Source: Verrucomicrobiota bacterium (lineage in GTDB: Bacteria; Verrucomicrobiota; Verrucomicrobiia; Opitutales; Puniceicoccaceae). From it: 64,000 nucleotides of DNA. Positions 1-64,000 of this stretch are shown here, in pieces. The notes under the pieces are model-generated. The model was not told the DNA's origin, did not search any database, and was given only the letters and a program-made list of their open reading frames with translations. The stretch covers positions 124,001 to 188,000 of the forward strand of contig JBCDMB010000001.1 of assembly GCA_038744685.1 (NCBI GenBank), written 5' to 3'. A program made the translations under genes and the position numbers. Numbering within the stretch: the first letter of the stretch is position 1; the number at the start of each line of letters is the position of its first letter.

Positions 1-438
1 CGCCAGAGCGGCTTCGATGACGAATCCACGGTCCGATTGCTGACTGATCTTTGCCTCGCGAAAGCCGTCGGTTTTCGAGGTGAAACTCACCTGCTTTATG
101 CCGAGCAGGCCTTCGCCTTTCACTTGAAAGGAGCGGAAGGATTGTCGGTGGCGGGCTACTTCCAGAGGAACGGGAATATCCGCCTTTCCGTCGATCTTTA
201 GAGGCCCTGTGAAGAACGCGACAGACATGAGTCGTTCGTATTGCGCGTTTACCTGAATATCGGTGGTGCTTGGATACTTCTCCTTCACCACCTCCATGAG
301 GTGTTGGTGGTTCTCATACGCTTCTTTTCCGGCGCTTCCAAGTTGTTCAATAACCTCCGGGCTAAGGGCTCCGTTCGCTGAGAGGAAAAATACAGTGCTC
401 GCGAGATTTGCGATAAGTAGCTTGGGGATCGGGATCAT
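1..438 (-). CDS. Hypothetical secreted protein, 3' part cut by window edge
   Basis: Reading leftwards from an ATG at 438 gives 146 codons open to the window edge. The product starts with a signal-peptide-like stretch (MIPIPKLLIANLASTVFFL, then a small-residue region around SANGALS). The mature part is hydrophilic and includes TGPLKIDGKADIPVPLE and a segment on a secreted-looking beta-rich pattern. I do not recognise a family. The 16-bp palindromic site at 459-474 lies about 20 bp before the ATG, so this gene probably belongs to the local carbohydrate regulon. The in-frame upstream stretch has no better start. The C-terminus and therefore the function are outside the window. Confidence 0.6.
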   Translation of the reverse strand, partial: MIPIPKLLIANLASTVFFLSANGALSPEVIEQLGSAGKEAYENHQHLMEVVKEKYPSTTDIQVNAQYERLMSVAFFTGPLKIDGKADIPVPLEVARHRQSFRSFQVKGEGLLGIKQVSFTSKTDGFREAKISQQSDRGFVIEAALA

Positions 439-458
439 CAGGTTTTCGAAGGGAATCG

Positions 459-474
459 AATTACTCGTGTAATT
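459..474. promoter_or_regulatory. Candidate operator, copy 1 (perfect 6-4-6 palindrome)
   Basis: The sequence is AATTACTCGTGTAATT, with arms AATTAC and GTAATT around a CG-centred core. Near-identical sites are at 5281-5296 and 8259-8274. It lies 21 bp upstream of the start codon of the leftward gene at 438, where a repressor or activator would overlap the promoter or leader. Size and symmetry fit a dimeric regulator such as a LacI/XylR- or AraC-type protein; which one is inference. Confidence 0.55.
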
Positions 475-703
475 ATGCGGCTTTGATAGAGTCTAGGTTA
501 CTAAAGCGAGTGGCATGAGTTTAAGGTGCAATGTGGGTGCTTCGAACGTAGCATCGGTCGTGAGACTGACGGTCCAAAGTGGCAGATGAAAACCGAAGAA
601 CTGCGCGCTCATCCGCCTTATGGCGGGATGCTACAAAATACTCCCGACAAACGCTTGAAACAGTGACATTCAGGCTACAGAGGCAATTCCAGTTTGTTCT
701 CAT
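475..703. other. Intergenic stretch between sulfatase and first gene
   Basis: No convincing gene is seen here. It contains a small hairpin at 610-630 (CATCCGCC, loop TTAT, GGCGGGATG with one bulge) that lies just beyond the 3' end of the sulfatase gene. It lacks a following U-run, so it is more like a repeat or mRNA-stabilising stem than an intrinsic terminator. Confidence 0.35.
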
Positions 704-2566
704 TTAGAGTGAAAGCTCTTTGTCGTCTGCGCCGGGCGCAAAATTGCTACGAACGATTTCGGTCCCGCTGCCGTCCTGTTTCCAGTCTACTTCAACACGT
801 CCGTCTCCGATTACGATATCGAGTAGTTTTTCCCTCATCGCTTCAGCGATCCGGCGATATCTCGAATCAAAGGCGACGTTGTTCAATTCTTCGGGATCCC
901 GTTGAAGATCGTAAAGAACGGGTTCCAACTGTTTGTAGGTGGCGTTCATCGCCCAGTTCATGTTCTCCCCACCCATCCTGTTGCGGGGACGGGACTTGAT
1001 AGAGAACATGTAATCCTGCGTACGGATGGTGGCACGTGGACCCGTCACGGCGTGGCTTTCCTTGATTACGTAGTCACGGCGAATATCACCAGAAACCACC
1101 TTGGCCAAATCGAAGCCGTCGAGGTATTCGAATTCAGGGCTATCTAAGTTCCCCCCTCCGGCAGCGATGATCGTTGGAGCAAGATCGACCAGCTCAGTCA
1201 ATTCGGTGACCACCTTACCGGCGGGGAATGTCTCTTTGTCTGACGACACAACGATCACTGGAGTAAGGGCATCGGTCTTCCAAGGAGCAAACTTGTAGAT
1301 GGCACCGTGTTCGTTGAGACGCCACCCGTGGTCGCCACAGACGTAGAGAATCATCCATTCCTGCCGTTGCGATTCACTGTATTCAATAAAGGCGTCGACG
1401 GCCTCGCCGATGAGAGCGTCGCCGTAGGCGCAGAACGCGTAATAATCCTGGACCATCTGTTGCTTGTCTTCCTCGCTGTAGTGATCGGAGGCGCTGCCTC
1501 TCACCAGTTTCTGAAGCTGCGGCGGGAGTTTATCAAATTCATCCGGATCCACTTCAGGGATCTCGTATCGTTTGTTTGCAAAGCGGTCGCGGAACGACTT
1601 GGGCGGGAGGACCGGAGTGTGCGGGAAGTCATATCCGATGTAGGCCATTAGGGGTCTCGATGGATCAACTCCCGTAAAAGACTGTGATCCGATCTTCATC
1701 TTTTTATCCTGGTTTTCGAGAAAGCGAATCAGTTGCTGGTTATAGACGCCATCGCGGGTTTCACCGCAGGGCAGGGGACTGACGCCACCGATGATTTCAC
1801 CGGATCCATACGCATGATCTTTCGGCGACTTGTACTTGCGGAGGATGTCGTATTTCTCGTCGATCGTGCGGTTGTGATCTTCGAGCCCCGGGACCTCATT
1901 GAGGAACGAAGCGGTCACTTCCCAGTCACCTTCGGGCGTCATGAACCATTCACCGCGACCTGGATTGGGGACCTTGACGCCATCGACTTCGGAGATGGTT
2001 CCGGTGTTGCGCCAGTCGGTAAGTCCATCGAGCCAAAGGGGATGGTGAAATACACTTTGCTCGTACTTCTGTTTCCCTCCGAATCGACCGTTTGGATGGG
2101 TTGTGCGAACGCGAACGCCCATTTTGCCCACATGAAAAGTCTGATAGCCGAGGAGTGCCATTTGCTCCGGAACCGAGAGCTCGGCGTGTTCGACCTGATC
2201 ATTGAACCACTCAAACTCGTAAAGGCCGCTTCGATGTGGGTAACGGCCGTAGTGCATCGAGGCACGGGACGGTGCACAACCCTGCGCCTGGCAATAAGTG
2301 TTGATAAAGGTGGTCCCCATCTCCGCGAGACGATCTGTATTCGGAGACTCAACATAGCCAAGAGGGCTCATTTCCTCTCCCGTAATCGCCTCGTTGAAGG
2401 CACGAATCGAGTCGTAGCGATGATCGTCGGTAATGATCCAGAGGATGTTTGGCTTCGACTGACTCAAAACAGTCGGCTGAGCGGCAGGTAACCGATCGAC
2501 TGAAATCATCAGTAGACCGAGGGCAGTGCCTAATAAGAGGGCGGCTTGGGTAGTTCGCTCACACAT
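704..2566 (-). CDS. Secreted formylglycine-dependent sulfatase
   Basis: This 620-residue protein belongs to the type I sulfatase family, which hydrolyses sulfate esters, here probably on a marine polysaccharide. An N-terminal hydrophobic segment (about residues 9-29) predicts export. The metal-binding aspartates are in IITDDHR (47-48). The active-site motif CAPSR has Cys97 as the residue oxidised to formylglycine, followed by GRYPHRSG. A further metal motif, CGDHG, lies in the middle-to-C-terminal part. The Cys-type motif needs a formylglycine-generating enzyme, not seen in this window. The next upstream gene on the same strand is a GH29 fucosidase, which fits desulfation and trimming of a fucose-containing sulfated glycan. 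The exact substrate cannot be read from sequence. Confidence 0.93.
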   Translation of the reverse strand: MCERTTQAALLLGTALGLLMISVDRLPAAQPTVLSQSKPNILWIITDDHRYDSIRAFNEAITGEEMSPLGYVESPNTDRLAEMGTTFINTYCQAQGCAPSRASMHYGRYPHRSGLYEFEWFNDQVEHAELSVPEQMALLGYQTFHVGKMGVRVRTTHPNGRFGGKQKYEQSVFHHPLWLDGLTDWRNTGTISEVDGVKVPNPGRGEWFMTPEGDWEVTASFLNEVPGLEDHNRTIDEKYDILRKYKSPKDHAYGSGEIIGGVSPLPCGETRDGVYNQQLIRFLENQDKKMKIGSQSFTGVDPSRPLMAYIGYDFPHTPVLPPKSFRDRFANKRYEIPEVDPDEFDKLPPQLQKLVRGSASDHYSEEDKQQMVQDYYAFCAYGDALIGEAVDAFIEYSESQRQEWMILYVCGDHGWRLNEHGAIYKFAPWKTDALTPVIVVSSDKETFPAGKVVTELTELVDLAPTIIAAGGGNLDSPEFEYLDGFDLAKVVSGDIRRDYVIKESHAVTGPRATIRTQDYMFSIKSRPRNRMGGENMNWAMNATYKQLEPVLYDLQRDPEELNNVAFDSRYRRIAEAMREKLLDIVIGDGRVEVDWKQDGSGTEIVRSNFAPGADDKELSL

Positions 2567-2670
2567 GGGTAGGGTGGAATTTCGCAGTAGGAGTATGCCT
2601 TAGTAGAATAGGCTAGCAAAAAACCAAATTGTTCCGAAACTAGCCAAAAGACAGTTTGTCAATCCATAGG
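2567..2670. other. Sulfatase upstream region with weak inverted repeat
   Basis: This 104-bp gap separates the fucosidase stop from the sulfatase start. It has GGCTAG at 2611-2616 and CTAGCC at 2640-2645 as a spaced inverted pair, and is A/T-richer than the flanking genes. The 16-bp island operator is absent here, so the sulfatase may be read from the fucosidase promoter or controlled separately. Confidence 0.3.
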
Positions 2671-3699
2671 TTAGCCGAATCCCAGCAGGTCGATATTACT
2701 GCGGAGGCTTTGGAGCGCATCTATCCAGCGCTGCGGCATTCGACCACGTTTATCGGGAGGGCAATTGAGAAGAAAATTGGCCTCCCGACCAACGGTTGCC
2801 AAGTACATGCCGAGAAGGTCCTGATCGTTTCGGGCGAGGTCATCGTCTTGGTAGAACCAGTCTCGACCAATCGTGTCGTTCGTTTCTCCGGGTATGAAAT
2901 AGTGATCGCCAAGTATTTCTTTCCACTGGAAGTAAGACTTTTTCCCGTGGCCATTGTAGTAGTTTGGGAACGTCCGCTCCATCGTCATGAAGTCGGACGG
3001 GTGCGCGAAGGTCGGGTCGAACTTGGTGCCGTTTTGGCAGGAGTGATTGTAGCCGCAGAAGATCCCGGGCTTTCTGGAAGTGATTCGCTCGTAGAGCTCG
3101 TGACGTTTGTCGTAGGGGAGGACCCGTGGCATATCGATCCAGAAGAGGTCGGGATCATAGTGATCGATCAGCTCGTCGCACTGGTTCCACATAAACTCGC
3201 GGTAAGCATCGTTTGTATGGGTGACTCCGTAACCGTACTCCTTCCAGTCTCTGGTGACTTGCATGCCGAAGAGGTTCGTATTGTCCCATGCGCAGTAATA
3301 AATGCCGACCTTGATGCCCTTTTCACGACAGGCATTGACAAACGCGCCGACGACATCGGTGGTTTCTTTGCTGTTCTTGACGGAGTAGTCGCCAAATTGA
3401 CTGGGCCAAAGTGCATGCCCGGCCACATGCTTGGCAGTGAGTACGGCGTAACGCATACCTGCGTCTCTTGCCACAGAGATCCATTCGTCAACATTTAGGT
3501 CGGTCGGATCGTAGGTGTCGATTGGCTCGCAGGCGCTGAGTTCGTTTTGGTCGAATGTTGACATGCCCCAGTGAATGAACATGCCAAATTCCCACTGCAT
3601 GTATTCCTTGAGTTTTTGAATACTCAAACGCTGTGCGCCTGCACCCTCTGCAGAGGATAGATCGGTAATGATGGTTGAGTCGGGGATGGTTTCGGCCAT
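2671..3699 (-). CDS. GH29 alpha-L-fucosidase, catalytic domain only
   Basis: The 342-residue product matches the (beta/alpha)8 domain of glycoside hydrolase family 29, which releases alpha-linked L-fucose with retention. Family landmarks are FIHWG (41-45), VLTAKH (86-91, usually KHHDGF but here [11 protein letters not shown]), and WID (187-189) with Asp189 as likely nucleophile. There is no signal peptide and no C-terminal beta-sandwich, so it is shorter than the typical 420-600 residues. It is probably intracellular and acts on small imported fucosides. It is followed 104 bp downstream by the sulfatase on the same strand. The identity of the acid/base residue is not assignable by eye. The altered KHVAG motif leaves some doubt about exact specificity. 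Confidence 0.85.
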
Positions 3700-3742
3700 G
3701 GTCGTTTGGCGTTGTTAGTGGTTGGGAAAAGACCGAGATCCT

Positions 3743-4255
3743 TTAACCGATCTGTTTGGCAAAGTCTGCGGGGTTCCGGTACTTCACGGTTTGCAGGTGT
3801 TCGGCATAGAGCGCGAGCTCACCTTTGCCTTTGAACACCTCATAGCTAACGCGAATAAGGCCCATTTCCTTATATTTTGGACGTTTTTCGAGATGGGTGC
3901 GGATGGTGTAAATAGTATCTCCAATGAACACCGGCTTTATGAAGCGCAGTTTATCGTAGCCGTAGCTAAAGGTGTGCACGTTGTTGTTTGCCATGAGTCC
4001 TAATCCATAAGCAAAAACCTGGGCACCAGCGACGAGGCGCTTACCGAACAATCCCTCTTCTTTTGCAAAGGTCTCATCGCCTACGTAAGGATGCATATCG
4101 AGTACCATGGCGTTGAATTGCATGGCCTCTCCCTCGGAGATAGTGCGCCGGATCGAGCGGTCCTTCTGACCGATGATGAAATCCTCATACATCCAGTCTT
4201 CTGTGTTGTATTGCTTAATGGAAGAATGGCTCTCAGGGGGTGTCTTTTCTGGCAT
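3743..4255 (-). CDS. MaoC-like hot-dog-fold hydratase family protein
   Basis: A 170-residue protein with a MaoC-type (R)-enoyl-CoA hydratase fold. I chose the ATG at 4255 because the longer form starts from TTG at 4291 with a low-complexity tail. The central segment [13 protein letters not shown] aligns with the family motif D-x-N-P-x-H-x-D. On this alignment the Asp is kept, the Asn is His, and the catalytic His is Val, so classical hydratase activity is doubtful. It lies between the fucosidase (43 bp downstream) and a divergent AraC regulator. A role in handling a sugar-derived or CoA-linked intermediate is inference. Confidence 0.75.
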
Positions 4256-4330
4256 ATTGGTAGGGGATTGAGGTTTTTGGGATGTTTGCAATGGACCCTC
4301 CCAGCCTAAGCAAAATTGGGACCGTTGACA

Positions 4331-5155
4331 ATGTCTGTGACTTTCAATGAATTATCTAAAATGAACATTTATGATTCCTGTGATGGGTTGATTGCATCCG
4401 TCTACACCTACAGTCCGAGTGGGACGTATGGCCCGCGGGTGCATTCTGATCTGCGATTGGTCTATAATTACACGGGTTCGTGTGACGTGCGGATTGACGA
4501 TGCATGGCATCACGTGGGTACGGGTGAGATGATCTTTCTACTTCCGGGAACCGAGGAGGAGTATCGATACGATAAAAAGCGCAAATCCCGTTGTGGATGG
4601 TGCGCTGCCTTAAACCCCCAACCACAGGATCAGGTTTGCCAGATGTTGAGAGATTTGCCGGCTGTCCATTCGTTCAGCGGTCGCTTTCAAAAACTTGCGG
4701 CATTGGCTGAGGATCTCTATCCGGCGAGTTCGACTGGCGAGAGAGAGGTTTATGATGCCATTGTGGAAGCGATGTTTCGTGAATTTTTTCGCATTGCAGG
4801 TTACCAGAAGGAGGCCCCAGTCCATCCTGCAGTGGAAGCCGCCCGACGGACAATTGAAAGAGATTTTGGCGAGTCCTTGGACGTTGCGGCCATTGCTCAT
4901 CGATCAGGCGTCAGTCCACAACACTTGGTCCGTTTGTTTAAGCAGCAGCTAAAAACGACACCGACCCGTTTATTATGGGAAACACGTTGTGAAAGTGCTG
5001 CCCGTATGTTGCAGGATACCGGTTTCAGCGCGGGGGAAATTGCCTACCGTTGTGGCTTTTCCAACCCAAATCACTTTTCTCGTGTATTTAAGATTCATCA
5101 TGAGGGCGTTCCGCCTTCTGCTTTCCGTCGTCGGTCTTGGGGAGCTGAATCTTGA
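4331..5155 (+). CDS. AraC-family transcriptional regulator
   Basis: The 274-residue protein has an N-terminal cupin-like sensor domain (the stretch around [20 protein letters not shown] and [14 protein letters not shown]). The C-terminal double helix-turn-helix spans about residues 170-270, with [18 protein letters not shown] as the first HTH and [16 protein letters not shown] as the second. This architecture binds sugars or similar ligands and activates catabolic promoters. It is divergent from the MaoC/fucosidase/sulfatase genes, with only 75 bp between starts, as for a local regulator. I use the ATG at 4331 and not an upstream TTG at 4316. Its operator may be the 16-bp site found three times in the island. 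The coding sequence near 4463 also contains both half-site orientations (ATTACACG and TTCGTGTGA), which could be chance. Confidence 0.88.
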
Positions 5156-5280
5156 AATTTGGTGTCACGTAAGCCATGGGCTCTTTTTTGGGGGCTGTCG
5201 GAGATTGTGGGTTGTTCGATAGGAGCAATCGCTGGTGCACGGTTTTGGTCCATGACGAGGAGAGATATGGGAAATGCTTG

Positions 5281-5296
5281 AATTATTCGTGTAAAG
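5281..5296. promoter_or_regulatory. Candidate operator, copy 2
   Basis: The site reads AATTATTCGTGTAAAG and matches the palindrome at 459-474 at 13 of 16 positions. It lies 51 bp upstream of the start of the 811-residue secreted protein, a normal position for a promoter-overlapping or activator site. Confidence 0.5.
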
Positions 5297-5310
5297 TAGA
5301 CAGAAGGGTG

Positions 5311-5331
5311 ACGCTCTTTTTAACTGAGCGT
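5311..5331 (+). promoter_or_regulatory. Leader hairpin upstream of the secreted protein
   Basis: ACGCTC (5311-5316) and GAGCGT (5326-5331) form a six-pair stem with a T-rich loop, ending 16 bp before the ATG at 5348. In the mRNA it would lie next to the ribosome-binding region. It could influence translation, or it may be incidental. Confidence 0.3.
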
Positions 5332-5347
5332 TCCCCAAACTCTTCCC

Positions 5348-7783
5348 ATGAAACTGTCGCCCCCATCGTTCTCCCAATTTTTCGTGCTTGCAGCCTTTAG
5401 TGCACTAATTGTTTCTTCCCAGGTGTTATCCGAGTTGTCGGCCGCGAATTCGCCGTGGACGAACGCGAACCGGATCGCGATCACCGCTGACGGTAATCCG
5501 GACGCTGACGCAGACGATGTGGGTGCGACCGCCTTTACTTTGGCGGTTCTGGCGAAGGCTGGACTGCAGAACAATCTAGTTCACTACAGTTTCAATAATT
5601 TTCTCGAATACAAGGTAATCAGTTCGGGAGGGAATCGGATGTGGCTCAGTGCAATGGGCGGTCAAACGCGCTGGGGCTTCGATGCCAACCGGTTTCATGA
5701 TGCGGGCAATGATCCAGATGGTGCCGTTGCCCATTTGACGGCACAGATTGATGCGTCCACCGCTGACGATCCGCTCTACTTGATAGCGGCCGGTCCCATG
5801 GAGATCATCTACCGCGCCCTCGAGGCAGCGGACCCGTCGGCGCGAAATTTCGTCGTTATCATTTCCCACCACGACTACAACGAATATTTCAAACCTCGTC
5901 TCTGGCAGCGGAACTGGAACGCCGTTAAGACTCTTGTCCCCGGCATTGGCTACCTTCGCATACAGGACCAGAACGGTAGCAATGGGAACGGACTCAAGGG
6001 AAGTGCCGACTCCGATTTTCATTGGCTGCGGGACCATGCAGATGCCAATTTGAACTGGGTTTATGATCGCGTCGTGGCCGGTAAGCCCGATGTTTCAGAC
6101 GCGGGTATGTTGACCTGGTTGATCGGTATCAATGGTAGTGATGAGAAAGTGACCATCCCCGAGATGCAGACTTGGTTTGGTTCGGCCGTGATCCCGACAA
6201 ACGGGGGCAGTTCTTCGACGCCTGCTGCGCCCGCAGGAGTTGAGCCGGAAGTCATCCCGCCGGAAACGGAGAGTATCTTTCAAGAGGTCGATGGGAAAAT
6301 CGTGATCGAGGCCGAGAGTGTGCCGCTTACGGATAACTGGCAACTTTTGACGACCGACATCCACTACGAGGCGGGCGACAATCCAAACTTCTCTGGCGAG
6401 GGCTATATTCGCTGGGTGCCTTCCTGGATCGGTAAGATCGACCATCAACACCAGGGCGTGCTGATTTACAAACTTCGAATCACCAACCCAGGCAACTATC
6501 GGATGGCACTGCACTCCTCACACAAAGGTGCGCCTGAACGCGATAAATGGAATGATTGCTGGACGGTGATGGGGCTCAATCCCGTCAATCCATACGGCAT
6601 CACCCGGAAAACCTACCACTCGATCAATAATGATCAATTCAATGCGGGGACGGATTTCAGCTGGCAGACTACCCACGACAACTACGGCACAGTGGCTCAA
6701 ACCGATGGTCACTTCTCGACTCCCCTTTACACTCTCACCGCGGGTGATCACTATTTCTTCATCGTGGGTCGCTCGGGTGGCTTCCGCATCAACAAGATTC
6801 ATCTTTTCAAGGAAGGTGTTTCTGGATTCAAAAGTGATTCCGAACCCGTGACACCGATTCTGTCTGGAAAGACTGTGGCGCCAACAGCCCACATTCACAT
6901 GGATGGGGACGATGTAGTGCTGGGAATCACGGACGGTTCGCCGAACGGCTGGTTTTCGGTCTTTTCGAAGGTCCATCTCCATGATCCTGAGTGGATCATT
7001 CGGGAGTCCGGCGTTCGGATTGACGGTTCGGGTAACGGGTCCGTTACGGTTTCGAAAGGGGCCGCGCACGAGTTCTTTATCCTGAGGGAGACAGATGCCC
7101 CTCCGCCTGCACTGATCGAATTCGTGACTCCCTATTACATCAACGGTTCGCTCAATGGGCAGCAGAGCTGGAATGCGGAAAGCGGCTGGACGGTCGCAGA
7201 TTCCGGTGGAAGCGGATATGCGACTACACCGGATACTCAAAGCGTCGCGGTTTTGAATGAAGCCATCCTGCTAGACGTTGGTGAAAAATTCGGTTTCAGC
7301 ATCAATTTTCAATTTGGCGGCAGCTATTCCACACCCACGGGTTTTGTTTACGCGTTTTCGTCTGGCCTAAAAGGGAACAACACGGCAGTTCACGAAGGCA
7401 CTGGCTCGACAGCGGCTGATGCAAACATCCAAATCCTATCTGGTTCAGATGAATACCGCTTGTTGAGCAACTTTAGCGCTGGCGACATTTCGGGAGAATC
7501 TTCGATTGAAACGGGAGCGATCAACGAAGGCGACCTATTGCAGTTCGATTACGAACTCACCCTTGGTGCAAATGCAGCGACTACGACCTACACAGTTCGT
7601 CTGCAAAATCTCACTGATGGCACGGATACCGGAGTCGGCACGGTTACTGGTGTGGATGCTGGCATTTACAGTGCGTTGACGGGGACTGGGGCCTACATGT
7701 TTTTCCAGTCAATCAATGCGGCAAACAATGGAGCCGGACTCGAGAATCTGCGGGTGAATTCGATTACCTTTCCTAACAATTGA
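5348..7783 (+). CDS. Large secreted protein: nucleoside-hydrolase-like domain plus CBM-like and C-terminal beta domains
   Basis: An 811-residue exported protein with a signal peptide at about residues 1-33. Residues about 38-290 carry ITADGNPDADADDVGATAF, which resembles the acidic N-terminal motif of nucleoside-hydrolase-fold proteins, followed by a Rossmann-like region with YLIAAGPMEIIYRALEAAD and FVVIISHHDYNEY. A proline/glycine linker (about 284-312) leads to a second module starting IVIEAESVPL. Its GNYRMALHS and LTAGDHYFFIVGRSGG segments look like a carbohydrate-binding beta-sandwich. Residues about 610-811 form a Thr/Gly-rich domain seen in secreted verrucomicrobial proteins. Similar modules occur in agar/fucan-degradation loci, but I cannot name a substrate. 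A candidate operator lies just upstream. Confidence 0.8.
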   Translation: MKLSPPSFSQFFVLAAFSALIVSSQVLSELSAANSPWTNANRIAITADGNPDADADDVGATAFTLAVLAKAGLQNNLVHYSFNNFLEYKVISSGGNRMWLSAMGGQTRWGFDANRFHDAGNDPDGAVAHLTAQIDASTADDPLYLIAAGPMEIIYRALEAADPSARNFVVIISHHDYNEYFKPRLWQRNWNAVKTLVPGIGYLRIQDQNGSNGNGLKGSADSDFHWLRDHADANLNWVYDRVVAGKPDVSDAGMLTWLIGINGSDEKVTIPEMQTWFGSAVIPTNGGSSSTPAAPAGVEPEVIPPETESIFQEVDGKIVIEAESVPLTDNWQLLTTDIHYEAGDNPNFSGEGYIRWVPSWIGKIDHQHQGVLIYKLRITNPGNYRMALHSSHKGAPERDKWNDCWTVMGLNPVNPYGITRKTYHSINNDQFNAGTDFSWQTTHDNYGTVAQTDGHFSTPLYTLTAGDHYFFIVGRSGGFRINKIHLFKEGVSGFKSDSEPVTPILSGKTVAPTAHIHMDGDDVVLGITDGSPNGWFSVFSKVHLHDPEWIIRESGVRIDGSGNGSVTVSKGAAHEFFILRETDAPPPALIEFVTPYYINGSLNGQQSWNAESGWTVADSGGSGYATTPDTQSVAVLNEAILLDVGEKFGFSINFQFGGSYSTPTGFVYAFSSGLKGNNTAVHEGTGSTAADANIQILSGSDEYRLLSNFSAGDISGESSIETGAINEGDLLQFDYELTLGANAATTTYTVRLQNLTDGTDTGVGTVTGVDAGIYSALTGTGAYMFFQSINAANNGAGLENLRVNSITFPNN

Positions 7784-7799
7784 GCTAGACCGTTGTTCG

Positions 7800-8215
7800 G
7801 TGTTTGCGGTGATTTTTCCTGTTTCCATGTCATCCACGACTGTGCTGATTCCCTCGATATTCGGCTCTTTGCGTGGCGAATAGACTACAGGCACCCTAAT
7901 TTTCAAAATATCATCGTAGTAATAGGGCGTGCTTTCGCTAACCATAAGGCATCCGGCTTCCAAGCTTCGAAGAGTGTTTATAGAGCGACTGCATCGGCAG
8001 GCAAGTAATCCACGTTACGGAGAATCTGGCATGGGTCGTGAAGGTTGGGCATATTCTGCTATTTCCCCGGAGAGGGCGCGTTCATACTCGCTGGTGCCTT
8101 GCATCAGTAGGACAATCGCCGAGGGTCTATGGCGTAACCTGGCCGTGGGCTGAGATTCGTCGTATGGTTCCCAGCCAGCATATGATTTCTGCATGAATTG
8201 AGGAAAAATATGCAC
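7800..8215 (-). pseudogene. Decayed XylR/LacI-type sugar-sensor regulator fragment
   Basis: Reading leftwards from 8215, three frames together give a recognisable ligand-binding domain of a XylR-like regulator. Frame one gives PSAIVLLMQGTSEYERALSG then EIAEYAQ and stops at 8015-8017. Frame two (about 8019-7930) gives NVDYLPADAVAL, a TAA stop at 7978-7980, then TLFEAWKPDALWLAKA. Frame three gives YYYDDILKIRVPVVYSPRKE and then GISTVVDDMETGKI. The order matches the family pattern: start of domain, 'WKPDG', 'GIPVV', 'VDD'. Two frameshifts, one stop and loss of the rest, including any HTH domain, show it is broken. The remnant abuts the end of the upstream gene. The family assignment is by eye. 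Confidence 0.6.
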
Positions 8216-8258
8216 GAATATTCATTGTTGAATGGAAGCCGTAGTGTTACCCTCAGGG

Positions 8259-8274
8259 AATTACTCGTGTGAAG
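8259..8274. promoter_or_regulatory. Candidate operator, copy 3
   Basis: The site reads AATTACTCGTGTGAAG, matching the 459-474 palindrome at its first 12 bases. It lies 44 bp upstream of the broken regulator (leftward) and 169 bp upstream of the Tat-exported oxidoreductase gene (rightward), inside an otherwise gene-free 227-bp stretch (8216-8442). Confidence 0.5.
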
Positions 8275-8442
8275 CTTTCTGAATGTCTCATGCCAAACCT
8301 CAATACACCACTTTCAAAGATCGAGCAGGAGGGCCGTCTACTGCGATCCGCTGAATCAAAGGGCGTCCTGGAGTGCGATGATACTCCGCCTTCGAATAGC
8401 GGTTAGCCAACAACTATTACCCAACTCAACCCCTCTAACACT

Positions 8443-9777
8443 ATGAAACGCAGAAAATTTATTCAAAGCTCTCTCGCTGCTGGTGGTTCGATCCTGCTCC
8501 TTCCATCCCGTGTTTGGTCGAATCCTTCGAAGAACGAAACCATGCAAATCGGCCTGATTGGCTCCGGACGCATGGGTTGTGCCAACATGCGTGGAATATT
8601 GGCAAGCGGGATCAAGCCGGAGATCAATGCCAGAGTTGTTGCTGTCTGTGACCCTGATAGCAAGCGAACGGAGAACGCTCGTATGATCTGCGAGGCGTTT
8701 TACAAGGAGAGGGGTGAAGCAAAAGTGGAGATCACGGAATTTAAGGACCACCGGGATCTCATCGCGGACCCCTCCATTGATGCTGTGGTCATTGCTACTC
8801 AGGATCGCTGGCATGCGTTGCAAGGAATTGCCGCTGCGAATTCGGGTAAGCACATCTTCATGCAAAAGCCTTTGACCTACTCGATTCCTGAGGGGATTGC
8901 TCTTGTGGAGGCGGTTCGCCGCAACGGGGTCACGCTCCAAGTCGGATCACAACAGCGGTCGAGTGTTTATTTTCGGACCGTCTGCAATATTGTTCGGAAC
9001 GAATGGCTCGGGAAAGTCGAAGAGATCGTTGTTGAAGTGCCTACCGATAAAGGAAATCAGGCGTATGTCGAAATGCCAGTGCCGGACCACTTGGACTATC
9101 AACTCTGGCTCGGTCCGGCATCATATACTCCATACTCTGAATTGGGCGTTCATTCGCAAACAATCAACGCGGAGCGGAGATACGTCGGGCGTCCGGGATG
9201 GCTGCAGCGTGAGGATTTTTGTCTCGGCATGATTACGGGTTGGGGCTCGCACATGTATGATATTGCACAGTGGGGTATCGGTACAGACATGACAGGAGGT
9301 CCCATAGAGATAAAGGCGACCGGCGAGTTTCCCGACCGCGGCATCTTCAATGTGCACGTTGGTTACGAGGGTGAGGCTCTTTACGAGAACGGCATTGTTT
9401 TGCGTTCAAGGAATGGAAACGCTGGAGTTACGTTTAAGATGGAAAATGGGGAAGCAGGCTGCTGGCGTGAAGGGTTCTATTGCAGTGATAAAGAGCTTCT
9501 TCGTCGCAAACCGACCGAAAGTGAAGTGTCGCTGTATGAGAGCAAATGGCATGAGTATGATTTCTTAAAAGCAGCGCGTGAGGGCAGAGACGGTATCTGC
9601 CCGGTCGAAGGTGGCCACCGCACCAACACCATTTGTGTTCTGCACCACATCTCGATGAAGCTAGGCGGGCGGAAATTGAATTGGGATCCGAGAACGGAAC
9701 AAATCATCGGTGACCCTGAGGCTTCCGCGATGATGCATCCGCCGATGCGGGGCCACTGGAACCTTGCACAGGTTTGA
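8443..9777 (+). CDS. Tat-exported Gfo/Idh/MocA-family oxidoreductase
   Basis: A 444-residue NAD(P)-dependent sugar oxidoreductase-type protein. It opens with a twin-arginine signal (MKRRKFIQSSLAAGGSILLL), so it is exported folded. The Rossmann motif is IGLIGSGRMGCAN (about residues 37-49), and the family signature region is HIFMQKPLTYSIPEG (normally EKP; here QKP). The C-terminal alpha/beta domain follows. Such periplasmic members are abundant in Planctomycetes and Verrucomicrobiota and are implicated in glycan breakdown through 3-keto sugars. The DUF6807 gene starts 3 bp downstream, so the two are co-transcribed and probably act together. The substrate is unknown. Confidence 0.9.
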   Translation: MKRRKFIQSSLAAGGSILLLPSRVWSNPSKNETMQIGLIGSGRMGCANMRGILASGIKPEINARVVAVCDPDSKRTENARMICEAFYKERGEAKVEITEFKDHRDLIADPSIDAVVIATQDRWHALQGIAAANSGKHIFMQKPLTYSIPEGIALVEAVRRNGVTLQVGSQQRSSVYFRTVCNIVRNEWLGKVEEIVVEVPTDKGNQAYVEMPVPDHLDYQLWLGPASYTPYSELGVHSQTINAERRYVGRPGWLQREDFCLGMITGWGSHMYDIAQWGIGTDMTGGPIEIKATGEFPDRGIFNVHVGYEGEALYENGIVLRSRNGNAGVTFKMENGEAGCWREGFYCSDKELLRRKPTESEVSLYESKWHEYDFLKAAREGRDGICPVEGGHRTNTICVLHHISMKLGGRKLNWDPRTEQIIGDPEASAMMHPPMRGHWNLAQV

Positions 9778-9780
9778 AAC

Positions 9781-10692
9781 ATGCGACGCAGCGGATTGCT
9801 CCTCGTTCTCACCTTTCCCTTTTTTATCGCGGCGGGGGACGAGACTGTTTCGCTTGAAGTCGGTGGCAAGGAGCTGGTCACCTATCAGGCACTCCCGCTT
9901 TCAGATCACTACAAGGGTGACCTCTTTCGGGGCAGTAACTTTATTCATCCGCTGAAGACCCCGTCCGGTTTCATCGTTACCGAATCCGCACCCAAGACTG
10001 ATCATCCGCATCATTTCGGACTTTGGTGGCCATGGAAGCATATTGAAGTGGAGGGCCGACAGGTTCTTTGCTGGGAGCTGCAAAGGGGTGACGGGATCGT
10101 AGAGGCGAGGGGTGCGAAGATGGTCCCGAACGGGCTGATCGGGGAGAGTGTATACATCGATCGTAAAGCACCCGATGGTCCAATTGTTCGGCTAAAGGAA
10201 AAAACCAAAGTGGCCGTGTCCGAATTGGTGGAGACCCCTGCTTCCGGGTATTTTGTCGATCTAGAGATTTCCCAACAGACTTCTGACGGCGAGACAGTTG
10301 TTGTGACTCCCTACCGGTATAGTGGATTTGCAATGCGCGGCAGTCCAATTTGGGCGGGAACCAGCACCTATCTCACAAGTGAAGGGATCGGTCGGGCTGG
10401 TTCGAACACCTCGAGAGCACGGTGGGTGAGGATCGAAGGACCTACGGGCATCGATGATGAGCGTGCCGGGGTGCTCTTAATGAGTCATCCAAAGAATCAA
10501 TCCCACCCTGAGCATTTGCGCACCTGGGAGAAGGGGAAAGTCTTCGTCAATTTTAACACCGTGCAAAAAGAGCCTTGGGTTCTGGAGCCCGATAAGTCTT
10601 ATCTGCGTCGATACAGGCTCTTCGTTTTCGATGGATCGATTTCGGCTGATGAGGCTGAACGCCTATGGGAAAAGTACGCCGACGGAGAGTAG
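9781..10692 (+). CDS. DUF6807 (PmoA-like) secreted protein
   Basis: A 303-residue protein with an N-terminal signal peptide (RRSGLLLVLTFPFFIAAG). The body matches the DUF6807 family: DHYKGDLFRGSNFIHPLKTP, then DHPHHFGLWWPWK with its His-rich cluster near residues 76-82, and a C-terminal SYLRRYRLFVFDG. The family is often called 'methane oxygenase PmoA' in databases, but there is no methane link; it is a beta-sandwich protein of unknown function found beside Gfo/Idh/MocA oxidoreductases and glycosidases. Here it follows such an oxidoreductase by 3 bp. The conserved histidines suggest metal or sugar binding (inference). Confidence 0.85.
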   Translation: MRRSGLLLVLTFPFFIAAGDETVSLEVGGKELVTYQALPLSDHYKGDLFRGSNFIHPLKTPSGFIVTESAPKTDHPHHFGLWWPWKHIEVEGRQVLCWELQRGDGIVEARGAKMVPNGLIGESVYIDRKAPDGPIVRLKEKTKVAVSELVETPASGYFVDLEISQQTSDGETVVVTPYRYSGFAMRGSPIWAGTSTYLTSEGIGRAGSNTSRARWVRIEGPTGIDDERAGVLLMSHPKNQSHPEHLRTWEKGKVFVNFNTVQKEPWVLEPDKSYLRRYRLFVFDGSISADEAERLWEKYADGE

Positions 10693-10748
10693 CAGTCTAG
10701 CGTCCGGCTTTCCGACCTTGGGTGAGACCTACTGGTGATCGATGCCCG

Positions 10749-11525
10749 TTACTGGGCAACGTAGGCAGCAACGTCAGCTTGGGCGTCTTTGCTGCACAAG
10801 CCGTAAACGTAGTCTGTCTCGGTCCAGATGAGAACGCGGATACCTTCCTCATCGCGCAGGCTTGGGTTGGCTGGTAGGGATTCTGGCTCCGGAAATTTCT
10901 GAGAGGAGAAGATAAAGAGGCGAAACTCTGCACTTTGGTCATTTTGCAAATGAACAATTCCGAGGATGAGTCCATCCCACTCGGTCGTGTCGGCTCCGGT
11001 GGGTTGAAGATCGTCGATCCGTGGGGAGAGAGATGGTGGTGAGCCGACTCCGACCGAGTTGAAGTGCTGGCGAATCACTTCATAGTCCGTCGATGCAATC
11101 GAGGGAGTCGCCGAGGTTTTCGTATTCCTACTGATGTGCCCGGAGAATCCTTCGAGAGCAGTGTCCGCATCCACGGAAGGAGGACCGAAAAGGAGAAGAC
11201 TAACGAAAAAGACGACTACCAGAGATGCCGCAAGGGGAATCAATCTGGGAAAATAGATCAGAGATCTGCTCTTCAGCGGTGAGGGCGTTTTTTCCTGCTG
11301 GTTCTCGATCGAAGAGAGGATCCTTTCGCGAAGGCCGGGAGGCACTTCTACCTCGGAGATCACTGAGGCAACTCGGCTGTCAAAATTTCTCTCCCTCGTG
11401 AACCAATCCTGAAGATCGGAATCAGACTCTGCAACAGAGAGAGCCTCCAGCAATCCCGGAACCTCTGCTGGATCGTCCATGTCTCTCCAGGCTGAAAGAA
11501 TCGCTTTTGCTTCTTCTTGGTTCAT
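10749..11525 (-). CDS. Membrane anti-sigma-factor-like protein
   Basis: A 258-residue single-pass membrane protein. The first 85 residues are charged and cytoplasmic. They lack the zinc-binding HxxxCxxC motif of classic ZAS anti-sigmas but have VPPGLRERILSSIE, common before the membrane anchor of such proteins. One transmembrane segment (about 91-115, LIPLAASLVVVFFVSLLLFG) follows, and the rest is outside. It overlaps the upstream ECF sigma gene by 4 bp (ATGA), the arrangement expected of a sigma/anti-sigma pair. The extracytoplasmic part carries no recognised sensor domain. Confidence 0.75.
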   Translation of the reverse strand: MNQEEAKAILSAWRDMDDPAEVPGLLEALSVAESDSDLQDWFTRERNFDSRVASVISEVEVPPGLRERILSSIENQQEKTPSPLKSRSLIYFPRLIPLAASLVVVFFVSLLLFGPPSVDADTALEGFSGHISRNTKTSATPSIASTDYEVIRQHFNSVGVGSPPSLSPRIDDLQPTGADTTEWDGLILGIVHLQNDQSAEFRLFIFSSQKFPEPESLPANPSLRDEEGIRVLIWTETDYVYGLCSKDAQADVAAYVAQ

Positions 11526-12037
11526 TCGATTTCCAAATCCGTTTCTTCCAAAAATATCTTCTTAAGACGAGCTTTACCACGGGACAGACGGGACATTACC
11601 GTTCCAATCGGTATATCGAGGATCTCCGAGATTTCCGCATAGGAGTGATTGCGCAGATAAAACATGACTAAAGGCATGCGGAAAGTCTCTTCCAAGCGAT
11701 CAAGGGCGGCCAGAACCCGTTTTTCGTCGAGGTGATCGGTGTCCGGAGCCTCCGGGTTTGATACGGTGTTTTCAATAACCTCTGGGTCTCTGACCTCAGA
11801 GCGCTGATTACGGCGGTTTTGGCGGAGAAATTCACGGTAAAGTGTAGTGTAAAGCCAGGACTTCACCTTCGAGATATCCCTCAGCGTGTCGTGTTTCTCT
11901 GCGTATATTGCAAAAGTCTGTTGGGTGAGATCGCATGCTTGGTGTTCGTTTTTTGACAGGCTAAGAGCGAACCGATAGAGGCCCTGGTAAAAGTCATCCA
12001 CAATCTTGTGGAAAGAATCGGTCACTCCGGTCGGCAT
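11522..12037 (-). CDS. ECF-type RNA polymerase sigma factor
   Basis: The 171-residue length fits the sigma-70 ECF group. Region 2 spans about residues 10-75 (YRFALSLSKNEHQACDLTQQ, then the core-binding and -10 helices with VKSWLYTTLYREFLR). Region 4 is about 108-160, with LEETFRMPLVMFYLRNHSYA and the HTH EISEILDIPIGTVMSRLSRG. It directs transcription from a dedicated promoter class when released by its partner, the overlapping downstream membrane protein. Neither the stimulus nor the target genes can be read here. Confidence 0.92.
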   Translation of the reverse strand: MPTGVTDSFHKIVDDFYQGLYRFALSLSKNEHQACDLTQQTFAIYAEKHDTLRDISKVKSWLYTTLYREFLRQNRRNQRSEVRDPEVIENTVSNPEAPDTDHLDEKRVLAALDRLEETFRMPLVMFYLRNHSYAEISEILDIPIGTVMSRLSRGKARLKKIFLEETDLEIE

Positions 12038-12122
12038 TAGAGAGTGCGGTCTGCTGGTTTATTCCCCAAAGGCAGCGAGCTTTGGTAAAAAGTTGGGGAG
12101 GAGCCAGCGAAAATTAAACGAT

Positions 12123-12413
12123 TCACTTCCCGTCTAAGTGTCCTAGATCTTTGCTGGGATCAATGAAGTCCCGGACGCGTTGCTTGAGCTCCTTGATTCC
12201 TGGAAATCCTCCGTCTGCAACCCGATCCCAGACGGTAGTTCCGTCGATTGATATCTGAAAACGCCCTCCCTCCTCACTCGGTTTGAGCAATACCCCTTCG
12301 AGATCCGGTTCGAACGTGCTGAGGAGCTCCTGGCTCATCCACGAAGACCGTAGCAACCAACGGCACCCCGGGCAGTATTCAATAGTGACGACGGGTTTCT
12401 TGCGGTCAGACAT
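12123..12413 (-). CDS. SelT/SelW/SelH-family thioredoxin-fold protein
   Basis: A 96-residue small redox protein. VTIEYCPGCRWLLRSSW (residues 9-25) carries the CxxC site that in animal homologues is CxxU; there is no selenocysteine codon here. GGRFQISIDGTTVWDR and GFPGIKELKQRVRDFI complete the Rdx fold. Bacterial members are thought to act in redox or metal handling, but a precise role is not established. It is encoded just after truB on the same strand (33-bp gap) and could be read from the nusA operon. Confidence 0.88.
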   Translation of the reverse strand: MSDRKKPVVTIEYCPGCRWLLRSSWMSQELLSTFEPDLEGVLLKPSEEGGRFQISIDGTTVWDRVADGGFPGIKELKQRVRDFIDPSKDLGHLDGK

Positions 12414-12446
12414 AGCAGAGCTTAGGGATGGTGGATTATTCAGGCA

Positions 12447-13172
12447 CTAGATTACATGGCTGGGGACGTATTGATGAACCGGGGCCAGAAACCTCCCTAG
12501 TTGGGAAGGAGCGGTATTTTCCAACGTCTCGAGAGTGACGGCCCGACTGAGGTCCATGTTGCTGATCGCGGTTCGCCTAAGACTGGTTAGGTAGGCGCCG
12601 CAACCGAGCCTTTGTCCCAGATCATGTGCGACGGTGCGCACATACGTTCCTTTACTCACCTCAATGCGGAAAGCGACATCAGGGGAAGCGAAGTTGAGAA
12701 GTTCGAACGCCTTGATGGAAACGAAGCGGGGCTCGCGTTCAACCTCTTGCCCTTTTCTGGCCATCTTGTAGAGGGGAACTCCTTTGATCTTCTTAGCAGA
12801 AAACATGGGCGGAGTCTGGTACTGGTCTCCCAAAAATCCGGCAAAGAGTTTTTCTAAGTCACCCTCTGAGACTGTGGGCACCTCCTTCTGATCAACTACT
12901 TCTCCGTCCGCATCCTGAGAGTCAGTTACCGTTCCCAACCGGAAGGTGCCTTCATAAGTCTTGGACTGACTCATAAGAAAATTAGATGCCTTGGTCGCCC
13001 GGCCTACAAGAATGATCAATAAGCCAGTCGCCATGGGGTCAAGGGTGCCTGCGTGACCGACTTTCTTGATTTTGTAGATTCGCCGAATACGAGCGACGAC
13101 ATCGTGAGACGTGAGGCCGGTAGGCTTGTCGACGAAGAGTAATCCTTCGAGGCGATTGGATTCTGGCGGCAT
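12447..13172 (-). CDS. truB: tRNA pseudouridine(55) synthase
   Basis: A 241-residue TruB protein that isomerises U55 in the T-loop of tRNAs. The N-terminal [11 protein letters not shown] and the catalytic motif [16 protein letters not shown] (Asp in TLDP) are intact. [20 protein letters not shown] and [15 protein letters not shown] also match the family. The length is a little short because the C-terminal PUA-like region is abbreviated. It sits in the conserved translation order nusA-infB-rbfA-DHH-truB, all on the minus strand. Confidence 0.96.
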
Positions 13173-13274
13173 TATACGTAAAGAGATTCTCGGTCTAAAA
13201 TAGTGCAGAAAAGCAACGTCGAACAGTGAAACATCGAAGTGCCTTCCGTTCGAAGTTCGAAATTTGCTCTTGGT

Positions 13275-14276
13275 TTACCCCGTCTTCCTCAGCAGGTGGT
13301 TTTCGAGAATCTCCACCAGCTGCGGGTAAAACTCATCGATGGTTTCTTCAACTCGAAAACCAGCCGCACAAGCGTGACCGCCCCCGTCAAACATTTTGGC
13401 GATGGTATCGACCCGATGAACGGGGTCTTTTGAACGCAGGCTTCCTTTAATGACTCCTTTGTTCTCTTCGAGAAAGACGCCAATCTCAACTCCCTCGATT
13501 GAACGGGCATAATCCACGAATCCTTCCGAGTCTTCTTTGCTTGTGCCCGTCCGCTCGTATTCACCATCGCGAACGCAACCGGTGCATACCTTACCTTCGT
13601 GAGACATCTTCAGGGTACCTAGAAAGGACTCGAGAAGCTGCATCCGGTTTAGGGATTCCTGCTCATAGAGAATCGTTGCGACCTTTGCGGGATCGGCTCC
13701 GAACTCACAGAGGTGGCAACAGATTTCGAACGTGCGTGTGGTCGTCGAGGGGAAACGGAATTGGCCGGTATCAGTGGCGATACCTACATAAAGTCCGTTT
13801 GCAGTCGTTGTGTCCGGCTCGTATCCGACAGCGAGAAAAAGCTCAGCAAGAATTTCTGCCGTCGCACAGGAATGAGGCACGATCAGGTTATGTTCTCCAT
13901 AGCCGGGGTTGGAAATGTGATGGTCTACGTTGAAAAGGGTATCGGGCAGTTTTTCGCGAAGATCTTTACCAATTCGTTTTTCGTCCGCACAATCCACAGT
14001 GACCGCTTCCCAGCCGTTTGAATCGAATTCGCTGGCTTGAACGAACGGCGTATCTCCAATGAAACCTTCAAGATTCTTTGGGATGTGATCCGCTTGCACG
14101 GCAACCGCTTCGATACCCTGATCCCTGAGGAACCGGCAAAGGGCCACTTGTGAACCGATGCAATCTCCGTCCGGTCGCAGGTGACCACAGACCGCGAGTC
14201 TCTTACCGGACCACGACGAGATGAGTTCTTGAAATGTCTGCCGATGGAGAAGTGGGCTGAGCGGTAGATCAGTCAT
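13275..14276 (-). CDS. DHH/DHHA1 phosphoesterase (nanoRNase/pAp phosphatase type)
   Basis: A 333-residue two-domain DHH protein. The catalytic motifs are in order: CGHLRPDGDCIGSQVAL (first Asp), FNVDHHISNPGYG (DHH), and a C-terminal DHHA1 GGGHACAAGF. Members degrade 2-5-nt RNA and/or dephosphorylate pAp, as for NrnA. The gene overlaps rbfA by 8 bp, and this position between rbfA and truB is the usual one in the translation operon. I leave the symbol blank because NrnA and related paralogues cannot be separated by eye. Confidence 0.93.
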   Translation of the reverse strand: MTDLPLSPLLHRQTFQELISSWSGKRLAVCGHLRPDGDCIGSQVALCRFLRDQGIEAVAVQADHIPKNLEGFIGDTPFVQASEFDSNGWEAVTVDCADEKRIGKDLREKLPDTLFNVDHHISNPGYGEHNLIVPHSCATAEILAELFLAVGYEPDTTTANGLYVGIATDTGQFRFPSTTTRTFEICCHLCEFGADPAKVATILYEQESLNRMQLLESFLGTLKMSHEGKVCTGCVRDGEYERTGTSKEDSEGFVDYARSIEGVEIGVFLEENKGVIKGSLRSKDPVHRVDTIAKMFDGGGHACAAGFRVEETIDEFYPQLVEILENHLLRKTG

Positions 14277-14613
14277 TGCTTTCGTTTAATTCGTCCATTG
14301 CCTCAATGAGACCGAATCCTCTCTCAAGAGAATTGTCCCGAATAAAGTGAAAAAAGGGAAGGTGTTTAAGGATGACGTTGCGCGAGATTTTCTGACGTAT
14401 CTCAGAGGCCTTGACCCGAAAGAACTCCTCAGCCTCTTTCTCTTTTTCTTCTCCTCCAAGGACTGAGTAAAACACACGGGCTTGGCGAAGGTCTGGCGAT
14501 ACATCCACCTCGCTGATAGTGGTGTAAGTGCCTTCCGACTGGTAATCGGTGTGTAAAATCAGACTGATCTCCCGTCTGAGAAGTTCGTTTACTCTGACCT
14601 TCCGTTTTGCCAT
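14269..14613 (-). CDS. rbfA: 30S ribosome-binding factor A
   Basis: A 114-residue RbfA cold-shock and 16S maturation factor with a KH-type fold. It shows RVNELLRREISLIL at the start, then TTISEVDVSPDLRQARVFYS, a typical core. The C-terminal IRDNSLERGFGLIEAMDEL matches the family end. It lies 34 bp after infB and overlaps the next gene, consistent with one polycistronic message. Confidence 0.94.
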   Translation of the reverse strand: MAKRKVRVNELLRREISLILHTDYQSEGTYTTISEVDVSPDLRQARVFYSVLGGEEKEKEAEEFFRVKASEIRQKISRNVILKHLPFFHFIRDNSLERGFGLIEAMDELNESND

Positions 14614-14647
14614 GGCTCAGCGGTCCCTTGATCGCCTTTTTTAGGGG

Positions 14648-17002
14648 TTAAAGGGTGGGGCGGATCTTCTCGACCTCAAAGCACTCGATCAGATCGCCTT
14701 CCTTGTAGCCGTGGAAACCGTCAATTCCAATCCCGCATTCGAACCCAGCCCGGACTTCGGTGGCGTCGTCCTTGAAGCGTTTCAAGGTGCCGATCTTGCC
14801 CTCGTGAACCAGCTCCTCTCCGCGAGTGAGGCGGGTAATCGCGCCGCGAGTGATCTTTCCTTCGGTCACCATGCATCCGGCGACAAAGCCCTTGCCCAAC
14901 GGGAAGACTGCACGGATTTCGGCGACGCCGAGTTTCTTCTCACGCAGTTCCGGTTCGAGAAGCTCGGCCATCGATTCACGAACGAGATCGACGAGCTGGT
15001 AAATGATGTTGTCTTGGAGAATATCGACTCCAAGGTGCTTCGCGTGCCCTTGAACCCCATTCTCCAACCGAACATTGAAACCGATAATTGTCGCACCAGC
15101 CGCGCTGGCTAATTCGACATCCTTCTTCGTTACGACGCCCACTCCCTGACCAACGACTTTGAGCTCGACTTGATCGGTGGGTAGCTCGCTGAGAAGCGAG
15201 CCGATTGCTTCGAGCGACCCGTGGACGTCCGACTTCAGTATGACAGGGAAAATCGTCTTTTTTGTACTCTCGATTGCTGAGAAGAGGTCATCGAGGTTGG
15301 ACCCTTCGCTTTTGGCGGAAAGTCGTTCTTCTTCTTCCTTCTTTCGTTGCTGATCAAGAACTTCCTCGGCCAAGCGTTTCGCCTCACGCTCATTCTTGAC
15401 CGTTTCGAAAGTAGCTCCTGAGACCGGGGCGTCACTCCAGCCGACAACCTTAACCGGGGTAGAAGGCCCTGCTTCTTTTACCGGTTTACCATCGTCATCG
15501 TGGAGGGCCTTCACTTTACAGGAAGCCGTCCCTGATAGGATTGCGTCTCCCACTTTCAGTCTTCCCTTCTGAACGAGAACGGTAGAGGTGGGCCCACGAC
15601 CCTGCTCAATCTGGGATTCGATAATCACTCCGGAGCTCTTACCGGAGGGAACTGCTTTCAACTCCATGATTTCCGCTTGAAGGCGAATCATCTCCAGAAG
15701 TTGGTCAATTCCTTCCCCTTTCAATGCAGAGACGGGAACTGTGAGCACCTCTCCTCCCAAGTCTTCCGGAGGAATTCCCCGCTCCTGCATTTGCTGTTTT
15801 ACCCGGTCGATGTTTGCACCCTTGGTATCAATCTTATTGATCGCGACGATCAGGGAGTTTTGACTCTTTTTCGCGAATTTGAGGGCCTCGTCGGTTTGTG
15901 GCTTGAAACCATCGTCAGCAGCTACGACCAGAACGGCAATGTCAGTAGTGGAGGCACCCCGTTCCCGCATGCCGGAAAACGCAGCGTGGCCCGGAGTATC
16001 GAGAAATGAAACAGGTTCGCCGTCTACGGTGATTTGATAGGCACCAATGTGTTGGGTGATTCCCCCAAACTCACCTTCGGTTACCTTGGCCTTACGGATG
16101 GTGTCGAGAAGTGTGGTTTTCCCATGGTCGACGTGACCGAGAATGCAGACGACCGGTGGTCTGGGTTCCAGAAGTGCCGATTCATCGACTTCCTTCTCTT
16201 TCTTTTCGCCAGATGAGGCGTCTGCAGAGCCGCCGCGGTGGCGGATCTCTAGCGTGAAGCCATGCGCTTCGGCAATCTTCGCGGCAACATCCTCCTCTAT
16301 GGTCTGATTCATAGAGGCGAAAATTCCCCGCTCCATCAGGGCAGCCAAGAGTTGGAAAGGCTTCAATCCGAGCTGACTTGCAAAGTCACGGACAATAATC
16401 GGAGTCTTCGCTTGGAGGGGTGTCAATTTGGCGGCCGGCTCGGTGCTTTCTGCCTCCGTGGCAGGCTGTGCGTCTTCCTGACTCGTCGGAGCTTCAGGTG
16501 CTTTGGGTGCTAGCGGTGGTTTGGGGGCCGAGGGTCGCCCTGGAGGAGCTGCCGGCGGCTTAGGAGGTGCCGCGGGACGAGACGCTACGGGCGGTTTTGG
16601 TGCGCTGGGAGGTTTGGGTGCGCCGGGTGGTTTCGGCGCCGAGGTGCCCGATGGCGGGGTGGCTTCCACCGGAGCAATAGGCTTCGGTGCTTCAGCCGGC
16701 TTGGAGGACTCACCATTTTTCGAAGCCTCTTTCTCACGTTCTACTTCCTCAGCAGAACGGACGATAGGTCCCGTGGGTCGCTTAAACGTCGGAGTCTCTT
16801 CCTCCGTAGATTCGTTGTCTGACGGTTCAGGCTGATCGGGTTCCTCCGGACTAGCGAACTCCTCGATCAGGGAATCGGCACTGATGTTATCAATCGTGCT
16901 GGACGCCGTTTTCACAGCGAAACCGCGCTCCTGCAACAGCTGCAGCAACTCCTTGTTTTCCATTCCGATCTCTTTGGCGATCTGGTGGACTCTGACACTC
17001 AT
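14648..17002 (-). CDS. infB: Translation initiation factor IF-2
   Basis: A 784-residue IF-2 GTPase that brings initiator tRNA to the 30S subunit. The N-terminal IF2_N domain (residues 1-50) is followed by a long Ala/Pro/Lys linker (about 105-175) built on PKPP repeats, and a second IF2_N-type segment near 205. The G domain carries GHVDHGKT (about 289-296), DTPGH and NKID. Domains II-IV follow to [14 protein letters not shown]. The proline-rich linker is unusual in composition but such linkers vary freely. It lies 55 bp downstream of nusA in the standard order. Confidence 0.97.
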
Positions 17003-17057
17003 TCTACCCTTTGGAAGCTTGTTGACTGATTCGTCTAAACTGGTTTCTCCGCGTGAC

Positions 17058-18293
17058 TTACTCGGACTCTACCTTGCTGATAATTGTCTGGGCCTCCTCT
17101 GGGCTGATACCCATCGCAACCAGGTCTTCAGCACTGGCCCCTTCGAAGGCGGCTACTGAAGTGATACCCATGTTGACCAATCGAACCGCTGTTTCAAACT
17201 GAACACCGACCGAGTCAACCAGCCCTTTCGCAGCAGAATCGACCTGTTGGTCTATCGTCACGTTCTTGGTCTCTTCACGACGAATATCGAGTTTCCAACC
17301 GAGAAGCTGTGAGGTGAGCTTGGCGTTCATGCCGCCTTTACCGATCGTTACCGAGAGATCATCTTCGGCGATCTCAAAACTCATTCGATGGTTCCTCTCA
17401 TCCACTTGAATGTTACGAGGGACAGCCGGGCTGAGGGCTTCTACAAGTTGCTCTTTTATCTCGGGATAGTAGCGGATGATGTCGATTTTTTCGCCTCCGA
17501 GCTCCCGAACGATACTCTTCACCCTTGATCCTCTGGCACCTACGCATGCGCCTACTGGATCCACCTTAGGGTCGGTCGTGTTTACACAAATCTTGGTGCG
17601 ATAGCCGGGCTCACGGGACATTCGTTCGATAACGACAGTGCCATCGGAGATCTCGGTGACCTCAAGATCAAGGAGTCGCCGAACGAAGCGAAGGCTGCTC
17701 CGGCTGAGGATCAGGCTGGGTCCCCGGTTTCCCGTTTCAATTTTAAGCAGAAGGGCCCGAATCCGGTCGCCTGGGTTGAAGTTCTCGCGGGGAATCCGTT
17801 CTCTTCTCGGAAGGAGAGCCTCGGTTTTGCCGAGATCCACAATAAGGTCACTTCGGTCGCGGCGATGAACTACTCCACTAATGATGTCTCCAATCTGATC
17901 CTTGAAGTCGTCAAACACTCGCTCACGCTCAAATTCCCGGATTTTTTGAAGGATAGCCTGTTTGGCAGTCTGGGCGGCGATACGACCCAAGTAGGAGGGA
18001 TCAATTGGCTTTTCGATGACTTCCCCGATTTCGGCGTCAGACTTAATCCGGCGGGCATTTTCCACATGGATCTCCTTCTCGGGGTCGCCGACCGAGTCGG
18101 TCACATTCAAGAGCGACCACGCTTCGAGGCTGCCGGTGCGTGGATTGATCTCAATCTTCAGCTCCTGACCAGCGTGAACCCCTTTTTGGGCGGCATTGTG
18201 AATGGAATTGGTGATCGCGGAAATCATGTCGGCACGACCGATTCCCTTTTCCTTTTCCATGTATTCTAATACGGAAAGAAGTTCGCTGCTCAT
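17058..18293 (-). CDS. nusA: Transcription termination/antitermination protein NusA
   Basis: A 411-residue NusA starting [17 protein letters not shown] from the ATG at 18293; a longer in-frame form to 18422 reads through leader sequence and is rejected. The N-terminal polymerase-binding domain is followed by S1 (about 135-200), two KH domains ([20 protein letters not shown] and ITIGKGG-like [18 protein letters not shown]), and one C-terminal helix-hairpin-helix repeat ([20 protein letters not shown]). It is the first gene of the translation operon. rimP, usually upstream, is absent. A terminator-like hairpin lies directly before the start codon. Confidence 0.95.
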
Positions 18294-18298
18294 GATGT

Positions 18299-18327
18299 AA
18301 AAATAAAAAAAGCGGGCCGAAACCCAC
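18299..18327 (-). terminator. Terminator-like hairpin immediately before nusA
   Basis: On the minus strand GTGGG (18327-18323) pairs with CCCGC (18316-18312) around a TTTCGG loop. A run of T residues, interrupted once (18311-18299), then ends six bases before the nusA ATG. No Shine-Dalgarno-like purine run precedes the ATG. As no other minus-strand gene lies upstream before the ABC-F stop at 18943, this hairpin would be in the nusA leader and could act as an attenuator. Confidence 0.5.
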
Positions 18328-18691
18328 TTTCTACTGGTTGGTATAAAGTGAAACCCTAAAGACTGGACCCGGCGGACGAGGTAGTCAAGACCGTGATTAG
18401 CAGCGAAGTGGGGCGGGTGCAATTAAACCCACGGCGTAAGCTCATTAGTTTTTCGGGAGGGACCACCTTCGTCCTTCGCTTTGAGAGTTGTTTGCGGACG
18501 GGCCGCGTGGTCCGCGCGCTGGAGTGTTCGCCCGGCCGAAACGATTTGGACAGGACCGAGCACGTCTCTCTCCCGGATACCCCGGACAAACCCCTATGAC
18601 AAATTGGATCTGCGTCGCGCTTTTGGGTCTTTTGCATCGTGCAGGAAGCTTAGCACCTCACTGTCCGGTTGAAACACCTATCGAAATCAGA
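18328..18691. other. nusA upstream region without a supported gene
   Basis: About 360 bp that must hold the nusA promoter on the minus strand. TTGACT occurs on that strand near 18394, but I cannot pair it with a clear -10 box. Short frames exist but none resembles rimP or any known family. Confidence 0.35.
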
Positions 18692-18786
18692 GGAGCGGCG
18701 GTCTTTAGCCGCCGACGAAGGACGGCGAGATGGGCTCAAAGCTGATTGTCCAGACAGGTGAAATCGGCGGCTGACGCCGCCGCTCC
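18692..18786. repeat. Twin-hairpin palindromic repeat, copy A
   Basis: Two arms of 23-24 bp face each other. The left begins GGAGCGGCGG and ends AGCCGCCGA, and the right is its near reverse complement (TCGGCGGCTGACG through CCGCTCC). Each arm is itself a hairpin, giving a cloverleaf-like fold. The same plan, with different stem sequence, occurs at 50372-50448. Confidence 0.65.
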
Positions 18787-18832
18787 GAGAGGAGGGAAAC
18801 AGGAGCTTTGCAGAGTCGTTACTCATTCGCTA

Positions 18833-18892
18833 CTTAAGGGCACTTCGATTGACCTCACGATCCATAGGATGTTGATCGAAATGTCCTTTAAG
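18833..18892. repeat. 60-bp imperfect palindrome related to the ars-locus element ends
   Basis: The left arm starts CTTAAGGGCACTTCGATTGA and the right arm, reversed, reads CTTAAAGGACATTTCGATCA. The core GGGCACTTCGATT plus ACCTC is shared with the terminal repeats of the 313-bp element at 58423-58735. It is probably a reduced relative or a shared recognition sequence. Confidence 0.5.
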
Positions 18893-18942
18893 AAACGACA
18901 CACTTTCAACTTAATTGTAGCGTCTTCGTTTGTCCTGAAAAA

Positions 18943-20895
18943 CTACCCCAACTTTTCCAGTTCCTCGGTCGCTGCCATCCATTTCTCGTTCAGTGAATCG
19001 AGGAGATCGTTTGCGGCGACCACGCTGCGGTTGAGCTCCATCACCTCGCCGGGATTGGTTTCATAAAGAAGCGGGTCCTCGAGCTTTTCCGAGAGTTGTT
19101 TTTGCTTGTCTTCCAACTGGCAAATTTCGTCCTCCAGTCTCTCAATTTTCGCCCGCACCTTGCTCCGGACTTTTCGCTCTTCTGCTTCCTTACGTTTTTG
19201 TTCTTTCGATTTAAAACCGGTGGATGGATCGGAAGTTTTGGTAGGAACCTTGCGTTTGGCAAAGTCCGCAGGTCGATGGTCGCCGGGATCCCCGCTATCG
19301 ACTAGTCCTGCTCTCTCGCCAGCACTGCCGGACTTTCGGAGATAATAGTCGTAGTCTCCCGAGAAAGGCGTGAGTTTCCCGGCGTTTACCCGAAGCACTC
19401 GTTCGGCGATCTGACGGATAAAATAGACGTCATGACTGATGAAAATGAGGGTTCCAGAATAATCTTCCAGCGCAGTGATCAATGCCTCGATGCTCGCCAT
19501 GTCGAGATGGGTTGTAGGCTCGTCCATCAGTAGCAGGTTTGGTGGATCGAGCAGCAGTTTGACTAGCCCGAGACGGCTTTTCTCTCCACCGGAGAGCACT
19601 TTCACTTTCTTGAAAACCGCATCTCCGCGGAACAGGAATGAACCAAGGACCGTGCGAGCCATCGCTTCGCCAACCGGATTGCGAATACTCTGAACTTCCT
19701 CGAGAACGGTCTGCTCCGGATTGAGAGTATCGATTCGGTTTTGAGAAAAGTAGCCGGACTTCGCCTGATGTCCGAGGATTCGGTCGCCTTTCTGTGGTTC
19801 GAGAACTCCTGCAAGCAATTTGAGTAAGGTCGATTTACCTGCTCCATTCGGCCCGACCAGCACAATGCGCTGACCTTTTTCAATCGTTAGGTCGATTCCT
19901 TCGTAGACGGGATGATTCGGGTAGGCAAAGTGAAGATTCTCGAGTGAGATGACCTTTTGGCCGCTCGGAGTGGGTTGGGGGAAGGCGACTTTGATGGTCC
20001 GCTCTGTAGACTTCGGCGCCTCGATTCGCTCCATTCGGTCCAATTGTTTCTGTTTGGATTTCGCCTGGGTTGCCTTGGTGTTCTTCGCTCCAAACCGTTC
20101 GACGAACCGTTCCAGCTGGGCGATTTTACGCTGTTGCGATCGGTGCGCGGCCAGATGCTGTTCGTCCCGTGCTTCCGCCTCCTTCACGTAGTCGTCGTAG
20201 TTTCCTCTATAAAAGTGGATACGATGATGGCGCACCTCGCGGATGCTGTTGATCACCTCGTTCAGAAACGAGCGGTCGTGGCTGATGAGGAGGATGGAGC
20301 CAGGATAGTTCTTGAGGTGATTCTGGAACCACTGGAGCGATTCGAGATCTAGATGGTTCGTCGGCTCATCGAGCATCAGGAGATCCGGCTCTGCTGTCAG
20401 GAGTCGGGCTAGGTAGGCGCGCATGACCCAGCCTCCACTCAGGGTTCTCGCCGGTTGGTCGAAATCCGATTCGCGAAACGAGAGTCCGGCTAGGATTTGT
20501 TTTGCCTTTGGCTCAATCTCGAAGCCACCAATCTCCGTGTATTCGGACACGGCATCGTGATAGTCGTCGGACTGGTCCTTGGCTCGTTCGAAATCGCCAA
20601 TTCGCTTCCTCAGTTTCGCGTGGTGAGGGGTCACCCCAGCGGCAATCTCGATCACCGTCTCTTCTCCTGTGGGTGCAGTCTCCTGAGGGAGGTGACCTAC
20701 GATGGCTTTCTTATCAAGATCGATCACCCCCTCGTCCGGCTCGGCCTCGCCGAGGATCATGGAAAAGAGGGTCGTTTTCCCAACGCCGTTTGGACCGACC
20801 AGAGCCGACCGTTCACCTCGATCAATCCGAAATGACACGTTCTCAAAAAGCGTCTGCGAACCAAATGCCTTGGAGAGTCCGGAAACTTGCAACAT
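18943..20895 (-). CDS. ABC-F family ATPase (Uup/YheS-like ribosome-associated)
   Basis: A 650-residue soluble protein with two ABC cassettes and no membrane domain. Cassette one has GPNGVGKT (34-41), LSGGW and DEPTNHLD. Cassette two has GPNGAGKST, LSGGEKSR and DEPTTHLD. The inter-cassette arm (about 240-300, rich in Gln/Lys/Arg) is the P-site tRNA-interaction motif region of translational ABC-F proteins. A Lys/Glu-rich C-terminal coiled coil (about 565-650) resembles Uup-type extensions. Such proteins rescue stalled ribosomes or give resistance; which applies here is not decidable by eye. Confidence 0.92.
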   Translation of the reverse strand: MLQVSGLSKAFGSQTLFENVSFRIDRGERSALVGPNGVGKTTLFSMILGEAEPDEGVIDLDKKAIVGHLPQETAPTGEETVIEIAAGVTPHHAKLRKRIGDFERAKDQSDDYHDAVSEYTEIGGFEIEPKAKQILAGLSFRESDFDQPARTLSGGWVMRAYLARLLTAEPDLLMLDEPTNHLDLESLQWFQNHLKNYPGSILLISHDRSFLNEVINSIREVRHHRIHFYRGNYDDYVKEAEARDEQHLAAHRSQQRKIAQLERFVERFGAKNTKATQAKSKQKQLDRMERIEAPKSTERTIKVAFPQPTPSGQKVISLENLHFAYPNHPVYEGIDLTIEKGQRIVLVGPNGAGKSTLLKLLAGVLEPQKGDRILGHQAKSGYFSQNRIDTLNPEQTVLEEVQSIRNPVGEAMARTVLGSFLFRGDAVFKKVKVLSGGEKSRLGLVKLLLDPPNLLLMDEPTTHLDMASIEALITALEDYSGTLIFISHDVYFIRQIAERVLRVNAGKLTPFSGDYDYYLRKSGSAGERAGLVDSGDPGDHRPADFAKRKVPTKTSDPSTGFKSKEQKRKEAEERKVRSKVRAKIERLEDEICQLEDKQKQLSEKLEDPLLYETNPGEVMELNRSVVAANDLLDSLNEKWMAATEELEKLG

Positions 20896-21313
20896 AAGAA
20901 AACCTCTACGCCAAAGTGGGGGTTGAGAAACGACAAGATAAATCTTGGTGAGTTTGTGTTAAAGGATAGGGACGGGTTTCGCGAATGACGGACAAGCCGT
21001 GCTGGCTGACACCCGAGCAGGAAATCTATTCGGAGAAAGATTCAATCCTAAGGAACTTAATTTCGAGGCCACGTTTGAGCTCTTACTGACGGCCTCAATT
21101 TTTATGATGCCTTTGTCTTATGAATTAGCACGGTAGGGCGATGGCTCTGGCGAGCCTCGTAGGTTGAATAAACATCGGGGATTTATTTTCCGCATGCCTC
21201 TTCCCTGGAACGTAGTTCCGAGGCCACACTTTCGCATACCACTACCGTAGCCCGTATCCCACCGGTTTTCGTTTTTCGTTTCGTTTAGGGCTTTTTGTTA
21301 CCAAGCTCCTCGA
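20896..21313. other. Gene-free stretch with two short direct repeats
   Basis: No gene is supported in this 418-bp stretch between divergent genes. It contains two same-orientation copies of a 21-bp repeat: GGAACTTAATTTC plus GAGGCCAC at 21052-21072 and GGAACGTAGTTCC plus GAGGCCAC at 21207-21227. Related copies are at 30249-30269 and 30344-30364. Promoters for the ABC-F gene and ilvA must lie at its ends. Confidence 0.5.
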
Positions 21314-22840
21314 ATGGAGTGGAGTAGGGAGTCGTTGGAACATGAGATCCTCATGGCCCGTGAAAGGGTGTATGCGGCGGGGGATGCTACCCCGATGGAG
21401 AGGCTTTCGTTAGACGGCTTTGGCGAGATTCAGGTGAAACGCGAGGACCTTTCCCCGATCAAGGCATACAAGTGGCGTGGTGCTTTCAATCGGATGGTTT
21501 TAATTCCCGAAGAGGATCGGCATCAGCCAGTGATTGCGGCGTCAGCAGGTAACCATGCGCAGGGAGTTGCGCTGGGTGCCAAGGCACTCGGACTCAAGGC
21601 GAAAATCTACATGCCGACTACGACACCCGAGGTGAAACAACGTGCAGTCCGGGATCGGGGAGGAGACTCGGTTGAGATTTTTTTAGTTGGAGACAGCTAC
21701 GATGACGCACTTGCGGAAGCAAAGAGAGTCGCTGAAACAGAGGGAACCTTTGTCCATGCCTACGACGACCTTTCTGTAATTGCGGGCCAGGCGACTCTTG
21801 CCGATGAGGTAGGGCTCTCAGGGAGTGGCTCGTTTGATGTCGCCTATCTACAGATCGGTGGTGGAGGCATGGCCGCGGGTGCTGGCTTTTGGTTGAAACG
21901 GTCTTACCCTGGGATTCGCATCGTCGGCGTGGAAGGAGAGGGGCAGGCTTCGATGGCGGCTGCGGTAAAAGCTGGGAAACCAGTGCGTTTAACCGAGCTC
22001 GATATTTTTTGTGACGGGACCGCAGTTCGGGAAGCCGGCGAGATCACCCATGCGATCTGTGCAGATGTGATCGATGAGTTTGTCACCGTTGCAAACGAGG
22101 AGGTGAGTGATGCCATACGGATCTATTGGGAGAGTCTGCGCTGCTTGCTTGAGCCTTCGGGTGCAATGGGTTTGGCCGGACTGATCAAGCACGGTAAAAA
22201 GAATCCGTTCGACCGAGCACTCGTAATAGCCTGTGGGGCGAATATGGATTTTGGACAACTCCCCCTTGTTGCGGACTCGGCTGGAATTGGCGGCCGCAGA
22301 CGAAGGCATGTGCGTGTATCCATGCCGGAACGACAAGGCGCGATGTTGGATTTGTTTGATAAAGCGTTTGGCGGCCTGAGCGTAATCGATTTTCAGTATG
22401 GAAAGACCAGTTCGTCACAAGCTTTTCCGATCTTCGGCATAGTGCTGAACGAGAAAGAGTATGGGGATCTATCCCAGCGACTGTCTGACGGAGGTTACGA
22501 ACCGGAATGGGTGGATGGAACGGCGGCCGTTCGTTTTCGAACGATTCCTTGCGATCCGCACACGCTGAACCACGCTGTATTTCTTGAGATCGACTTTTAC
22601 GAACGGCCTGGAGCACTTCGAGCGTTCTTGGAGAATGTCGTGAAGGGTCGGGCGAATCTTTGCTATTTCAACTACCGTTATTCGGGAGAGCGTATTGGGC
22701 GTGCCCTCGCGGCGATAGAGTTCGAGGACGAGAAGGATTTAACCCGTTTCCGCGAAGATCTTCCCTCGGAAGGTCCCGGTTATCGAAGTGTACGCATTCT
22801 GAGCCGGGAGGAGGCCGAACGGTCGGTCGTTGGGGTATAG
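21314..22840 (+). CDS. ilvA: Threonine ammonia-lyase (biosynthetic threonine dehydratase)
   Basis: A 508-residue PLP enzyme that converts L-threonine to 2-oxobutyrate and ammonia, the first committed step to isoleucine. Lys53 in KWRGAF is the PLP lysine. [15 protein letters not shown] binds substrate, and the glycine loop GGGGMAAG (about 177-184) binds the phosphate. The C-terminal ~180 residues carry two ACT-like regulatory domains ([20 protein letters not shown] and [20 protein letters not shown]), as in the isoleucine-inhibited biosynthetic form. The window also has a citramalate synthase, a threonine-independent route to the same product. Confidence 0.95.
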
Positions 22841-22874
22841 CCGAAGTAGATTGCGGCTTTGCATAGCACTGGAA

Positions 22875-22976
22875 AGATAGCGAACTCGAAACTTTGAACT
22901 TCCAACGCTGAACGTCGAAGGAGGGAGGTATTTTAACGCTGGATGTCTAGCGTTCAACATTGAACGTTCGCTATCT
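22875..22976. repeat. 102-bp palindromic repeat with AGATAGCGAAC ends
   Basis: AGATAGCGAAC at 22875-22885 faces GTTCGCTATCT at 22966-22976. The interior alternates short units such as TTGAACTTCCAACGCTGAAC and AGCGTTCAACATTGAACG, imperfectly complementary across the centre. It lies between ilvA and fabI and has no coding content. Confidence 0.6.
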
Positions 22977-23088
22977 CTGCGGCAAAAACCGATCTCGAGA
23001 ACCAATAAGTTCAATCTCGATGCTTATCCCGATTTTAATCCTGAGAAAGCACTTTACCCTAAACCATCGTGCATGCTGAACTAGACGC

Positions 23089-23895
23089 ATGAGTTTCCTG
23101 CAACTGGAGGACCGGACTTTTCTAGTATTTGGCGTGGCGAATCGTAAGAGCGTCGCCTGGGCTGTAGCCAAGGTGCTGGAGGCTGAGGGAGCTAAGGTCA
23201 TCTACAGTGTGCGCTCCGAAGAACGTCGCGCGAGTCTGGCGAAGTTGCTTGGCGATCGGACTTGTTACGTTTGTGACGTAGAGGAAGAGGGTGCATTGGA
23301 AAGTCTGGCAGAGGAGATTGGTGCGGAAACCCGGATCGACGGCATTCTTCACTCCATCGCTTTCGCGGATTACAGTGATGGCTTCAAACCGTTTCACGAG
23401 ACCGGAAGAAAACAGTTTTTGCAGGCAACCCAGATATCGGCCTTTTCTCTTTCGGAGATTGCCAATGCCTTCAAGGGACGTCTGGCGAAAGATGCCTCGG
23501 TAGTTTCGATCGGGATCTCTACGATTGAGCTCACGGCTGAGAATTACGGCTACATGGGTCCGGTAAAAGCAGCCCTCGAGGCGGTCAGCCGGAACCTGGC
23601 GAAGTCGTTCAGCTCGTTTTCCGAAGTGCGCTTCAATACGGTAAATTCCGGACCCCTAAAGACGAGTGCCTCTGCAGGGATTCCCGGTTACATGAATAAC
23701 TACCTTTACGCGGAAAAGATGACCTTGCGGAAAAGGGCACTGGCGACTGACGAAGTGGCGGATACGGCTGTCTTTCTCCTCAGCCCCCGTTCCTCCGGGA
23801 TCAACGGTCAGGGGATCGTTGTGAACGCGGGGATGGATACCAACTACTTCGATAAGGAACTCGTTGAACGAACCATGCGTGGCGATGCAGTTTAA
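23089..23895 (+). CDS. fabI: Enoyl-[acyl-carrier-protein] reductase (FabI type)
   Basis: A 268-residue SDR-fold enzyme that reduces trans-2-enoyl-ACP with NAD(P)H in the last step of each fatty acid elongation cycle. [16 protein letters not shown] is the FabI cofactor motif. The catalytic Tyr/Lys are in [25 protein letters not shown] and [14 protein letters not shown] match the C-terminal family pattern. It overlaps the following ketosynthase gene by 11 bp, so the two are co-translated. Confidence 0.95.
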
Positions 23896-24928
23896 GCACA
23901 CCCGCATTGCAGAATTGGCCCATGCCCTGCCGGAAGAGCGTTTGACCTCGGATGGGATTGAGGAGCGACTGGCCCCGCTCTACGAACGATTGAAGTTGCC
24001 GGGGGGTCGCCTCGAATTGATGACGGGGATCCGGGAGAGGCGGCTTTGGCCCGAAGGCACCCGACCTTCCGAGGCGAGTAGTCTCGCCGGAAAGGCAGTT
24101 CTGGGAAAACTGGATGGGAGGTTTCCGGAGATTGATCTTCTGATTCATGCGGCGGTATCGCGCGACCGTCTCGAGCCGGCCACGGCCGCCTACGTTCACA
24201 AAGAGCTGGAGCTTCCCAAGCACACCCAGATTTTCGATCTCTCGAATGCCTGTCTCGGTTTTCTGAATGCGATGGTTACTGCCGGGGCGATGATTGAAGC
24301 GGGGCTAATCCGCACAGCTCTACTCGTTGCTGGAGAGAATGGAAGACCTCTTCAGGAAGAAACGATGGCAACGCTTCTGAGCGGTAACTTTTCCCGCAAA
24401 ACGATCAAACCTTTCTTTGCGAACCTGACCATAGGTTGTGGAGCGGTGGGTATGGTGCTTTGCCACGAGGATTGTTTGGATGGGCCGGGAATCGGTCAGC
24501 TGGAATTCGGGGTTTCCGGAACCGACGGATCGTTCTCCCATCTCTGCGAAGGAGATAGCTCGGACGGAGGGGGATTGGTCATGCAGACGGACTCCGAAGC
24601 GCTGCTTGAAGCCGGCATCGGGCTTGCCTCTGAGACTTGGGAGAAATTCAAGAAGGAGGATCCCTTCCCGGAAGACTTCCAACGGGTGATCACTCATCAA
24701 GTCGGTAAGACTCATCAGCGAAAACTCCACGAGGCCCTCTCCATCGATCCGGATTTGGATTACCCCACCTACCCGTTTTTGGGAAACGTCGGATCGGTTG
24801 CCTGCCCAATCACCTTATCGTTGGCTTACGAGAACGGTATCGTCAATCCCGGCGAACGGGTCGCGCTGCTCGGTATTGGGAGCGGGCTCAGTTCGGTGAT
24901 GTTGGGTGTGCGGGTTTTGAGAAACTAA
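23885..24928 (+). CDS. Ketoacyl-ACP synthase III-like protein (FabH/OleA family)
   Basis: A 347-residue thiolase-fold condensing enzyme. I use the ATG at 23885, since the longer frame starts with TTG. The nucleophile is the Cys of [13 protein letters not shown]. The His of [10 protein letters not shown] and the Asn of LGNVGS complete the Cys-His-Asn triad. The SNACLGF signature is closer to OleA-like, acyl-CoA condensing enzymes than to housekeeping FabH (usually AACAGF). The tight overlap with fabI suggests a fatty-acyl chain role, but whether it starts fatty acid synthesis or makes another ketoacyl product is open. Confidence 0.85.
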
Positions 24929-24946
24929 CCGCAAAGCGCTTCCTCT

Positions 24947-25144
24947 AGTGTGGTGTCAGCGAAGTTCGTTTCTAAAAAGATCTTTGAGTAGCCAATTCTC
25001 TGTTTCAGCGAAAGAGTCGCTGGAGGGTCCGCGTCTCGCGGACCATTCGATTATCTGGATTGCCAAGCGTTGCGGACACCGAGACGGCGTCCCTCCATGG
25101 TTGGGGATGTTAATCTGCGGGTTAATTTCCTGACACCACACTAG
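24947..25144. mobile_element. 198-bp miniature inverted-repeat element bounded by CTAG
   Basis: CTAGTGTGGTGTCAG (24947-24961) is repeated perfectly inverted as CTGACACCACACTAG (25130-25144). CTAG at each outer end may be a 4-bp target duplication, leaving TGTGGTGTCAG as the 11-bp inverted end. A nested hairpin inside (GGAGGGTCCGCGTCTCG against CGAGACGGCGTCCCTCC) resembles the twin-hairpin repeats. It has no coding capacity, so movement would need a transposase supplied elsewhere. Confidence 0.65.
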
Positions 25145-25318
25145 GAAGTGACTTTCCTTTTTGTAATTCCTATTTTGATCCTAATCGCCTTCGCCTCACA
25201 TCGATTGTGATTCGTAGGGGTAAGAGGCCCTTCCGTAGCCTGCGTTTTGTTTCACCTCTAAGAAGGTGTTCCATTAAAGGCTTTGCATCCCTGCCGGTTT
25301 CACCGCTACGTTTACTCC

Positions 25319-26149
25319 ATGTTGTTGCTGATTATCGGCATTGCTGGGGGTTTTCTGATCGTTGAAAGACTTTGGCCGGCAACAGAATTACCAAAAGTTC
25401 GAGGCTGGTGGTGGCGGGTTGCTTTTGTGAACTTGATTCAGCTGGGGATTGTGATTCTGGCGGGTATGAGTTGGGACCGTTGGTTGCAGCAGGCTTCCGT
25501 TTTCAGCTTTGGCGAGAGTATGCATCCCCTTGTTGGTGCAGCCATTGCTTACGTCATTTCGACATTCATTTACTATTGGTGGCATCGGTTTCGTCACCAC
25601 TCCCGTTTCTTTTGGAGGCTTTGCCACCAGCTTCATCACTCGCCGCGTCGAATCGAAGTGCTGACCTCGTTCTACAAGCATCCCGTTGAGATTCTGTTGA
25701 ATTCTGTTCTCAGTGCGTTGATCGCTTTCTCGCTGTGCGGATTGACGATTGAGGGTGGGGTGCTCTACACCTTGCTAACCGCAGTGGCGGAGTTTTTCTA
25801 CCACTGGAACGTGAGAACGCCCAAGAAACTGGGCTACCTGTTTCAGCGCCCAGAGTCACATCGGGTGCATCATCAATACCGTTTTCACACGAAGAATTTC
25901 GCCGATATTCCTCTTTGGGATGTTCTTTTCGGAACTTTCCAGAACGGGCGTAAGTCATCCGAAACGACATGTGGGTACGATGACTGGAAAGAAGATCGTT
26001 TTGAAGACATGTTAGCTTTTCGGGATGTGAATGCGAAGGATTCGGCGAGTGTCTCACCGCTCCACTTTCTTCCTACCTGCATTGGCTGCAAAAAGAAGTG
26101 GGCTTGCACGGAAGCGCGCCAGCGAGCGGAGGCAGAGTTGGCAGATTGA
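25319..26149 (+). CDS. Fatty acid hydroxylase / sterol desaturase superfamily membrane protein
   Basis: A 276-residue integral membrane protein starting at ATG 25319. At least four hydrophobic segments surround the three histidine clusters of the di-iron active site: HRFRHH, HQLHHS, and HRVHHQYRFH. Members hydroxylate or desaturate lipid chains with O2. The C-terminus has CIGCKKKWAC, two CxxC-like pairs not usual in the family. The stop codon overlaps the next start (TGATG), so translation is coupled to the following 162-residue protein. The natural substrate is unknown. Confidence 0.88.
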   Translation: MLLLIIGIAGGFLIVERLWPATELPKVRGWWWRVAFVNLIQLGIVILAGMSWDRWLQQASVFSFGESMHPLVGAAIAYVISTFIYYWWHRFRHHSRFFWRLCHQLHHSPRRIEVLTSFYKHPVEILLNSVLSALIAFSLCGLTIEGGVLYTLLTAVAEFFYHWNVRTPKKLGYLFQRPESHRVHHQYRFHTKNFADIPLWDVLFGTFQNGRKSSETTCGYDDWKEDRFEDMLAFRDVNAKDSASVSPLHFLPTCIGCKKKWACTEARQRAEAELAD

Positions 26150-26637
26150 TGGGGGATTCAGTTAAGGCACCTCGATGGGTTGGCTGGTGCTCCGTTGTCA
26201 TTCTTTGCTTTGGCTGCCTGCAGTTTATCGGCTACCTCCTCGGCAGTGCCACATTGAGGGGAATTGGGGCCGCCTGTGGTTTTGCGCCTTACACAAAAGT
26301 GTTCAGTGACGTAGACGGTTTTGAAACGTTTGCCGCGGATTTTAGCTTGGTGCTCAAGACAGATGATGGCGAACAGGAAACCATCGTGGTGACCCCAGAG
26401 TTTTACCGCCAACTAAAAGGTCCTTACAATCGCCGCAATGTGTACGGAGCCGCACTCAGTTACGCACCCCGCTTGCCCGAGGAACTCTGGCAAAGCGTGT
26501 TTTGCTATGGAGTCAATGGTCCGCTGCGCGAAGAGTTTGGCATCAGTGACGACGTTTCTGAGATCACTGTCCTCATTCAAACGAGGACCAAAGGGCGGGA
26601 TGATCGTTGGAGTTTTAAGCCACCGTGTTTGGAGTAA
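26149..26637 (+). CDS. Unknown single-pass membrane protein
   Basis: A 162-residue protein from ATG 26149, overlapping the hydroxylase stop and itself overlapped 13 bp by the next gene. One transmembrane segment (about residues 13-34, WCSVVILCFGCLQFIGYLLG) is followed by an outer domain with ETIVVTPEFYRQLKGPYNRR. I recognise no family. The double overlap argues for a complex or shared pathway with the hydroxylase and the HTTM-DCC1 protein. HTTM proteins often have such a small partner (inference from general gene layouts). Confidence 0.75.
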   Translation: MGDSVKAPRWVGWCSVVILCFGCLQFIGYLLGSATLRGIGAACGFAPYTKVFSDVDGFETFAADFSLVLKTDDGEQETIVVTPEFYRQLKGPYNRRNVYGAALSYAPRLPEELWQSVFCYGVNGPLREEFGISDDVSEITVLIQTRTKGRDDRWSFKPPCLE

Positions 26638-27863
26638 AGCAGATCTCCCGCTGGCAGTTTGGGCTCTTCCGGGTTCTTCTGGGAGCCTACCTTGCGGCAC
26701 ACTTTGCCTTTCTGTTACCTTACGCGGGCGAGCTTTTCAGTTCAGCAGGAACTTTGGGCGATTCGTCCTTAAGTCCACTATTCCGAATCCTGCCGAGCCC
26801 CTTCTGGCTCAGCGATTCACCGTGGATGGCGACTGTGGTGGTTGGTCTTGGGATGATAGCGTCCCTCGCTTTTTTGCTTGGGTGGCGGCGTAAGGTCGCG
26901 GCGATCCTTCTTCTCTACCTGTGGGCGAGTCTCTTTTGCCGCAACCCTTTGATTGCCAACCCGTCTCTCGCCTACGTCGGATTGATGCTCTTGCTCTCGA
27001 CCCTCATTCCCAATGGAGAAGCTCTGCGGCTGCGTCCACGAAGAGAGGCACCTTGGTTTTATCCCTCCGGAGTCTACTGGACCGCGTGGTTACTCTTGGC
27101 AATCGGTTATACCTTTAGCGGATTGATCAAACTGCAGAGCCCGAGCTGGCTCGATGGAACGGCATTAATCCATCTCGTAGAAAACCCGCTGGCAAGACCG
27201 GGAGTTTTTCGGGATTTTCTCCTCTCACTGCCGAATGGAGTGCTCTATTCGATGACCTGGATTTGTCTTGCTGGTAAGATTGTTTTCCTGCCGCTCTCGA
27301 TCTGGTGCCGTAGCCGTTGTTTCGTGTGGTGTTTGATGCTGGCCATGCATTTGGGAATCTTCCTTGTCGTAGATTTCGCTGATCTCACGGCGGCGATGGT
27401 GTTGATTCATCTCTTCGTTCTCGACCCTGCGTGGTTGCCGGCTCGCACAGATCGAAAACGTCGTATCCTCTTCTACGATGGCGAATGCGGCCTTTGCACG
27501 AACACGGTAAAGTTCTTTCTCGGGGAGGACCAAGCAAGGGTGCTGCAATACGCACCGTTGCAGGGAACGACTGCAAAGGATTGTTTGTCGGAAGAACTCC
27601 GCGATTCCACAAACCTATCCACAGTGGTCTATCTCACTGAAGACGGCGACCAGAAAAAAAAGCGGATTCGCTCCGACGCAGTCGCGCACGCACTGATCGA
27701 CGTTGGTGGCTTTTGGAAGATTGCCGGGTGGTGCTTGTTGATCGTTCCGAAGTTCATCCGGGAACTCGGCTACAAGTTCGTGGCGAAACACCGCCTAAAG
27801 TTCTTCCCGCAAGGGGCGTGTAAGTTGCCGTCCCCTGAAGAGGCGAAGCAACTGCTTGGTTGA
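26625..27863 (+). CDS. HTTM (vitamin-K carboxylase-like) and DCC1 oxidoreductase fusion
   Basis: A 412-residue fusion starting from GTG 26625. Residues about 1-270 form at least five transmembrane helices of the horizontally transferred transmembrane (HTTM) family, distantly related to gamma-glutamyl carboxylase. Residues about 281-412 are a DCC1 (DUF393) domain starting ILFYDGECGLCTNTVKFFL, where the D-G-x-C-x-x-C motif is thioredoxin-like. Joining membrane and redox modules in one chain suggests electron delivery or disulfide chemistry at the membrane. The overlap with the preceding gene indicates a three-gene unit with the fatty acid hydroxylase. Confidence 0.88.
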   Translation: MFGVKQISRWQFGLFRVLLGAYLAAHFAFLLPYAGELFSSAGTLGDSSLSPLFRILPSPFWLSDSPWMATVVVGLGMIASLAFLLGWRRKVAAILLLYLWASLFCRNPLIANPSLAYVGLMLLLSTLIPNGEALRLRPRREAPWFYPSGVYWTAWLLLAIGYTFSGLIKLQSPSWLDGTALIHLVENPLARPGVFRDFLLSLPNGVLYSMTWICLAGKIVFLPLSIWCRSRCFVWCLMLAMHLGIFLVVDFADLTAAMVLIHLFVLDPAWLPARTDRKRRILFYDGECGLCTNTVKFFLGEDQARVLQYAPLQGTTAKDCLSEELRDSTNLSTVVYLTEDGDQKKKRIRSDAVAHALIDVGGFWKIAGWCLLIVPKFIRELGYKFVAKHRLKFFPQGACKLPSPEEAKQLLG

Positions 27864-27997
27864 GGCGACGTGGGTTTATTGCGAACGAAGGAAAATCAGC
27901 CCGTGGAGACCGATCACTCAACATAGCCCGCTTGGGTATAACTATTGTTACGATCGAGAAGAACGAACCACTGATCTCCAGAGGATTTCACGAGAAT

Positions 27998-30112
27998 TCA
28001 CACCTTCTGTCGCCGAAGATCCAGAGTGACTTTGTATTCAGGAGAGATTCTCGGAGTTACTCTGGTGGCGACTTTTCCTACGAGCTCGTTTGCAGGGATC
28101 CAGCGGGCTTTTCGTCGCTTGGCGGCCTCTGCGTCAGTTTTTGGAAAGCCGTCGTAAACGGGCTGGGTGGGATGCCAGTGGTGATAGCGGGCGGCTGTCT
28201 TCGTCTTTCCGGATTTCTGATCCACCCATTCGAAGAGGAGGGGGGATTGGATGGGGACGTTCGGATGGAGAGCGGGGTGGGCGCTCGCGCACTTGTAGCG
28301 CACTCCGGCAACAGGGGAGCCGTTTACCTCGGTGAAAGCGACTTCGATGCCATTGATGAGCAAAAACCCTTTTTCAAGGCAAGCGCTGTCACTGAGGCGG
28401 ATCTCCAAGCGATCGGTGGAGTTGTCTACTTTGCGGACAGTGGCCCGTCCCTGGCTCTCCTCGGCCATGAGGGGAAAGGATTCGAGGGCTTGGCGCACTT
28501 CGATTTGCCCGTTGGGAATCTCAAACTTTCCCCGGAGAGGAAAGCGGAAGTCAAAGATGGGTTTGAGCCAGCCGGAAGAAAAAGGGAGACCCGTCTGTTG
28601 AAGGTCTGTGCAGATCTCCTCCACATCCTGCCAAAGTCGTGAAGGGAGGAAAAACTCGTCGTGGAGTGTAGTGCCGAAACGGCGTAGGCGTTTACGGAAA
28701 GGTTTGAGAAAGAGGCGGGTGACGATGCTGCGGAGAAAGAGTGCGGCTACGGCATTCATTCGTGCTTCCGGGAGGGTTTCAAACGCACGAAACTCAATGA
28801 TGCCCATACAACCATTAGGGGCGGCGGTATTGAAGAACTTATCGAAACAAAGCTCGGCACGGTGAGTGTTCCCAGCCGCATCCGTCATCAGATTCTTCAG
28901 GAAATGGTCGATTCGCGCCGGATCAAAATCGCTCTGAACAGATGCCATCCCTTCGCAGGCGACCTCGGTTTCGTAGAGGCTGTGGGTGGGTCCCTCATCG
29001 AAACGTGGAGCCTGACACCCCGGGCCGACATATTGCCCGGAAAAGGCGTAGGAAAGGGCGGGGTGGTGTTGCCAGAAGCGAAGGAGAGAGGAAATCCGCT
29101 CTGGCTTGGTGACGAACGGATTTGTTTCGACGGATGTGCCGCCGAGGGCGAGGTGAAAACCGCCCCCCGTTCCGTTTTCGGCGCCGTTCAAGTGAAGTCG
29201 GGTGGTGACCAAGCCTACTTTTCGGGCTGCTTTGTCTGCAGCCGAAAGGCCCGCTTGAAACTCGAACCAATTGTTTGAGGGAGGAAGATTGACCTCCAAA
29301 ACTCCAGGATCAGCAGCGAGGCCGTAGGTGCGAACCTCCTCTGGGCATCCTCCAGGGGCGTATCCACAAAAGATCAGGTCCCTGAGGTCATTCTCTTCTG
29401 CGATTGTCTCCAGCAGAGTCACCAGCTTCCGGAAGGCCTTCCATTTCAGAGGCGGGATGAAGATACCTAGAGCCCCATTTTTGCATTCGATCGTCAGGGC
29501 TTTTCTTCCGGTTCTCTTCGGAAGTTCGTCGAGGGGTAGACGGAGACCGATCGGAGAGTCTCCCTCGATCAGAGGAATTGGCTTTTCCTTCGACCATGGC
29601 CATTGAACCGACTTCCACGATTTTCCATCGTGATCCAGCGGAAGGACCCATCCTGCAACCTTCTTGGTGTTGGAGTCCTCTTCTAGGGCGGGAATGAGGC
29701 GGCCTTTCAAGTCCAGTTTTTCGGCGATCTTGTTGGCGATCCGAGTGGCCTTACTGGCGGTGTTGGATCCCTTGCGGTCTTCCAATAGAAGCCGATGAGG
29801 TTGGGTCCAAAGCTTTTCGTCTGCGTGATCGACGAGGAGGACGTTCCAGCGGGGCAGAGGTTCGCCAGGATACCATTTGCCAAAAATTTGAAGAACAAGC
29901 GCGCCTGGACACTCGGCTTCCAAAAGTCGGGCGGCCATTTTTCTCGCGTAGTCCAGTTTCTCGGGTCCCATCGCATCCAAATTCCATTCCGCGCCAGTGG
30001 GATGGTGGGGGAGGTAGGTAGGCTCTCCGCCCATGGTCAGACAAATCCCGCGATCGGTGAGCTTCTGCTCCACGATCTCTGCAACCTGTTCGAGTGATAA
30101 GCCTTTTGTCAT
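27998..30112 (-). CDS. DUF2126 protein (transglutaminase-associated), stand-alone
   Basis: A 704-residue protein matching the C-terminal DUF2126 part of large bacterial transglutaminase-like proteins. CLTMGGEPTY (about residues 23-32) is the family's opening motif. Others are LVLQIFGKWYPGEPLPRWN, DPGVLEVNLPP, LHLNGAENGTGGGFHLALGG and GCMGIIEFRAFE. In many Proteobacteria the same unit is fused behind a transglutaminase domain of about 1100 residues in total; here no transglutaminase is attached or adjacent. Start: ATG 30112, avoiding a 16-residue upstream extension. Its fold resembles ATP-grasp/gln-synthetase-like ligases according to general knowledge; activity is not established. Confidence 0.85.
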   Translation of the reverse strand: MTKGLSLEQVAEIVEQKLTDRGICLTMGGEPTYLPHHPTGAEWNLDAMGPEKLDYARKMAARLLEAECPGALVLQIFGKWYPGEPLPRWNVLLVDHADEKLWTQPHRLLLEDRKGSNTASKATRIANKIAEKLDLKGRLIPALEEDSNTKKVAGWVLPLDHDGKSWKSVQWPWSKEKPIPLIEGDSPIGLRLPLDELPKRTGRKALTIECKNGALGIFIPPLKWKAFRKLVTLLETIAEENDLRDLIFCGYAPGGCPEEVRTYGLAADPGVLEVNLPPSNNWFEFQAGLSAADKAARKVGLVTTRLHLNGAENGTGGGFHLALGGTSVETNPFVTKPERISSLLRFWQHHPALSYAFSGQYVGPGCQAPRFDEGPTHSLYETEVACEGMASVQSDFDPARIDHFLKNLMTDAAGNTHRAELCFDKFFNTAAPNGCMGIIEFRAFETLPEARMNAVAALFLRSIVTRLFLKPFRKRLRRFGTTLHDEFFLPSRLWQDVEEICTDLQQTGLPFSSGWLKPIFDFRFPLRGKFEIPNGQIEVRQALESFPLMAEESQGRATVRKVDNSTDRLEIRLSDSACLEKGFLLINGIEVAFTEVNGSPVAGVRYKCASAHPALHPNVPIQSPLLFEWVDQKSGKTKTAARYHHWHPTQPVYDGFPKTDAEAAKRRKARWIPANELVGKVATRVTPRISPEYKVTLDLRRQKV

Positions 30113-30248
30113 GGGAGGGTGTGTCCCGCGTAGAAGATGACGCTTTGCGGGCGGTGACAAGATTTTAGGGAAGCTGGATTGATGCCGTAATTTTCTTCGG
30201 AAGGCCGATCATCCTCCAGTTTATTTGCGATGGGTTGGGCAACTCCTC

Positions 30249-30364
30249 GGAACTCAGGTCTAAGGCCACAGATTGAGAACTGCAATTTGCAAGGGGTAGC
30301 CTTGGTTCTGCGAACCGGGGTGGCAGTTGTAGGGGACTTCCCCGGAACTGAGTTCCGAGGCCAC
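30249..30364. repeat. Pair of GAGGCCAC-type 21-bp repeats
   Basis: The stretch before the lytic transglycosylase contains GGAACTCAGGTCT plus AAGGCCAC at 30249-30269 and GGAACTGAGTTCC plus GAGGCCAC at 30344-30364. These match the two copies at 21052 and 21207. The first 13 bases are palindromic in the best copies. Between them lies a further weak hairpin around GGTTCTGCGAACC (30304-30316). No gene is seen from 30113 to 30452. Confidence 0.55.
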
Positions 30365-30452
30365 GATGGTTGTGTGGGAGATTCCAGATTTTTCCGAGTC
30401 ACCCAACCTCACATTTGCAATCCAGGTCTCCCTCTGAATGCTCGGTGCTACG

Positions 30453-31424
30453 ATGCGGCAGTTATTACCTCTTCTTTCTTTCGGATGCTTCATGGCTATC
30501 GGACTAGGTCCGATCCTGTCTGCTCAGGTTCCGGAGATTTCGCGGGAGCAAGTGGATGAGGTGATCGATCTCGCTTGGGATCTTGGGGAGGCGTGGCAGC
30601 GTGGGGAGCTGCCGGACTTAGCATTTACTCCGGATGAGTTTGAGACACTGGCTTTGCGGCTTGAAGAAGCTCTGAGATCTGAGCGGCTGGAAGCTCTGGC
30701 AGATCTGCAGACGATCCTGCCGACGGTGATGGCTGCGTTGTCAGAGACCGAAAGTGGACGTCACTACGTGGCCTGGTTGTTACAGCGATACGACTACGCT
30801 GTAGTTGCGCGATGGTCAGAGGAAGAAGCACAGGAGGAAGCGGAAAAGGCTGCAAAGGCTCCTCGGCCGGAACAGGTGGACGCGTTTCAAAACGAGTATG
30901 TGACCAACTTGGACGTATGGCGCTACCGCATTTCGGAGCGGCAGACGCCGCGGCCTCGTCCGGGTCTGGTCCCGCTTCTGCAGAACATTTTTTCCGATAA
31001 GGGAGTGCCGGAGGAGTTGGTTTGGCTGGCTGAAGTGGAGTCTTCTTTTGATCCAGAAGCACTCAGTCCTGTCGGAGCGAAGGGACTCTTTCAATTTATG
31101 CCGAAGACGGCTGAGTGGATGGGTTTATCATTGAACCCGGAAGATGAACGGGTGAATCCGGCGCTGAGCGCTGCCGCAGCGGCTGACTATCTTCGCTACC
31201 TCTTCAAGAGGTTTGAGTCATGGCCTTTGGTCTTTGCGGCCTATAACGCCGGAGAGGGGCGGGTCCGACGATTACTCTCAAGCGAGTCTGCCATGGATTT
31301 TAACGGCATCGCCTCAGTCCTTCCCTCCGAGACCCGGATGTACGTTCCGAAAGTACTTGCAACCATTCAACTGCGAGAGGGAATCGATCCAGCAAAAATC
31401 CCAGCACCGAAGGCGGAGAGATAG
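30453..31424 (+). CDS. Lytic transglycosylase (SLT domain, MltD-like)
   Basis: A 323-residue exported murein hydrolase. The signal peptide is MRQLLPLLSFGCFMAIGLG. Residues about 180-290 form the SLT domain: VWLAEVESSFDPEALSPVGA with catalytic Glu in VES, GLFQFMPKTAEWMG and FAAYNAGEGRVRRLL. It cuts glycan strands of peptidoglycan to give 1,6-anhydromuramic ends. The N-terminal half is a helical, Glu/Ala-rich domain; no LysM repeats are seen, unlike full MltD. I use the ATG at 30453; the one at 30438 adds five residues. Confidence 0.92.
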   Translation: MRQLLPLLSFGCFMAIGLGPILSAQVPEISREQVDEVIDLAWDLGEAWQRGELPDLAFTPDEFETLALRLEEALRSERLEALADLQTILPTVMAALSETESGRHYVAWLLQRYDYAVVARWSEEEAQEEAEKAAKAPRPEQVDAFQNEYVTNLDVWRYRISERQTPRPRPGLVPLLQNIFSDKGVPEELVWLAEVESSFDPEALSPVGAKGLFQFMPKTAEWMGLSLNPEDERVNPALSAAAAADYLRYLFKRFESWPLVFAAYNAGEGRVRRLLSSESAMDFNGIASVLPSETRMYVPKVLATIQLREGIDPAKIPAPKAER

Positions 31425-31470
31425 CTCATTATCACAATCGATTCAATAGACCCCTGTAAATTGCACCGAG

Positions 31471-31506
31471 TAAGATTAAGATTAAGATTAAGATTAAGAT
31501 TAAGAT
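31471..31506. repeat. Perfect hexanucleotide tandem repeat (TAAGAT)x6
   Basis: Six perfect TAAGAT units in tandem lie 47 bp after the lytic transglycosylase stop. Their perfection suggests recent slippage. No supported gene spans them. The rest of 31425-31756 holds nothing recognisable and is visibly more A/T-rich than its surroundings. Confidence 0.8.
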
Positions 31507-31756
31507 CACGTTCACAGCCACTTGAACTAGTGCCTTTCGCGGCAAGCTGGGCGTATTCGATAATTCACCACAACTACAATTGGTGGACGTCAAGTGAGTC
31601 GCTTATTCGCGAGAAACAGAACCTTGCGAAGAGGGAAAACGTGACCTCGTTGTCAAGGTGTCATGCGTTCACTCGATCATTGAGAACGAATCGTGGTGCA
31701 AAAATTCTAATTGAGAGAAATGCAGGCATATATCTCTTATTTCTCGAGAAACGTTT

Positions 31757-32086
31757 ATGATTATCCTTTGGCTTAGGGCTACATCCTCTGTGATTCTTTG
31801 CCTTTTTTCATCATGGATCTTCTTTATGATGTTTGATGTACGCCTCACTTGGGCGTTTCATAAAACGGGTGAGTTCGGAGGTTTCTTCTTCGGCTATCGA
31901 TTCGCAGTAAGAAGGCTCCCGGAAACGTATATCATTTCGATTTTGGCCTTATGTATCGCCATAGTATTGTGCTCACCGATACTGAAGATGAAATGGAGAG
32001 CAGTAGTCGGCGCCCCGGTTCTTTTATCGCTCCTGCTGTGTATCGTCTCCTTTTGTGCAACCTTGTTTCTACCGCTCGTTCTCTAA
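31757..32086 (+). CDS. Small predicted membrane protein, unknown
   Basis: A 109-residue very hydrophobic protein with three likely membrane segments (about 5-28, 58-78 and 85-108) and a loop carrying FFFGYRFAVRRLPETY. No family recognised. It lies alone in an A/T-rich stretch (31.4-32.2 kb) that differs from the neighbouring core genes, which could mean recent acquisition. Small hydrophobic reading frames also arise by chance, so it may not be a gene. Confidence 0.45.
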   Translation: MIILWLRATSSVILCLFSSWIFFMMFDVRLTWAFHKTGEFGGFFFGYRFAVRRLPETYIISILALCIAIVLCSPILKMKWRAVVGAPVLLSLLLCIVSFCATLFLPLVL

Positions 32087-32261
32087 AGAAACTAACCCAA
32101 ACTAAGCGTGGAAACCCTGAGTGGAATGTCGATTGCCGACTGTCAATGTGATCCTGTTTATAATCGTAATCCAATCGAGTATGATGGTTACGATTTGGAG
32201 ACCAGACGACCCGTCTGCAAGGCTTAGTCGTTTGGTTGCTCTTCAGAATCTTTGGGTGCGT

Positions 32262-32729
32262 TCACTGGGTTTTTTGGAATCCTTCTGCCTCGAGGGTTTT
32301 CTCAAATCGGATCTGTCCGTCATCGAGAAAGCCGTTCTCTTTCCAACCAAGCCGTTTGTAGAAACCTACTGCTCTCAATTCACAACCGGGGCCTGTAGAG
32401 AGCCACAAATCCCTTTTTCCATTCTGAAACAGCTTTCTCTCCGTTTCTGTCATCAGTGCCCGCCCGACCCCTTGATTCTCGTCCGCAGGACGCACGAAGC
32501 AGGCGAAAATATAACCCTCCGAAATCCTGGCCATCGTGAACCCGACCGGTCTTTCGTTCATTTCGGCAAGCAAGCTGATATACTCTCCCCCAGTAATCAT
32601 CTCAGCGACTGTTTCGGGAGTGATATCCAACTCGGCCAGTTCTTCTCTTGACTGGTGGTTTTCGATTACCGAACAACGAATATCGAACAAGTCTTCGACA
32701 TCGGTCTCCCTTGCAGCTCGGATTCTCAC
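32262..32729 (-). CDS. GNAT-family N-acetyltransferase
   Basis: A 155-residue GNAT protein. The acetyl-CoA binding loop is FVRPADENQGVGRALM (Q/R-x-x-G-x-G/A form), with ERKLFQNGKRDLWLSTGPG and AVGFYKRLGWKENG as the usual later motifs. Substrate cannot be inferred. It overlaps ispF by 4 bp as the last gene of the pyrF-ispD-ispF unit, probably an operon hitchhiker. Confidence 0.88.
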   Translation of the reverse strand: MRIRAARETDVEDLFDIRCSVIENHQSREELAELDITPETVAEMITGGEYISLLAEMNERPVGFTMARISEGYIFACFVRPADENQGVGRALMTETERKLFQNGKRDLWLSTGPGCELRAVGFYKRLGWKENGFLDDGQIRFEKTLEAEGFQKTQ

Positions 32730-33226
32730 TCCGATTTCTCTTGTTGGATCAGTAAAACCGTCGCCATAGCCGCTATTCCTTCACCCCTTCCGATTGAACC
32801 AAGTCCTTCGTTGGTAGTTGCCTGAATTCCAACCTGGTCTACGGTGGCGCCCAATGTCTCAGCGAGTCTAGTCCGCATCGCATCGATCCACGGCCCGATC
32901 TTGGGCTGCTCGGCGACTACCATGACGTCGAGATTGCCAAGGACGTAACCCTGTTGCCCTGCGGCCTCTTTCGCGAAGGCGAGAATCTTTTGGCTGTCGA
33001 TGTTGAGGTAGGCCGGGTCACCGGGTGGGAAGTGTTTTCCGATGTCCGGAAGCGCAAGGGCTCCGAAGATTGCGTCCGCAGCGGCGTGGGTGAGGCAGTC
33101 CGCGTCGGAATGTCCTTCGAGGCCGGGTGTGTCGGGGATTTTGATCCCTCCGAGAATCAGGGGTCGATCCGGGTGGAACCGGTGAACGTCGTAAGCGATG
33201 CCGGTGCGGAAGGGGAGTGGTTTCAT
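32726..33226 (-). CDS. ispF: 2-C-methyl-D-erythritol 2,4-cyclodiphosphate synthase
   Basis: A 166-residue MEP-pathway enzyme that cyclises CDP-methylerythritol 2-phosphate with release of CMP. The zinc and active-site motifs are GIAYDVHRF (D-x-H), LEGHSDADCLTHAAADAIFG and DIGKHFPPGDPAY. The C-terminal TTNEGLGSIGRGEGIAAMA is typical. It overlaps ispD and the acetyltransferase by 4 bp each, so the MEP genes are translationally coupled. Confidence 0.96.
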   Translation of the reverse strand: MKPLPFRTGIAYDVHRFHPDRPLILGGIKIPDTPGLEGHSDADCLTHAAADAIFGALALPDIGKHFPPGDPAYLNIDSQKILAFAKEAAGQQGYVLGNLDVMVVAEQPKIGPWIDAMRTRLAETLGATVDQVGIQATTNEGLGSIGRGEGIAAMATVLLIQQEKSE

Positions 33227-33987
33227 TGGGGATCCTCGGAGGCGAAGTTTGGATTCTGGATCAGAAAGGAGGCGAGAACGAGATCCCCGGGTTTTGTGAT
33301 TTTGATATTGGGGAAAGACGGTTCGACGAGTGAGATGCGTGCTCCGTCGGCTGTGGCAACCGAACAGTCGTCAGTATGCAGTTCGTCTTCCTGCCTTGCT
33401 CTTTGATAGGCATCAAAAATCAGGTTAAAGGCGAAGGCCTGTGGAGTTTCCATCGCCCAACATCCGCGGCGGTCGATCGGACGGAGCCGACAAAGCCGTG
33501 CTTGCTGTTTCCTGCGGTCCACTCGGTTGAGGGTGTCGGTAACGGGCCGGGCGAGTGAGGCGGCTTTGTCCTGCAATACCCTCTCGAAAAGAATCTGGAT
33601 GTCCGAAGAGCGAACGAGAGGGCGAGCGCAGTCATGGATAAAGATGTAATCGGTATCGAGCCCGGCAATCGTTAGGCCCCGAAAGACGCTATCCTGCCTT
33701 CTGGCCCCTCCCTGAGTCCACAAACAGGGAAGGGTGGGGATCCCGTCGGGCAAATCGGCAAGTTCACCTTTGAGTCGATCACGCTGCTCAGCATCTCGGT
33801 AGACCACGACTGCTTCGTCGAAAATCCCGGTTTCGGCGAAGGCTTCAAAACTGCGTCTAAAACTGCTTTTCCCTTCGATAGGAACGAGAATTTTATCAGT
33901 CACCGCACCTTTCATCCGGTTGCCTTTCCCCGCGCTCAGCAGAATGACCCGATTACAGTAGGAGCTACCTGGAGAGGGAGACGCCAT
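33223..33987 (-). CDS. ispD: 2-C-methyl-D-erythritol 4-phosphate cytidylyltransferase
   Basis: A 254-residue nucleotidyltransferase that makes CDP-methylerythritol from MEP and CTP. ILLSAGKGNRMKG is the CTP-binding loop (usually AAGxGxRM). Also present are ARRQDSVFRGL, FIHDCARPLV and the C-terminal ETPQAFAF, TDDCS and NIKITKPGDL. The sequence is slightly longer than E. coli IspD at the N-terminus. It sits between pyrF (17-bp gap) and ispF (4-bp overlap), giving consecutive MEP-pathway steps from one message. Confidence 0.94.
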   Translation of the reverse strand: MASPSPGSSYCNRVILLSAGKGNRMKGAVTDKILVPIEGKSSFRRSFEAFAETGIFDEAVVVYRDAEQRDRLKGELADLPDGIPTLPCLWTQGGARRQDSVFRGLTIAGLDTDYIFIHDCARPLVRSSDIQILFERVLQDKAASLARPVTDTLNRVDRRKQQARLCRLRPIDRRGCWAMETPQAFAFNLIFDAYQRARQEDELHTDDCSVATADGARISLVEPSFPNIKITKPGDLVLASFLIQNPNFASEDPQ

Positions 33988-34004
33988 TGCGATTTGTATG
34001 AGAA

Positions 34005-34724
34005 TTACTGATACGATCCAGCAATCTCAACAGCTATCTCATCGTAGGCCTTCAAAGGATCGCTGGCCTCGTAGATAGGACGACCAATCACCAGATGAGA
34101 GGAGCCTGCCCGGGCGGCTTCGGCGGGCGTCATGACCCGCTTTTGGTCTCCTTTCTCAGATCCGGCAGGACGAATCCCCGGAACAACAAGGATAGGATCG
34201 GGACCAAACTCCCCTCGCATTGCTTCCACCTCCAGTGCGGAGCAGACAATTCCGTCAGCACCTCCTTTCAGTGCGAGTGCTGCCAGCCGCATCGCCGCAG
34301 ATTCGGGATCCCCCTTCATACCAATCTTTTCCATGCTCTTGTCACTAATCGAAGTGAGCAGAGTAACCGCGATAATCTTCAATTCCGGATGGGTGCGGTC
34401 TCTCGCTTCACAGGCCGCTTCGATCATTCCCGAGCTCCCAGCTGCGTGAATCGTGAGTAGTTCGATCGGCCAGTGGGAGAGGCTCTCCACCGCGTGGGCT
34501 ACGGTATTTGGAATATCGTGGAGCTTTAGATCGAGAAAGACCTTGTGTCCACGATTCGCGAAGGCCTCGACAATACTGGGGCCATAGCGGGTGAAAAGTT
34601 GGAGGCCGACCTTTACTCGGCGGGGGCGACTGTGCATCCGGTCGAGAAGGTGCATGGCCTCCTCTTTTGCCGGAAGATCGAGGGCAACGATGATATCACA
34701 GGGAGGATTTTGCGGAACGGACAT
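34005..34724 (-). CDS. pyrF: Orotidine-5'-phosphate decarboxylase
   Basis: A 239-residue enzyme of de novo pyrimidine synthesis that converts OMP to UMP. VALDLPAKEEAM is the opening beta strand. The catalytic tetrad Lys/Asp is in VFLDLKLHDIPNTV, and PGIRPAG is the phosphate-binding loop. It is the first gene of the minus-strand unit with ispD and ispF. No other pyr gene is nearby. Confidence 0.96.
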   Translation of the reverse strand: MSVPQNPPCDIIVALDLPAKEEAMHLLDRMHSRPRRVKVGLQLFTRYGPSIVEAFANRGHKVFLDLKLHDIPNTVAHAVESLSHWPIELLTIHAAGSSGMIEAACEARDRTHPELKIIAVTLLTSISDKSMEKIGMKGDPESAAMRLAALALKGGADGIVCSALEVEAMRGEFGPDPILVVPGIRPAGSEKGDQKRVMTPAEAARAGSSHLVIGRPIYEASDPLKAYDEIAVEIAGSYQ

Positions 34725-34819
34725 AGCGGTGCGATCTTTCGATCACCGTCAGCGGGAGGCAAGTGATTTGTCAGCGATTTGTCCTCGTCTCATCGTAGGG
34801 CTGCGGCTAGGAGTGGGAA

Positions 34820-35461
34820 ATGGAATGGGAAGTCGTCGCTTGGGTGATCCTGCTGTTTTTGGTCATTATCGGACTGGGATTTATGGTTACCCGCCGGTCC
34901 TCCAATTCGATCCGTGCCAACTTTGAGTCACTGTCTCACGATTACGGTCTCGAGATTACCCTTCCCGAAGCAAAAGGATTTGGACTTTTTCAGGCTTCCC
35001 CGAGCGTCTTTGGGGAATGGGAGGGTCGCAAGATGAGCGTGCAAACGATGACAGCGGGCCTCAAGGATTCCCGGCAGGCCGAGACAGCGGTTCATTTGGA
35101 GACGGCTTTACGGGAAGACTGCCGTTTGGTGATACGGTCCAAACGCGGGCTCAATCGATTGGAACGGAGCGAATTTAAAAAGCTGATTCGGGTTAAGGGG
35201 CCGTCTGAAGATTTCGACAAACGAATCTCCATCATGACCAATCGTCCGGAGTGGGTGAGTGAACGGATCACGGCGAAGATGTGTGAGCGGATCCTTGCTG
35301 AACTGGGATCGACCCACGGAACGGTTCTTTTGGTGAAAAGCACGCTCACCTACCGGGAGCTTGGTCTTCTCACAGGACGGGGAACCGTCGAGCGTATCGA
35401 GATGATGATTGCGCTTCTTAAATGGCTGGCGGATACGCTGGAGGATGGCGAAGGTGCATAG
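34820..35461 (+). CDS. Unknown membrane-anchored protein
   Basis: A 213-residue protein with one N-terminal transmembrane helix (residues about 5-23, VVAWVILLFLVIIGLGFMV) and a cytoplasmic soluble part. The soluble part includes GLFQASPSVFGEWEGRKMSV and FDKRISIMTNRPEWVSERI. I do not recognise the family. It lies divergent from pyrF and 75 bp before the ThuA-like gene. Composition looks native. Confidence 0.75.
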   Translation: MEWEVVAWVILLFLVIIGLGFMVTRRSSNSIRANFESLSHDYGLEITLPEAKGFGLFQASPSVFGEWEGRKMSVQTMTAGLKDSRQAETAVHLETALREDCRLVIRSKRGLNRLERSEFKKLIRVKGPSEDFDKRISIMTNRPEWVSERITAKMCERILAELGSTHGTVLLVKSTLTYRELGLLTGRGTVERIEMMIALLKWLADTLEDGEGA

Positions 35462-35536
35462 AACCTCTCTTAGCTTCTGGACGAGGACTAGCCAGAGAAG
35501 CTTTCAGGTAGATCCAGCTGTAACGAGTATCATTCG

Positions 35537-36214
35537 ATGAAGGAGCCTCACGAACTTTTAAGAGTGGCTGTCGTAACTGGGGGCCATCCGTTTGACGTAG
35601 TCGGCTTTCAAGATTTTTGGTCCGATATGCCGGGTGTGAAGTGCTACATTCAACACCTTGAGCATTACTGTTCTTCCAGCGAGAAGGAGCAGGATCGGTA
35701 CGAGGCAGTAGTGTTTTACAATATGACGGATGCTGTCCCGTCAGACAAAGAGCAACCGTGGTGGAAAGGGGCGCCCGAGACTGCGCTCAGGAGGATGACT
35801 AAAAAGGGAGTAGGAGTGGTCATCTGGCATCATGCCCTCGTCGCATTTCCGGGTTGGGAGTTTTGGGACCTGGTTTGTGGTCATTCACGGAGAACCCTGA
35901 AGCCTCACTTTGACCAAGAAGTGAATCATTCCGTTCAGGATGTGGATCACCCGATCCTACGAGGACTCCCCCGGCACTTTAGTTTGATCGATGAGACTTA
36001 TGAAATGGCAGAGCCGGAAGCAGAAGGAAACCATGTGCTCTTAACCACCGACCACCCGGATAGCCTGCGATCTCAAGTATGGCTGCGAGAGTGCGGGGAA
36101 AGCCGGGTTCTCTGCCTAATTCCCGGACACGATCACCACACTTGGAACGCCCCAGAATTCAGACAACTCTTTTCCCAGGGTATTCAATGGGTGGCACGGA
36201 GAAGAGTTCTCTGA
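35537..36214 (+). CDS. ThuA-domain (trehalose-utilisation-like) protein
   Basis: A 225-residue protein of the ThuA/glutamine-amidotransferase-like fold. VVTGGHPFDVVGFQDFW opens it, followed by AVVFYNMTDAV, VVIWHHALVAFPGWEF and IPGHDHHTWNAPEFRQLFSQ near the end. The family is common in sugar-degrading Planctomycetes and Verrucomicrobiota. ThuA itself modifies sugars (keto-sugar interconversion is proposed), but this member's substrate is not known. No signal peptide is present. A strong hairpin/T-run terminator follows at 36329-36358. Confidence 0.88.
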   Translation: MKEPHELLRVAVVTGGHPFDVVGFQDFWSDMPGVKCYIQHLEHYCSSSEKEQDRYEAVVFYNMTDAVPSDKEQPWWKGAPETALRRMTKKGVGVVIWHHALVAFPGWEFWDLVCGHSRRTLKPHFDQEVNHSVQDVDHPILRGLPRHFSLIDETYEMAEPEAEGNHVLLTTDHPDSLRSQVWLRECGESRVLCLIPGHDHHTWNAPEFRQLFSQGIQWVARRRVL

Positions 36215-36328
36215 AACCAACTCACAATCGGGCAATTCTGTTTGAGGATTCAAGACAAAGTTAATAACGCGGGCGTATGGTCTCTGTGCGCAATGCGTAT
36301 CACGCCAGCCCAAGAAAGCGTTTTTTAG

Positions 36329-36358
36329 AACACGCGTCGAAAAGGCGCGTGTTTTTTT
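36329..36358 (+). terminator. Intrinsic terminator / rpmB leader hairpin
   Basis: AACACGCG (36329-36336) pairs with CGCGTGTT (36346-36353) around TCGAAAAGG and runs into seven T residues. It lies 115 bp after the ThuA-like stop and 65 bp before the rpmB start. It is either the terminator of the former or an attenuator in the leader of the latter. Confidence 0.8.
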
Positions 36359-36422
36359 GCTCACTTTTAGGTTGATCGAAGGGGTCGGAGGGTCTTTTCT
36401 CCTCGGTTTCCCACACTCAGTC

Positions 36423-36653
36423 ATGTCCAGAATTTGTGCAATTACAGGTCGTCGTCCCATCCGTGGGGGTAGCATTACCCGAAAGGGGCAATCCAAAAAG
36501 AGCGGTGGTATTGGAACTCACGTAGTGAAGAATACCAAACGAACTTTCCGACCCAATCTCCAGCGGGTTCGGGTTCGCCTGCCCAATGGGCAAGTGAAGC
36601 GAATCTGGGTCTCCGCTAAGGCAATCAAGGCGGGCAAGATCGTAAAGGCCTAG
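36423..36653 (+). CDS. rpmB: 50S ribosomal protein bL28
   Basis: A 76-residue ribosomal protein. It opens MSRICAITGRRPIRGGSITR (variant of the family MSRxCxxTGKxP) and continues with a basic stretch HVVKNTKRTFRPNLQRVRV and KRIWVSAKAIKAGKIVKA. Only one of the four zinc-ribbon-type cysteines seen in some homologues is present, so this is the zinc-independent form. Start is ATG 36423; an upstream in-frame extension reads through the terminator loop and is rejected. Confidence 0.96.
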   Translation: MSRICAITGRRPIRGGSITRKGQSKKSGGIGTHVVKNTKRTFRPNLQRVRVRLPNGQVKRIWVSAKAIKAGKIVKA

Positions 36654-36671
36654 CCTTTCCTCATTGGTTTA

Positions 36672-37085
36672 GTGTCGGTCTCCCACCATTCCCTGTCTGT
36701 CGAGACGAGAGGGAAGGGACTCTACGAGATCACAAGTCTCGTTCGAGAGGCAATTGGATCGGGAACGATTTCAAACGGCTTAGTAGCCGTCTTCTGCAGA
36801 CACACGAGTTGCAGCTTGGTCATCATGGAAAACGCTGACCCTACTGCTGCCGATGATCTGGAACGATATCTTGATGAGCTGGTCCCGGATGGAACAGGAT
36901 ACCAACACACAGCCGAGGGACCGGACGACATGCCCAGCCACATCAAGATGGCTCTCACCCGGACGACGGAGACGGTTCCCCTCGTTGACGGGAGGCTGGC
37001 CCTCGGAACGTGGCAGGGGATCTTTCTCTGGGAACACCGATCCCACCCGCATCGCCGCTCTTTGGTGGTGAGTGTGTCGGGTTAG
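36672..37085 (+). CDS. YjbQ/UPF0047 family protein
   Basis: A 137-residue protein from GTG 36672, 18 bp after rpmB. The family motif FCRHTSCSLVIMENADP, the AEGPDDMPSHIKMAL segment and the C-terminal LGTWQGIFLWEHRSHPHRR are conserved. Homologues rescue thiamine-phosphate synthase mutants in E. coli and are annotated as a secondary enzyme of that type; the native role is unsettled. The conserved His and Asp residues would bind a metal. Confidence 0.93.
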   Translation: MSVSHHSLSVETRGKGLYEITSLVREAIGSGTISNGLVAVFCRHTSCSLVIMENADPTAADDLERYLDELVPDGTGYQHTAEGPDDMPSHIKMALTRTTETVPLVDGRLALGTWQGIFLWEHRSHPHRRSLVVSVSG

Positions 37086-37170
37086 ACTGTTTGCTTGCGT
37101 TGGTGGAAGCGGATGGGTTTAGGTCTGTGGTTTCGTTCATGCGAATCCACTTCATAGCAAGACTTCACCG

Positions 37171-38430
37171 ATGAGTGGCGTTGTCGTTACAGGCCTGGGA
37201 ATCATCTCGAGTATTGGGAACAACCTTAAGGAAGCTCTCGACTCGCTGACCGAACTCAAATCGGGGATCGAGCTATACGAGGGCTTCGCAGACCCAAAGA
37301 TACCGGTCCACGTTCTTGGAACGATCAAGGGCTTTGAAACCGATTCTATGGATCAGGAGGACTGGGGATTTCCGGAGCGCTACAAAATCAACCGTTCCTT
37401 TCTTCGTAGTCTTTCACCGCACGTTCTGTACGGATTCTGTGCGCTGACTGACGCCCTTGCCGATGCGGGCCTCGACCCAGAGGAAATATCGGATCCCGAG
37501 ACCGGGATGTTTACAGCGTCGGCAGGTTCTACTTCCTCACTGGTTCATCATGTGAATCACTTGAGACAATACGGTGCGGAGCGATCCCAGCCGAAAGCCA
37601 TCGTCGCCTCGATCGCGGGGACGCTCAATTTTAATCTAGCGAGCTATTTTCACATTCGAGGGGCTACCTGTGGTTATGTATCCGCCTGTGCCTCTTCTGG
37701 GCATGCCTTGGGAGCTGCTTTCGAGGAAATCGCTTCCGGCCGGCAGAATCGGATGATTGTCGTGGGAGCGGAAGACGGGAACACCGAGTGTATCCTTCCT
37801 TTTGCTGCGATGCGCGCTCTCTCTTTGAATTGCGATCCCAAGAAGGCTTCCCGCCCGTTTGACCGGGATCATGACGGTTTCGTCGGAACCGGAGGCGGGG
37901 TTGCGATGATCCTGGAATCGGAGGAGTTGGCGCAGAGTCGGAACGCTTCTGTTTATGCGAGGCTGGGGGGCTACGGCCAAGCATCCGATGGTTTTAGCGC
38001 GGTCCTCCCCCAGCCAGAAGGCGATGGACTCAGACGGGCAATGGAACTTGGGCTAAAGCGAGCTGGGCTTACCCCGGCAGATATTGACTACGTGAACGCG
38101 CACGCTCCCTCGACGCCGATGGGTGACGTGGCTGAAATCAAGGCCCTTCACAAAGTGTTTACGGAAACCGGTTGTTCCCCAGCAGTGAGTAGTACGAAAG
38201 CCCTCACCGGTCACGCTTTGTCAATGGCGAGCATTTTGGAAGCGGTGCTCTCGGTTCTTGCCCTGAAAGAAGGAGTGATTCCAGGATCGGCCAATTTTGA
38301 AAATCCCGAAGCGGGGGCAGAAGACCTCAACATACCAAAGGTCTCCGAGAAACGATCGTTTGATCGGCTGATTAGCAACAGCAGTGGATTCGGAGGAGCT
38401 AACGTGAGCCTTGTTTTTGAGAGGGTTTGA
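37171..38430 (+). CDS. Beta-ketoacyl synthase (KAS I/II, FabF-like)
   Basis: A 419-residue condensing enzyme. The nucleophile Cys is in YVSACASSGHALG, the first His in NAHAPSTPMGD (usually NAHGTSTP), and the second His in KALTGHALSMASILEAV; so the triad is complete. It is a plausible second, specialised synthase, as it starts a same-strand cluster with an SDR, a glycosyltransferase and an ABC exporter, not the usual acpP-fabF pair. It could equally be the main FabF. No acyl carrier protein is seen nearby. Confidence 0.9.
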   Translation: MSGVVVTGLGIISSIGNNLKEALDSLTELKSGIELYEGFADPKIPVHVLGTIKGFETDSMDQEDWGFPERYKINRSFLRSLSPHVLYGFCALTDALADAGLDPEEISDPETGMFTASAGSTSSLVHHVNHLRQYGAERSQPKAIVASIAGTLNFNLASYFHIRGATCGYVSACASSGHALGAAFEEIASGRQNRMIVVGAEDGNTECILPFAAMRALSLNCDPKKASRPFDRDHDGFVGTGGGVAMILESEELAQSRNASVYARLGGYGQASDGFSAVLPQPEGDGLRRAMELGLKRAGLTPADIDYVNAHAPSTPMGDVAEIKALHKVFTETGCSPAVSSTKALTGHALSMASILEAVLSVLALKEGVIPGSANFENPEAGAEDLNIPKVSEKRSFDRLISNSSGFGGANVSLVFERV

Positions 38431-38549
38431 CCCTTGGTTACTGGTTTCGGACTGCTGAACAATCGGAACCCTGCGTATTTGGAAGTTCAGCGTTCGCCCT
38501 TTGCTCTCTATCCCTTCAATGCAATAAATTAGGACAGGTCTGGCTGAAC

Positions 38550-39368
38550 TTGAATTCCTTTTCCCAGAGATTTCCGGCCGCTTTTGTTACCGGAGCCAGT
38601 TCCGGTCTGGGACTTGTCATTGCAAAATCCCTACAAGCCGAAGGGGTGGAGGTGTGGGCCGGAAGCCGATCTGCGAAACGCATTGTCGATACCGGTTTGC
38701 CGTTTCGACCGGTTGAGCTGGATCTTGCGGACGGAGAGGCGGTGAGGCAGTTTATCCAGGCACCTCCTTGGACGGACTGGCCGACTTTGCTCGTGAATAA
38801 CGCTGGTTACGGAGAATTTTCTTCAATCAAAGGAGTGACCGGGGAGTCGCTCAGCAAACAAGTAACCGCGATGTTGACCAGCGCCGCAGATCTAGCTCGT
38901 GCTTTTCTTTCCGCAGGGGTTCACCATGAATTGGGAACGGGGGTCGTAAATGTGTCGTCTCTTGCGGTCGAGTTTCCTCTCCCTTTTCTTCATGGCTACA
39001 ATGCGGTTAAGGCGGGATTGTCCGGGTTTTCGCGTTCTCTTGCGATTGAGTTCCCCGGTGGAGGGAATCGGGCATTCGTCTTGGACTTGCGTCCGGGGGA
39101 CTATCGGACCGGGTTCAACGAGGCGATTCATCGGAAGGAGTCGTCTGACGACTTGGCGCAAGTTTGGGCTGCGCTGGAGAAGCATTTGCAGCAGGGGGCT
39201 GATCCCGAAGCGATTTGGCCACCGCTTCGAAGTGCTTTGCTGGCAGGCAACTCTGGAACGGTTCGCGTGGGAACGTTTTTTCAGGCAAAGTTTGCCCCGT
39301 TCATGGCGAAGATCTTACCGGAAAGGTGGATGAGCTTTTTTCAAAAGCGCTACTACAATATCCGGTGA
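38550..39368 (+). CDS. Short-chain dehydrogenase/reductase
   Basis: A 272-residue SDR from a TTG at 38550, preceded by AGGACAGG; the frame extends further upstream but without family similarity. The cofactor motif is VTGASSGLGLVIAKSL, the NNAG motif VNNAGYGEFSS, and the catalytic Tyr/Lys YNAVKAGLSGFSRSLA. It is followed 6 bp downstream by a glycosyltransferase. With the ketosynthase before it, it could reduce a ketoacyl intermediate (inference), but SDR substrates are not predictable by eye. Confidence 0.88.
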   Translation: MNSFSQRFPAAFVTGASSGLGLVIAKSLQAEGVEVWAGSRSAKRIVDTGLPFRPVELDLADGEAVRQFIQAPPWTDWPTLLVNNAGYGEFSSIKGVTGESLSKQVTAMLTSAADLARAFLSAGVHHELGTGVVNVSSLAVEFPLPFLHGYNAVKAGLSGFSRSLAIEFPGGGNRAFVLDLRPGDYRTGFNEAIHRKESSDDLAQVWAALEKHLQQGADPEAIWPPLRSALLAGNSGTVRVGTFFQAKFAPFMAKILPERWMSFFQKRYYNIR

Positions 39369-39374
39369 CTAGCG

Positions 39375-40484
39375 GTGAGAATTCTAGCGCTTCAAGACTA
39401 TTTGCGGGTCGGGGGAACGGAGACCCAGTTTTTGGATTTAACCCGTAGGTGGTCGCGAATGGGAAATGAGGTCTGTCGAATCGTGTTTCGACGTGGAGGA
39501 CCGTTGGGCGGCGGTTTGAAAGAAGACGAGGTGCCTGTCCAGCATTTGCAATCCATTCGTTCTCCACTGAACTGGTGGGCACCCGGATTGGAACGAGCGA
39601 TCAGCCAGTTTCGTCCCGATCATATGATTGCCTTTGGCCGAAATGGGAACTCTGCTTTAGCGGCGTTGTTGAGGAAACGCGGTGGAGGTGGCGTTGTTGC
39701 GACTGTGAGAACGGGGCGGAAGCTTCCGGGCAGGTATTTACGCACGGTTCGCGCTTCTGAGCGCGTGGTTTGCAATAGTCGTTTTGCTGCCGGGCTGCTG
39801 GAACCGCTCGGAATCGATGGCTCGCGGATCTCTGTGGTGGAGAACGGGTGTCGGTTTGCAGAAAGATCGCTACCTGACCGTGAAGGCTCGCGTTACGCTC
39901 TTGGGGTGGAAGAGGATGAATTGGTGATTCTGAGTCTCGGTTCGTTTGTTCCTGGTAAGCGTCAACACAGACTCCTCTCGATTTGGAAACAGCTTTCGGA
40001 GCAGGTTCGCAGTCATGCTCGGCTTTGGTTTGTAGGCAATGGAGCCACTCGAAGAGAAGTTCAGCGCGATGCGGGTCGATTGCTGGATTCAGCAAGGGTT
40101 TCTTTTTGGGGGAACCGAGCTGATGTGGATCGATTTTTGGCCGCCGCGGACGTTCTAGTTTCTGTTTCTCAAGAAGAGTCGTCCCCCAATGCGATTGTCG
40201 AGGCTCTCTGTGCGGGAGTCCCGGTGGGAGCTCTGCGCTGTGCGGGGGTCGAAGAGCTAATTGGAGATGAGACTGGCGGAGCCGTTTTTTCTGACTCGGA
40301 AGAGGGCGAACTTCAACTAAGGGATTGGCTTTGTGGATTTGAGCGGAGTCCAGCGATTGTCGAACGGGCCCGATCATTTCGGAAATTGGCAGCCGAACGG
40401 TTTGACCCTGACAAGCGTGCCGAGGATTACTTATCGCTGATGCGGGGCATGAGTTCGTGGGAAAGTGGAGGTTTATCGCGATGA
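39375..40484 (+). CDS. Glycosyltransferase family 4 protein
   Basis: A 369-residue retaining GT-B glycosyltransferase, starting at GTG 39375 with RILALQDYLRVGGTETQFLD. The C-terminal donor-binding half has LSLGSFVPGKRQHRLL and SVSQEESSPNAIVEALCAGV, the E-x7-E motif of GT4. Such enzymes transfer a nucleotide-activated sugar to a lipid or glycan. Its stop overlaps the ABC exporter's start (ATGA), suggesting that the glycosylated product is exported by it. Confidence 0.9.
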   Translation: MRILALQDYLRVGGTETQFLDLTRRWSRMGNEVCRIVFRRGGPLGGGLKEDEVPVQHLQSIRSPLNWWAPGLERAISQFRPDHMIAFGRNGNSALAALLRKRGGGGVVATVRTGRKLPGRYLRTVRASERVVCNSRFAAGLLEPLGIDGSRISVVENGCRFAERSLPDREGSRYALGVEEDELVILSLGSFVPGKRQHRLLSIWKQLSEQVRSHARLWFVGNGATRREVQRDAGRLLDSARVSFWGNRADVDRFLAAADVLVSVSQEESSPNAIVEALCAGVPVGALRCAGVEELIGDETGGAVFSDSEEGELQLRDWLCGFERSPAIVERARSFRKLAAERFDPDKRAEDYLSLMRGMSSWESGGLSR

Positions 40485-42178
40485 TGGAGGTGTGTGACGT
40501 TTCGGTGGGTTCGAGCACCAACCGTGTGATTGATGGCGTATCGCTCCGGTTTCGTCCTCGGGCGATGAACGCGGTGATTGGTCCTTCCGGCTGTGGGAAG
40601 ACGACATTGGTTCGCTCGGCAGTGGGTTCGAGTGCGTTGGAGGTGGACGGCAAATTCCTTCTGGATGGAAGGGAGCTAAAGGACAATGAGGACCGAGTGG
40701 GACGAGTAGGGTATGTTCCGCAGTTTTGCGTAGCCCACGAAGACCTTTCGGTGGAAGAGTCAATTACCTACAGTCTTCGCCTTCTCGACGTGAGACCCCA
40801 GGAGATGACCAGACGCGTCGATGAATTGCTTTCTCAAACCGGATTGACAGGTCTTCGAAGCCAGATGGTCGGTCGGTTGAGTGGAGGGCAGCTGCGAAGG
40901 ATGGCTTTAGCGCTCGAACTGGTTGCGGACCCTGAACTGCTCTTTTGTGATGAGGTAACTGCTGGTCTGGATCCTGAGTCCGAGGAGGGAATTCTGGATT
41001 TGATTCGTTCTCTGGTGGATCGGCAGGGGAAGACAGTCGTGAATGTGATTCACAATCTTCATCACCTCGAACGGTTCGATTGGATTGTGGTCCTCAAGAA
41101 GGGACAAAAGATCTTTGAGGGCGATTATGCCTCTTTTCTCCAGTGGTTCCAGTTGGAAGATCCGGTGCGCCTGTTTCGACTGATCAACGAAGAGGGCTCT
41201 GAGGACGATTGGAGACGCCGCTGGGCCGATCAGGAAGAAACGGTTCAAAACCCTTCTCCTCCGATTGTGGATATGGAATCAGAAGATGGGTCAGGTGGGG
41301 TAGCAAGGGGACGTCCGAGGCCCGCTGGATTCGCTCGCCAAGCGAGCACCCTCCTGAATCGTCGCTTACGGCTTTTCTTCCGCGATCGTGGAGTCCTCTT
41401 GCTGACTGCAGCGATCACCATTGGTTTTCCGCTCCTCGTCGTGATTTTTGCTTTGGACGGAATCCCGCAGTTGTCGCGGCTTTCACTGGACTCGACGCTG
41501 GGCGCTTTAGCTCAGATTGAGAGTAAGATGGCATTCGCGAAAGAAGCCGCCGAACTAGGCTCACTCGTGAGTAGTCTGATTCTTTTCCAAGTGGTCTTGC
41601 TTACTCTAACCGGTGGGAACAACGGAGCCCGCGAGATCGCGCCGGAAGCGGATCTCTTTTTTCAGGAATCACTTCGGGGGCTGAAGCCAGGTCCCTATTG
41701 TTTAGAGAAAATTCTCTTCTCTGGATCGATCGCGGTGCTCCAAGGCGTCGCGATGACCATTATCGTAAAGTCTGTTGTGCACTTTCCGGGCAGTTGGTGG
41801 GTGCAGATGACCACTTTGACCCTCGTATCTCTCTGCCTCACATGGTTGGCCCTCGGGTTTTCAGCCTGGATGAAATCAGGTGAAAAGGCGTCTCTGCTCG
41901 CCATCTATATTGTTGGCTTCCAACTTCCTCTCTCAGGAGTGGTTATTTCCCTTCCCGAACCATTTATCGACATTGTTCGATTGGTGATCACTACGTATTG
42001 GGGTTGGGCTGCTTTTCTGGGTTCTTTCCGGGAAACCGGACTTTACGACGCAGCAGTGATTGTGAGTGAAGAAACGGTTCCAGCTGTAGGACTGAGTATT
42101 ATGGTTCTGGCGATCCAAGCGCTATCGGCAATCGTCCTTGTTTTGTCGGGGGTGGCACATCGGAGAAATTCGAGCTGA
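40481..42178 (+). CDS. ABCG-type exporter half-transporter (ATPase N-terminal, permease C-terminal)
   Basis: A 565-residue fused ABC transporter. The ATPase has IGPSGCGKTTLVRS (Walker A), [15 protein letters not shown] (signature) and LLFCDEVTAGLDPESE (Walker B). After residue about 285 an ABC-2 type membrane domain follows, with six segments such as GVLLLTAAITIGFPLLVVIF and VSLCLTWLALGFSAWM. ATPase-before-membrane order is that of ABCG exporters for lipids and glycolipids. It starts ATGATGGAG, overlapping the glycosyltransferase stop by 4 bp. It must dimerise to function. Confidence 0.92.
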   Translation: MMEVCDVSVGSSTNRVIDGVSLRFRPRAMNAVIGPSGCGKTTLVRSAVGSSALEVDGKFLLDGRELKDNEDRVGRVGYVPQFCVAHEDLSVEESITYSLRLLDVRPQEMTRRVDELLSQTGLTGLRSQMVGRLSGGQLRRMALALELVADPELLFCDEVTAGLDPESEEGILDLIRSLVDRQGKTVVNVIHNLHHLERFDWIVVLKKGQKIFEGDYASFLQWFQLEDPVRLFRLINEEGSEDDWRRRWADQEETVQNPSPPIVDMESEDGSGGVARGRPRPAGFARQASTLLNRRLRLFFRDRGVLLLTAAITIGFPLLVVIFALDGIPQLSRLSLDSTLGALAQIESKMAFAKEAAELGSLVSSLILFQVVLLTLTGGNNGAREIAPEADLFFQESLRGLKPGPYCLEKILFSGSIAVLQGVAMTIIVKSVVHFPGSWWVQMTTLTLVSLCLTWLALGFSAWMKSGEKASLLAIYIVGFQLPLSGVVISLPEPFIDIVRLVITTYWGWAAFLGSFRETGLYDAAVIVSEETVPAVGLSIMVLAIQALSAIVLVLSGVAHRRNSS

Positions 42179-42296
42179 GAACTACGGTACTGTTCTAGCG
42201 CTAGATATCGACTGCCGGGCGATCTCCCGTCTTTCTCGGTAAACGGAATTTGTCTGGAGTTTCGCACGCTCCTATGCGAGCCTATACAGGATACGG

Positions 42297-42668
42297 ATGA
42301 AGTCTGTCTTTGGTTACGTCTTGCTTTTTGCCCTTCTGATTGCCCTTGGGCTCGCTGGTTCTTGGTGGTTTCAGAACCGGGATAAAAGGGGATATCCTGA
42401 ACCCCTTCCCGTCGTTGCATTCATGGAGAGGCCGTTGCAATTTTCGGGGAATCGATACCACTTAAACGCCGCAGTGGTGAATATTCTAGCTTCTGAAGAT
42501 CGTCTGGGTCGTATTGTTTTGGTGGAATCGTCAACAAACGGGTCTCCTCTACCGCTTTTCATTCCGAGCACGGTAGAGGTAAACCTCGGGTTTCAGCAGA
42601 GATATCGGTTCAATATTTCGGTGGAAAGTGGCGGTCTTCTTTTTGTTCATGGAATGAGTAAAATCTGA
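42297..42668 (+). CDS. Unknown membrane-anchored small protein
   Basis: A 123-residue protein: one N-terminal transmembrane helix (FGYVLLFALLIALGLAGSWW) and an outside beta-rich segment (QFSGNRYHLNAAVVNILA and LGFQQRYRFNISVESGG). No known family. It is followed 11 bp later by the large TPR-like protein, which carries a strong ribosome-binding site (GAGGAGG), so the two are translated together. They may be accessory parts of the exporter cluster. Confidence 0.7.
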   Translation: MKSVFGYVLLFALLIALGLAGSWWFQNRDKRGYPEPLPVVAFMERPLQFSGNRYHLNAAVVNILASEDRLGRIVLVESSTNGSPLPLFIPSTVEVNLGFQQRYRFNISVESGGLLFVHGMSKI

Positions 42669-42679
42669 GGAGGTTTTCT

Positions 42680-44608
42680 ATGGTTCGCTTGGCACTGTTT
42701 TCTCTTTTGTCGTATGGACTTGTCTCTCCCCTTGTGGGACAGGAGGAGAGCTCAGCGCCGCAGCCGACGCCCGCGGCCACATCGGCCCCCGTGGCTCCCG
42801 GTGCCGGTTCCTATGAAAGCGACACCCTCGTTGCGCTCGTCGACCGAGTTTTTAATGTGGAGTCCGATTCGATCGATCCGGAGGAGGGAACACTCAATTG
42901 GAAGGGTCGGTCATTTCAGTTGGGTCAGGGTCGGATCATGCGGGCACGGTTTGTTCGCTACCTGAACACGCCGGTGAACTCGATGGATTCTCGCCTGTAT
43001 CTCTCTTTAATGGATCAGATCCGAGGTCGGCTCTCGATGCTCAACAAAGCGAACGGTCCCGAGGATGAAGAGGATCCCTGGCGTTCCGTCATCTCTTCCT
43101 GGAAGCTACTTTTCCAGGCAAGCGACCACGAGGTGGACGGTCAGAACTCATTGGTGATTGCTAATCTGGTCTACGATAACTGGCGGGACCGAGAGCTCTT
43201 TATTGACCAGCAGTTTCAGGAAGAATTGGAGAACGACGAACGGGATCGTTTAGAGAACAGTGTTTTGGTTGAGACCGAACGGGAAGAGCGTCGCCGGATT
43301 AACAACCTTCAAGAGTTGGAGAATCTAGGGGAGGCCAACGTTCCGGCGCCGTCGCTGGACGGAAGCGGAGCGACTGTTCTTGCGCAGGCTATGAAACGGC
43401 TGACTGAGCAGGAGGCATTGCTTGCGGCTCAAGGATTTAAGCTTCAGGAGATTGGCTTGAAAGCGCGCTTGAAGATGCAAAGCCAAATTGTTTCGTTCCT
43501 CGCGCAGAGGCGTTTCCAACATGCATTGATCCTTTCGTCGTTTTACCGGACGCTGTTTAAGAGCACTGCCCAAGATCTGGAGGTAGGGGGTGAACAACTC
43601 GTTGCTTACCTTCCTGAATTGGAGATGATCCCCACGGTCGACAGTCTCGAGTTTGTTGCGATCCAAGCGATCGATGACGTGCGCACAGGGATGAGGTCCG
43701 TAGAAAACGCCTACGAACAGGGCCAAATGATCTCTGCTTTGGAACGATTGCAAGAGACTTTCTTCCTAGGTGAATACTCTTTGGAGGTTGTGCTTTTTCC
43801 GGAGGAAAAGAAACGTGTGCTTCGTGAGCTTTATTTCGACTTGGATGAGGCCCGCCGATTGGTAGAGCTGAAGGATTTCCAGGCACTGGAAGAACTGATC
43901 CAATCCATTTCTGCGATAGCTGCCGATTTCCCTGATCGCGAGGCCATGGCTGCGATCAATGTAGCGAAACAGGGAAGTCGCCTAAAGCTTCTGGCGGCGC
44001 GTGGCGCCATGATCCGGGGCGACGTGGATCAGGCAGAGACGCTGATCGGAGAAGCTTTTGAAGTTTGGCCGCTGAATCCGGAGATCGAGACATTTTTGAC
44101 AGACTCCGTTACCGGAGCTGACTTCATCTCAGATTTCGACCTCGATTTTTCTGCAGGCGATTACCGCCGCATTTTTGAGCGTAGGGAAGAGTATCTCGCA
44201 GCTTTGAGCGGTGATAGCTATCGGGGAGAGCAGCTGAGAGAGGCTCTTGAGGCTGTGCAAACAATCGATTACGGAGTACGTGCAGCGGAAGAGCGGCGTG
44301 GGCGAGGAGAGGCTTTTGCTGCCTGGGAGTTGCTAAAAGAAATTGAAACGGTAGCAGGGGATGACCGTCGATACCACAGCATGCTTTCCTCAGTGGTCCC
44401 GACAATTGCCGAGTTCGTTAGCGAAGTGGATGAAGCAGAACGGCTTGAAGCGGAAGGAAATTACGCTGCTGCATTAACGAAGTTTGCGGCTGCGAGTGAG
44501 TATTTTCCGGCGAGTCAGGTGGTCAGTCGCGGTGTGGAGCGCTTGGCAAACCGCATGCTCGAACAGGCGAGACAAATTGTCGAGCTGGACGACCCTGCCC
44601 AATCGTAG
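42680..44608 (+). CDS. Large secreted helical repeat protein, unknown
   Basis: A 642-residue protein with a signal peptide (MVRLALFSLLSYGLVSPLVG) and a Pro/Ala/Ser-rich linker (about 23-45). The rest is mostly alpha-helical, with Glu/Arg-rich coiled-coil stretches (about 170-210) and TPR-like pairs in the C-terminal third, such as AARGAMIRGDVDQAETLIG and AERLEAEGNYAAALTKFAAA. No enzyme motif. A scaffold or chaperone in the periplasm for the neighbouring exporter is a guess from position. Confidence 0.75.
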   Translation: MVRLALFSLLSYGLVSPLVGQEESSAPQPTPAATSAPVAPGAGSYESDTLVALVDRVFNVESDSIDPEEGTLNWKGRSFQLGQGRIMRARFVRYLNTPVNSMDSRLYLSLMDQIRGRLSMLNKANGPEDEEDPWRSVISSWKLLFQASDHEVDGQNSLVIANLVYDNWRDRELFIDQQFQEELENDERDRLENSVLVETEREERRRINNLQELENLGEANVPAPSLDGSGATVLAQAMKRLTEQEALLAAQGFKLQEIGLKARLKMQSQIVSFLAQRRFQHALILSSFYRTLFKSTAQDLEVGGEQLVAYLPELEMIPTVDSLEFVAIQAIDDVRTGMRSVENAYEQGQMISALERLQETFFLGEYSLEVVLFPEEKKRVLRELYFDLDEARRLVELKDFQALEELIQSISAIAADFPDREAMAAINVAKQGSRLKLLAARGAMIRGDVDQAETLIGEAFEVWPLNPEIETFLTDSVTGADFISDFDLDFSAGDYRRIFERREEYLAALSGDSYRGEQLREALEAVQTIDYGVRAAEERRGRGEAFAAWELLKEIETVAGDDRRYHSMLSSVVPTIAEFVSEVDEAERLEAEGNYAAALTKFAAASEYFPASQVVSRGVERLANRMLEQARQIVELDDPAQS

Positions 44609-44621
44609 GCCGTTGGCCAGA

Positions 44622-46478
44622 CTACCGCTCGAGCAAGGCACTAAGTACCTCGTTCATCCCTTTGACTACTTTGCTGGAGTCGTCCTCGAGGCCTGCGCTT
44701 AGCCGAGCCCCCGCAAACAGTTGCTCGGCGATTAAGCCAGCCAAGTTCTCATCATCCGAGCGAAGGCTTGCGACTTTTTTAACAAGAGTATGCTGCGGGT
44801 TGAGCTCGAATCGGACGGGTGTCTCGGGAAGCTCGGGTCCGTCCTGATTCATTGCTTTCATCACCCGGCGCATGTTGGCGCTCATTGCGCTATCGGCGTT
44901 TAGAACAACGGCGGGACTGTCGGTCAACCGCTTGCTCATAACGACGTCACTGACCTGATCTCCCAATTTCTCCTTCACCCACTTGCTCAACGCTTCGCCT
45001 TCTTCTCGGTCGAGCGCTTCGGTCTGCTCTTCCGGGCTGTCGGGCAGTTCGATGTCTTCGCGGTCAGCCGAGACCAGCTTTTTCCCGTCAAACTCGGCCA
45101 AGTGGGACATGACGAACTCGTCAATCGGATCGGTAACAAAGAGGACTTCGATACCTCTCGATACAAACGCTTCCAGGTAGGGACCCGATTCGATACCCGA
45201 ACGTCCAGAGCCGAAGAGGTAGTAGATCTCTTTTTGGTCTTCCCCCATTCGACTCACATAATCCGCAAATCCCGTTTGCTTACTTGAGTCGGTGAGTGAG
45301 GATTCGTAACGAAGAAGCTTGGAGAGATCCTCGCGATGGCTCGCGTCGGATACGACACCTTCCTTCAAGTATTGGCTGAAGTTGGCGTAAAAGTCCTTGA
45401 AGGCGTCTGGGTCCTTCTTGTCTTTTTCCCCGAGTAGTTTGAGGAAGCGGCGGGTTAAAACCTTGCTCAGTTTCCGGATCACCGAGCTGTCTTGCATGGA
45501 TTCACGGGAGATATTGAGAGGGAGATCCGCGCTGTCGACAACTCCGCGCACAAAGCGCATCCACTCCGGAAGGAGGCCCTCTGGGTTGCGATCAATCAGG
45601 ACCTTTCGGCAGTAGAGAGATACACCCGGCTCCATGCGTCCGAAGCCGAATTGTTCCATGTTCTGCTGGGGGGCAAAAAGGAGTGAGTGGATTTCCAGTG
45701 GAGCGTCTGCTGTGAAGTGGAGCCAGAACCTCGGTTCATCGAACGCATGAGCCTGAAATTTGTAGAAGTCTTTGTACTCTTCCTCGGTGATCTCAGAGGC
45801 ACTCTTCAGCCAAAGAGCTCCAACTGTGTTGATCTTGTCGCCGTTTAGGTTGAGGGGGAAGGGAACAAAAGCAGAGTAGTTCTCCAGAACCCCTTTAACG
45901 CGGTCTGCTTTCGCGAACTCCTTGTGGTCGTCTTTCAGGTAAATGACGATCTTGGCACCACGACGCTGGCCTTCCGACTCTTCGATTTCGTAGGTCCCGG
46001 AACCATCACTGGTCCAGCAGTATCCCTGCGAGTCGGGCTTCCAGGAGTGGGTGTAGAACTTCACTTCCTTCGCAACCATGAAGACGCTGTAGAAACCGAC
46101 CCCGAACTGGCCGATCAGGTTTTCGTTCTTGGAACCACCTTCCTGCAAGGCTTTGAGAAATGTTTTCGAGCCGGAATGCGCGATCGTCCCAAGATTTTCA
46201 ACAAGCTCTTCGCGATCCATTCCCAATCCAAAGTCCTGGAAGGTAATCGTTCCCGCCTGATCGTCAGTCGATACGTTGATTTCCGACTCGAGGCCGTCGT
46301 CAAACACGTTCTTTTCGGTGAGCTGCAGGTGTCTCAATTTTTCAAGGGCGTCCGAGGCATTTGAGACCAGCTCACGAATAAAGATTTCACGGTCCGTGTA
46401 GAGAGAGTGGACCACGATATCAAGGAGTTGCTTGACCTCAGCTTGGAATTCACGGGTTTCGGGTTTTGCTTCGCTCAT
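44622..46478 (-). CDS. htpG: Chaperone protein HtpG (Hsp90)
   Basis: A 618-residue Hsp90. Start ATG 46478 gives MSEAKPETREFQAEVKQLLD; the frame extends upstream but this is the family start. The ATP-binding Bergerat fold has IRELVSNASDALEKLR, DFGLGMDREEL and GQFGVGFYSVFMV. The middle and C-terminal dimer domains follow. Between deoC and htpG an inverted repeat at 46554-46577 could be regulatory; no CIRCE element was found. Confidence 0.97.
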   Translation of the reverse strand: MSEAKPETREFQAEVKQLLDIVVHSLYTDREIFIRELVSNASDALEKLRHLQLTEKNVFDDGLESEINVSTDDQAGTITFQDFGLGMDREELVENLGTIAHSGSKTFLKALQEGGSKNENLIGQFGVGFYSVFMVAKEVKFYTHSWKPDSQGYCWTSDGSGTYEIEESEGQRRGAKIVIYLKDDHKEFAKADRVKGVLENYSAFVPFPLNLNGDKINTVGALWLKSASEITEEEYKDFYKFQAHAFDEPRFWLHFTADAPLEIHSLLFAPQQNMEQFGFGRMEPGVSLYCRKVLIDRNPEGLLPEWMRFVRGVVDSADLPLNISRESMQDSSVIRKLSKVLTRRFLKLLGEKDKKDPDAFKDFYANFSQYLKEGVVSDASHREDLSKLLRYESSLTDSSKQTGFADYVSRMGEDQKEIYYLFGSGRSGIESGPYLEAFVSRGIEVLFVTDPIDEFVMSHLAEFDGKKLVSADREDIELPDSPEEQTEALDREEGEALSKWVKEKLGDQVSDVVMSKRLTDSPAVVLNADSAMSANMRRVMKAMNQDGPELPETPVRFELNPQHTLVKKVASLRSDDENLAGLIAEQLFAGARLSAGLEDDSSKVVKGMNEVLSALLER

Positions 46479-46553
46479 GTTTTGCGGGACTGGGTTGGGA
46501 TTTCTCTGGTTTTGGAAAAAACTTTCTGGAAGAACGGAAATTTCCCAGACACT

Positions 46554-46577
46554 CAACCAAAATTTGTAGTTTGGTTG
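46554..46577. promoter_or_regulatory. Inverted repeat upstream of htpG
   Basis: CAACCAAA (46554-46561) and TTTGGTTG (46570-46577) are perfect 8-bp arms with an 8-bp spacer, about 75 bp upstream of the htpG start. With no U-run after it on the minus strand, it is more likely a regulator site than the terminator of deoC. Confidence 0.4.
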
Positions 46578-46635
46578 AAGAATTTCAATAGGGTTTACCG
46601 TGGGAAAACGGATGCCAATTTGAGATTTTCAGGGA

Positions 46636-47322
46636 TCACTGGCTGTCACCTTTACCCTCTCCAGACAAAACCGTCTTCGCTGATCGGAGCCCAACGCGTG
46701 AGGCCCCGGCGTCAAGAAAATCCCGAACTTGCTTTCGCGTGCGTATGCCCCCACTTGCCTTGATTTTCAGATCTGCTGACCGAAGTGATGTTGCCCAGAG
46801 CTGAACATCTTCTAGCTTAGCGCCCGATCCACCGAAACCGGTTGAAGTCTTTATGAAGTTCGCGCCTGCATCTTCGCAGAAGGAGAGTGCCTGAAGTTTT
46901 TGTTCACGATCCAAATAGCAGGTTTCGACGATAAATTTAGAAATGAGCCCTACCTTTCTGCAGACTGCGGCTAGGTCCGAAATTTCTTTGGCAACTGCAG
47001 ACGTCTCACCGGCAATCAAAGCGGAGTAGTCGATCACGATGTCAACCTCCGACGCACCTCTTGCAGCGACCTCATCAATTTCTGTCGCCTTGGAGCGAGT
47101 CGAGTAACGGCCGCTGGGAAAACCGATTACCGTCGCTAGGCCAACCTCGCCAGAGCCAAGAATCTTCCGGCAGATCGGGACGCTGTTCGGGTAGACACAG
47201 ACGGCCGCAACACTGTTGGCGAGAGCTTCATGACAAAGATCTTCGATATCCCCTGACGTGGCATCGAGCTTCAGATTGGTCACGTCCAAGCTGGACGCGA
47301 TCTCCGTGAGAGACCTGAGCAT
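46636..47322 (-). CDS. deoC: Deoxyribose-phosphate aldolase
   Basis: A 228-residue class I aldolase that splits 2-deoxyribose 5-phosphate to glyceraldehyde 3-phosphate and acetaldehyde. The Schiff-base Lys lies in FIKTSTGFG (KTSTGF) and the partner Lys in KIKASGGIRT. NSVAAVCVYP and VIGFPSGRY are also family motifs. It is followed on the same strand by htpG and preceded by ribokinase, giving a small nucleoside-sugar salvage pair. Confidence 0.96.
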   Translation of the reverse strand: MLRSLTEIASSLDVTNLKLDATSGDIEDLCHEALANSVAAVCVYPNSVPICRKILGSGEVGLATVIGFPSGRYSTRSKATEIDEVAARGASEVDIVIDYSALIAGETSAVAKEISDLAAVCRKVGLISKFIVETCYLDREQKLQALSFCEDAGANFIKTSTGFGGSGAKLEDVQLWATSLRSADLKIKASGGIRTRKQVRDFLDAGASRVGLRSAKTVLSGEGKGDSQ

Positions 47323-47411
47323 TTGGAGAGGTTTGAGCCAAACTCAGGGAAAGGTAAAGCGTCGGTTCGAAAATCGGAACACGAACTGAATTTCCGGTGG
47401 TCCGGTATCGC

Positions 47412-48341
47412 TCAGCCCTCAATTTCTTCGAGTGTGGCCATCGCGGGTGCGGTTCCCTTGCGCGTCACCGAAATAGCGGCCGCGCGGTTGGCAAATTGGG
47501 CTGCTTTTAGCGGATCATTGTCGAATCGCTGTAGGCCGGCAGAGAATGCTCCAACGAACGCGTCTCCAGCACCAGTAGTATCCACCGGTACAACCCCTTC
47601 TTCTGCCGGGATCCGTTCCCAGAAATTCTCGGTAGAGAGATGGGCACCATTTCCGCCCAAGGTCACTAGCACGGTCTCTGTTCCAACTTTCCGGCAGAGG
47701 CTATCCAATTCTTCTCCCGAGAGGGTGGCGATTTCATCGGTGGGCAGAGACTCGATGCCGAGTTTTTTCAGGACGGCAACGAATTCGGATTCGTTCGGGA
47801 TCAAAAAATCGGCCATATGAATCAGCTCAACCGGAAGATCGGGCCTTAACGGTGCGGGGTTGAGGATCCTTTTTATCCCCTTTTCTCCAGTCCGCTTCAT
47901 CACATCGGCAACAGCGTCTAAGTTGCACTCCAGCTGGCACACGAGAAGACCCGCGGAGGCCACGTCGTCGTCGCTTATGTCCGAGGGCGATAGGTCTGCG
48001 TTCGCGCCAAGCGCCACCACGATTTCATTCTCCCCAGATTCGTCAAACAAGATTCCCGCGGTCCCGGTCGCCTTCTCGGCGTATTCTGCCAGGTGAGCAA
48101 CGATCCCCTCCGTCTGATAGAACTTTCTCACTTCCGAGGCGAAGGCGTCCCTGCCGACTGCGCCAACGTAGATGACCTCGGAGCCGGCCCGCCGGGCAGC
48201 CACCGCCTGATTACTTCCCTTACCACCAGGCCCGGTTATGAATTCTCCGACTACCGTCTCCCCGGGTGAGGGGAAGCGCGCGGTTGAAAAAGTGAGGTCC
48301 TGCACAAAGCTACCAACGACCAGGATGGGGGCGGATTTCAT
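47412..48341 (-). CDS. rbsK: Ribokinase (PfkB family)
   Basis: A 309-residue PfkB-family sugar kinase from ATG 48341 (MKSAPILVVGSFVQDLTFST). The PfkB signature GGKGSNQAVAARRAG follows the substrate motif. The C-terminal DTTGAGDAFVGAFSAGL holds the catalytic Asp and the anion hole. Ribokinase phosphorylates D-ribose at O5; deoxyribokinase specificity is also possible given the neighbouring deoC. The two are 89 bp apart on the same strand. Confidence 0.9.
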   Translation of the reverse strand: MKSAPILVVGSFVQDLTFSTARFPSPGETVVGEFITGPGGKGSNQAVAARRAGSEVIYVGAVGRDAFASEVRKFYQTEGIVAHLAEYAEKATGTAGILFDESGENEIVVALGANADLSPSDISDDDVASAGLLVCQLECNLDAVADVMKRTGEKGIKRILNPAPLRPDLPVELIHMADFLIPNESEFVAVLKKLGIESLPTDEIATLSGEELDSLCRKVGTETVLVTLGGNGAHLSTENFWERIPAEEGVVPVDTTGAGDAFVGAFSAGLQRFDNDPLKAAQFANRAAAISVTRKGTAPAMATLEEIEG

Positions 48342-48438
48342 CCACTGAGGATACAATCCTGGCTTTCGAACTGACAAGTGAGGATTGGCGGTAAAATTCG
48401 TCTGGAAAGTGGGGTACTGGAAAGGCTACTGTCTTCCT

Positions 48439-49035
48439 ATGTTTACGGGTTTAGTAGAGGGCGCAGGTGAAATCCTTCGTTTTGCAAAGGGAACAAAGAG
48501 CTTCGAACTGATGGTCAAGGCTCCCTCGTTTATGACCGAAGTCTCGATAGGGGATTCAATAGCCGTGAATGGCTGTTGTCTGACCGTGGTGAAAGTGGAA
48601 GGGTGTGAACTATCCTTCGATCTTTTGCTGGAAACGGTGAAGCGGACTTCAATCAATCAGCTCGATGTTGGAGGACTGATTAACCTTGAACGCAGTCTAC
48701 TTCCAACCACCAGAATGGGTGGTCATTTTGTAAGCGGGCATGTGGATGAAACCGGAAGAATTGAGGTGTTGGAGAAGAAAGAATCGGACTTCTACCTGAA
48801 AATTCAGTGCCGGAAGGAATCGGTCGCTTATCTTGTTGAAAAAGGATGTGTGGCTGTGGACGGAATCTCGCTGACGGTGACGGAAGTTTTTGAAGATGGA
48901 TTTTCGATCTGGCTGATTCCACACACCCTCGAGGTGACAAATTTGCAGGAGAGAAAAGTCGGTGATCTGGTGAATCTGGAGTTTGATTTGTTGGCGAAAT
49001 ACGTGGAGAAGATCGTCGAGACACGGAGGAATTGA
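48439..49035 (+). CDS. ribE: Riboflavin synthase, alpha subunit
   Basis: A 198-residue protein with two lumazine-binding repeats, each starting FTGLVEG or HVDETGRIE. It converts two 6,7-dimethyl-8-ribityllumazine molecules to riboflavin. MFTGLVEGAGEILRF at the start, SIAVNGCCLTVVKV in repeat one and CVAVDGISLTVTEV in repeat two are typical. Start ATG 48439, discarding an upstream in-frame extension. Other rib genes are absent from the window. The uracil-DNA glycosylase follows 3 bp later. Confidence 0.95.
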   Translation: MFTGLVEGAGEILRFAKGTKSFELMVKAPSFMTEVSIGDSIAVNGCCLTVVKVEGCELSFDLLLETVKRTSINQLDVGGLINLERSLLPTTRMGGHFVSGHVDETGRIEVLEKKESDFYLKIQCRKESVAYLVEKGCVAVDGISLTVTEVFEDGFSIWLIPHTLEVTNLQERKVGDLVNLEFDLLAKYVEKIVETRRN

Positions 49036-49038
49036 GGT

Positions 49039-49944
49039 ATGGATCGCGAACTGCTGAACCTCGTTGTCGAAGAGTTGCGACAACTGCGTTCTGAAGGAGT
49101 GGAGGGCGTATCCATGTCGGATGAAACTCTTCGGGTTTTGGAATGTGCCGGAAAGGGCGAAAAGGAGCGTGGCGGCAGTGTTGCGTCAGATTCAGCTGTT
49201 TCAACCAAGAGGAGTGCCGACCAAGGGGGTCCTCGTCCACCAGTTGAGGTAGAAGTGTCGCGGGAGTCTTCTCTGGCTGACGTGCCGGAGATCGCTCTCC
49301 CGCCCGGCTCTAAACGAGAGCAATGGGAGTGGTTGCAGGGAAGAGTGCTTTCGTGTCCGGTCTGTCGGGAGAATCTCAATCCGGGAAAGAAAATCGTGTT
49401 TGGGGTGGGAAACCTGGATGCGGAACTCTTCTTTTGCGGGGAAGCCCCCGGTGCCGATGAGGAGACTCAGGGGGAACCGTTCGTTGGGAAAGCGGGTGAG
49501 CTACTCAATGGAATGATCCGTGCGATGGGCTTGAAGCGGGAGGATGTGTATATCGGCAACATCATGAATTGGAGGCCGCAAACAGGGACTGCGTTTGGAA
49601 ATCGACCACCAACGGACGAAGAGATGGATTTTTGCTTACCTTACCTCAAAGCCCAGATTGAGATTATTCAGCCAAAAGTGGTTGTCGCCCTGGGGGGAAC
49701 GGCTGCGAAAGGGCTGCTCGGGGTGGAGACCAAGGGCCAGATGAGTCGTCTGCGAGGGAAGTGGAATGAGTTTCATGACACTCCGCTGATGGTGACCTAT
49801 CACCCGTCGTACCTTCTTCACCAGGAATCGGTGGCCAGTAAGAGAAAAGTCTGGGAGGACCTTTTGATGGTGATGGAGAAGCTCGGGATGGAAATTACCG
49901 AGAAGCAACGGAACTTTTTCCTGGCTGCTATGGGAAAATCATAG
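49039..49944 (+). CDS. Family 4-like uracil-DNA glycosylase with altered Fe-S ligands
   Basis: A 301-residue protein whose C-terminal about 200 residues match type 4/5 uracil-DNA glycosylases. CGEAPGADEETQGEPFVGKA (133-152) is the uracil/water-activating loop, and HPSYLL (255-260) the second active-site motif. Of the four Fe-S cysteines, CPVC (106-109) and C199 are present, but the ligand in the CRPP motif is Trp179 (NWRPQ). The N-terminal 95 residues are charged and of unknown role. It removes uracil from DNA, starting base-excision repair. Closely coupled to ribE (3 bp). Confidence 0.86.
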   Translation: MDRELLNLVVEELRQLRSEGVEGVSMSDETLRVLECAGKGEKERGGSVASDSAVSTKRSADQGGPRPPVEVEVSRESSLADVPEIALPPGSKREQWEWLQGRVLSCPVCRENLNPGKKIVFGVGNLDAELFFCGEAPGADEETQGEPFVGKAGELLNGMIRAMGLKREDVYIGNIMNWRPQTGTAFGNRPPTDEEMDFCLPYLKAQIEIIQPKVVVALGGTAAKGLLGVETKGQMSRLRGKWNEFHDTPLMVTYHPSYLLHQESVASKRKVWEDLLMVMEKLGMEITEKQRNFFLAAMGKS

Positions 49945-50055
49945 GCCGCCTACCTGTTCTTCAGATGGTTTGTAGAATGGATAGCGGCGTGGACATGCGC
50001 CCATAGTGCTTGACACCATTTACCCTTTACGGCTTCCTCTTTCCTTTTTCCAAAA

Positions 50056-50358
50056 ATGGCTCTCAAAATTAGACTTCAAAGGCATGGTAATCGCCACAAC
50101 CCCTTCTACCGCGTAGTGGTGGCAGAGAACACAGCACGCCGTGATGGGCGCTATGTCGAGTTGGTAGGCACCTACGACCCTCAAAACCAATCTGAGGAAA
50201 AACAGTGGAAGCTCGATCTTGAGCGGGTCGATTACTGGCAGAGTGTTGGTGCCAAGCCAACGGACACCGTGCGGAGCTTAATCCGTAGGGCGCGTCGCGC
50301 TGCTCCTTCTGAAGAAGCTGTTGCGCCCGAGGCTCCTGCGAATTCGACCTCCGCGTAA
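50056..50358 (+). CDS. rpsP: 30S ribosomal protein bS16
   Basis: A 100-residue ribosomal protein: MALKIRLQRHGNRHNPFYRV and DGRYVELVGTYDPQNQ are the family motifs. The C-terminal tail (about 80-100) is extra, with Ala/Pro/Glu richness. TTGACA, a perfect -35 hexamer, lies at 50010-50015, 40 bp before the ATG, but the expected -10 position is weak. Twin-hairpin DNA follows 13 bp after the stop and may end or protect this transcript. Confidence 0.96.
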   Translation: MALKIRLQRHGNRHNPFYRVVVAENTARRDGRYVELVGTYDPQNQSEEKQWKLDLERVDYWQSVGAKPTDTVRSLIRRARRAAPSEEAVAPEAPANSTSA

Positions 50359-50371
50359 GCGGATTCCCGGG

Positions 50372-50448
50372 GTGGCGACTTCAGTCGCCGACAGAACGGG
50401 CTTTGGTCTTTTGGGAATGGGTCTGGTTTCGGCGACTGAAGTCGCCAC
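50372..50448. repeat. Twin-hairpin palindromic repeat, copy B
   Basis: GTGGCGACTTCAGTCGCCGA (50372-50391) and its perfect complement (50429-50448) are 20-bp inverted arms around a 37-bp centre. Each arm is itself a palindrome (GGCGACT and AGTCGCC). Same layout as 18692-18786. It lies between rpsP and serS and could act as an mRNA-stabilising or terminating structure. Confidence 0.7.
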
Positions 50449-50509
50449 TCTGGTGCGTGCTTTGATTAATCCAATTGCCTTAGTTTGTTGGACTCCTAGG
50501 AGTTGACCT

Positions 50510-51784
50510 ATGCTCGACATTCAGAAGTTACGAGAATGCCCGGATGATTTCCGAACCGGACTGCTTCGAAAGAAGTTTTCATCCGATGTAGATGAGGTTC
50601 TCCGTCTGGATGAGGAACGCCGGATCGCGGTGACTGCTGCTGAGGCGGCTAGAGCCAATCAAAACGCGGCCAATAAGGAAATGGCGTCGCTCCAGAAAGG
50701 TTCGCCTGAGTTTCTGGACAAGGTATCCGAAATGAAGAGTCTTTCCGCGGAAACCAAAGAGTTGGAGACGCGTTCGAAAGAAGCGGATCAAGCATGGCGG
50801 GAGGCATTTTTGAAGTTGCCCAACCTTCCCTCGATAGAATCTCCCGATGGGAACGGAGACGGGGACAACGTAGAAGTGAGAAGAAGCGCTCACGACTTGG
50901 AGGGATATCCAGACGCAAAGGCGCACTTTGACTTACCGGGAATCGACACACTCCTCGATTTTAGCCGAGGGAACAAAGTGGCCGGGGCAGGTTTTCCTTT
51001 TTATCGAGGAGGTTTAGCCAAACTCGTTCGAAGCCTGATTGGACTCTATCTCGATCACAACAGTCAGCGGGGGTATTCTGAGGTAGCTGCACCGCTCGTT
51101 GTAAACGCAGATAGCGCGACGGCTACTGGCCAGCTGCCAGACAAGGAGGGACAGATGTATTCTTGCCGAGAGGAAGAGCTCTACCTAATTCCGACAGCCG
51201 AGGTTCCGGTTACCAACTTTTACCGAAACGAGATACTTTCGGCAAAAGACCTACCGCTTAAGCACTCCGCCTACACTCCGTGCTTTCGGCGGGAGGCGGG
51301 AAGTTGGGGTGCGGACGTCCGAGGGCTGAACCGGTTGCACCAGTTTGATAAGGTAGAGATTGTTCGTTGGGAGAAACCTGAAGACAGCGAAGCTGCCCAT
51401 CTCGAGCTTCTTGGTGACGCTGAGGCGCTCCTGCAGGCTCTTGATCTACCCTATCGAGTCTTGGAAATTTGCGCAGGCGACATGGGATTTCCTCACTACC
51501 GTCAATTTGATCTGGAGGTCTGGGCTGCAGGTCAAAAGCGTTGGCTAGAGGTGTCCAGCTGCAGCAACTTCACGGATTTTCAGGCAAGGCGCGCGAATAT
51601 TCGTTTCCGTCCGAGTGAAGGAGCCAAACCGGAATTCGTGCACACGCTCAACGGGTCTTCGCTTGCCGTCCCGAGGGTTTTGGCGGCACTGCTTGAAAAT
51701 GGTTTCGACGGGATAGATGGGGTCTTTCTTCCTCGTCCCTTGGCCGAGGTATTTGGTGCTGAAAAACTCGTTCTTCGAGGTTAG
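50510..51784 (+). CDS. serS: Seryl-tRNA synthetase
   Basis: A 424-residue class II aminoacyl-tRNA synthetase. The N-terminal coiled-coil arm (about 25-110, LRLDEERRIAVTAAEAARAN onwards) recognises tRNA-Ser. Motif 2 is CFRREAGSWGADVRGLNRLH and motif 3 lies in TLNGSSLAVPRVLAALLE. The final residues EVFGAEKLVL are normal. It overlaps no other gene; tilS starts one base after its stop. Confidence 0.97.
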   Translation: MLDIQKLRECPDDFRTGLLRKKFSSDVDEVLRLDEERRIAVTAAEAARANQNAANKEMASLQKGSPEFLDKVSEMKSLSAETKELETRSKEADQAWREAFLKLPNLPSIESPDGNGDGDNVEVRRSAHDLEGYPDAKAHFDLPGIDTLLDFSRGNKVAGAGFPFYRGGLAKLVRSLIGLYLDHNSQRGYSEVAAPLVVNADSATATGQLPDKEGQMYSCREEELYLIPTAEVPVTNFYRNEILSAKDLPLKHSAYTPCFRREAGSWGADVRGLNRLHQFDKVEIVRWEKPEDSEAAHLELLGDAEALLQALDLPYRVLEICAGDMGFPHYRQFDLEVWAAGQKRWLEVSSCSNFTDFQARRANIRFRPSEGAKPEFVHTLNGSSLAVPRVLAALLENGFDGIDGVFLPRPLAEVFGAEKLVLRG

Positions 51785-51785
51785 T

Positions 51786-53255
51786 TTGCGGAAACTTACG
51801 GCCGACTCTCAATCCGTTGGCAAGAGTATAGACGACTACTTGAATAAGCTTGCTGATAGATTGGAAATTCTTTTTCCGCTTAGCCGGACCTCGGTTCAGG
51901 TAAGGGATCTTTTGGATCAGGAAGAAGCAAAGCAATCGGTTGTTATGTGTGGGTTTTCAGGGGGCGCTGACTCTCTATTCTTGTTGCTATGGCTGAAGGC
52001 TCACTACCCGAAACTCGCCAGTCGTGCAGTCGCGCTCTATTTCGACCATCGGACCCGTCCGCGACAAAACGAGAAAGAGACTGATTTTGCTGGTGCGGTT
52101 GCTTCTCAACTTGGGTATCAGCTGCGTCAGGGTGCGGCGGAAGGTTCTCCATCGCGAACTGAGGAGGAATTGCGCGACGTGCGGTTCAAATTTTTTGAAG
52201 ATGAAATGGAAAGGGCCAGTGCCAGCGTCCTGCTGCTGGGTCATCATGCAGATGACATGGCGGAAACGTTCCTTTTGAGGGCTGCCCGTGGTTCGGGGCC
52301 TGATGGTCTTTCTGCTCCGCGACCAATCAACACACACACGGGAAAGGTAGATCATCGCCGGGTGCGGCCTTTGTTGAACCTTTCGGCGGAAGAGATTCGC
52401 GGTTTTCTCACAGAGGAAGAAATTCCATTTATTGAGGATCCTTCGAACAGATCCGACAGGTATGCCCGAAATCGAATTCGCAACGCAGTCATGCCCATTT
52501 GGAAGGGGGCGTCCGATAGGGACCTTCTACTGGGAGTAGGGCGTTCAAGGATGCAGCTTGAGGAAATCACTGATCTTTTGAATGCGCTCGCTGAAAAGTA
52601 CTTCCCGTTTGGTTTCGGGGAGTCGACCCTAACAGAAAATTCCAAGACGATCCCGACAGCAGTCCTCCGACATGGGCTACAGCAATGGATCGGTCATCAT
52701 GGCCTTTCGGTGTCTGCGACTCTCGCAGACTGTATCCTCGAGGCTGCGCAGTCCGAAGAGAACGGGAAGTTCTCCGTAGGTTCCGGAAAGTGGGTTTGCC
52801 TTGAAAAAGGATCTGTAAAGTACACGGAGCGGTTAGTCGGAAGCGATTGGGATTGGGTGGGCTTTTCTCCGGAAAGCACCTTATTCTTTCCAAACGGCTC
52901 GTCACTGACGTGCCGGCTTGTTGATGCCGACCCATCCATCCTGAGAGAGATTAGTTGCGGGAACGTTGATCGCCGCACTCGTGCGTATCTATCCATTACC
53001 AACGGGGAATTCTCTGGTATGGCGGTTCGTTTATGGATGGACGGTGATCGCTATCATCCCCTCGGAGCACCTGGATCGAAGAATGTCGCTGACTGTCTAG
53101 CTGAGCGGAGAGTAGAGCGGGAGGTGCGGGTGACTCTGCCCGTTGTCACTTTTTCGGGGGATATTGTATGGGTCCCTGGCTTGGAGCCTTCGGACAAGCA
53201 CCGAGTGAGTGGTAGCACCGAGAGGCTTCTGAGTTTGACTTACCAGTCGGCCTAA
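51786..53255 (+). CDS. tilS: tRNA(Ile)-lysidine synthase
   Basis: A 489-residue N-type ATP pyrophosphatase that converts C34 to lysidine in tRNA-Ile (CAU). The PP-loop motif is FSGGADSLFLLL. YFDHRTRPRQNEKETDF, LLGHHADDMAETFLLRAARG and the family pattern EDPSNRSDRYARNRIRN follow. The TTG at 51786, directly after the serS stop, is the likely start; an alternative within the next few residues is possible. The C-terminal half is TilS-type with low conservation. Confidence 0.9.
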   Translation: MRKLTADSQSVGKSIDDYLNKLADRLEILFPLSRTSVQVRDLLDQEEAKQSVVMCGFSGGADSLFLLLWLKAHYPKLASRAVALYFDHRTRPRQNEKETDFAGAVASQLGYQLRQGAAEGSPSRTEEELRDVRFKFFEDEMERASASVLLLGHHADDMAETFLLRAARGSGPDGLSAPRPINTHTGKVDHRRVRPLLNLSAEEIRGFLTEEEIPFIEDPSNRSDRYARNRIRNAVMPIWKGASDRDLLLGVGRSRMQLEEITDLLNALAEKYFPFGFGESTLTENSKTIPTAVLRHGLQQWIGHHGLSVSATLADCILEAAQSEENGKFSVGSGKWVCLEKGSVKYTERLVGSDWDWVGFSPESTLFFPNGSSLTCRLVDADPSILREISCGNVDRRTRAYLSITNGEFSGMAVRLWMDGDRYHPLGAPGSKNVADCLAERRVEREVRVTLPVVTFSGDIVWVPGLEPSDKHRVSGSTERLLSLTYQSA

Positions 53256-53299
53256 CGGATTATGTGGGCTTACTGGTCCTAATCCCGGACCTAGACTCG

Positions 53300-55330
<2,031 letters not shown>

Positions 55331-55377
55331 GCGTTCGCAGTAGGGGTTAGCTGAAGTCTCGAGGTCTGCAGCCTCGC

Positions 55378-55391
55378 ATCTCCCGGGAGAT
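55378..55391. repeat. Short perfect palindrome after ftsH
   Basis: ATCTCCCGGGAGAT is a 14-bp perfect palindrome, preceded by a smaller stem (GAGGTCTGCAGCCTC). It lies 47 bp after the ftsH stop and may be a transcript end structure or a repeat fragment; no U-run follows. Confidence 0.35.
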
Positions 55392-55425
55392 TCCTGCACC
55401 CTAACCGCCTCGTTTTTCCGGCAAA

Positions 55426-56442
55426 ATGACTGTCGTTTCTACCCGCAGAATGCCGGGAGAATGGGAGCATCACTCGGCGACTTGGATATTTTGGCCCACT
55501 AGTGCAGAAAGATACGTTTACGGGTCCTTAGCCAGTTTCGCCGAAGTCCGTAGCGCTTTTGTTTGCTTGATTGATGTCTTATCGGCTTTTGAACCCGTCT
55601 ATCTTGGGGTGGATCCAACCGTCATTGAGGAGGCAAAAGCGGCGGTTGGAAGGAGAGCGACGATTCACGAAATCCCAATGGATGACGCGTGGGCGCGTGA
55701 CACTGCTCCGACTTTTATCCTCGAAAACGGACATCCAGAGGCAATTTGTTGGCGGTTTGCGGGTTGGGGTGGCCGGTTTGAACCTTATGCGAAAGATGCT
55801 AAGGCTGCCGCTTCGGTGGCAGAGATCATGAACGTGGATCACTTTTCTTCGCCACTTGAATTGGAGGGCGGTGCGATCAACTCCGATGGTAGGGGATCGC
55901 TACTGACAACAGCACCTGTTTTGAACGACCCCAGAAGAAACCATGGGCAGGATAGCGGCTTTTGCGAAGCCGCCTTACAGGAGGCTTTAGGAGTTTCAAG
56001 GTTGATCGCATTGCCCGCCGGCTTCTCGGGCGATGATACGGGTGGACACGTGGATGTAGTCGCAACTTTTGATCCTCTGGGACGCGTGCTCCTCAATCAC
56101 TGTAAAGATTGGAACGATCCCAACTCCGGAGGTACCGCAGACAACGCTACTTTTCTCAAGGATCTGGAAATCGAAGTGATTCGAATTCCTCAACCGGCCG
56201 CAGAGTTTTTTGGCAATGGTCGTCTTCCTTTCAGTTACCTAAACCATTACCTCTGCAACGACGGTCTTATTCTTCCTCGTTTCGGTGACAAGAAAGACGA
56301 CTACGTGCGAGATCTCATGGCCGAGGTGTATCCTGATCGAGACATGGTTCAGTTTGATGCGAGGCCCTTTTACAGTGGTGGAGGTGGATTACACTGTGTC
56401 ACCCAACCGGTTTTCTCGGGAAAGGCCTACTTTGATCAGTAA
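55426..56442 (+). CDS. aguA: Agmatine deiminase
   Basis: A 338-residue guanidino-group-modifying enzyme of the porphyromonas-type peptidylarginine deiminase/agmatine deiminase family. It hydrolyses agmatine to N-carbamoylputrescine. MPGEWEHHSATWIFWPTSAE at the start, DDAWARDTAPTFIL and LEGGAINSDGRGSLLTT in the middle, GDDTGGHVDV with the catalytic His, and SGGGGLHCVTQPVF with the catalytic Cys are all intact. It stands 45 bp before the amidohydrolase that performs the next step. Confidence 0.96.
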   Translation: MTVVSTRRMPGEWEHHSATWIFWPTSAERYVYGSLASFAEVRSAFVCLIDVLSAFEPVYLGVDPTVIEEAKAAVGRRATIHEIPMDDAWARDTAPTFILENGHPEAICWRFAGWGGRFEPYAKDAKAAASVAEIMNVDHFSSPLELEGGAINSDGRGSLLTTAPVLNDPRRNHGQDSGFCEAALQEALGVSRLIALPAGFSGDDTGGHVDVVATFDPLGRVLLNHCKDWNDPNSGGTADNATFLKDLEIEVIRIPQPAAEFFGNGRLPFSYLNHYLCNDGLILPRFGDKKDDYVRDLMAEVYPDRDMVQFDARPFYSGGGGLHCVTQPVFSGKAYFDQ

Positions 56443-56487
56443 ACTTTCTCCTCGCAGTCACGTTTTCCGTTTTCGAATGTCTCCCTT

Positions 56488-57366
56488 ATGCCTACACCGG
56501 AAACCCTCTCTATCGGAGTAATCCAGCTTCAGAATACTGGAACAGTTGCCGGAAACCTTCAAAAGGCGGAGACCTTGATCCGTGATGCTGTATCCAAGGG
56601 AGCTCGGATTGTGGTGAGCCCGGAGTTGATTGAGCACCCGTATTTTTGTCAACAGGAGGATCCAAAGTGGTTTTTGACTGCAAATGAAGTGGGTGAGGGC
56701 GAGGGTTTTTCATTTTTCGAAAGACTCAGCAAAGAACTGGGAGTAGTCTTGTCTTACAGCTTTTTCGAGAAGGCGAATCAGAGCTATTTCAACAGTTTGG
56801 CGATCTTTGACGGAGATCGAGGCTGTCATGGGATTTACCGGAAAAGCCATATTCCTGACGGTCCGAATTATGAGGAGAAATTCTATTTTACTCCTGGGGA
56901 CACTGGTTTACGGGTGTTCGACACCTCTCAGGGAAAGATTGGAGTTGGAGTTTGCTGGGACCAGTGGTTTCCAGAGGTAGCCCGTGACCTAGCTCTCCAA
57001 GGTGCCGAGTGCATCCTTTTCCCATCGGCAATCGGTTCAGAACCAAGTGAGCCCGGCATGGATTCTCGGAGCCGATGGCAAAAGGTTATGCAGGGGCATG
57101 CCGTAGCCAATGTAATCCCGGTTGCGGCAAGTAATCGCTTAGGACGAGAGGACGGCCCCGGTGGTGGAATTGAATTTTACGGATCGTCGTTTATTGCAGA
57201 CAGTTCGGGCGAATTGGTGTATGCGCTTGGTAGAGATGATCCTGGTTATATCGTCGCCCATTTTGATCGTGAGCAACTCGCTATCGATAGGGCTAACTGG
57301 GGCTTCTTGCGGGATCGGCGTCCAGAGCTTTACAGAAGGCTTGTGTCTCCTGCTCGAAAACGTTGA
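56488..57366 (+). CDS. aguB: N-carbamoylputrescine amidohydrolase
   Basis: A 292-residue nitrilase-superfamily enzyme that hydrolyses N-carbamoylputrescine to putrescine, CO2 and ammonia. The Glu-Lys-Cys triad is seen in VVSPELIEHPYF, YRKSHIPDGPNYEEKFYF and GVGVCWDQWFPEVARD. Putrescine made here and in the preceding step from agmatine is the polyamine precursor. The two genes are adjacent on the same strand. Confidence 0.95.
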   Translation: MPTPETLSIGVIQLQNTGTVAGNLQKAETLIRDAVSKGARIVVSPELIEHPYFCQQEDPKWFLTANEVGEGEGFSFFERLSKELGVVLSYSFFEKANQSYFNSLAIFDGDRGCHGIYRKSHIPDGPNYEEKFYFTPGDTGLRVFDTSQGKIGVGVCWDQWFPEVARDLALQGAECILFPSAIGSEPSEPGMDSRSRWQKVMQGHAVANVIPVAASNRLGREDGPGGGIEFYGSSFIADSSGELVYALGRDDPGYIVAHFDREQLAIDRANWGFLRDRRPELYRRLVSPARKR

Positions 57367-57512
57367 TTTTCTCTTGGAAACTTGCCGCCACGATCCATCT
57401 TTATAGCTCCCGGCCGATCCCTCGCATCGAAATAGGTTGCAAAATTCTTGACCAGAAGGGATGGAAACCATTGTGTCATGGGTTTTTCCACTACTAAACA
57501 CCCATAAATTCT

Positions 57513-57713
57513 ATGCCAGTTGATGTGAATATCCGCAAAGGGGAGTCCGTTGAGCGAGCCCTCCGGCGCCTAAAGAAACGTCTTGATCGTGAAGGAGTGA
57601 TCCGCGACGCCCGCGCGAAGCGCTACCACGAGAAACCTTCCGAGATTAAGCGGCGTAAAAAGAAGGTTGCGGCTTTCAGCAACATGCTGCGAGTGCGAAA
57701 CGAAAATCGCTGA
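57513..57713 (+). CDS. rpsU: 30S ribosomal protein bS21
   Basis: A 66-residue basic protein: VDVNIRKGESVERALRRLKK and KPSEIKRRKKKVAAFSNML define bS21. It helps initiation on mRNA leaders. It ends 13 bp before tRNA-Val, so both may share a transcript. TTGACC at 57449-57454 is a plausible -35 box, but the -10 partner is weak. Confidence 0.95.
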   Translation: MPVDVNIRKGESVERALRRLKKRLDREGVIRDARAKRYHEKPSEIKRRKKKVAAFSNMLRVRNENR

Positions 57714-57726
57714 GATTTTGGTTCGA

Positions 57727-57803
57727 GGGGGATTAGCTCAGTTGGTTAGAGCGCTTGCATGACACGCAAGAGGTCACAGATTCGAATTCTGTATCTCCCA
57801 CCA
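57727..57803 (+). tRNA. tRNA-Val (anticodon GAC)
   Basis: Full cloverleaf: acceptor GGGGGAT with ATCTCCC, D-arm AGCTCAGTTGGTTAGAGC, anticodon stem CTTGC/GCAAG with loop ATGACAC (anticodon GAC), T-arm CACAGATTCGAATTCTGT, discriminator A. The CCA is encoded at 57801-57803 and runs into a repeat hairpin. Confidence 0.95.
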
Positions 57804-57834
57804 GCCTTCGCCAAGAGAAGCGAGGCGAAGGCTG
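57802..57834. repeat. Hairpin directly fused to the tRNA-Val CCA end
   Basis: CAGCCTTCGCC (57802-57812) pairs with GGCGAAGGCTG (57824-57834). The next 30 bases (GCCGTAGTCACCGAAGGTGC onwards) resemble the repeat that flanks the GIY-YIG gene at tRNA-Met. Both tRNAs in the window are thus followed directly by CCAGCCTTCG. Confidence 0.6.
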
Positions 57835-57925
57835 CCACGCCGTAGTCACCGAAGGTGCGTAGGCGGGTTTTTCGGTTCCACCGCAGGGGCTCCCGCTTGG
57901 TAAGCCAGCTTCAGTTTCAAGAGTT

Positions 57926-58405
57926 CTACTGCTTGCCGATATCTGCGGTCGCCTTCGCGATCTTTGTTCGGAGGCTGTCGAGTTTCTCGATCGGTAGGCT
58001 AATCAATAGATCGATTCGACGAGCGATTTGTGTGCTTACATCAATGAATACCTGTTCCAACTTGTCTTCCGGGGCTGCAACTGGGTCGGGTGAGCCCCAA
58101 TGAGCTACAATTGGCTGTCCAGGCCAGACTGGGCAGGTCTCCCGCGCGTTGTCGCAGACGGTTAGAACAAAATCGAAGTCGACTTTGCGGTACTCGTCCC
58201 ACGATTTGCTTCGGGCATCAGATGCATCGATAAGGTATCGATCCTTCAGTGTTTTGAGAGCGAGAGGGTGGGGCGAGTCTTTTGGGTGAGAGCCCGCGCT
58301 GAAACTCTCGAAGCGGAACGGATCCTTCTTGCGAAGAATATATTCTGCCATGATGCTACGCGCGCTGTTTCCAGTGCAGAGAAACAAGATCTTTTTTTTG
58401 TCCAT
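57926..58405 (-). CDS. arsC: Arsenate reductase, low-molecular-weight phosphatase type
   Basis: A 159-residue ArsC of the LMW-PTPase fold. The P-loop nucleophile is in FLCTGNSARS (Cys10), and the relay cysteines are in VLTVCDNARETCPVWPG. It reduces arsenate to arsenite with thioredoxin (or related) electrons. The neighbouring ArsR gene is upstream on the same strand; the two were probably 12 bp apart before a 313-bp element inserted between them. No arsenite efflux gene is seen in the window. Confidence 0.93.
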   Translation of the reverse strand: MDKKKILFLCTGNSARSIMAEYILRKKDPFRFESFSAGSHPKDSPHPLALKTLKDRYLIDASDARSKSWDEYRKVDFDFVLTVCDNARETCPVWPGQPIVAHWGSPDPVAAPEDKLEQVFIDVSTQIARRIDLLISLPIEKLDSLRTKIAKATADIGKQ

Positions 58406-58422
58406 TGTCGTTATTGTTTAGA

Positions 58423-58735
58423 GGGCACTTCGATTAACCTCCTTTGGCTCGTGATTGCAGCACCGCCGGAATCCGGGTGAGTCTGCGGAGAGGTTTGCGG
58501 GCCAGAGGCCTTCGGACCTCTCCGCTAACGCTGCCCGGAACCGGTGCTGCCGCAACCCCTTCCCTTCGGCAGGCTCAGGGCTTTGAGTCTTATCGAAAGG
58601 AGGGGCGAGACACTTTTGGATTTGAGCCGCGTTGCGGCTTCGCAGACGGGCTTCTAGCCCGCCAAGCGAAGCCGTCGCCTTGCTCAAATCCAAAATTGCT
58701 CTCGTCACGTCCAAAGGAGGTTAATCGAAGTGCCC
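58423..58735. mobile_element. 313-bp MITE-like element inserted in the arsR-arsC operon
   Basis: Perfect 25-bp terminal inverted repeats (58423-58447 and 58711-58735), starting GGGCACTTCGATTAACC, are flanked by a 4-bp direct duplication TAGA (58419-58422 and 58736-58739). The interior holds further inverted segments, including a hairpin whose arms begin TTTTGGATTTGAGC and end GCTCAAATCCAAAA. There is no transposase gene. Removing the element and one TAGA would give a continuous arsR-arsC junction. A related short palindrome is at 18833-18892. Confidence 0.85.
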
Positions 58736-59100
58736 TAGAGGTCTACTCGGCAAATCTCAGTTGCAGTAGTGGGTGAGGAGCAGGCGCAAACTCTTTTTCT
58801 TAACCGGAGATCAGCGGCGAAAGGGAAATCCTCTCCCTTCAAATCCTGTAAACACTTCAAATTCTGTTGTAAGAGTGGATTCCGCTTTTCCTTGAGTCGA
58901 TAAATGCGCCACTGGGCTCGGCGTTCGACCTCAAGGATCCCAAGACGTTTCATGTAAAGAAGCTGCTTCGACACTTGGACCTGGGTTTCGCCAAGAATCT
59001 CGGTCAGGTGACAGACGCAAAGGGGCCCTTCTTGGAGAAGATTCAGGATTCGAAGCCGGCGCACGTCGCAAAGGCATTTGTAGACCGAAACATAATTCAC
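58735..59100 (-). CDS. arsR: ArsR-family metalloid-responsive repressor
   Basis: A 121-residue winged-helix repressor. GTG 59100 is the start; the promoter lies right before it. The metal site ELCVCDL of the family appears as GPLCVCHLTEIL, with two cysteines in the alpha-3 helix. The recognition helix is around GETQVQVSKQLLYMKRLGIL. A second cysteine group, RVCACSS, is near the C-terminus. It likely represses itself and arsC until arsenite binds. The stop TAG overlaps the inserted element by one base: before insertion it would be TAA, without changing the protein. Confidence 0.9.
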   Translation of the reverse strand: MNYVSVYKCLCDVRRLRILNLLQEGPLCVCHLTEILGETQVQVSKQLLYMKRLGILEVERRAQWRIYRLKEKRNPLLQQNLKCLQDLKGEDFPFAADLRLRKRVCACSSPTTATEICRVDL

Positions 59101-59107
59101 GCAGACT

Positions 59108-59136
59108 AATATTCAATATTAAGTATATGCAGTCAA
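59108..59136 (-). promoter_or_regulatory. arsR promoter with overlapping palindromic operator
   Basis: On the minus strand TTGACT (59136-59131) is followed after 17 bp by AATATT (59113-59108). AATATTCAATATT (59108-59120) is a 13-bp palindrome overlapping the -10 box, a likely ArsR operator. The -10 ends only seven bases before the GTG start, so the transcript would begin near the start codon (leaderless). The A/T richness contrasts with the flanks. Confidence 0.6.
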
Positions 59137-59308
59137 TGGTATATATCTGCAAGGCTACTCTTGGATCGGTCGTTGCTTTACAAACTAGTTTGAGTTGCTG
59201 ATCGGTTCTTCAACCGAAACAGTTACACCCGTCGAGGAAACTGCTCGGCAGAAAGCAACTGGGGATTGATTGGCGATTTTGCAGTGGAACTCTGAAGCGC
59301 TGAGACGC

Positions 59309-59788
59309 CTAATCAGCTGGAAATTTTTCCTTGAGTGCCCGTTGGACGTTTGTCGGCACCAAGCCTGTTTCTCGCTCGGTGTACCGAGCCACCTGTTTGA
59401 TCAGGTGTGAACTCGTGTAGAAAAACTCTTCGTTGGGCATGAGAAAGATTGTCTCGATCGACTCATCGAGATTTCGGTTCATCTGCGCCATTTGAAACTC
59501 GAATTCAAAGTCCGAGATCGCACGTAATCCGCGAATTAGTGCATGCGCGCCCTTCTCCTTGGCGAACTCCACGACCAAGCCTCGAAAGGTGCAAACTTCG
59601 AACTGGGAAGAATCGATGTTTTGCTCGATGAGGGAGATGCGTTCCTCGACTGAAAAGAGGGGTCCCTTTGTTTCATTTTCGGCGACAGCAACAATCACCT
59701 TATCGAAAAGAACCGAAGCACGGTGCAGCACGTCGAGGTGCCCGTTGGTGATCGGATCGAAAGTTCCCGGATAAAGTGCCACCTTCAT
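59309..59788 (-). CDS. coaD: Phosphopantetheine adenylyltransferase
   Basis: A 159-residue nucleotidyltransferase of coenzyme A biosynthesis that joins phosphopantetheine with [23 protein letters not shown] (start ATG 59788) carries the TxGH-type motif as [24 protein letters not shown] is the substrate loop, and [11 protein letters not shown] the C-terminal motif. A longer frame upstream adds unrelated residues. Stand-alone gene. Confidence 0.96.
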
Positions 59789-59868
59789 TGTCTTCGAGAG
59801 TAAGGAGAAGGAGGCGGAGAAACGCAATCGAAACGACTTTGGTACTATCCGTGCTCGTGATTGTAATC

Positions 59869-59907
59869 AGCCAGCCGTAGTGCCCAGCCGAAGGTCTGGG
59901 ACGAAGG
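59869..59907. repeat. 39-bp direct repeat, left copy, at the GIY-YIG module
   Basis: Identical over 39 bp to 60268-60306. It contains GCCGTAGTGCCCAGCCGAAG and the palindromic CCAGCCGAAGGTCTGG. It lies just after the GIY-YIG stop (59913 on the minus strand), so the module between the repeats is 399 bp in period. Confidence 0.75.
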
Positions 59908-59912
59908 TGTCT

Positions 59913-60245
59913 CTACTCAAAATGCTTTTTGCGGAAGGCACGGCCAGACCCAGACTTCAGGTATCTCTCAAAGGCTTCCGCCTTAATCTGGGAGGGGAAG
60001 CCAGTAATCGAAAGAACACGCCACGGGCGGTATCTGGCAGTGCTTCGATTCTCACCTCGGTTGTGCTTGGCGAGTCTGGCCTTTGGGTTCAGCGAAACTC
60101 CGACATAGGTCTCTTTTGGAAATGAATCTGATCGAAGAATATAAACGTACCAGAACTTCGGTTGCGGGGAAGGCCCTCCTACGTCCGCATCTTCGCTGCG
60201 GCACTTCGGCGGGCAGCCTTCGTCCTGAGAAAGGTGAGATGGCAT
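59913..60245 (-). CDS. GIY-YIG nuclease-domain protein
   Basis: A 110-residue protein from ATG 60245. The nuclease domain starts at FWYVYILRSDSFPKETYVGV (Tyr-Val-Tyr and Tyr-Val-Gly replacing GIY and YIG), then the Arg of NPKARLAKHNRG and the Glu of KAEAFERYLKSGSGR. This is the small UPF0213/YhbQ-like class. A longer in-frame version would translate the tRNA and is rejected. The first 30 residues are encoded by a divergent inverted copy of the flanking repeat (60175-60218), so repeat DNA supplies the translation start. A role in moving the module is inference; the neighbouring repeats and tRNA end suggest it. Confidence 0.85.
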   Translation of the reverse strand: MPSHLSQDEGCPPKCRSEDADVGGPSPQPKFWYVYILRSDSFPKETYVGVSLNPKARLAKHNRGENRSTARYRPWRVLSITGFPSQIKAEAFERYLKSGSGRAFRKKHFE

Positions 60246-60267
60246 TGTAGTGTGGGAGTAGAGGCGA

Positions 60268-60306
60268 AGCCAGCCGTAGTGCCCAGCCGAAGGTCTGGGA
60301 CGAAGG
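60268..60306. repeat. 39-bp direct repeat, right copy, beside tRNA-Met
   Basis: Identical to 59869-59907. On the minus strand this repeat begins directly after the tRNA-Met CCA. A third, inverted and divergent copy is at 60175-60218 inside the GIY-YIG N-terminal coding region. Confidence 0.75.
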
Positions 60307-60307
60307 C

Positions 60308-60383
<76 letters not shown>

Positions 60384-60490
60384 GCAACCTATCGAGCAAA
60401 TCGGCTCTTTCGTTGGGGTCAAGTCTCCTCTGGTAGCGGACGAACCGAATACTTGCCTCTTTGAGTGTAAGAGTTCACGGTGGTAGGTTT

Positions 60491-62122
60491 ATGGTCACAC
60501 CCAAGGTCAGCATATACGATACTACCCTCCGAGACGGAAGTCAGGGGGAGGGGATCTCATTTTCGGTAAACGGCAAGATGAGAATCGCCGAGAAGCTGGA
60601 CCAGTTTGGGGTAGACTACATTGAAGCGGGTTGGCCTGGCTCGAATCCGCGGGATATGGCCTTTTTTAGAGAGGCGAGAGGTCTACGATTGACCCACGCG
60701 AAGATCTCGGCGTTCGGCTCCACTCGTCGTGCCAACGTCGACGTGGCTGAAGATCCTCAAATCCGGCTTTTGTTGGAGGCGGAAACCCCGGTCGTCACGA
60801 TCTTCGGTAAGACTTCCCTGCTCCAGGTTGAGAAAGTGATTCGCACGACAGGAGCGGAAAACCTTTCGATGATCGAGGAATCCGTTCGGTATCTGGCTCA
60901 GCAGGGACGCGAGGTGATCTACGATGCGGAACATTTTTTTGATGGATACAAGGATAACCCGTCCTATGCCCTGGATACCTTGGCAGCAGCAAAGCAGGGA
61001 GGTGCCTCCTTCGTGGTTCTCTGCGATACCAATGGAGGCACACAGGTTCACGAGGTTGACGAGATCGTTGCGCGGGTAGTCCGAGAGTTTCCGGATACCC
61101 GGATCGGGATGCATTGCCACAATGATTGCGGTCTCGGCGTCGCTGTCAGTATTGCCGGCGTAAGGGCCGGGGCGCTTCAGGTTCAGGGGACGGTAAATGG
61201 TTATGGCGAGCGGATTGGAAACGCGAATCTGGTATCAATTATTCCTAATCTGGCTCTTAAGCTGGGTTATACGATGAACTGTTCGCCGAACCTCGATCGG
61301 CTGAGGGATCTATCTCTCTACGTGGATGACATGACGAACCTTCGGCCGGATATTCGTGCGCCTTACGTGGGTGCCAGTGCGTTTGCTCACAAAGGAGGAG
61401 TCCATGCCGACGCCGCTTCAAAGGTAGCGCGTAGTTACGAGCATATCGATCCGGCTTTGGTCGGGAACCGATCCAGAGTTCTGGTTTCCGATATGTCGGG
61501 AAGGAGCAGCATTATGATGAAGGCTCGTGAAATGGGTGTGGATCTCGAGGCGCGATCTCCCGAATTGAAGGAGTTTCTTCAGGAACTAAAGGAACTCGAG
61601 TTTCGCGGTTACGAATATGAATCGGCAGATGCATCTTTTAAGTTGCTTCTGGACCAGTACCTGCACGGGCGTCCAGAGCGGATCGAGTTGAAGGGCTACA
61701 GGGCCTCGGTTTCGGAAGAGACAATCTCGACCCGTGAACTCTATTCGGAGGCAACAGTTAAGATTGAGGTGAACGGGATTGAGAGTCACACGGTGGCTGA
61801 GGCGAGAGGTCCCGTCGGTGCTCTCGATCACGCGCTAAGGAAGGCGCTTGAGCCTCTCTATCCGTGCGTCGCAGAAATGAAGTTGGTCGACTTCAAGGTG
61901 AGGATTCTCGACTCGAACGAGGGAGCGGATGCCAAGATTCGGGTCCAAGTGGAATCAACGGACGGGTCCCGTTCGTGGGGAACGGTGGGTCTTTCTGACA
62001 ACATAATCGAGGCAAGTTGGGAGGCGTTGAAAGACGCTTATGAGTACAAAATTCTCCTGGAAGAAACCGGTGGAGAGGCTGCGACCGTTCAGGCTTCTCA
62101 GCAAGTCAGCGCAGAAGCTTAG
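60491..62122 (+). CDS. cimA: (R)-citramalate synthase
   Basis: A 543-residue enzyme that condenses pyruvate and acetyl-CoA to citramalate, a threonine-independent start to isoleucine. Start ATG 60491. YDTTLRDGSQGEGISF holds the metal/catalytic motif of the DRE-TIM family; EAGWPGSNPRD is characteristic of citramalate synthases as opposed to 2-isopropylmalate synthase. MHCHNDCGLGVAVS and AYVGASAFAHKGGVHADA are also present. The C-terminal regulatory (LeuA dimer-like) domain is about 405-525. No leu or ilv gene is adjacent. Confidence 0.94.
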   Translation: MVTPKVSIYDTTLRDGSQGEGISFSVNGKMRIAEKLDQFGVDYIEAGWPGSNPRDMAFFREARGLRLTHAKISAFGSTRRANVDVAEDPQIRLLLEAETPVVTIFGKTSLLQVEKVIRTTGAENLSMIEESVRYLAQQGREVIYDAEHFFDGYKDNPSYALDTLAAAKQGGASFVVLCDTNGGTQVHEVDEIVARVVREFPDTRIGMHCHNDCGLGVAVSIAGVRAGALQVQGTVNGYGERIGNANLVSIIPNLALKLGYTMNCSPNLDRLRDLSLYVDDMTNLRPDIRAPYVGASAFAHKGGVHADAASKVARSYEHIDPALVGNRSRVLVSDMSGRSSIMMKAREMGVDLEARSPELKEFLQELKELEFRGYEYESADASFKLLLDQYLHGRPERIELKGYRASVSEETISTRELYSEATVKIEVNGIESHTVAEARGPVGALDHALRKALEPLYPCVAEMKLVDFKVRILDSNEGADAKIRVQVESTDGSRSWGTVGLSDNIIEASWEALKDAYEYKILLEETGGEAATVQASQQVSAEA

Positions 62123-62134
62123 AACTTCTCGCAC

Positions 62135-62785
62135 TCACTTCTTTCGTCGCTTCACCTTTTTCCGAGGGCTCCGTTTTCCTTTTGCGTGTTTTCCTGTGCG
62201 GACGCCGTGAGTGGTAGAGCTCCGGTGTGAATCGGAAGAAAACTCTGGCGAGTTCGAGATTCTTGTTTCGCGGTTTACCCGCGCCATTTCCTCGATCGAG
62301 GGAAATTCTTCCGAAAAACCAGAGATACCGTCCTTGGAGCCTTCACCCGGTGTAGAAAGAGGCAGATCAACAGGTAGTGAAGGCGTTGTGGCCTCTTCTG
62401 CGATCACTGCCGCAAAAGCGCTTTGGAAGACCTTGTGCGCAATGGCGATTCTGACCGATTTTCCGTAGCGGATCTTGATTGCCCGCTTGACTGATCTTAG
62501 GTTCCAGGTGGTTCCTAAGAGGCCAATTTCCTTCGGGGAGTTCGATCGGAGCCAGCGGATCAACTCTGTCTCTTCAACCGGAGAAAGGATATCGGCCTCC
62601 TTTCGGCGCCCTTTCCCGGGTGTCTCAAAGATTTTGTCCCCATCTTTCTGATAGGCTTTCCAAACAAAGGAAATCGCCTGGCGAGTCACGCCGAGTTCTT
62701 CTGCGATCCTGACTTGTTTTTCGCCTTTGAGAAGGCGATTCACAATTAAGCGTTTTCTATCCGCACCTGCGGTTTCTCGGGCCAT
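62135..62785 (-). CDS. IS630-like helix-turn-helix protein without transposase domain
   Basis: A 216-residue protein. Residues about 18-45 form an HTH (KGEKQVRIAEELGVTRQAIS); about 65-125 a second, winged-helix-like unit (ETELIRWLRSNSPKEIGLLG and IKIRYGKSVRIAIAHKVF), as in the DNA-binding half of IS630/Tc1-type transposases. The DDE catalytic half is absent. The remainder is a Ser/Pro/Glu-rich tail ending in a strongly basic KRSPRKKVKRRKK. No inverted repeats of an IS are seen around it. It may be a domesticated DNA-binding protein or a truncated transposase; the orderly stop and basic tail favour the former. Confidence 0.75.
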   Translation of the reverse strand: MARETAGADRKRLIVNRLLKGEKQVRIAEELGVTRQAISFVWKAYQKDGDKIFETPGKGRRKEADILSPVEETELIRWLRSNSPKEIGLLGTTWNLRSVKRAIKIRYGKSVRIAIAHKVFQSAFAAVIAEEATTPSLPVDLPLSTPGEGSKDGISGFSEEFPSIEEMARVNRETRISNSPEFSSDSHRSSTTHGVRTGKHAKGKRSPRKKVKRRKK

Positions 62786-62800
62786 GGAATTGACCGATAT

Positions 62801-64000
62801 CTAAAGATTTTGAAATGATTCGGCCCATTTCTCGATGAACCGAACGACTAGGTTGACTCCGAACCCGGAAGCCCCTTCGGAGCGATAAAATCTTTCCTTC
62901 GAACTCATTGCAGGTCCAGCAATGTCGAGGTGAACGTGTTTCAAGCCATCGGTCCACTTCAACAAAAACGAAGCCGCCGTAGAGGCACCGCCCCAACGGG
63001 TAGACCCTAGATTGCGAACGTCGGCGACCTTGCTCGTGATCATCTCGTCAAACTCGTCACCTACCGGAAGAGGCCAGACTTTTTCCCCGATCTGATCACC
63101 AACAGAGCAAAGTAGTTGGGAAATTGTCTCGTCTTTGGAAAAAAGGCCCGCTCTTTCTTCGCCGAGAGCCACAACGCAGGCTCCGGTGAGCGTGGCGAGA
63201 TCAATTACTAGGTCGGGTTTTACCTTTTCCCGAACATAGCCAAGGGCATCAGCGAGAACAATTCTGCCTTCGGCGTCGGTGTTTGCCACTTCGATGGTTT
63301 TGCCGTCGTAGCTGCGTAGGATGTCACCCGGACGGTATGCAGACGATCCAGTCATGTTTTCGGCGGCGGCTAGAATTCCGATAACATTTGCCCGTGTTTT
63401 TAAGGACAAGACTGCCCGGAGGACGCCAAGGACTGCGCACCCTCCCATCTTATCGAACTTCATTTCATCCATGTGCTCGCCCGGCTTGATGCAAAGTCCA
63501 CCAGAATCGAAAGTGATCGCCTTTCCAACGACTGCCACCGTTGGAACTCCCCGAGAACCTGAATTGTAGTCAAGACGGATCAAACGGGGCTCATTTGCGG
63601 ACCCCGCACCCACTGCAACAATGCCGCCGAAATGTTCACGCTTCAGTCCAGCCAGGTTCCAGATTTTGCATTTTACAACATCGGATTCGGCAATTTGCCT
63701 TGCTTCGAGAGCCAACTTCTCGGGATAGATTTCATTCCCTGGGAGGTTTCCAAGTTCCCGGCAGTAACTGATTGAACTGCCGATCGCGATCCCTCTTGCG
63801 ATTTGGGCTCGGGTAGACTTTAGGGTCTTTTTTGGACCCACCAAAGTAACTTTTTTCAACGACTGCTCCGGAGTATCCGAGCGAAACTGGTCGAAACGGT
63901 AGAAACCCATCAAGAGACCTTCTGCAATTTCAGAGACGAACTCTTCGGTTTCACTGATGTCGAGTGCGATTTCGGTAGAACCTGCAGCGGTCGCCTTTCG
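62801..64000 (-). CDS. pepA: Leucyl aminopeptidase (M17 family), N-terminus beyond window
   Basis: A partial gene, open on the minus strand from 62801 to the window edge (400 codons including stop). It is the catalytic domain of an M17 leucyl aminopeptidase. VGKAITFDSGGLCIKPGEHM and MKFDKMGGCAVLGV supply the first metal ligands. EVANTDAEGRIVLADALGYV is the family signature. The end at FIEKWAESFQNL is normal. It removes N-terminal residues from peptides with two divalent metals. The N-terminal macro-like domain is cut off. The HTH protein starts 15 bp downstream of its stop. Confidence 0.95.
   Translation of the reverse strand, partial: RKATAAGSTEIALDISETEEFVSEIAEGLLMGFYRFDQFRSDTPEQSLKKVTLVGPKKTLKSTRAQIARGIAIGSSISYCRELGNLPGNEIYPEKLALEARQIAESDVVKCKIWNLAGLKREHFGGIVAVGAGSANEPRLIRLDYNSGSRGVPTVAVVGKAITFDSGGLCIKPGEHMDEMKFDKMGGCAVLGVLRAVLSLKTRANVIGILAAAENMTGSSAYRPGDILRSYDGKTIEVANTDAEGRIVLADALGYVREKVKPDLVIDLATLTGACVVALGEERAGLFSKDETISQLLCSVGDQIGEKVWPLPVGDEFDEMITSKVADVRNLGSTRWGGASTAASFLLKWTDGLKHVHLDIAGPAMSSKERFYRSEGASGFGVNLVVRFIEKWAESFQNL

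Follow-up and report, generated by a model that had tools for sequence, protein, structure and literature searches.

A mobile MITE at the arsR-arsC junction of a Verrucomicrobiota bacterium carries a conserved hairpin module common to elements with unrelated ends

Introduction

The arsR and arsC-like genes of Verrucomicrobiota bacterium GCA_038744685.1 are held apart by a 313-bp element with inverted ends, and this locus raises the question of what the element is, how it came to lie there and whether its interior is anything more than filling. The interior of a bacterial MITE is usually regarded as arbitrary sequence between two IS ends. The window analysed here is a 64-kb stretch of the forward strand (JBCDMB010000001.1:124,001-188,000), and positions without a contig name refer to it; the genome as a whole comprises 3.64 Mb in 56 contigs.

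Results

The element at the arsR stop codon

The original prediction for this locus held that a MITE-like element with perfect 25-bp inverted ends (TIRs) and a TAGA target duplication (TSD) had split arsR from arsC, changed the arsR stop codon and placed a structured RNA between two intact genes. The element was located at 58423-58735, flanked by TAGA at 58419-58422 and 58736-58739, in agreement with the predicted coordinates to the base, and the TIR was confirmed at both termini. The features of the locus are as follows:

57926-58405, minus strand: arsC-like gene encoding 159 aa of the low-molecular-weight phosphatase family (PF01451; NCBIfam ArsC cut-offs not reached)
58419-58422, no strand: left TSD, TAGA (sequence reading, TSD survey)
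58423-58447, plus strand: left TIR, 25 bp, perfect, GGGCACTTCGATTAACCTCCTTTGG (common to other copies)
58457-58553, plus strand (sense): hairpin module B (covariance model R2, 49.9 bits, E 3.1e-14)
58562-58600, no strand, approximate boundaries: inter-module extra of about 39 nt, small palindrome of the CTTCGGCAGGCTCAGGG type
58607-58703, minus strand (sense; the arsR-arsC strand): hairpin module A (R2, 87.7 bits, E 5.1e-27)
58711-58735, minus strand: right TIR, 25 bp, perfect (sequence reading)
58736-58739, no strand: right TSD, TAGA, overlapping the arsR stop codon (58735-58737)
58735-59100, minus strand: arsR, ArsR/SmtB regulator, 121 aa (PF01022; NF033788 above cut-off)

Both open reading frames are unbroken, and the ArsC-like protein is of the low-molecular-weight phosphatase/thioredoxin type according to Pfam and NCBIfam. 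arsR now ends in CTC-TAG, the TAG borrowing one base from the element; when the flanks were joined in silico, the gene ended in CTC-TAA, followed by 12 nt to the arsC ATG. The change of stop codon is real, but it results incidentally from the position of the duplication, and the last 17 nt upstream of the arsC ATG are unchanged by the element. Read outward, the right TIR (58711-58735) contains GGAGG-N9-GTG, and this GTG opens a five-codon frame (GTG CCC TCT AAA CAA TAA) that ends 5 nt before the arsC ATG (start 58405); such a frame could help or hinder arsC translation.

The predicted fold of the 313-nt RNA (-205 kcal/mol, z = -15) bears out the structured RNA expected between the genes. The element contains no transposase gene, and its frames of 98 and 110 aa were treated as chance open frames; by all features tested, it is a MITE. 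A count of exact 25-bp inverted pairs no more than 400 bp apart in the 64-kb window returned the element locus and a second count, possibly a similar pair at another place. At 18838-18886 the window also holds a mini-element of 49 bp that is flanked by TTAA and TTTA and made up almost entirely of two TIRs of the GGGCAC family (GGGCACTTCGATTGACCTCACGATCCATAGGATGTTGATCGAAATGTCC).

Copies, duplications and insertion sites

The ends of the element are common to other copies, as a search of the genome gave nine further full-length copies, making ten (313, 274 or 289 bp) in addition to fragments. Exact TSDs of 4 or 5 bp were found at 8 of these 10 copies (TAGA, TTTA, TAAA and CATA were seen, and one 5-bp CTTTT) and, with a copy from G023 (TSD TTTA) included, at 9 of 11 GGGCAC copies. 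TSDs of this family such as TAAA and TAGA resemble stop codons. When the junctions of orthologous genes in other genomes, none of them of the same strain, were compared, the arsR-arsC gap of the congener G001 was 22 bp with no insert (64% and 69% identity to the window's arsR and arsC, respectively), that of G020 was 9 bp, and in G003 the order of the two genes was reversed. From the nine additional full-length copies, the exact duplications and the insert-free gap in the congener, we conclude that the 313 bp were inserted here as a mobile element. The original prediction withstood both of its refuting conditions, which were ends not common to other copies and equal spacing in sister genomes that lack TAGA duplications.

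The four 313-bp copies are about 97% identical, which points to them as the most recently spread group, and what sets them apart from the 274-bp copies is a palindromic insert of 39 nt that separates the arms and is exclusive to the 313-bp form. This insert, which marks the four most similar copies (L001-L004), resembles a repeat in other genomes (a match in G024 and the end repeat of L168), and may be a small repeat nested in the MITE.

To DNA similarity, no copies of the element were found in G001 or G002, and plasmid searches with the window element and one G001 element gave no match. Three stretches picked out in viral contigs by a pattern scan showed no hairpin element when read.

Insertion sites were surveyed for 37 elements in four genomes (G000, G001, G033 and G048), with genes defined by simple ORF calls. 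The insertions avoid genes, 29 of 37 being intergenic vs 18% expected from random positions, and the intergenic elements are modestly over-represented near stop codons, with 11 of 29 no more than 30 bp from one vs a background of 18%.

About 12 solitary TIRs of the GGGCAC family, with T-rich outer flanks, lie elsewhere in the genome (L068-L079; C3:173594, C43:2398, C21:50712, C36:28431, C42:2832, C1:271473, C30:2702, C41:3958, C7:142458 and others). They were considered as ends of full-length ISs and rejected, as none of the twelve had a partner end within 4.5 kb where the sequence was that long. Modules, single or paired, also lie at contig ends (C1:49-143, C1:317278-317372, C4:63-157, C15:31-243, C34 and C55:1-183), so the assembly is probably interrupted by these elements and their true copy numbers are probably higher.

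The transposase partner of the GGGCAC ends

The TIR of the window element is multicopy in three other genomes (G055, G069 and G116), and a transposase-bearing relative was found: an IS5-family IS of about 1.2 kb that is intact in Cerasicoccaceae. The ISs of G116 are 1.2 kb long with the same TIR and an IS5-family transposase (DUF772 and DDE_Tnp_1; NF033581). The IS5_4 partner has the TIR GGCCACTTCGATTAACCTCG, a length of 1219 bp and, at one locus, the TSD TACA; at L102, L117 and L094 the TIR is GG(C/G)CACTTCGATTAACCTCG, and the transposase matches NF033581 IS5_4 (E 2.5e-72). In the element's own genome the single homologous transposase gene found is broken (56% identity, four stops), and an active source of transposase was not found there. 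Given this broken copy, we infer that the element was mobilised in trans. TIRs in common with an IS that has an IS5-family transposase identify the element, on sequence grounds, as a probable IS5-family derivative.

A hairpin module with a nearly invariant loop

The interior of the element consists of two inverted, imperfect hairpins of about 97 nt, in which the stems vary freely while pairing is kept and the internal loop, CAAGGCG / AACGCnGC, is almost invariant. With AAGGC first, the arm consensus is [stem]-GC-AAGGCG-[stem]-loop-[stem]-AACGCnGC-[stem]. In the window copy the loop of module A is intact (CAAGGCG / CAACGCGGC) and the motif of module B is degraded (GAGTC vs GAGGC in most copies). 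Repeats similar to the arms occur in other families of the order, where the ends are wholly different.

Two covariance models were built, R1 from 13 modules of few element families and R2 from a MAFFT alignment of 28 diverse modules. In the R2 alignment 82.5% of cells pair; shuffling lowers this to 55.5% and sliding to 36.6-45.5%. Its covariation score of 0.647 compares with 0.189 after shuffling and no more than 0.272 after sliding. Compensatory change was present in 27 of 30 pairs, and the other three are the near-invariant GCG/CGC next to the loop. Among 59 modules of less than 80% identity, the loop bases are 95-100% conserved at most positions and the stems are free. G-U outnumbers A-C in paired columns (74:38, p = 8.6e-4), an excess that fits maintenance of the fold of one strand, as RNA or ssDNA, and that is no more than suggestive, the alignment having been fitted to the model.

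Searches with Rfam 15 gave no match at E<=1 except a tRNA for four loci holding such elements, and only tRNAs in the 64-kb window at gathering thresholds. In the open-access literature no description of the element or motif was found, an absence that is weak evidence.

Distribution of the module and its exchangeable ends

R1 matched at 25 places in G001 and also had matches in G034, G032, G030 and G051; the elements found in this way carry TIRs of their own, and TIRs are not a feature of R1. R2 identified 71 modules in the element's own genome and 52 in G001, and the modules of a pair are in plus/minus order in 30 of 30 pairs and 23 of 24 pairs, respectively. The spacing between modules is 12-14 bp in most pairs and 53 bp in the four 313-bp copies. 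Across the phylum, R2 had matches (E <= 1e-5) in at least 43 of 388 genomes, a lower bound because ten candidates were scored per genome. Inverted ends with a TIR score of at least 12 were present at 22 of 28 independent loci from this search, vs 9 of 756 mispaired controls. The elements take two forms, with a single module (about 165-190 bp) or with twin inverted modules (about 270-279 bp); the distant loci L171, L176, L180 and L183 are without clear TIRs.

The length of a TSD is set by the transposase of the IS family. On module-bearing elements, GGGCAC ends go with a TSD of 4 bp (TNNA), TACC ends with 3 bp (TNA; exact in 19 of 25) and GAACC ends with 2 bp (TA; 10 of 10), and this difference indicates that different transposases move the same core. 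In G048 an IS5_3-type (DUF4096) IS of the same genome has an end identical to the GAACC ends, and G125 likewise holds another DUF4096 IS, one end of which is identical to the GGGCGTGTCTGGGAAAG ends of an element in that genome. At least three kinds of ends (GGGCAC, ATACC and CTAGAGCA) coexist on this core in the genome of the window element, and two of its loci (L076 at C7:142.1k and L149 at C36:18.2k) have CTAGAGCATTCTGAATTTATTCTGTC ends, a separate TIR family with the same twin core. The module was found inside none of 12 loci with IS5-type transposase genes. For the TACC ends, one of the unpaired TIRs read in G001 (C130) lies near a DDE-type ORF, but a second end to match it was not found; G001 also has collapsed DUF4096 ISs, which were rejected as a source because their ends differ. 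Taken together, these data reveal that the interior is a conserved module common to MITEs with unrelated ends, which goes beyond what the original prediction could see, and the recurrence of the core suggests that several transposon families carry a structured motif not described before.

Discussion

The mobility signature, the copies, the insert-free gene pair of the congener and the IS partners were all computed directly, as were the fold, the covariation and the core shared by elements with different TIRs and TSD lengths, and these are the parts on which the best explanation is built. By that explanation, a 313-bp non-autonomous IS5-type MITE would have inserted at the arsR stop codon and duplicated TAGA, presumably moved in trans by an IS5-family transposase that recognises the 25-bp ends. 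The MITE would belong to a phylum-wide set of mini-elements with one hairpin module or two inverted ones, in which the ends of several different ISs appear to have been attached to one core, and module and mobility signals would then be separate parts. The module would persist because a factor of the cell or of the element recognises its single-stranded fold, either in a transcript or in ssDNA during replication, and this recognition may help the element to be tolerated or to spread. We regard this overall account, an IS5-type MITE with a phylum-wide hairpin core whose fold is recognised in a single strand, as probable; recognition of a single-stranded fold is the most likely role, with RNA and ssDNA about even. 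Several observations weigh against the overall account: single-module elements lie 9 times in sense and 11 times in antisense to neighbouring transcripts, a lack of strand bias that lends no support to a role in read-through mRNA; the module is absent from the 12 loci with IS5-type transposase genes; clear TIRs are lacking at several distant loci; and the loop of module B is altered in the window copy. The narrower proposal, in which mini-elements of different IS5-group transposons across Verrucomicrobiota have repeatedly taken up an undescribed structured module of RNA or ssDNA that has a dedicated recognition factor, is evenly balanced between being right and wrong.

Several other readings were weighed against this account. 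The hairpins might act as DNA, much as REP/REPIN elements do, with a DNA-binding protein or one of the HUH type recognising a cruciform or lagging-strand hairpin. Strand-specific tolerance of G-T suits ssDNA as well as RNA, the elements show no transcript orientation bias, and the reverse strand of the module, GCGTT...CGCCTTGC, loosely resembles what we take to be the bulged REP hairpin core; however, the TIRs, TSDs and IS5 partners are those of DDE-transposase mobility and not of a REP-type system, and this reading seems unlikely.

We hold it similarly doubtful that the insertion is regulatory, with the hairpins serving as a processing site or attenuator in an arsR-arsC mRNA and lowering arsC relative to arsR. 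The flanking genes are co-directional, the predicted RNA is very stable, and there are precedents in NEMIS with RNase III and in ERIC (PMC2229807), but the transcribed strand of the element has no predicted intrinsic terminator, and the 17 nt leading up to the arsC start codon have stayed the same. Furthermore, the elements occupy many unrelated places, which makes an ars-specific role unlikely.

Somewhat less likely still, the element could be a plain IS5 MITE whose hairpins are neutral remnants of one ancestral MITE, with pairing kept by template switching or gene conversion and TIRs swapped through recombination with resident ISs. Intrastrand template switching can correct palindromic arms and thereby mimic covariation, and both the sequence common to members within families and the absence of orientation bias to genes are in line with neutrality. 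Against this, the stems of the 59 modules have almost fully diverged, yet their unpaired loop bases remain 95-100% conserved at most positions; arm correction would be expected to erase the asymmetric AAG / AA bulges, yet these are kept; and the G-U excess, together with the three TSD lengths on one core, which require repeated captures, also argues against neutral descent. Finally, a chance imperfect palindrome or an artefact of one assembly is refuted by the many copies, exact TSDs and phylum-wide covariance matches, and its probability is negligible.

The favoured account, of a mobile MITE with a recognised hairpin core, can be set beside known systems. Like bacterial IS5-derived MITEs, the elements are short and non-coding, with perfect TIRs, a TSD and many copies, and an IS with matching ends and a transposase is present in related genomes; here, however, a conserved hairpin module is common to MITEs with other TIRs and TSD lengths. 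IStrons join a self-splicing group I intron to different IS families (PMC4227781) and likewise combine one structural RNA-like class repeatedly with different IS mobility modules, whereas the present element has no intron, self-splicing fold or transposase gene, and no Rfam group I intron match was found in it. Caulobacter CIR repeats consist of two stem-loop arms joined by a linker and are described as having an exposed GANTC site and no end-to-end stem of the kind typical of MITEs (PMC2229807). The element shares with them two hairpin arms, a linker and intergenic location, but has an end-to-end 25-bp TIR stem, and its conserved feature is the CAAGGCG / AACGCnGC loop; GANTC was absent from the conserved positions of the 59 modules. 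By analogy, IStrons appear to be the nearest parallel for the modular design, and CIRs for the two-arm folds.

NEMIS/Correia and ERIC are also mobile elements with hairpins that lie close to genes and may be transcribed together with them, and NEMIS and ERIC RNAs can alter mRNA stability (PMC2229807); theirs is described as an end-to-end stem-loop, whereas here there are separate arms with a nearly invariant loop. REP/REPIN hairpins of 20-40 nt, with a GTAG/CGTC-type tag and a RAYT partner (PMC3116915, PMC3733652), are similar in their bulged palindromes, inverted pairs, short spacing and intergenic location, but the present modules are 97 nt long and form the interior of TIR/TSD elements, and the link found for these is to IS5 transposases.

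For the organism, the element represents an altered layout of the ars operon that is absent from its congener, and the consequence for arsenic resistance is measurable. More generally, the filling is here the conserved part and the ends are exchangeable. The covariance model finds the module family in any genome, the element families with matched ISs form a natural series usable for mobility tests, and the defined loop is usable as bait for a binding protein. The finding bears on how non-coding elements survive the loss of their transposase and on hidden structured RNAs in Verrucomicrobiota; if true, it would represent a modular partnership of a folded nucleic acid with DDE transposon ends, comparable to that of IStrons.
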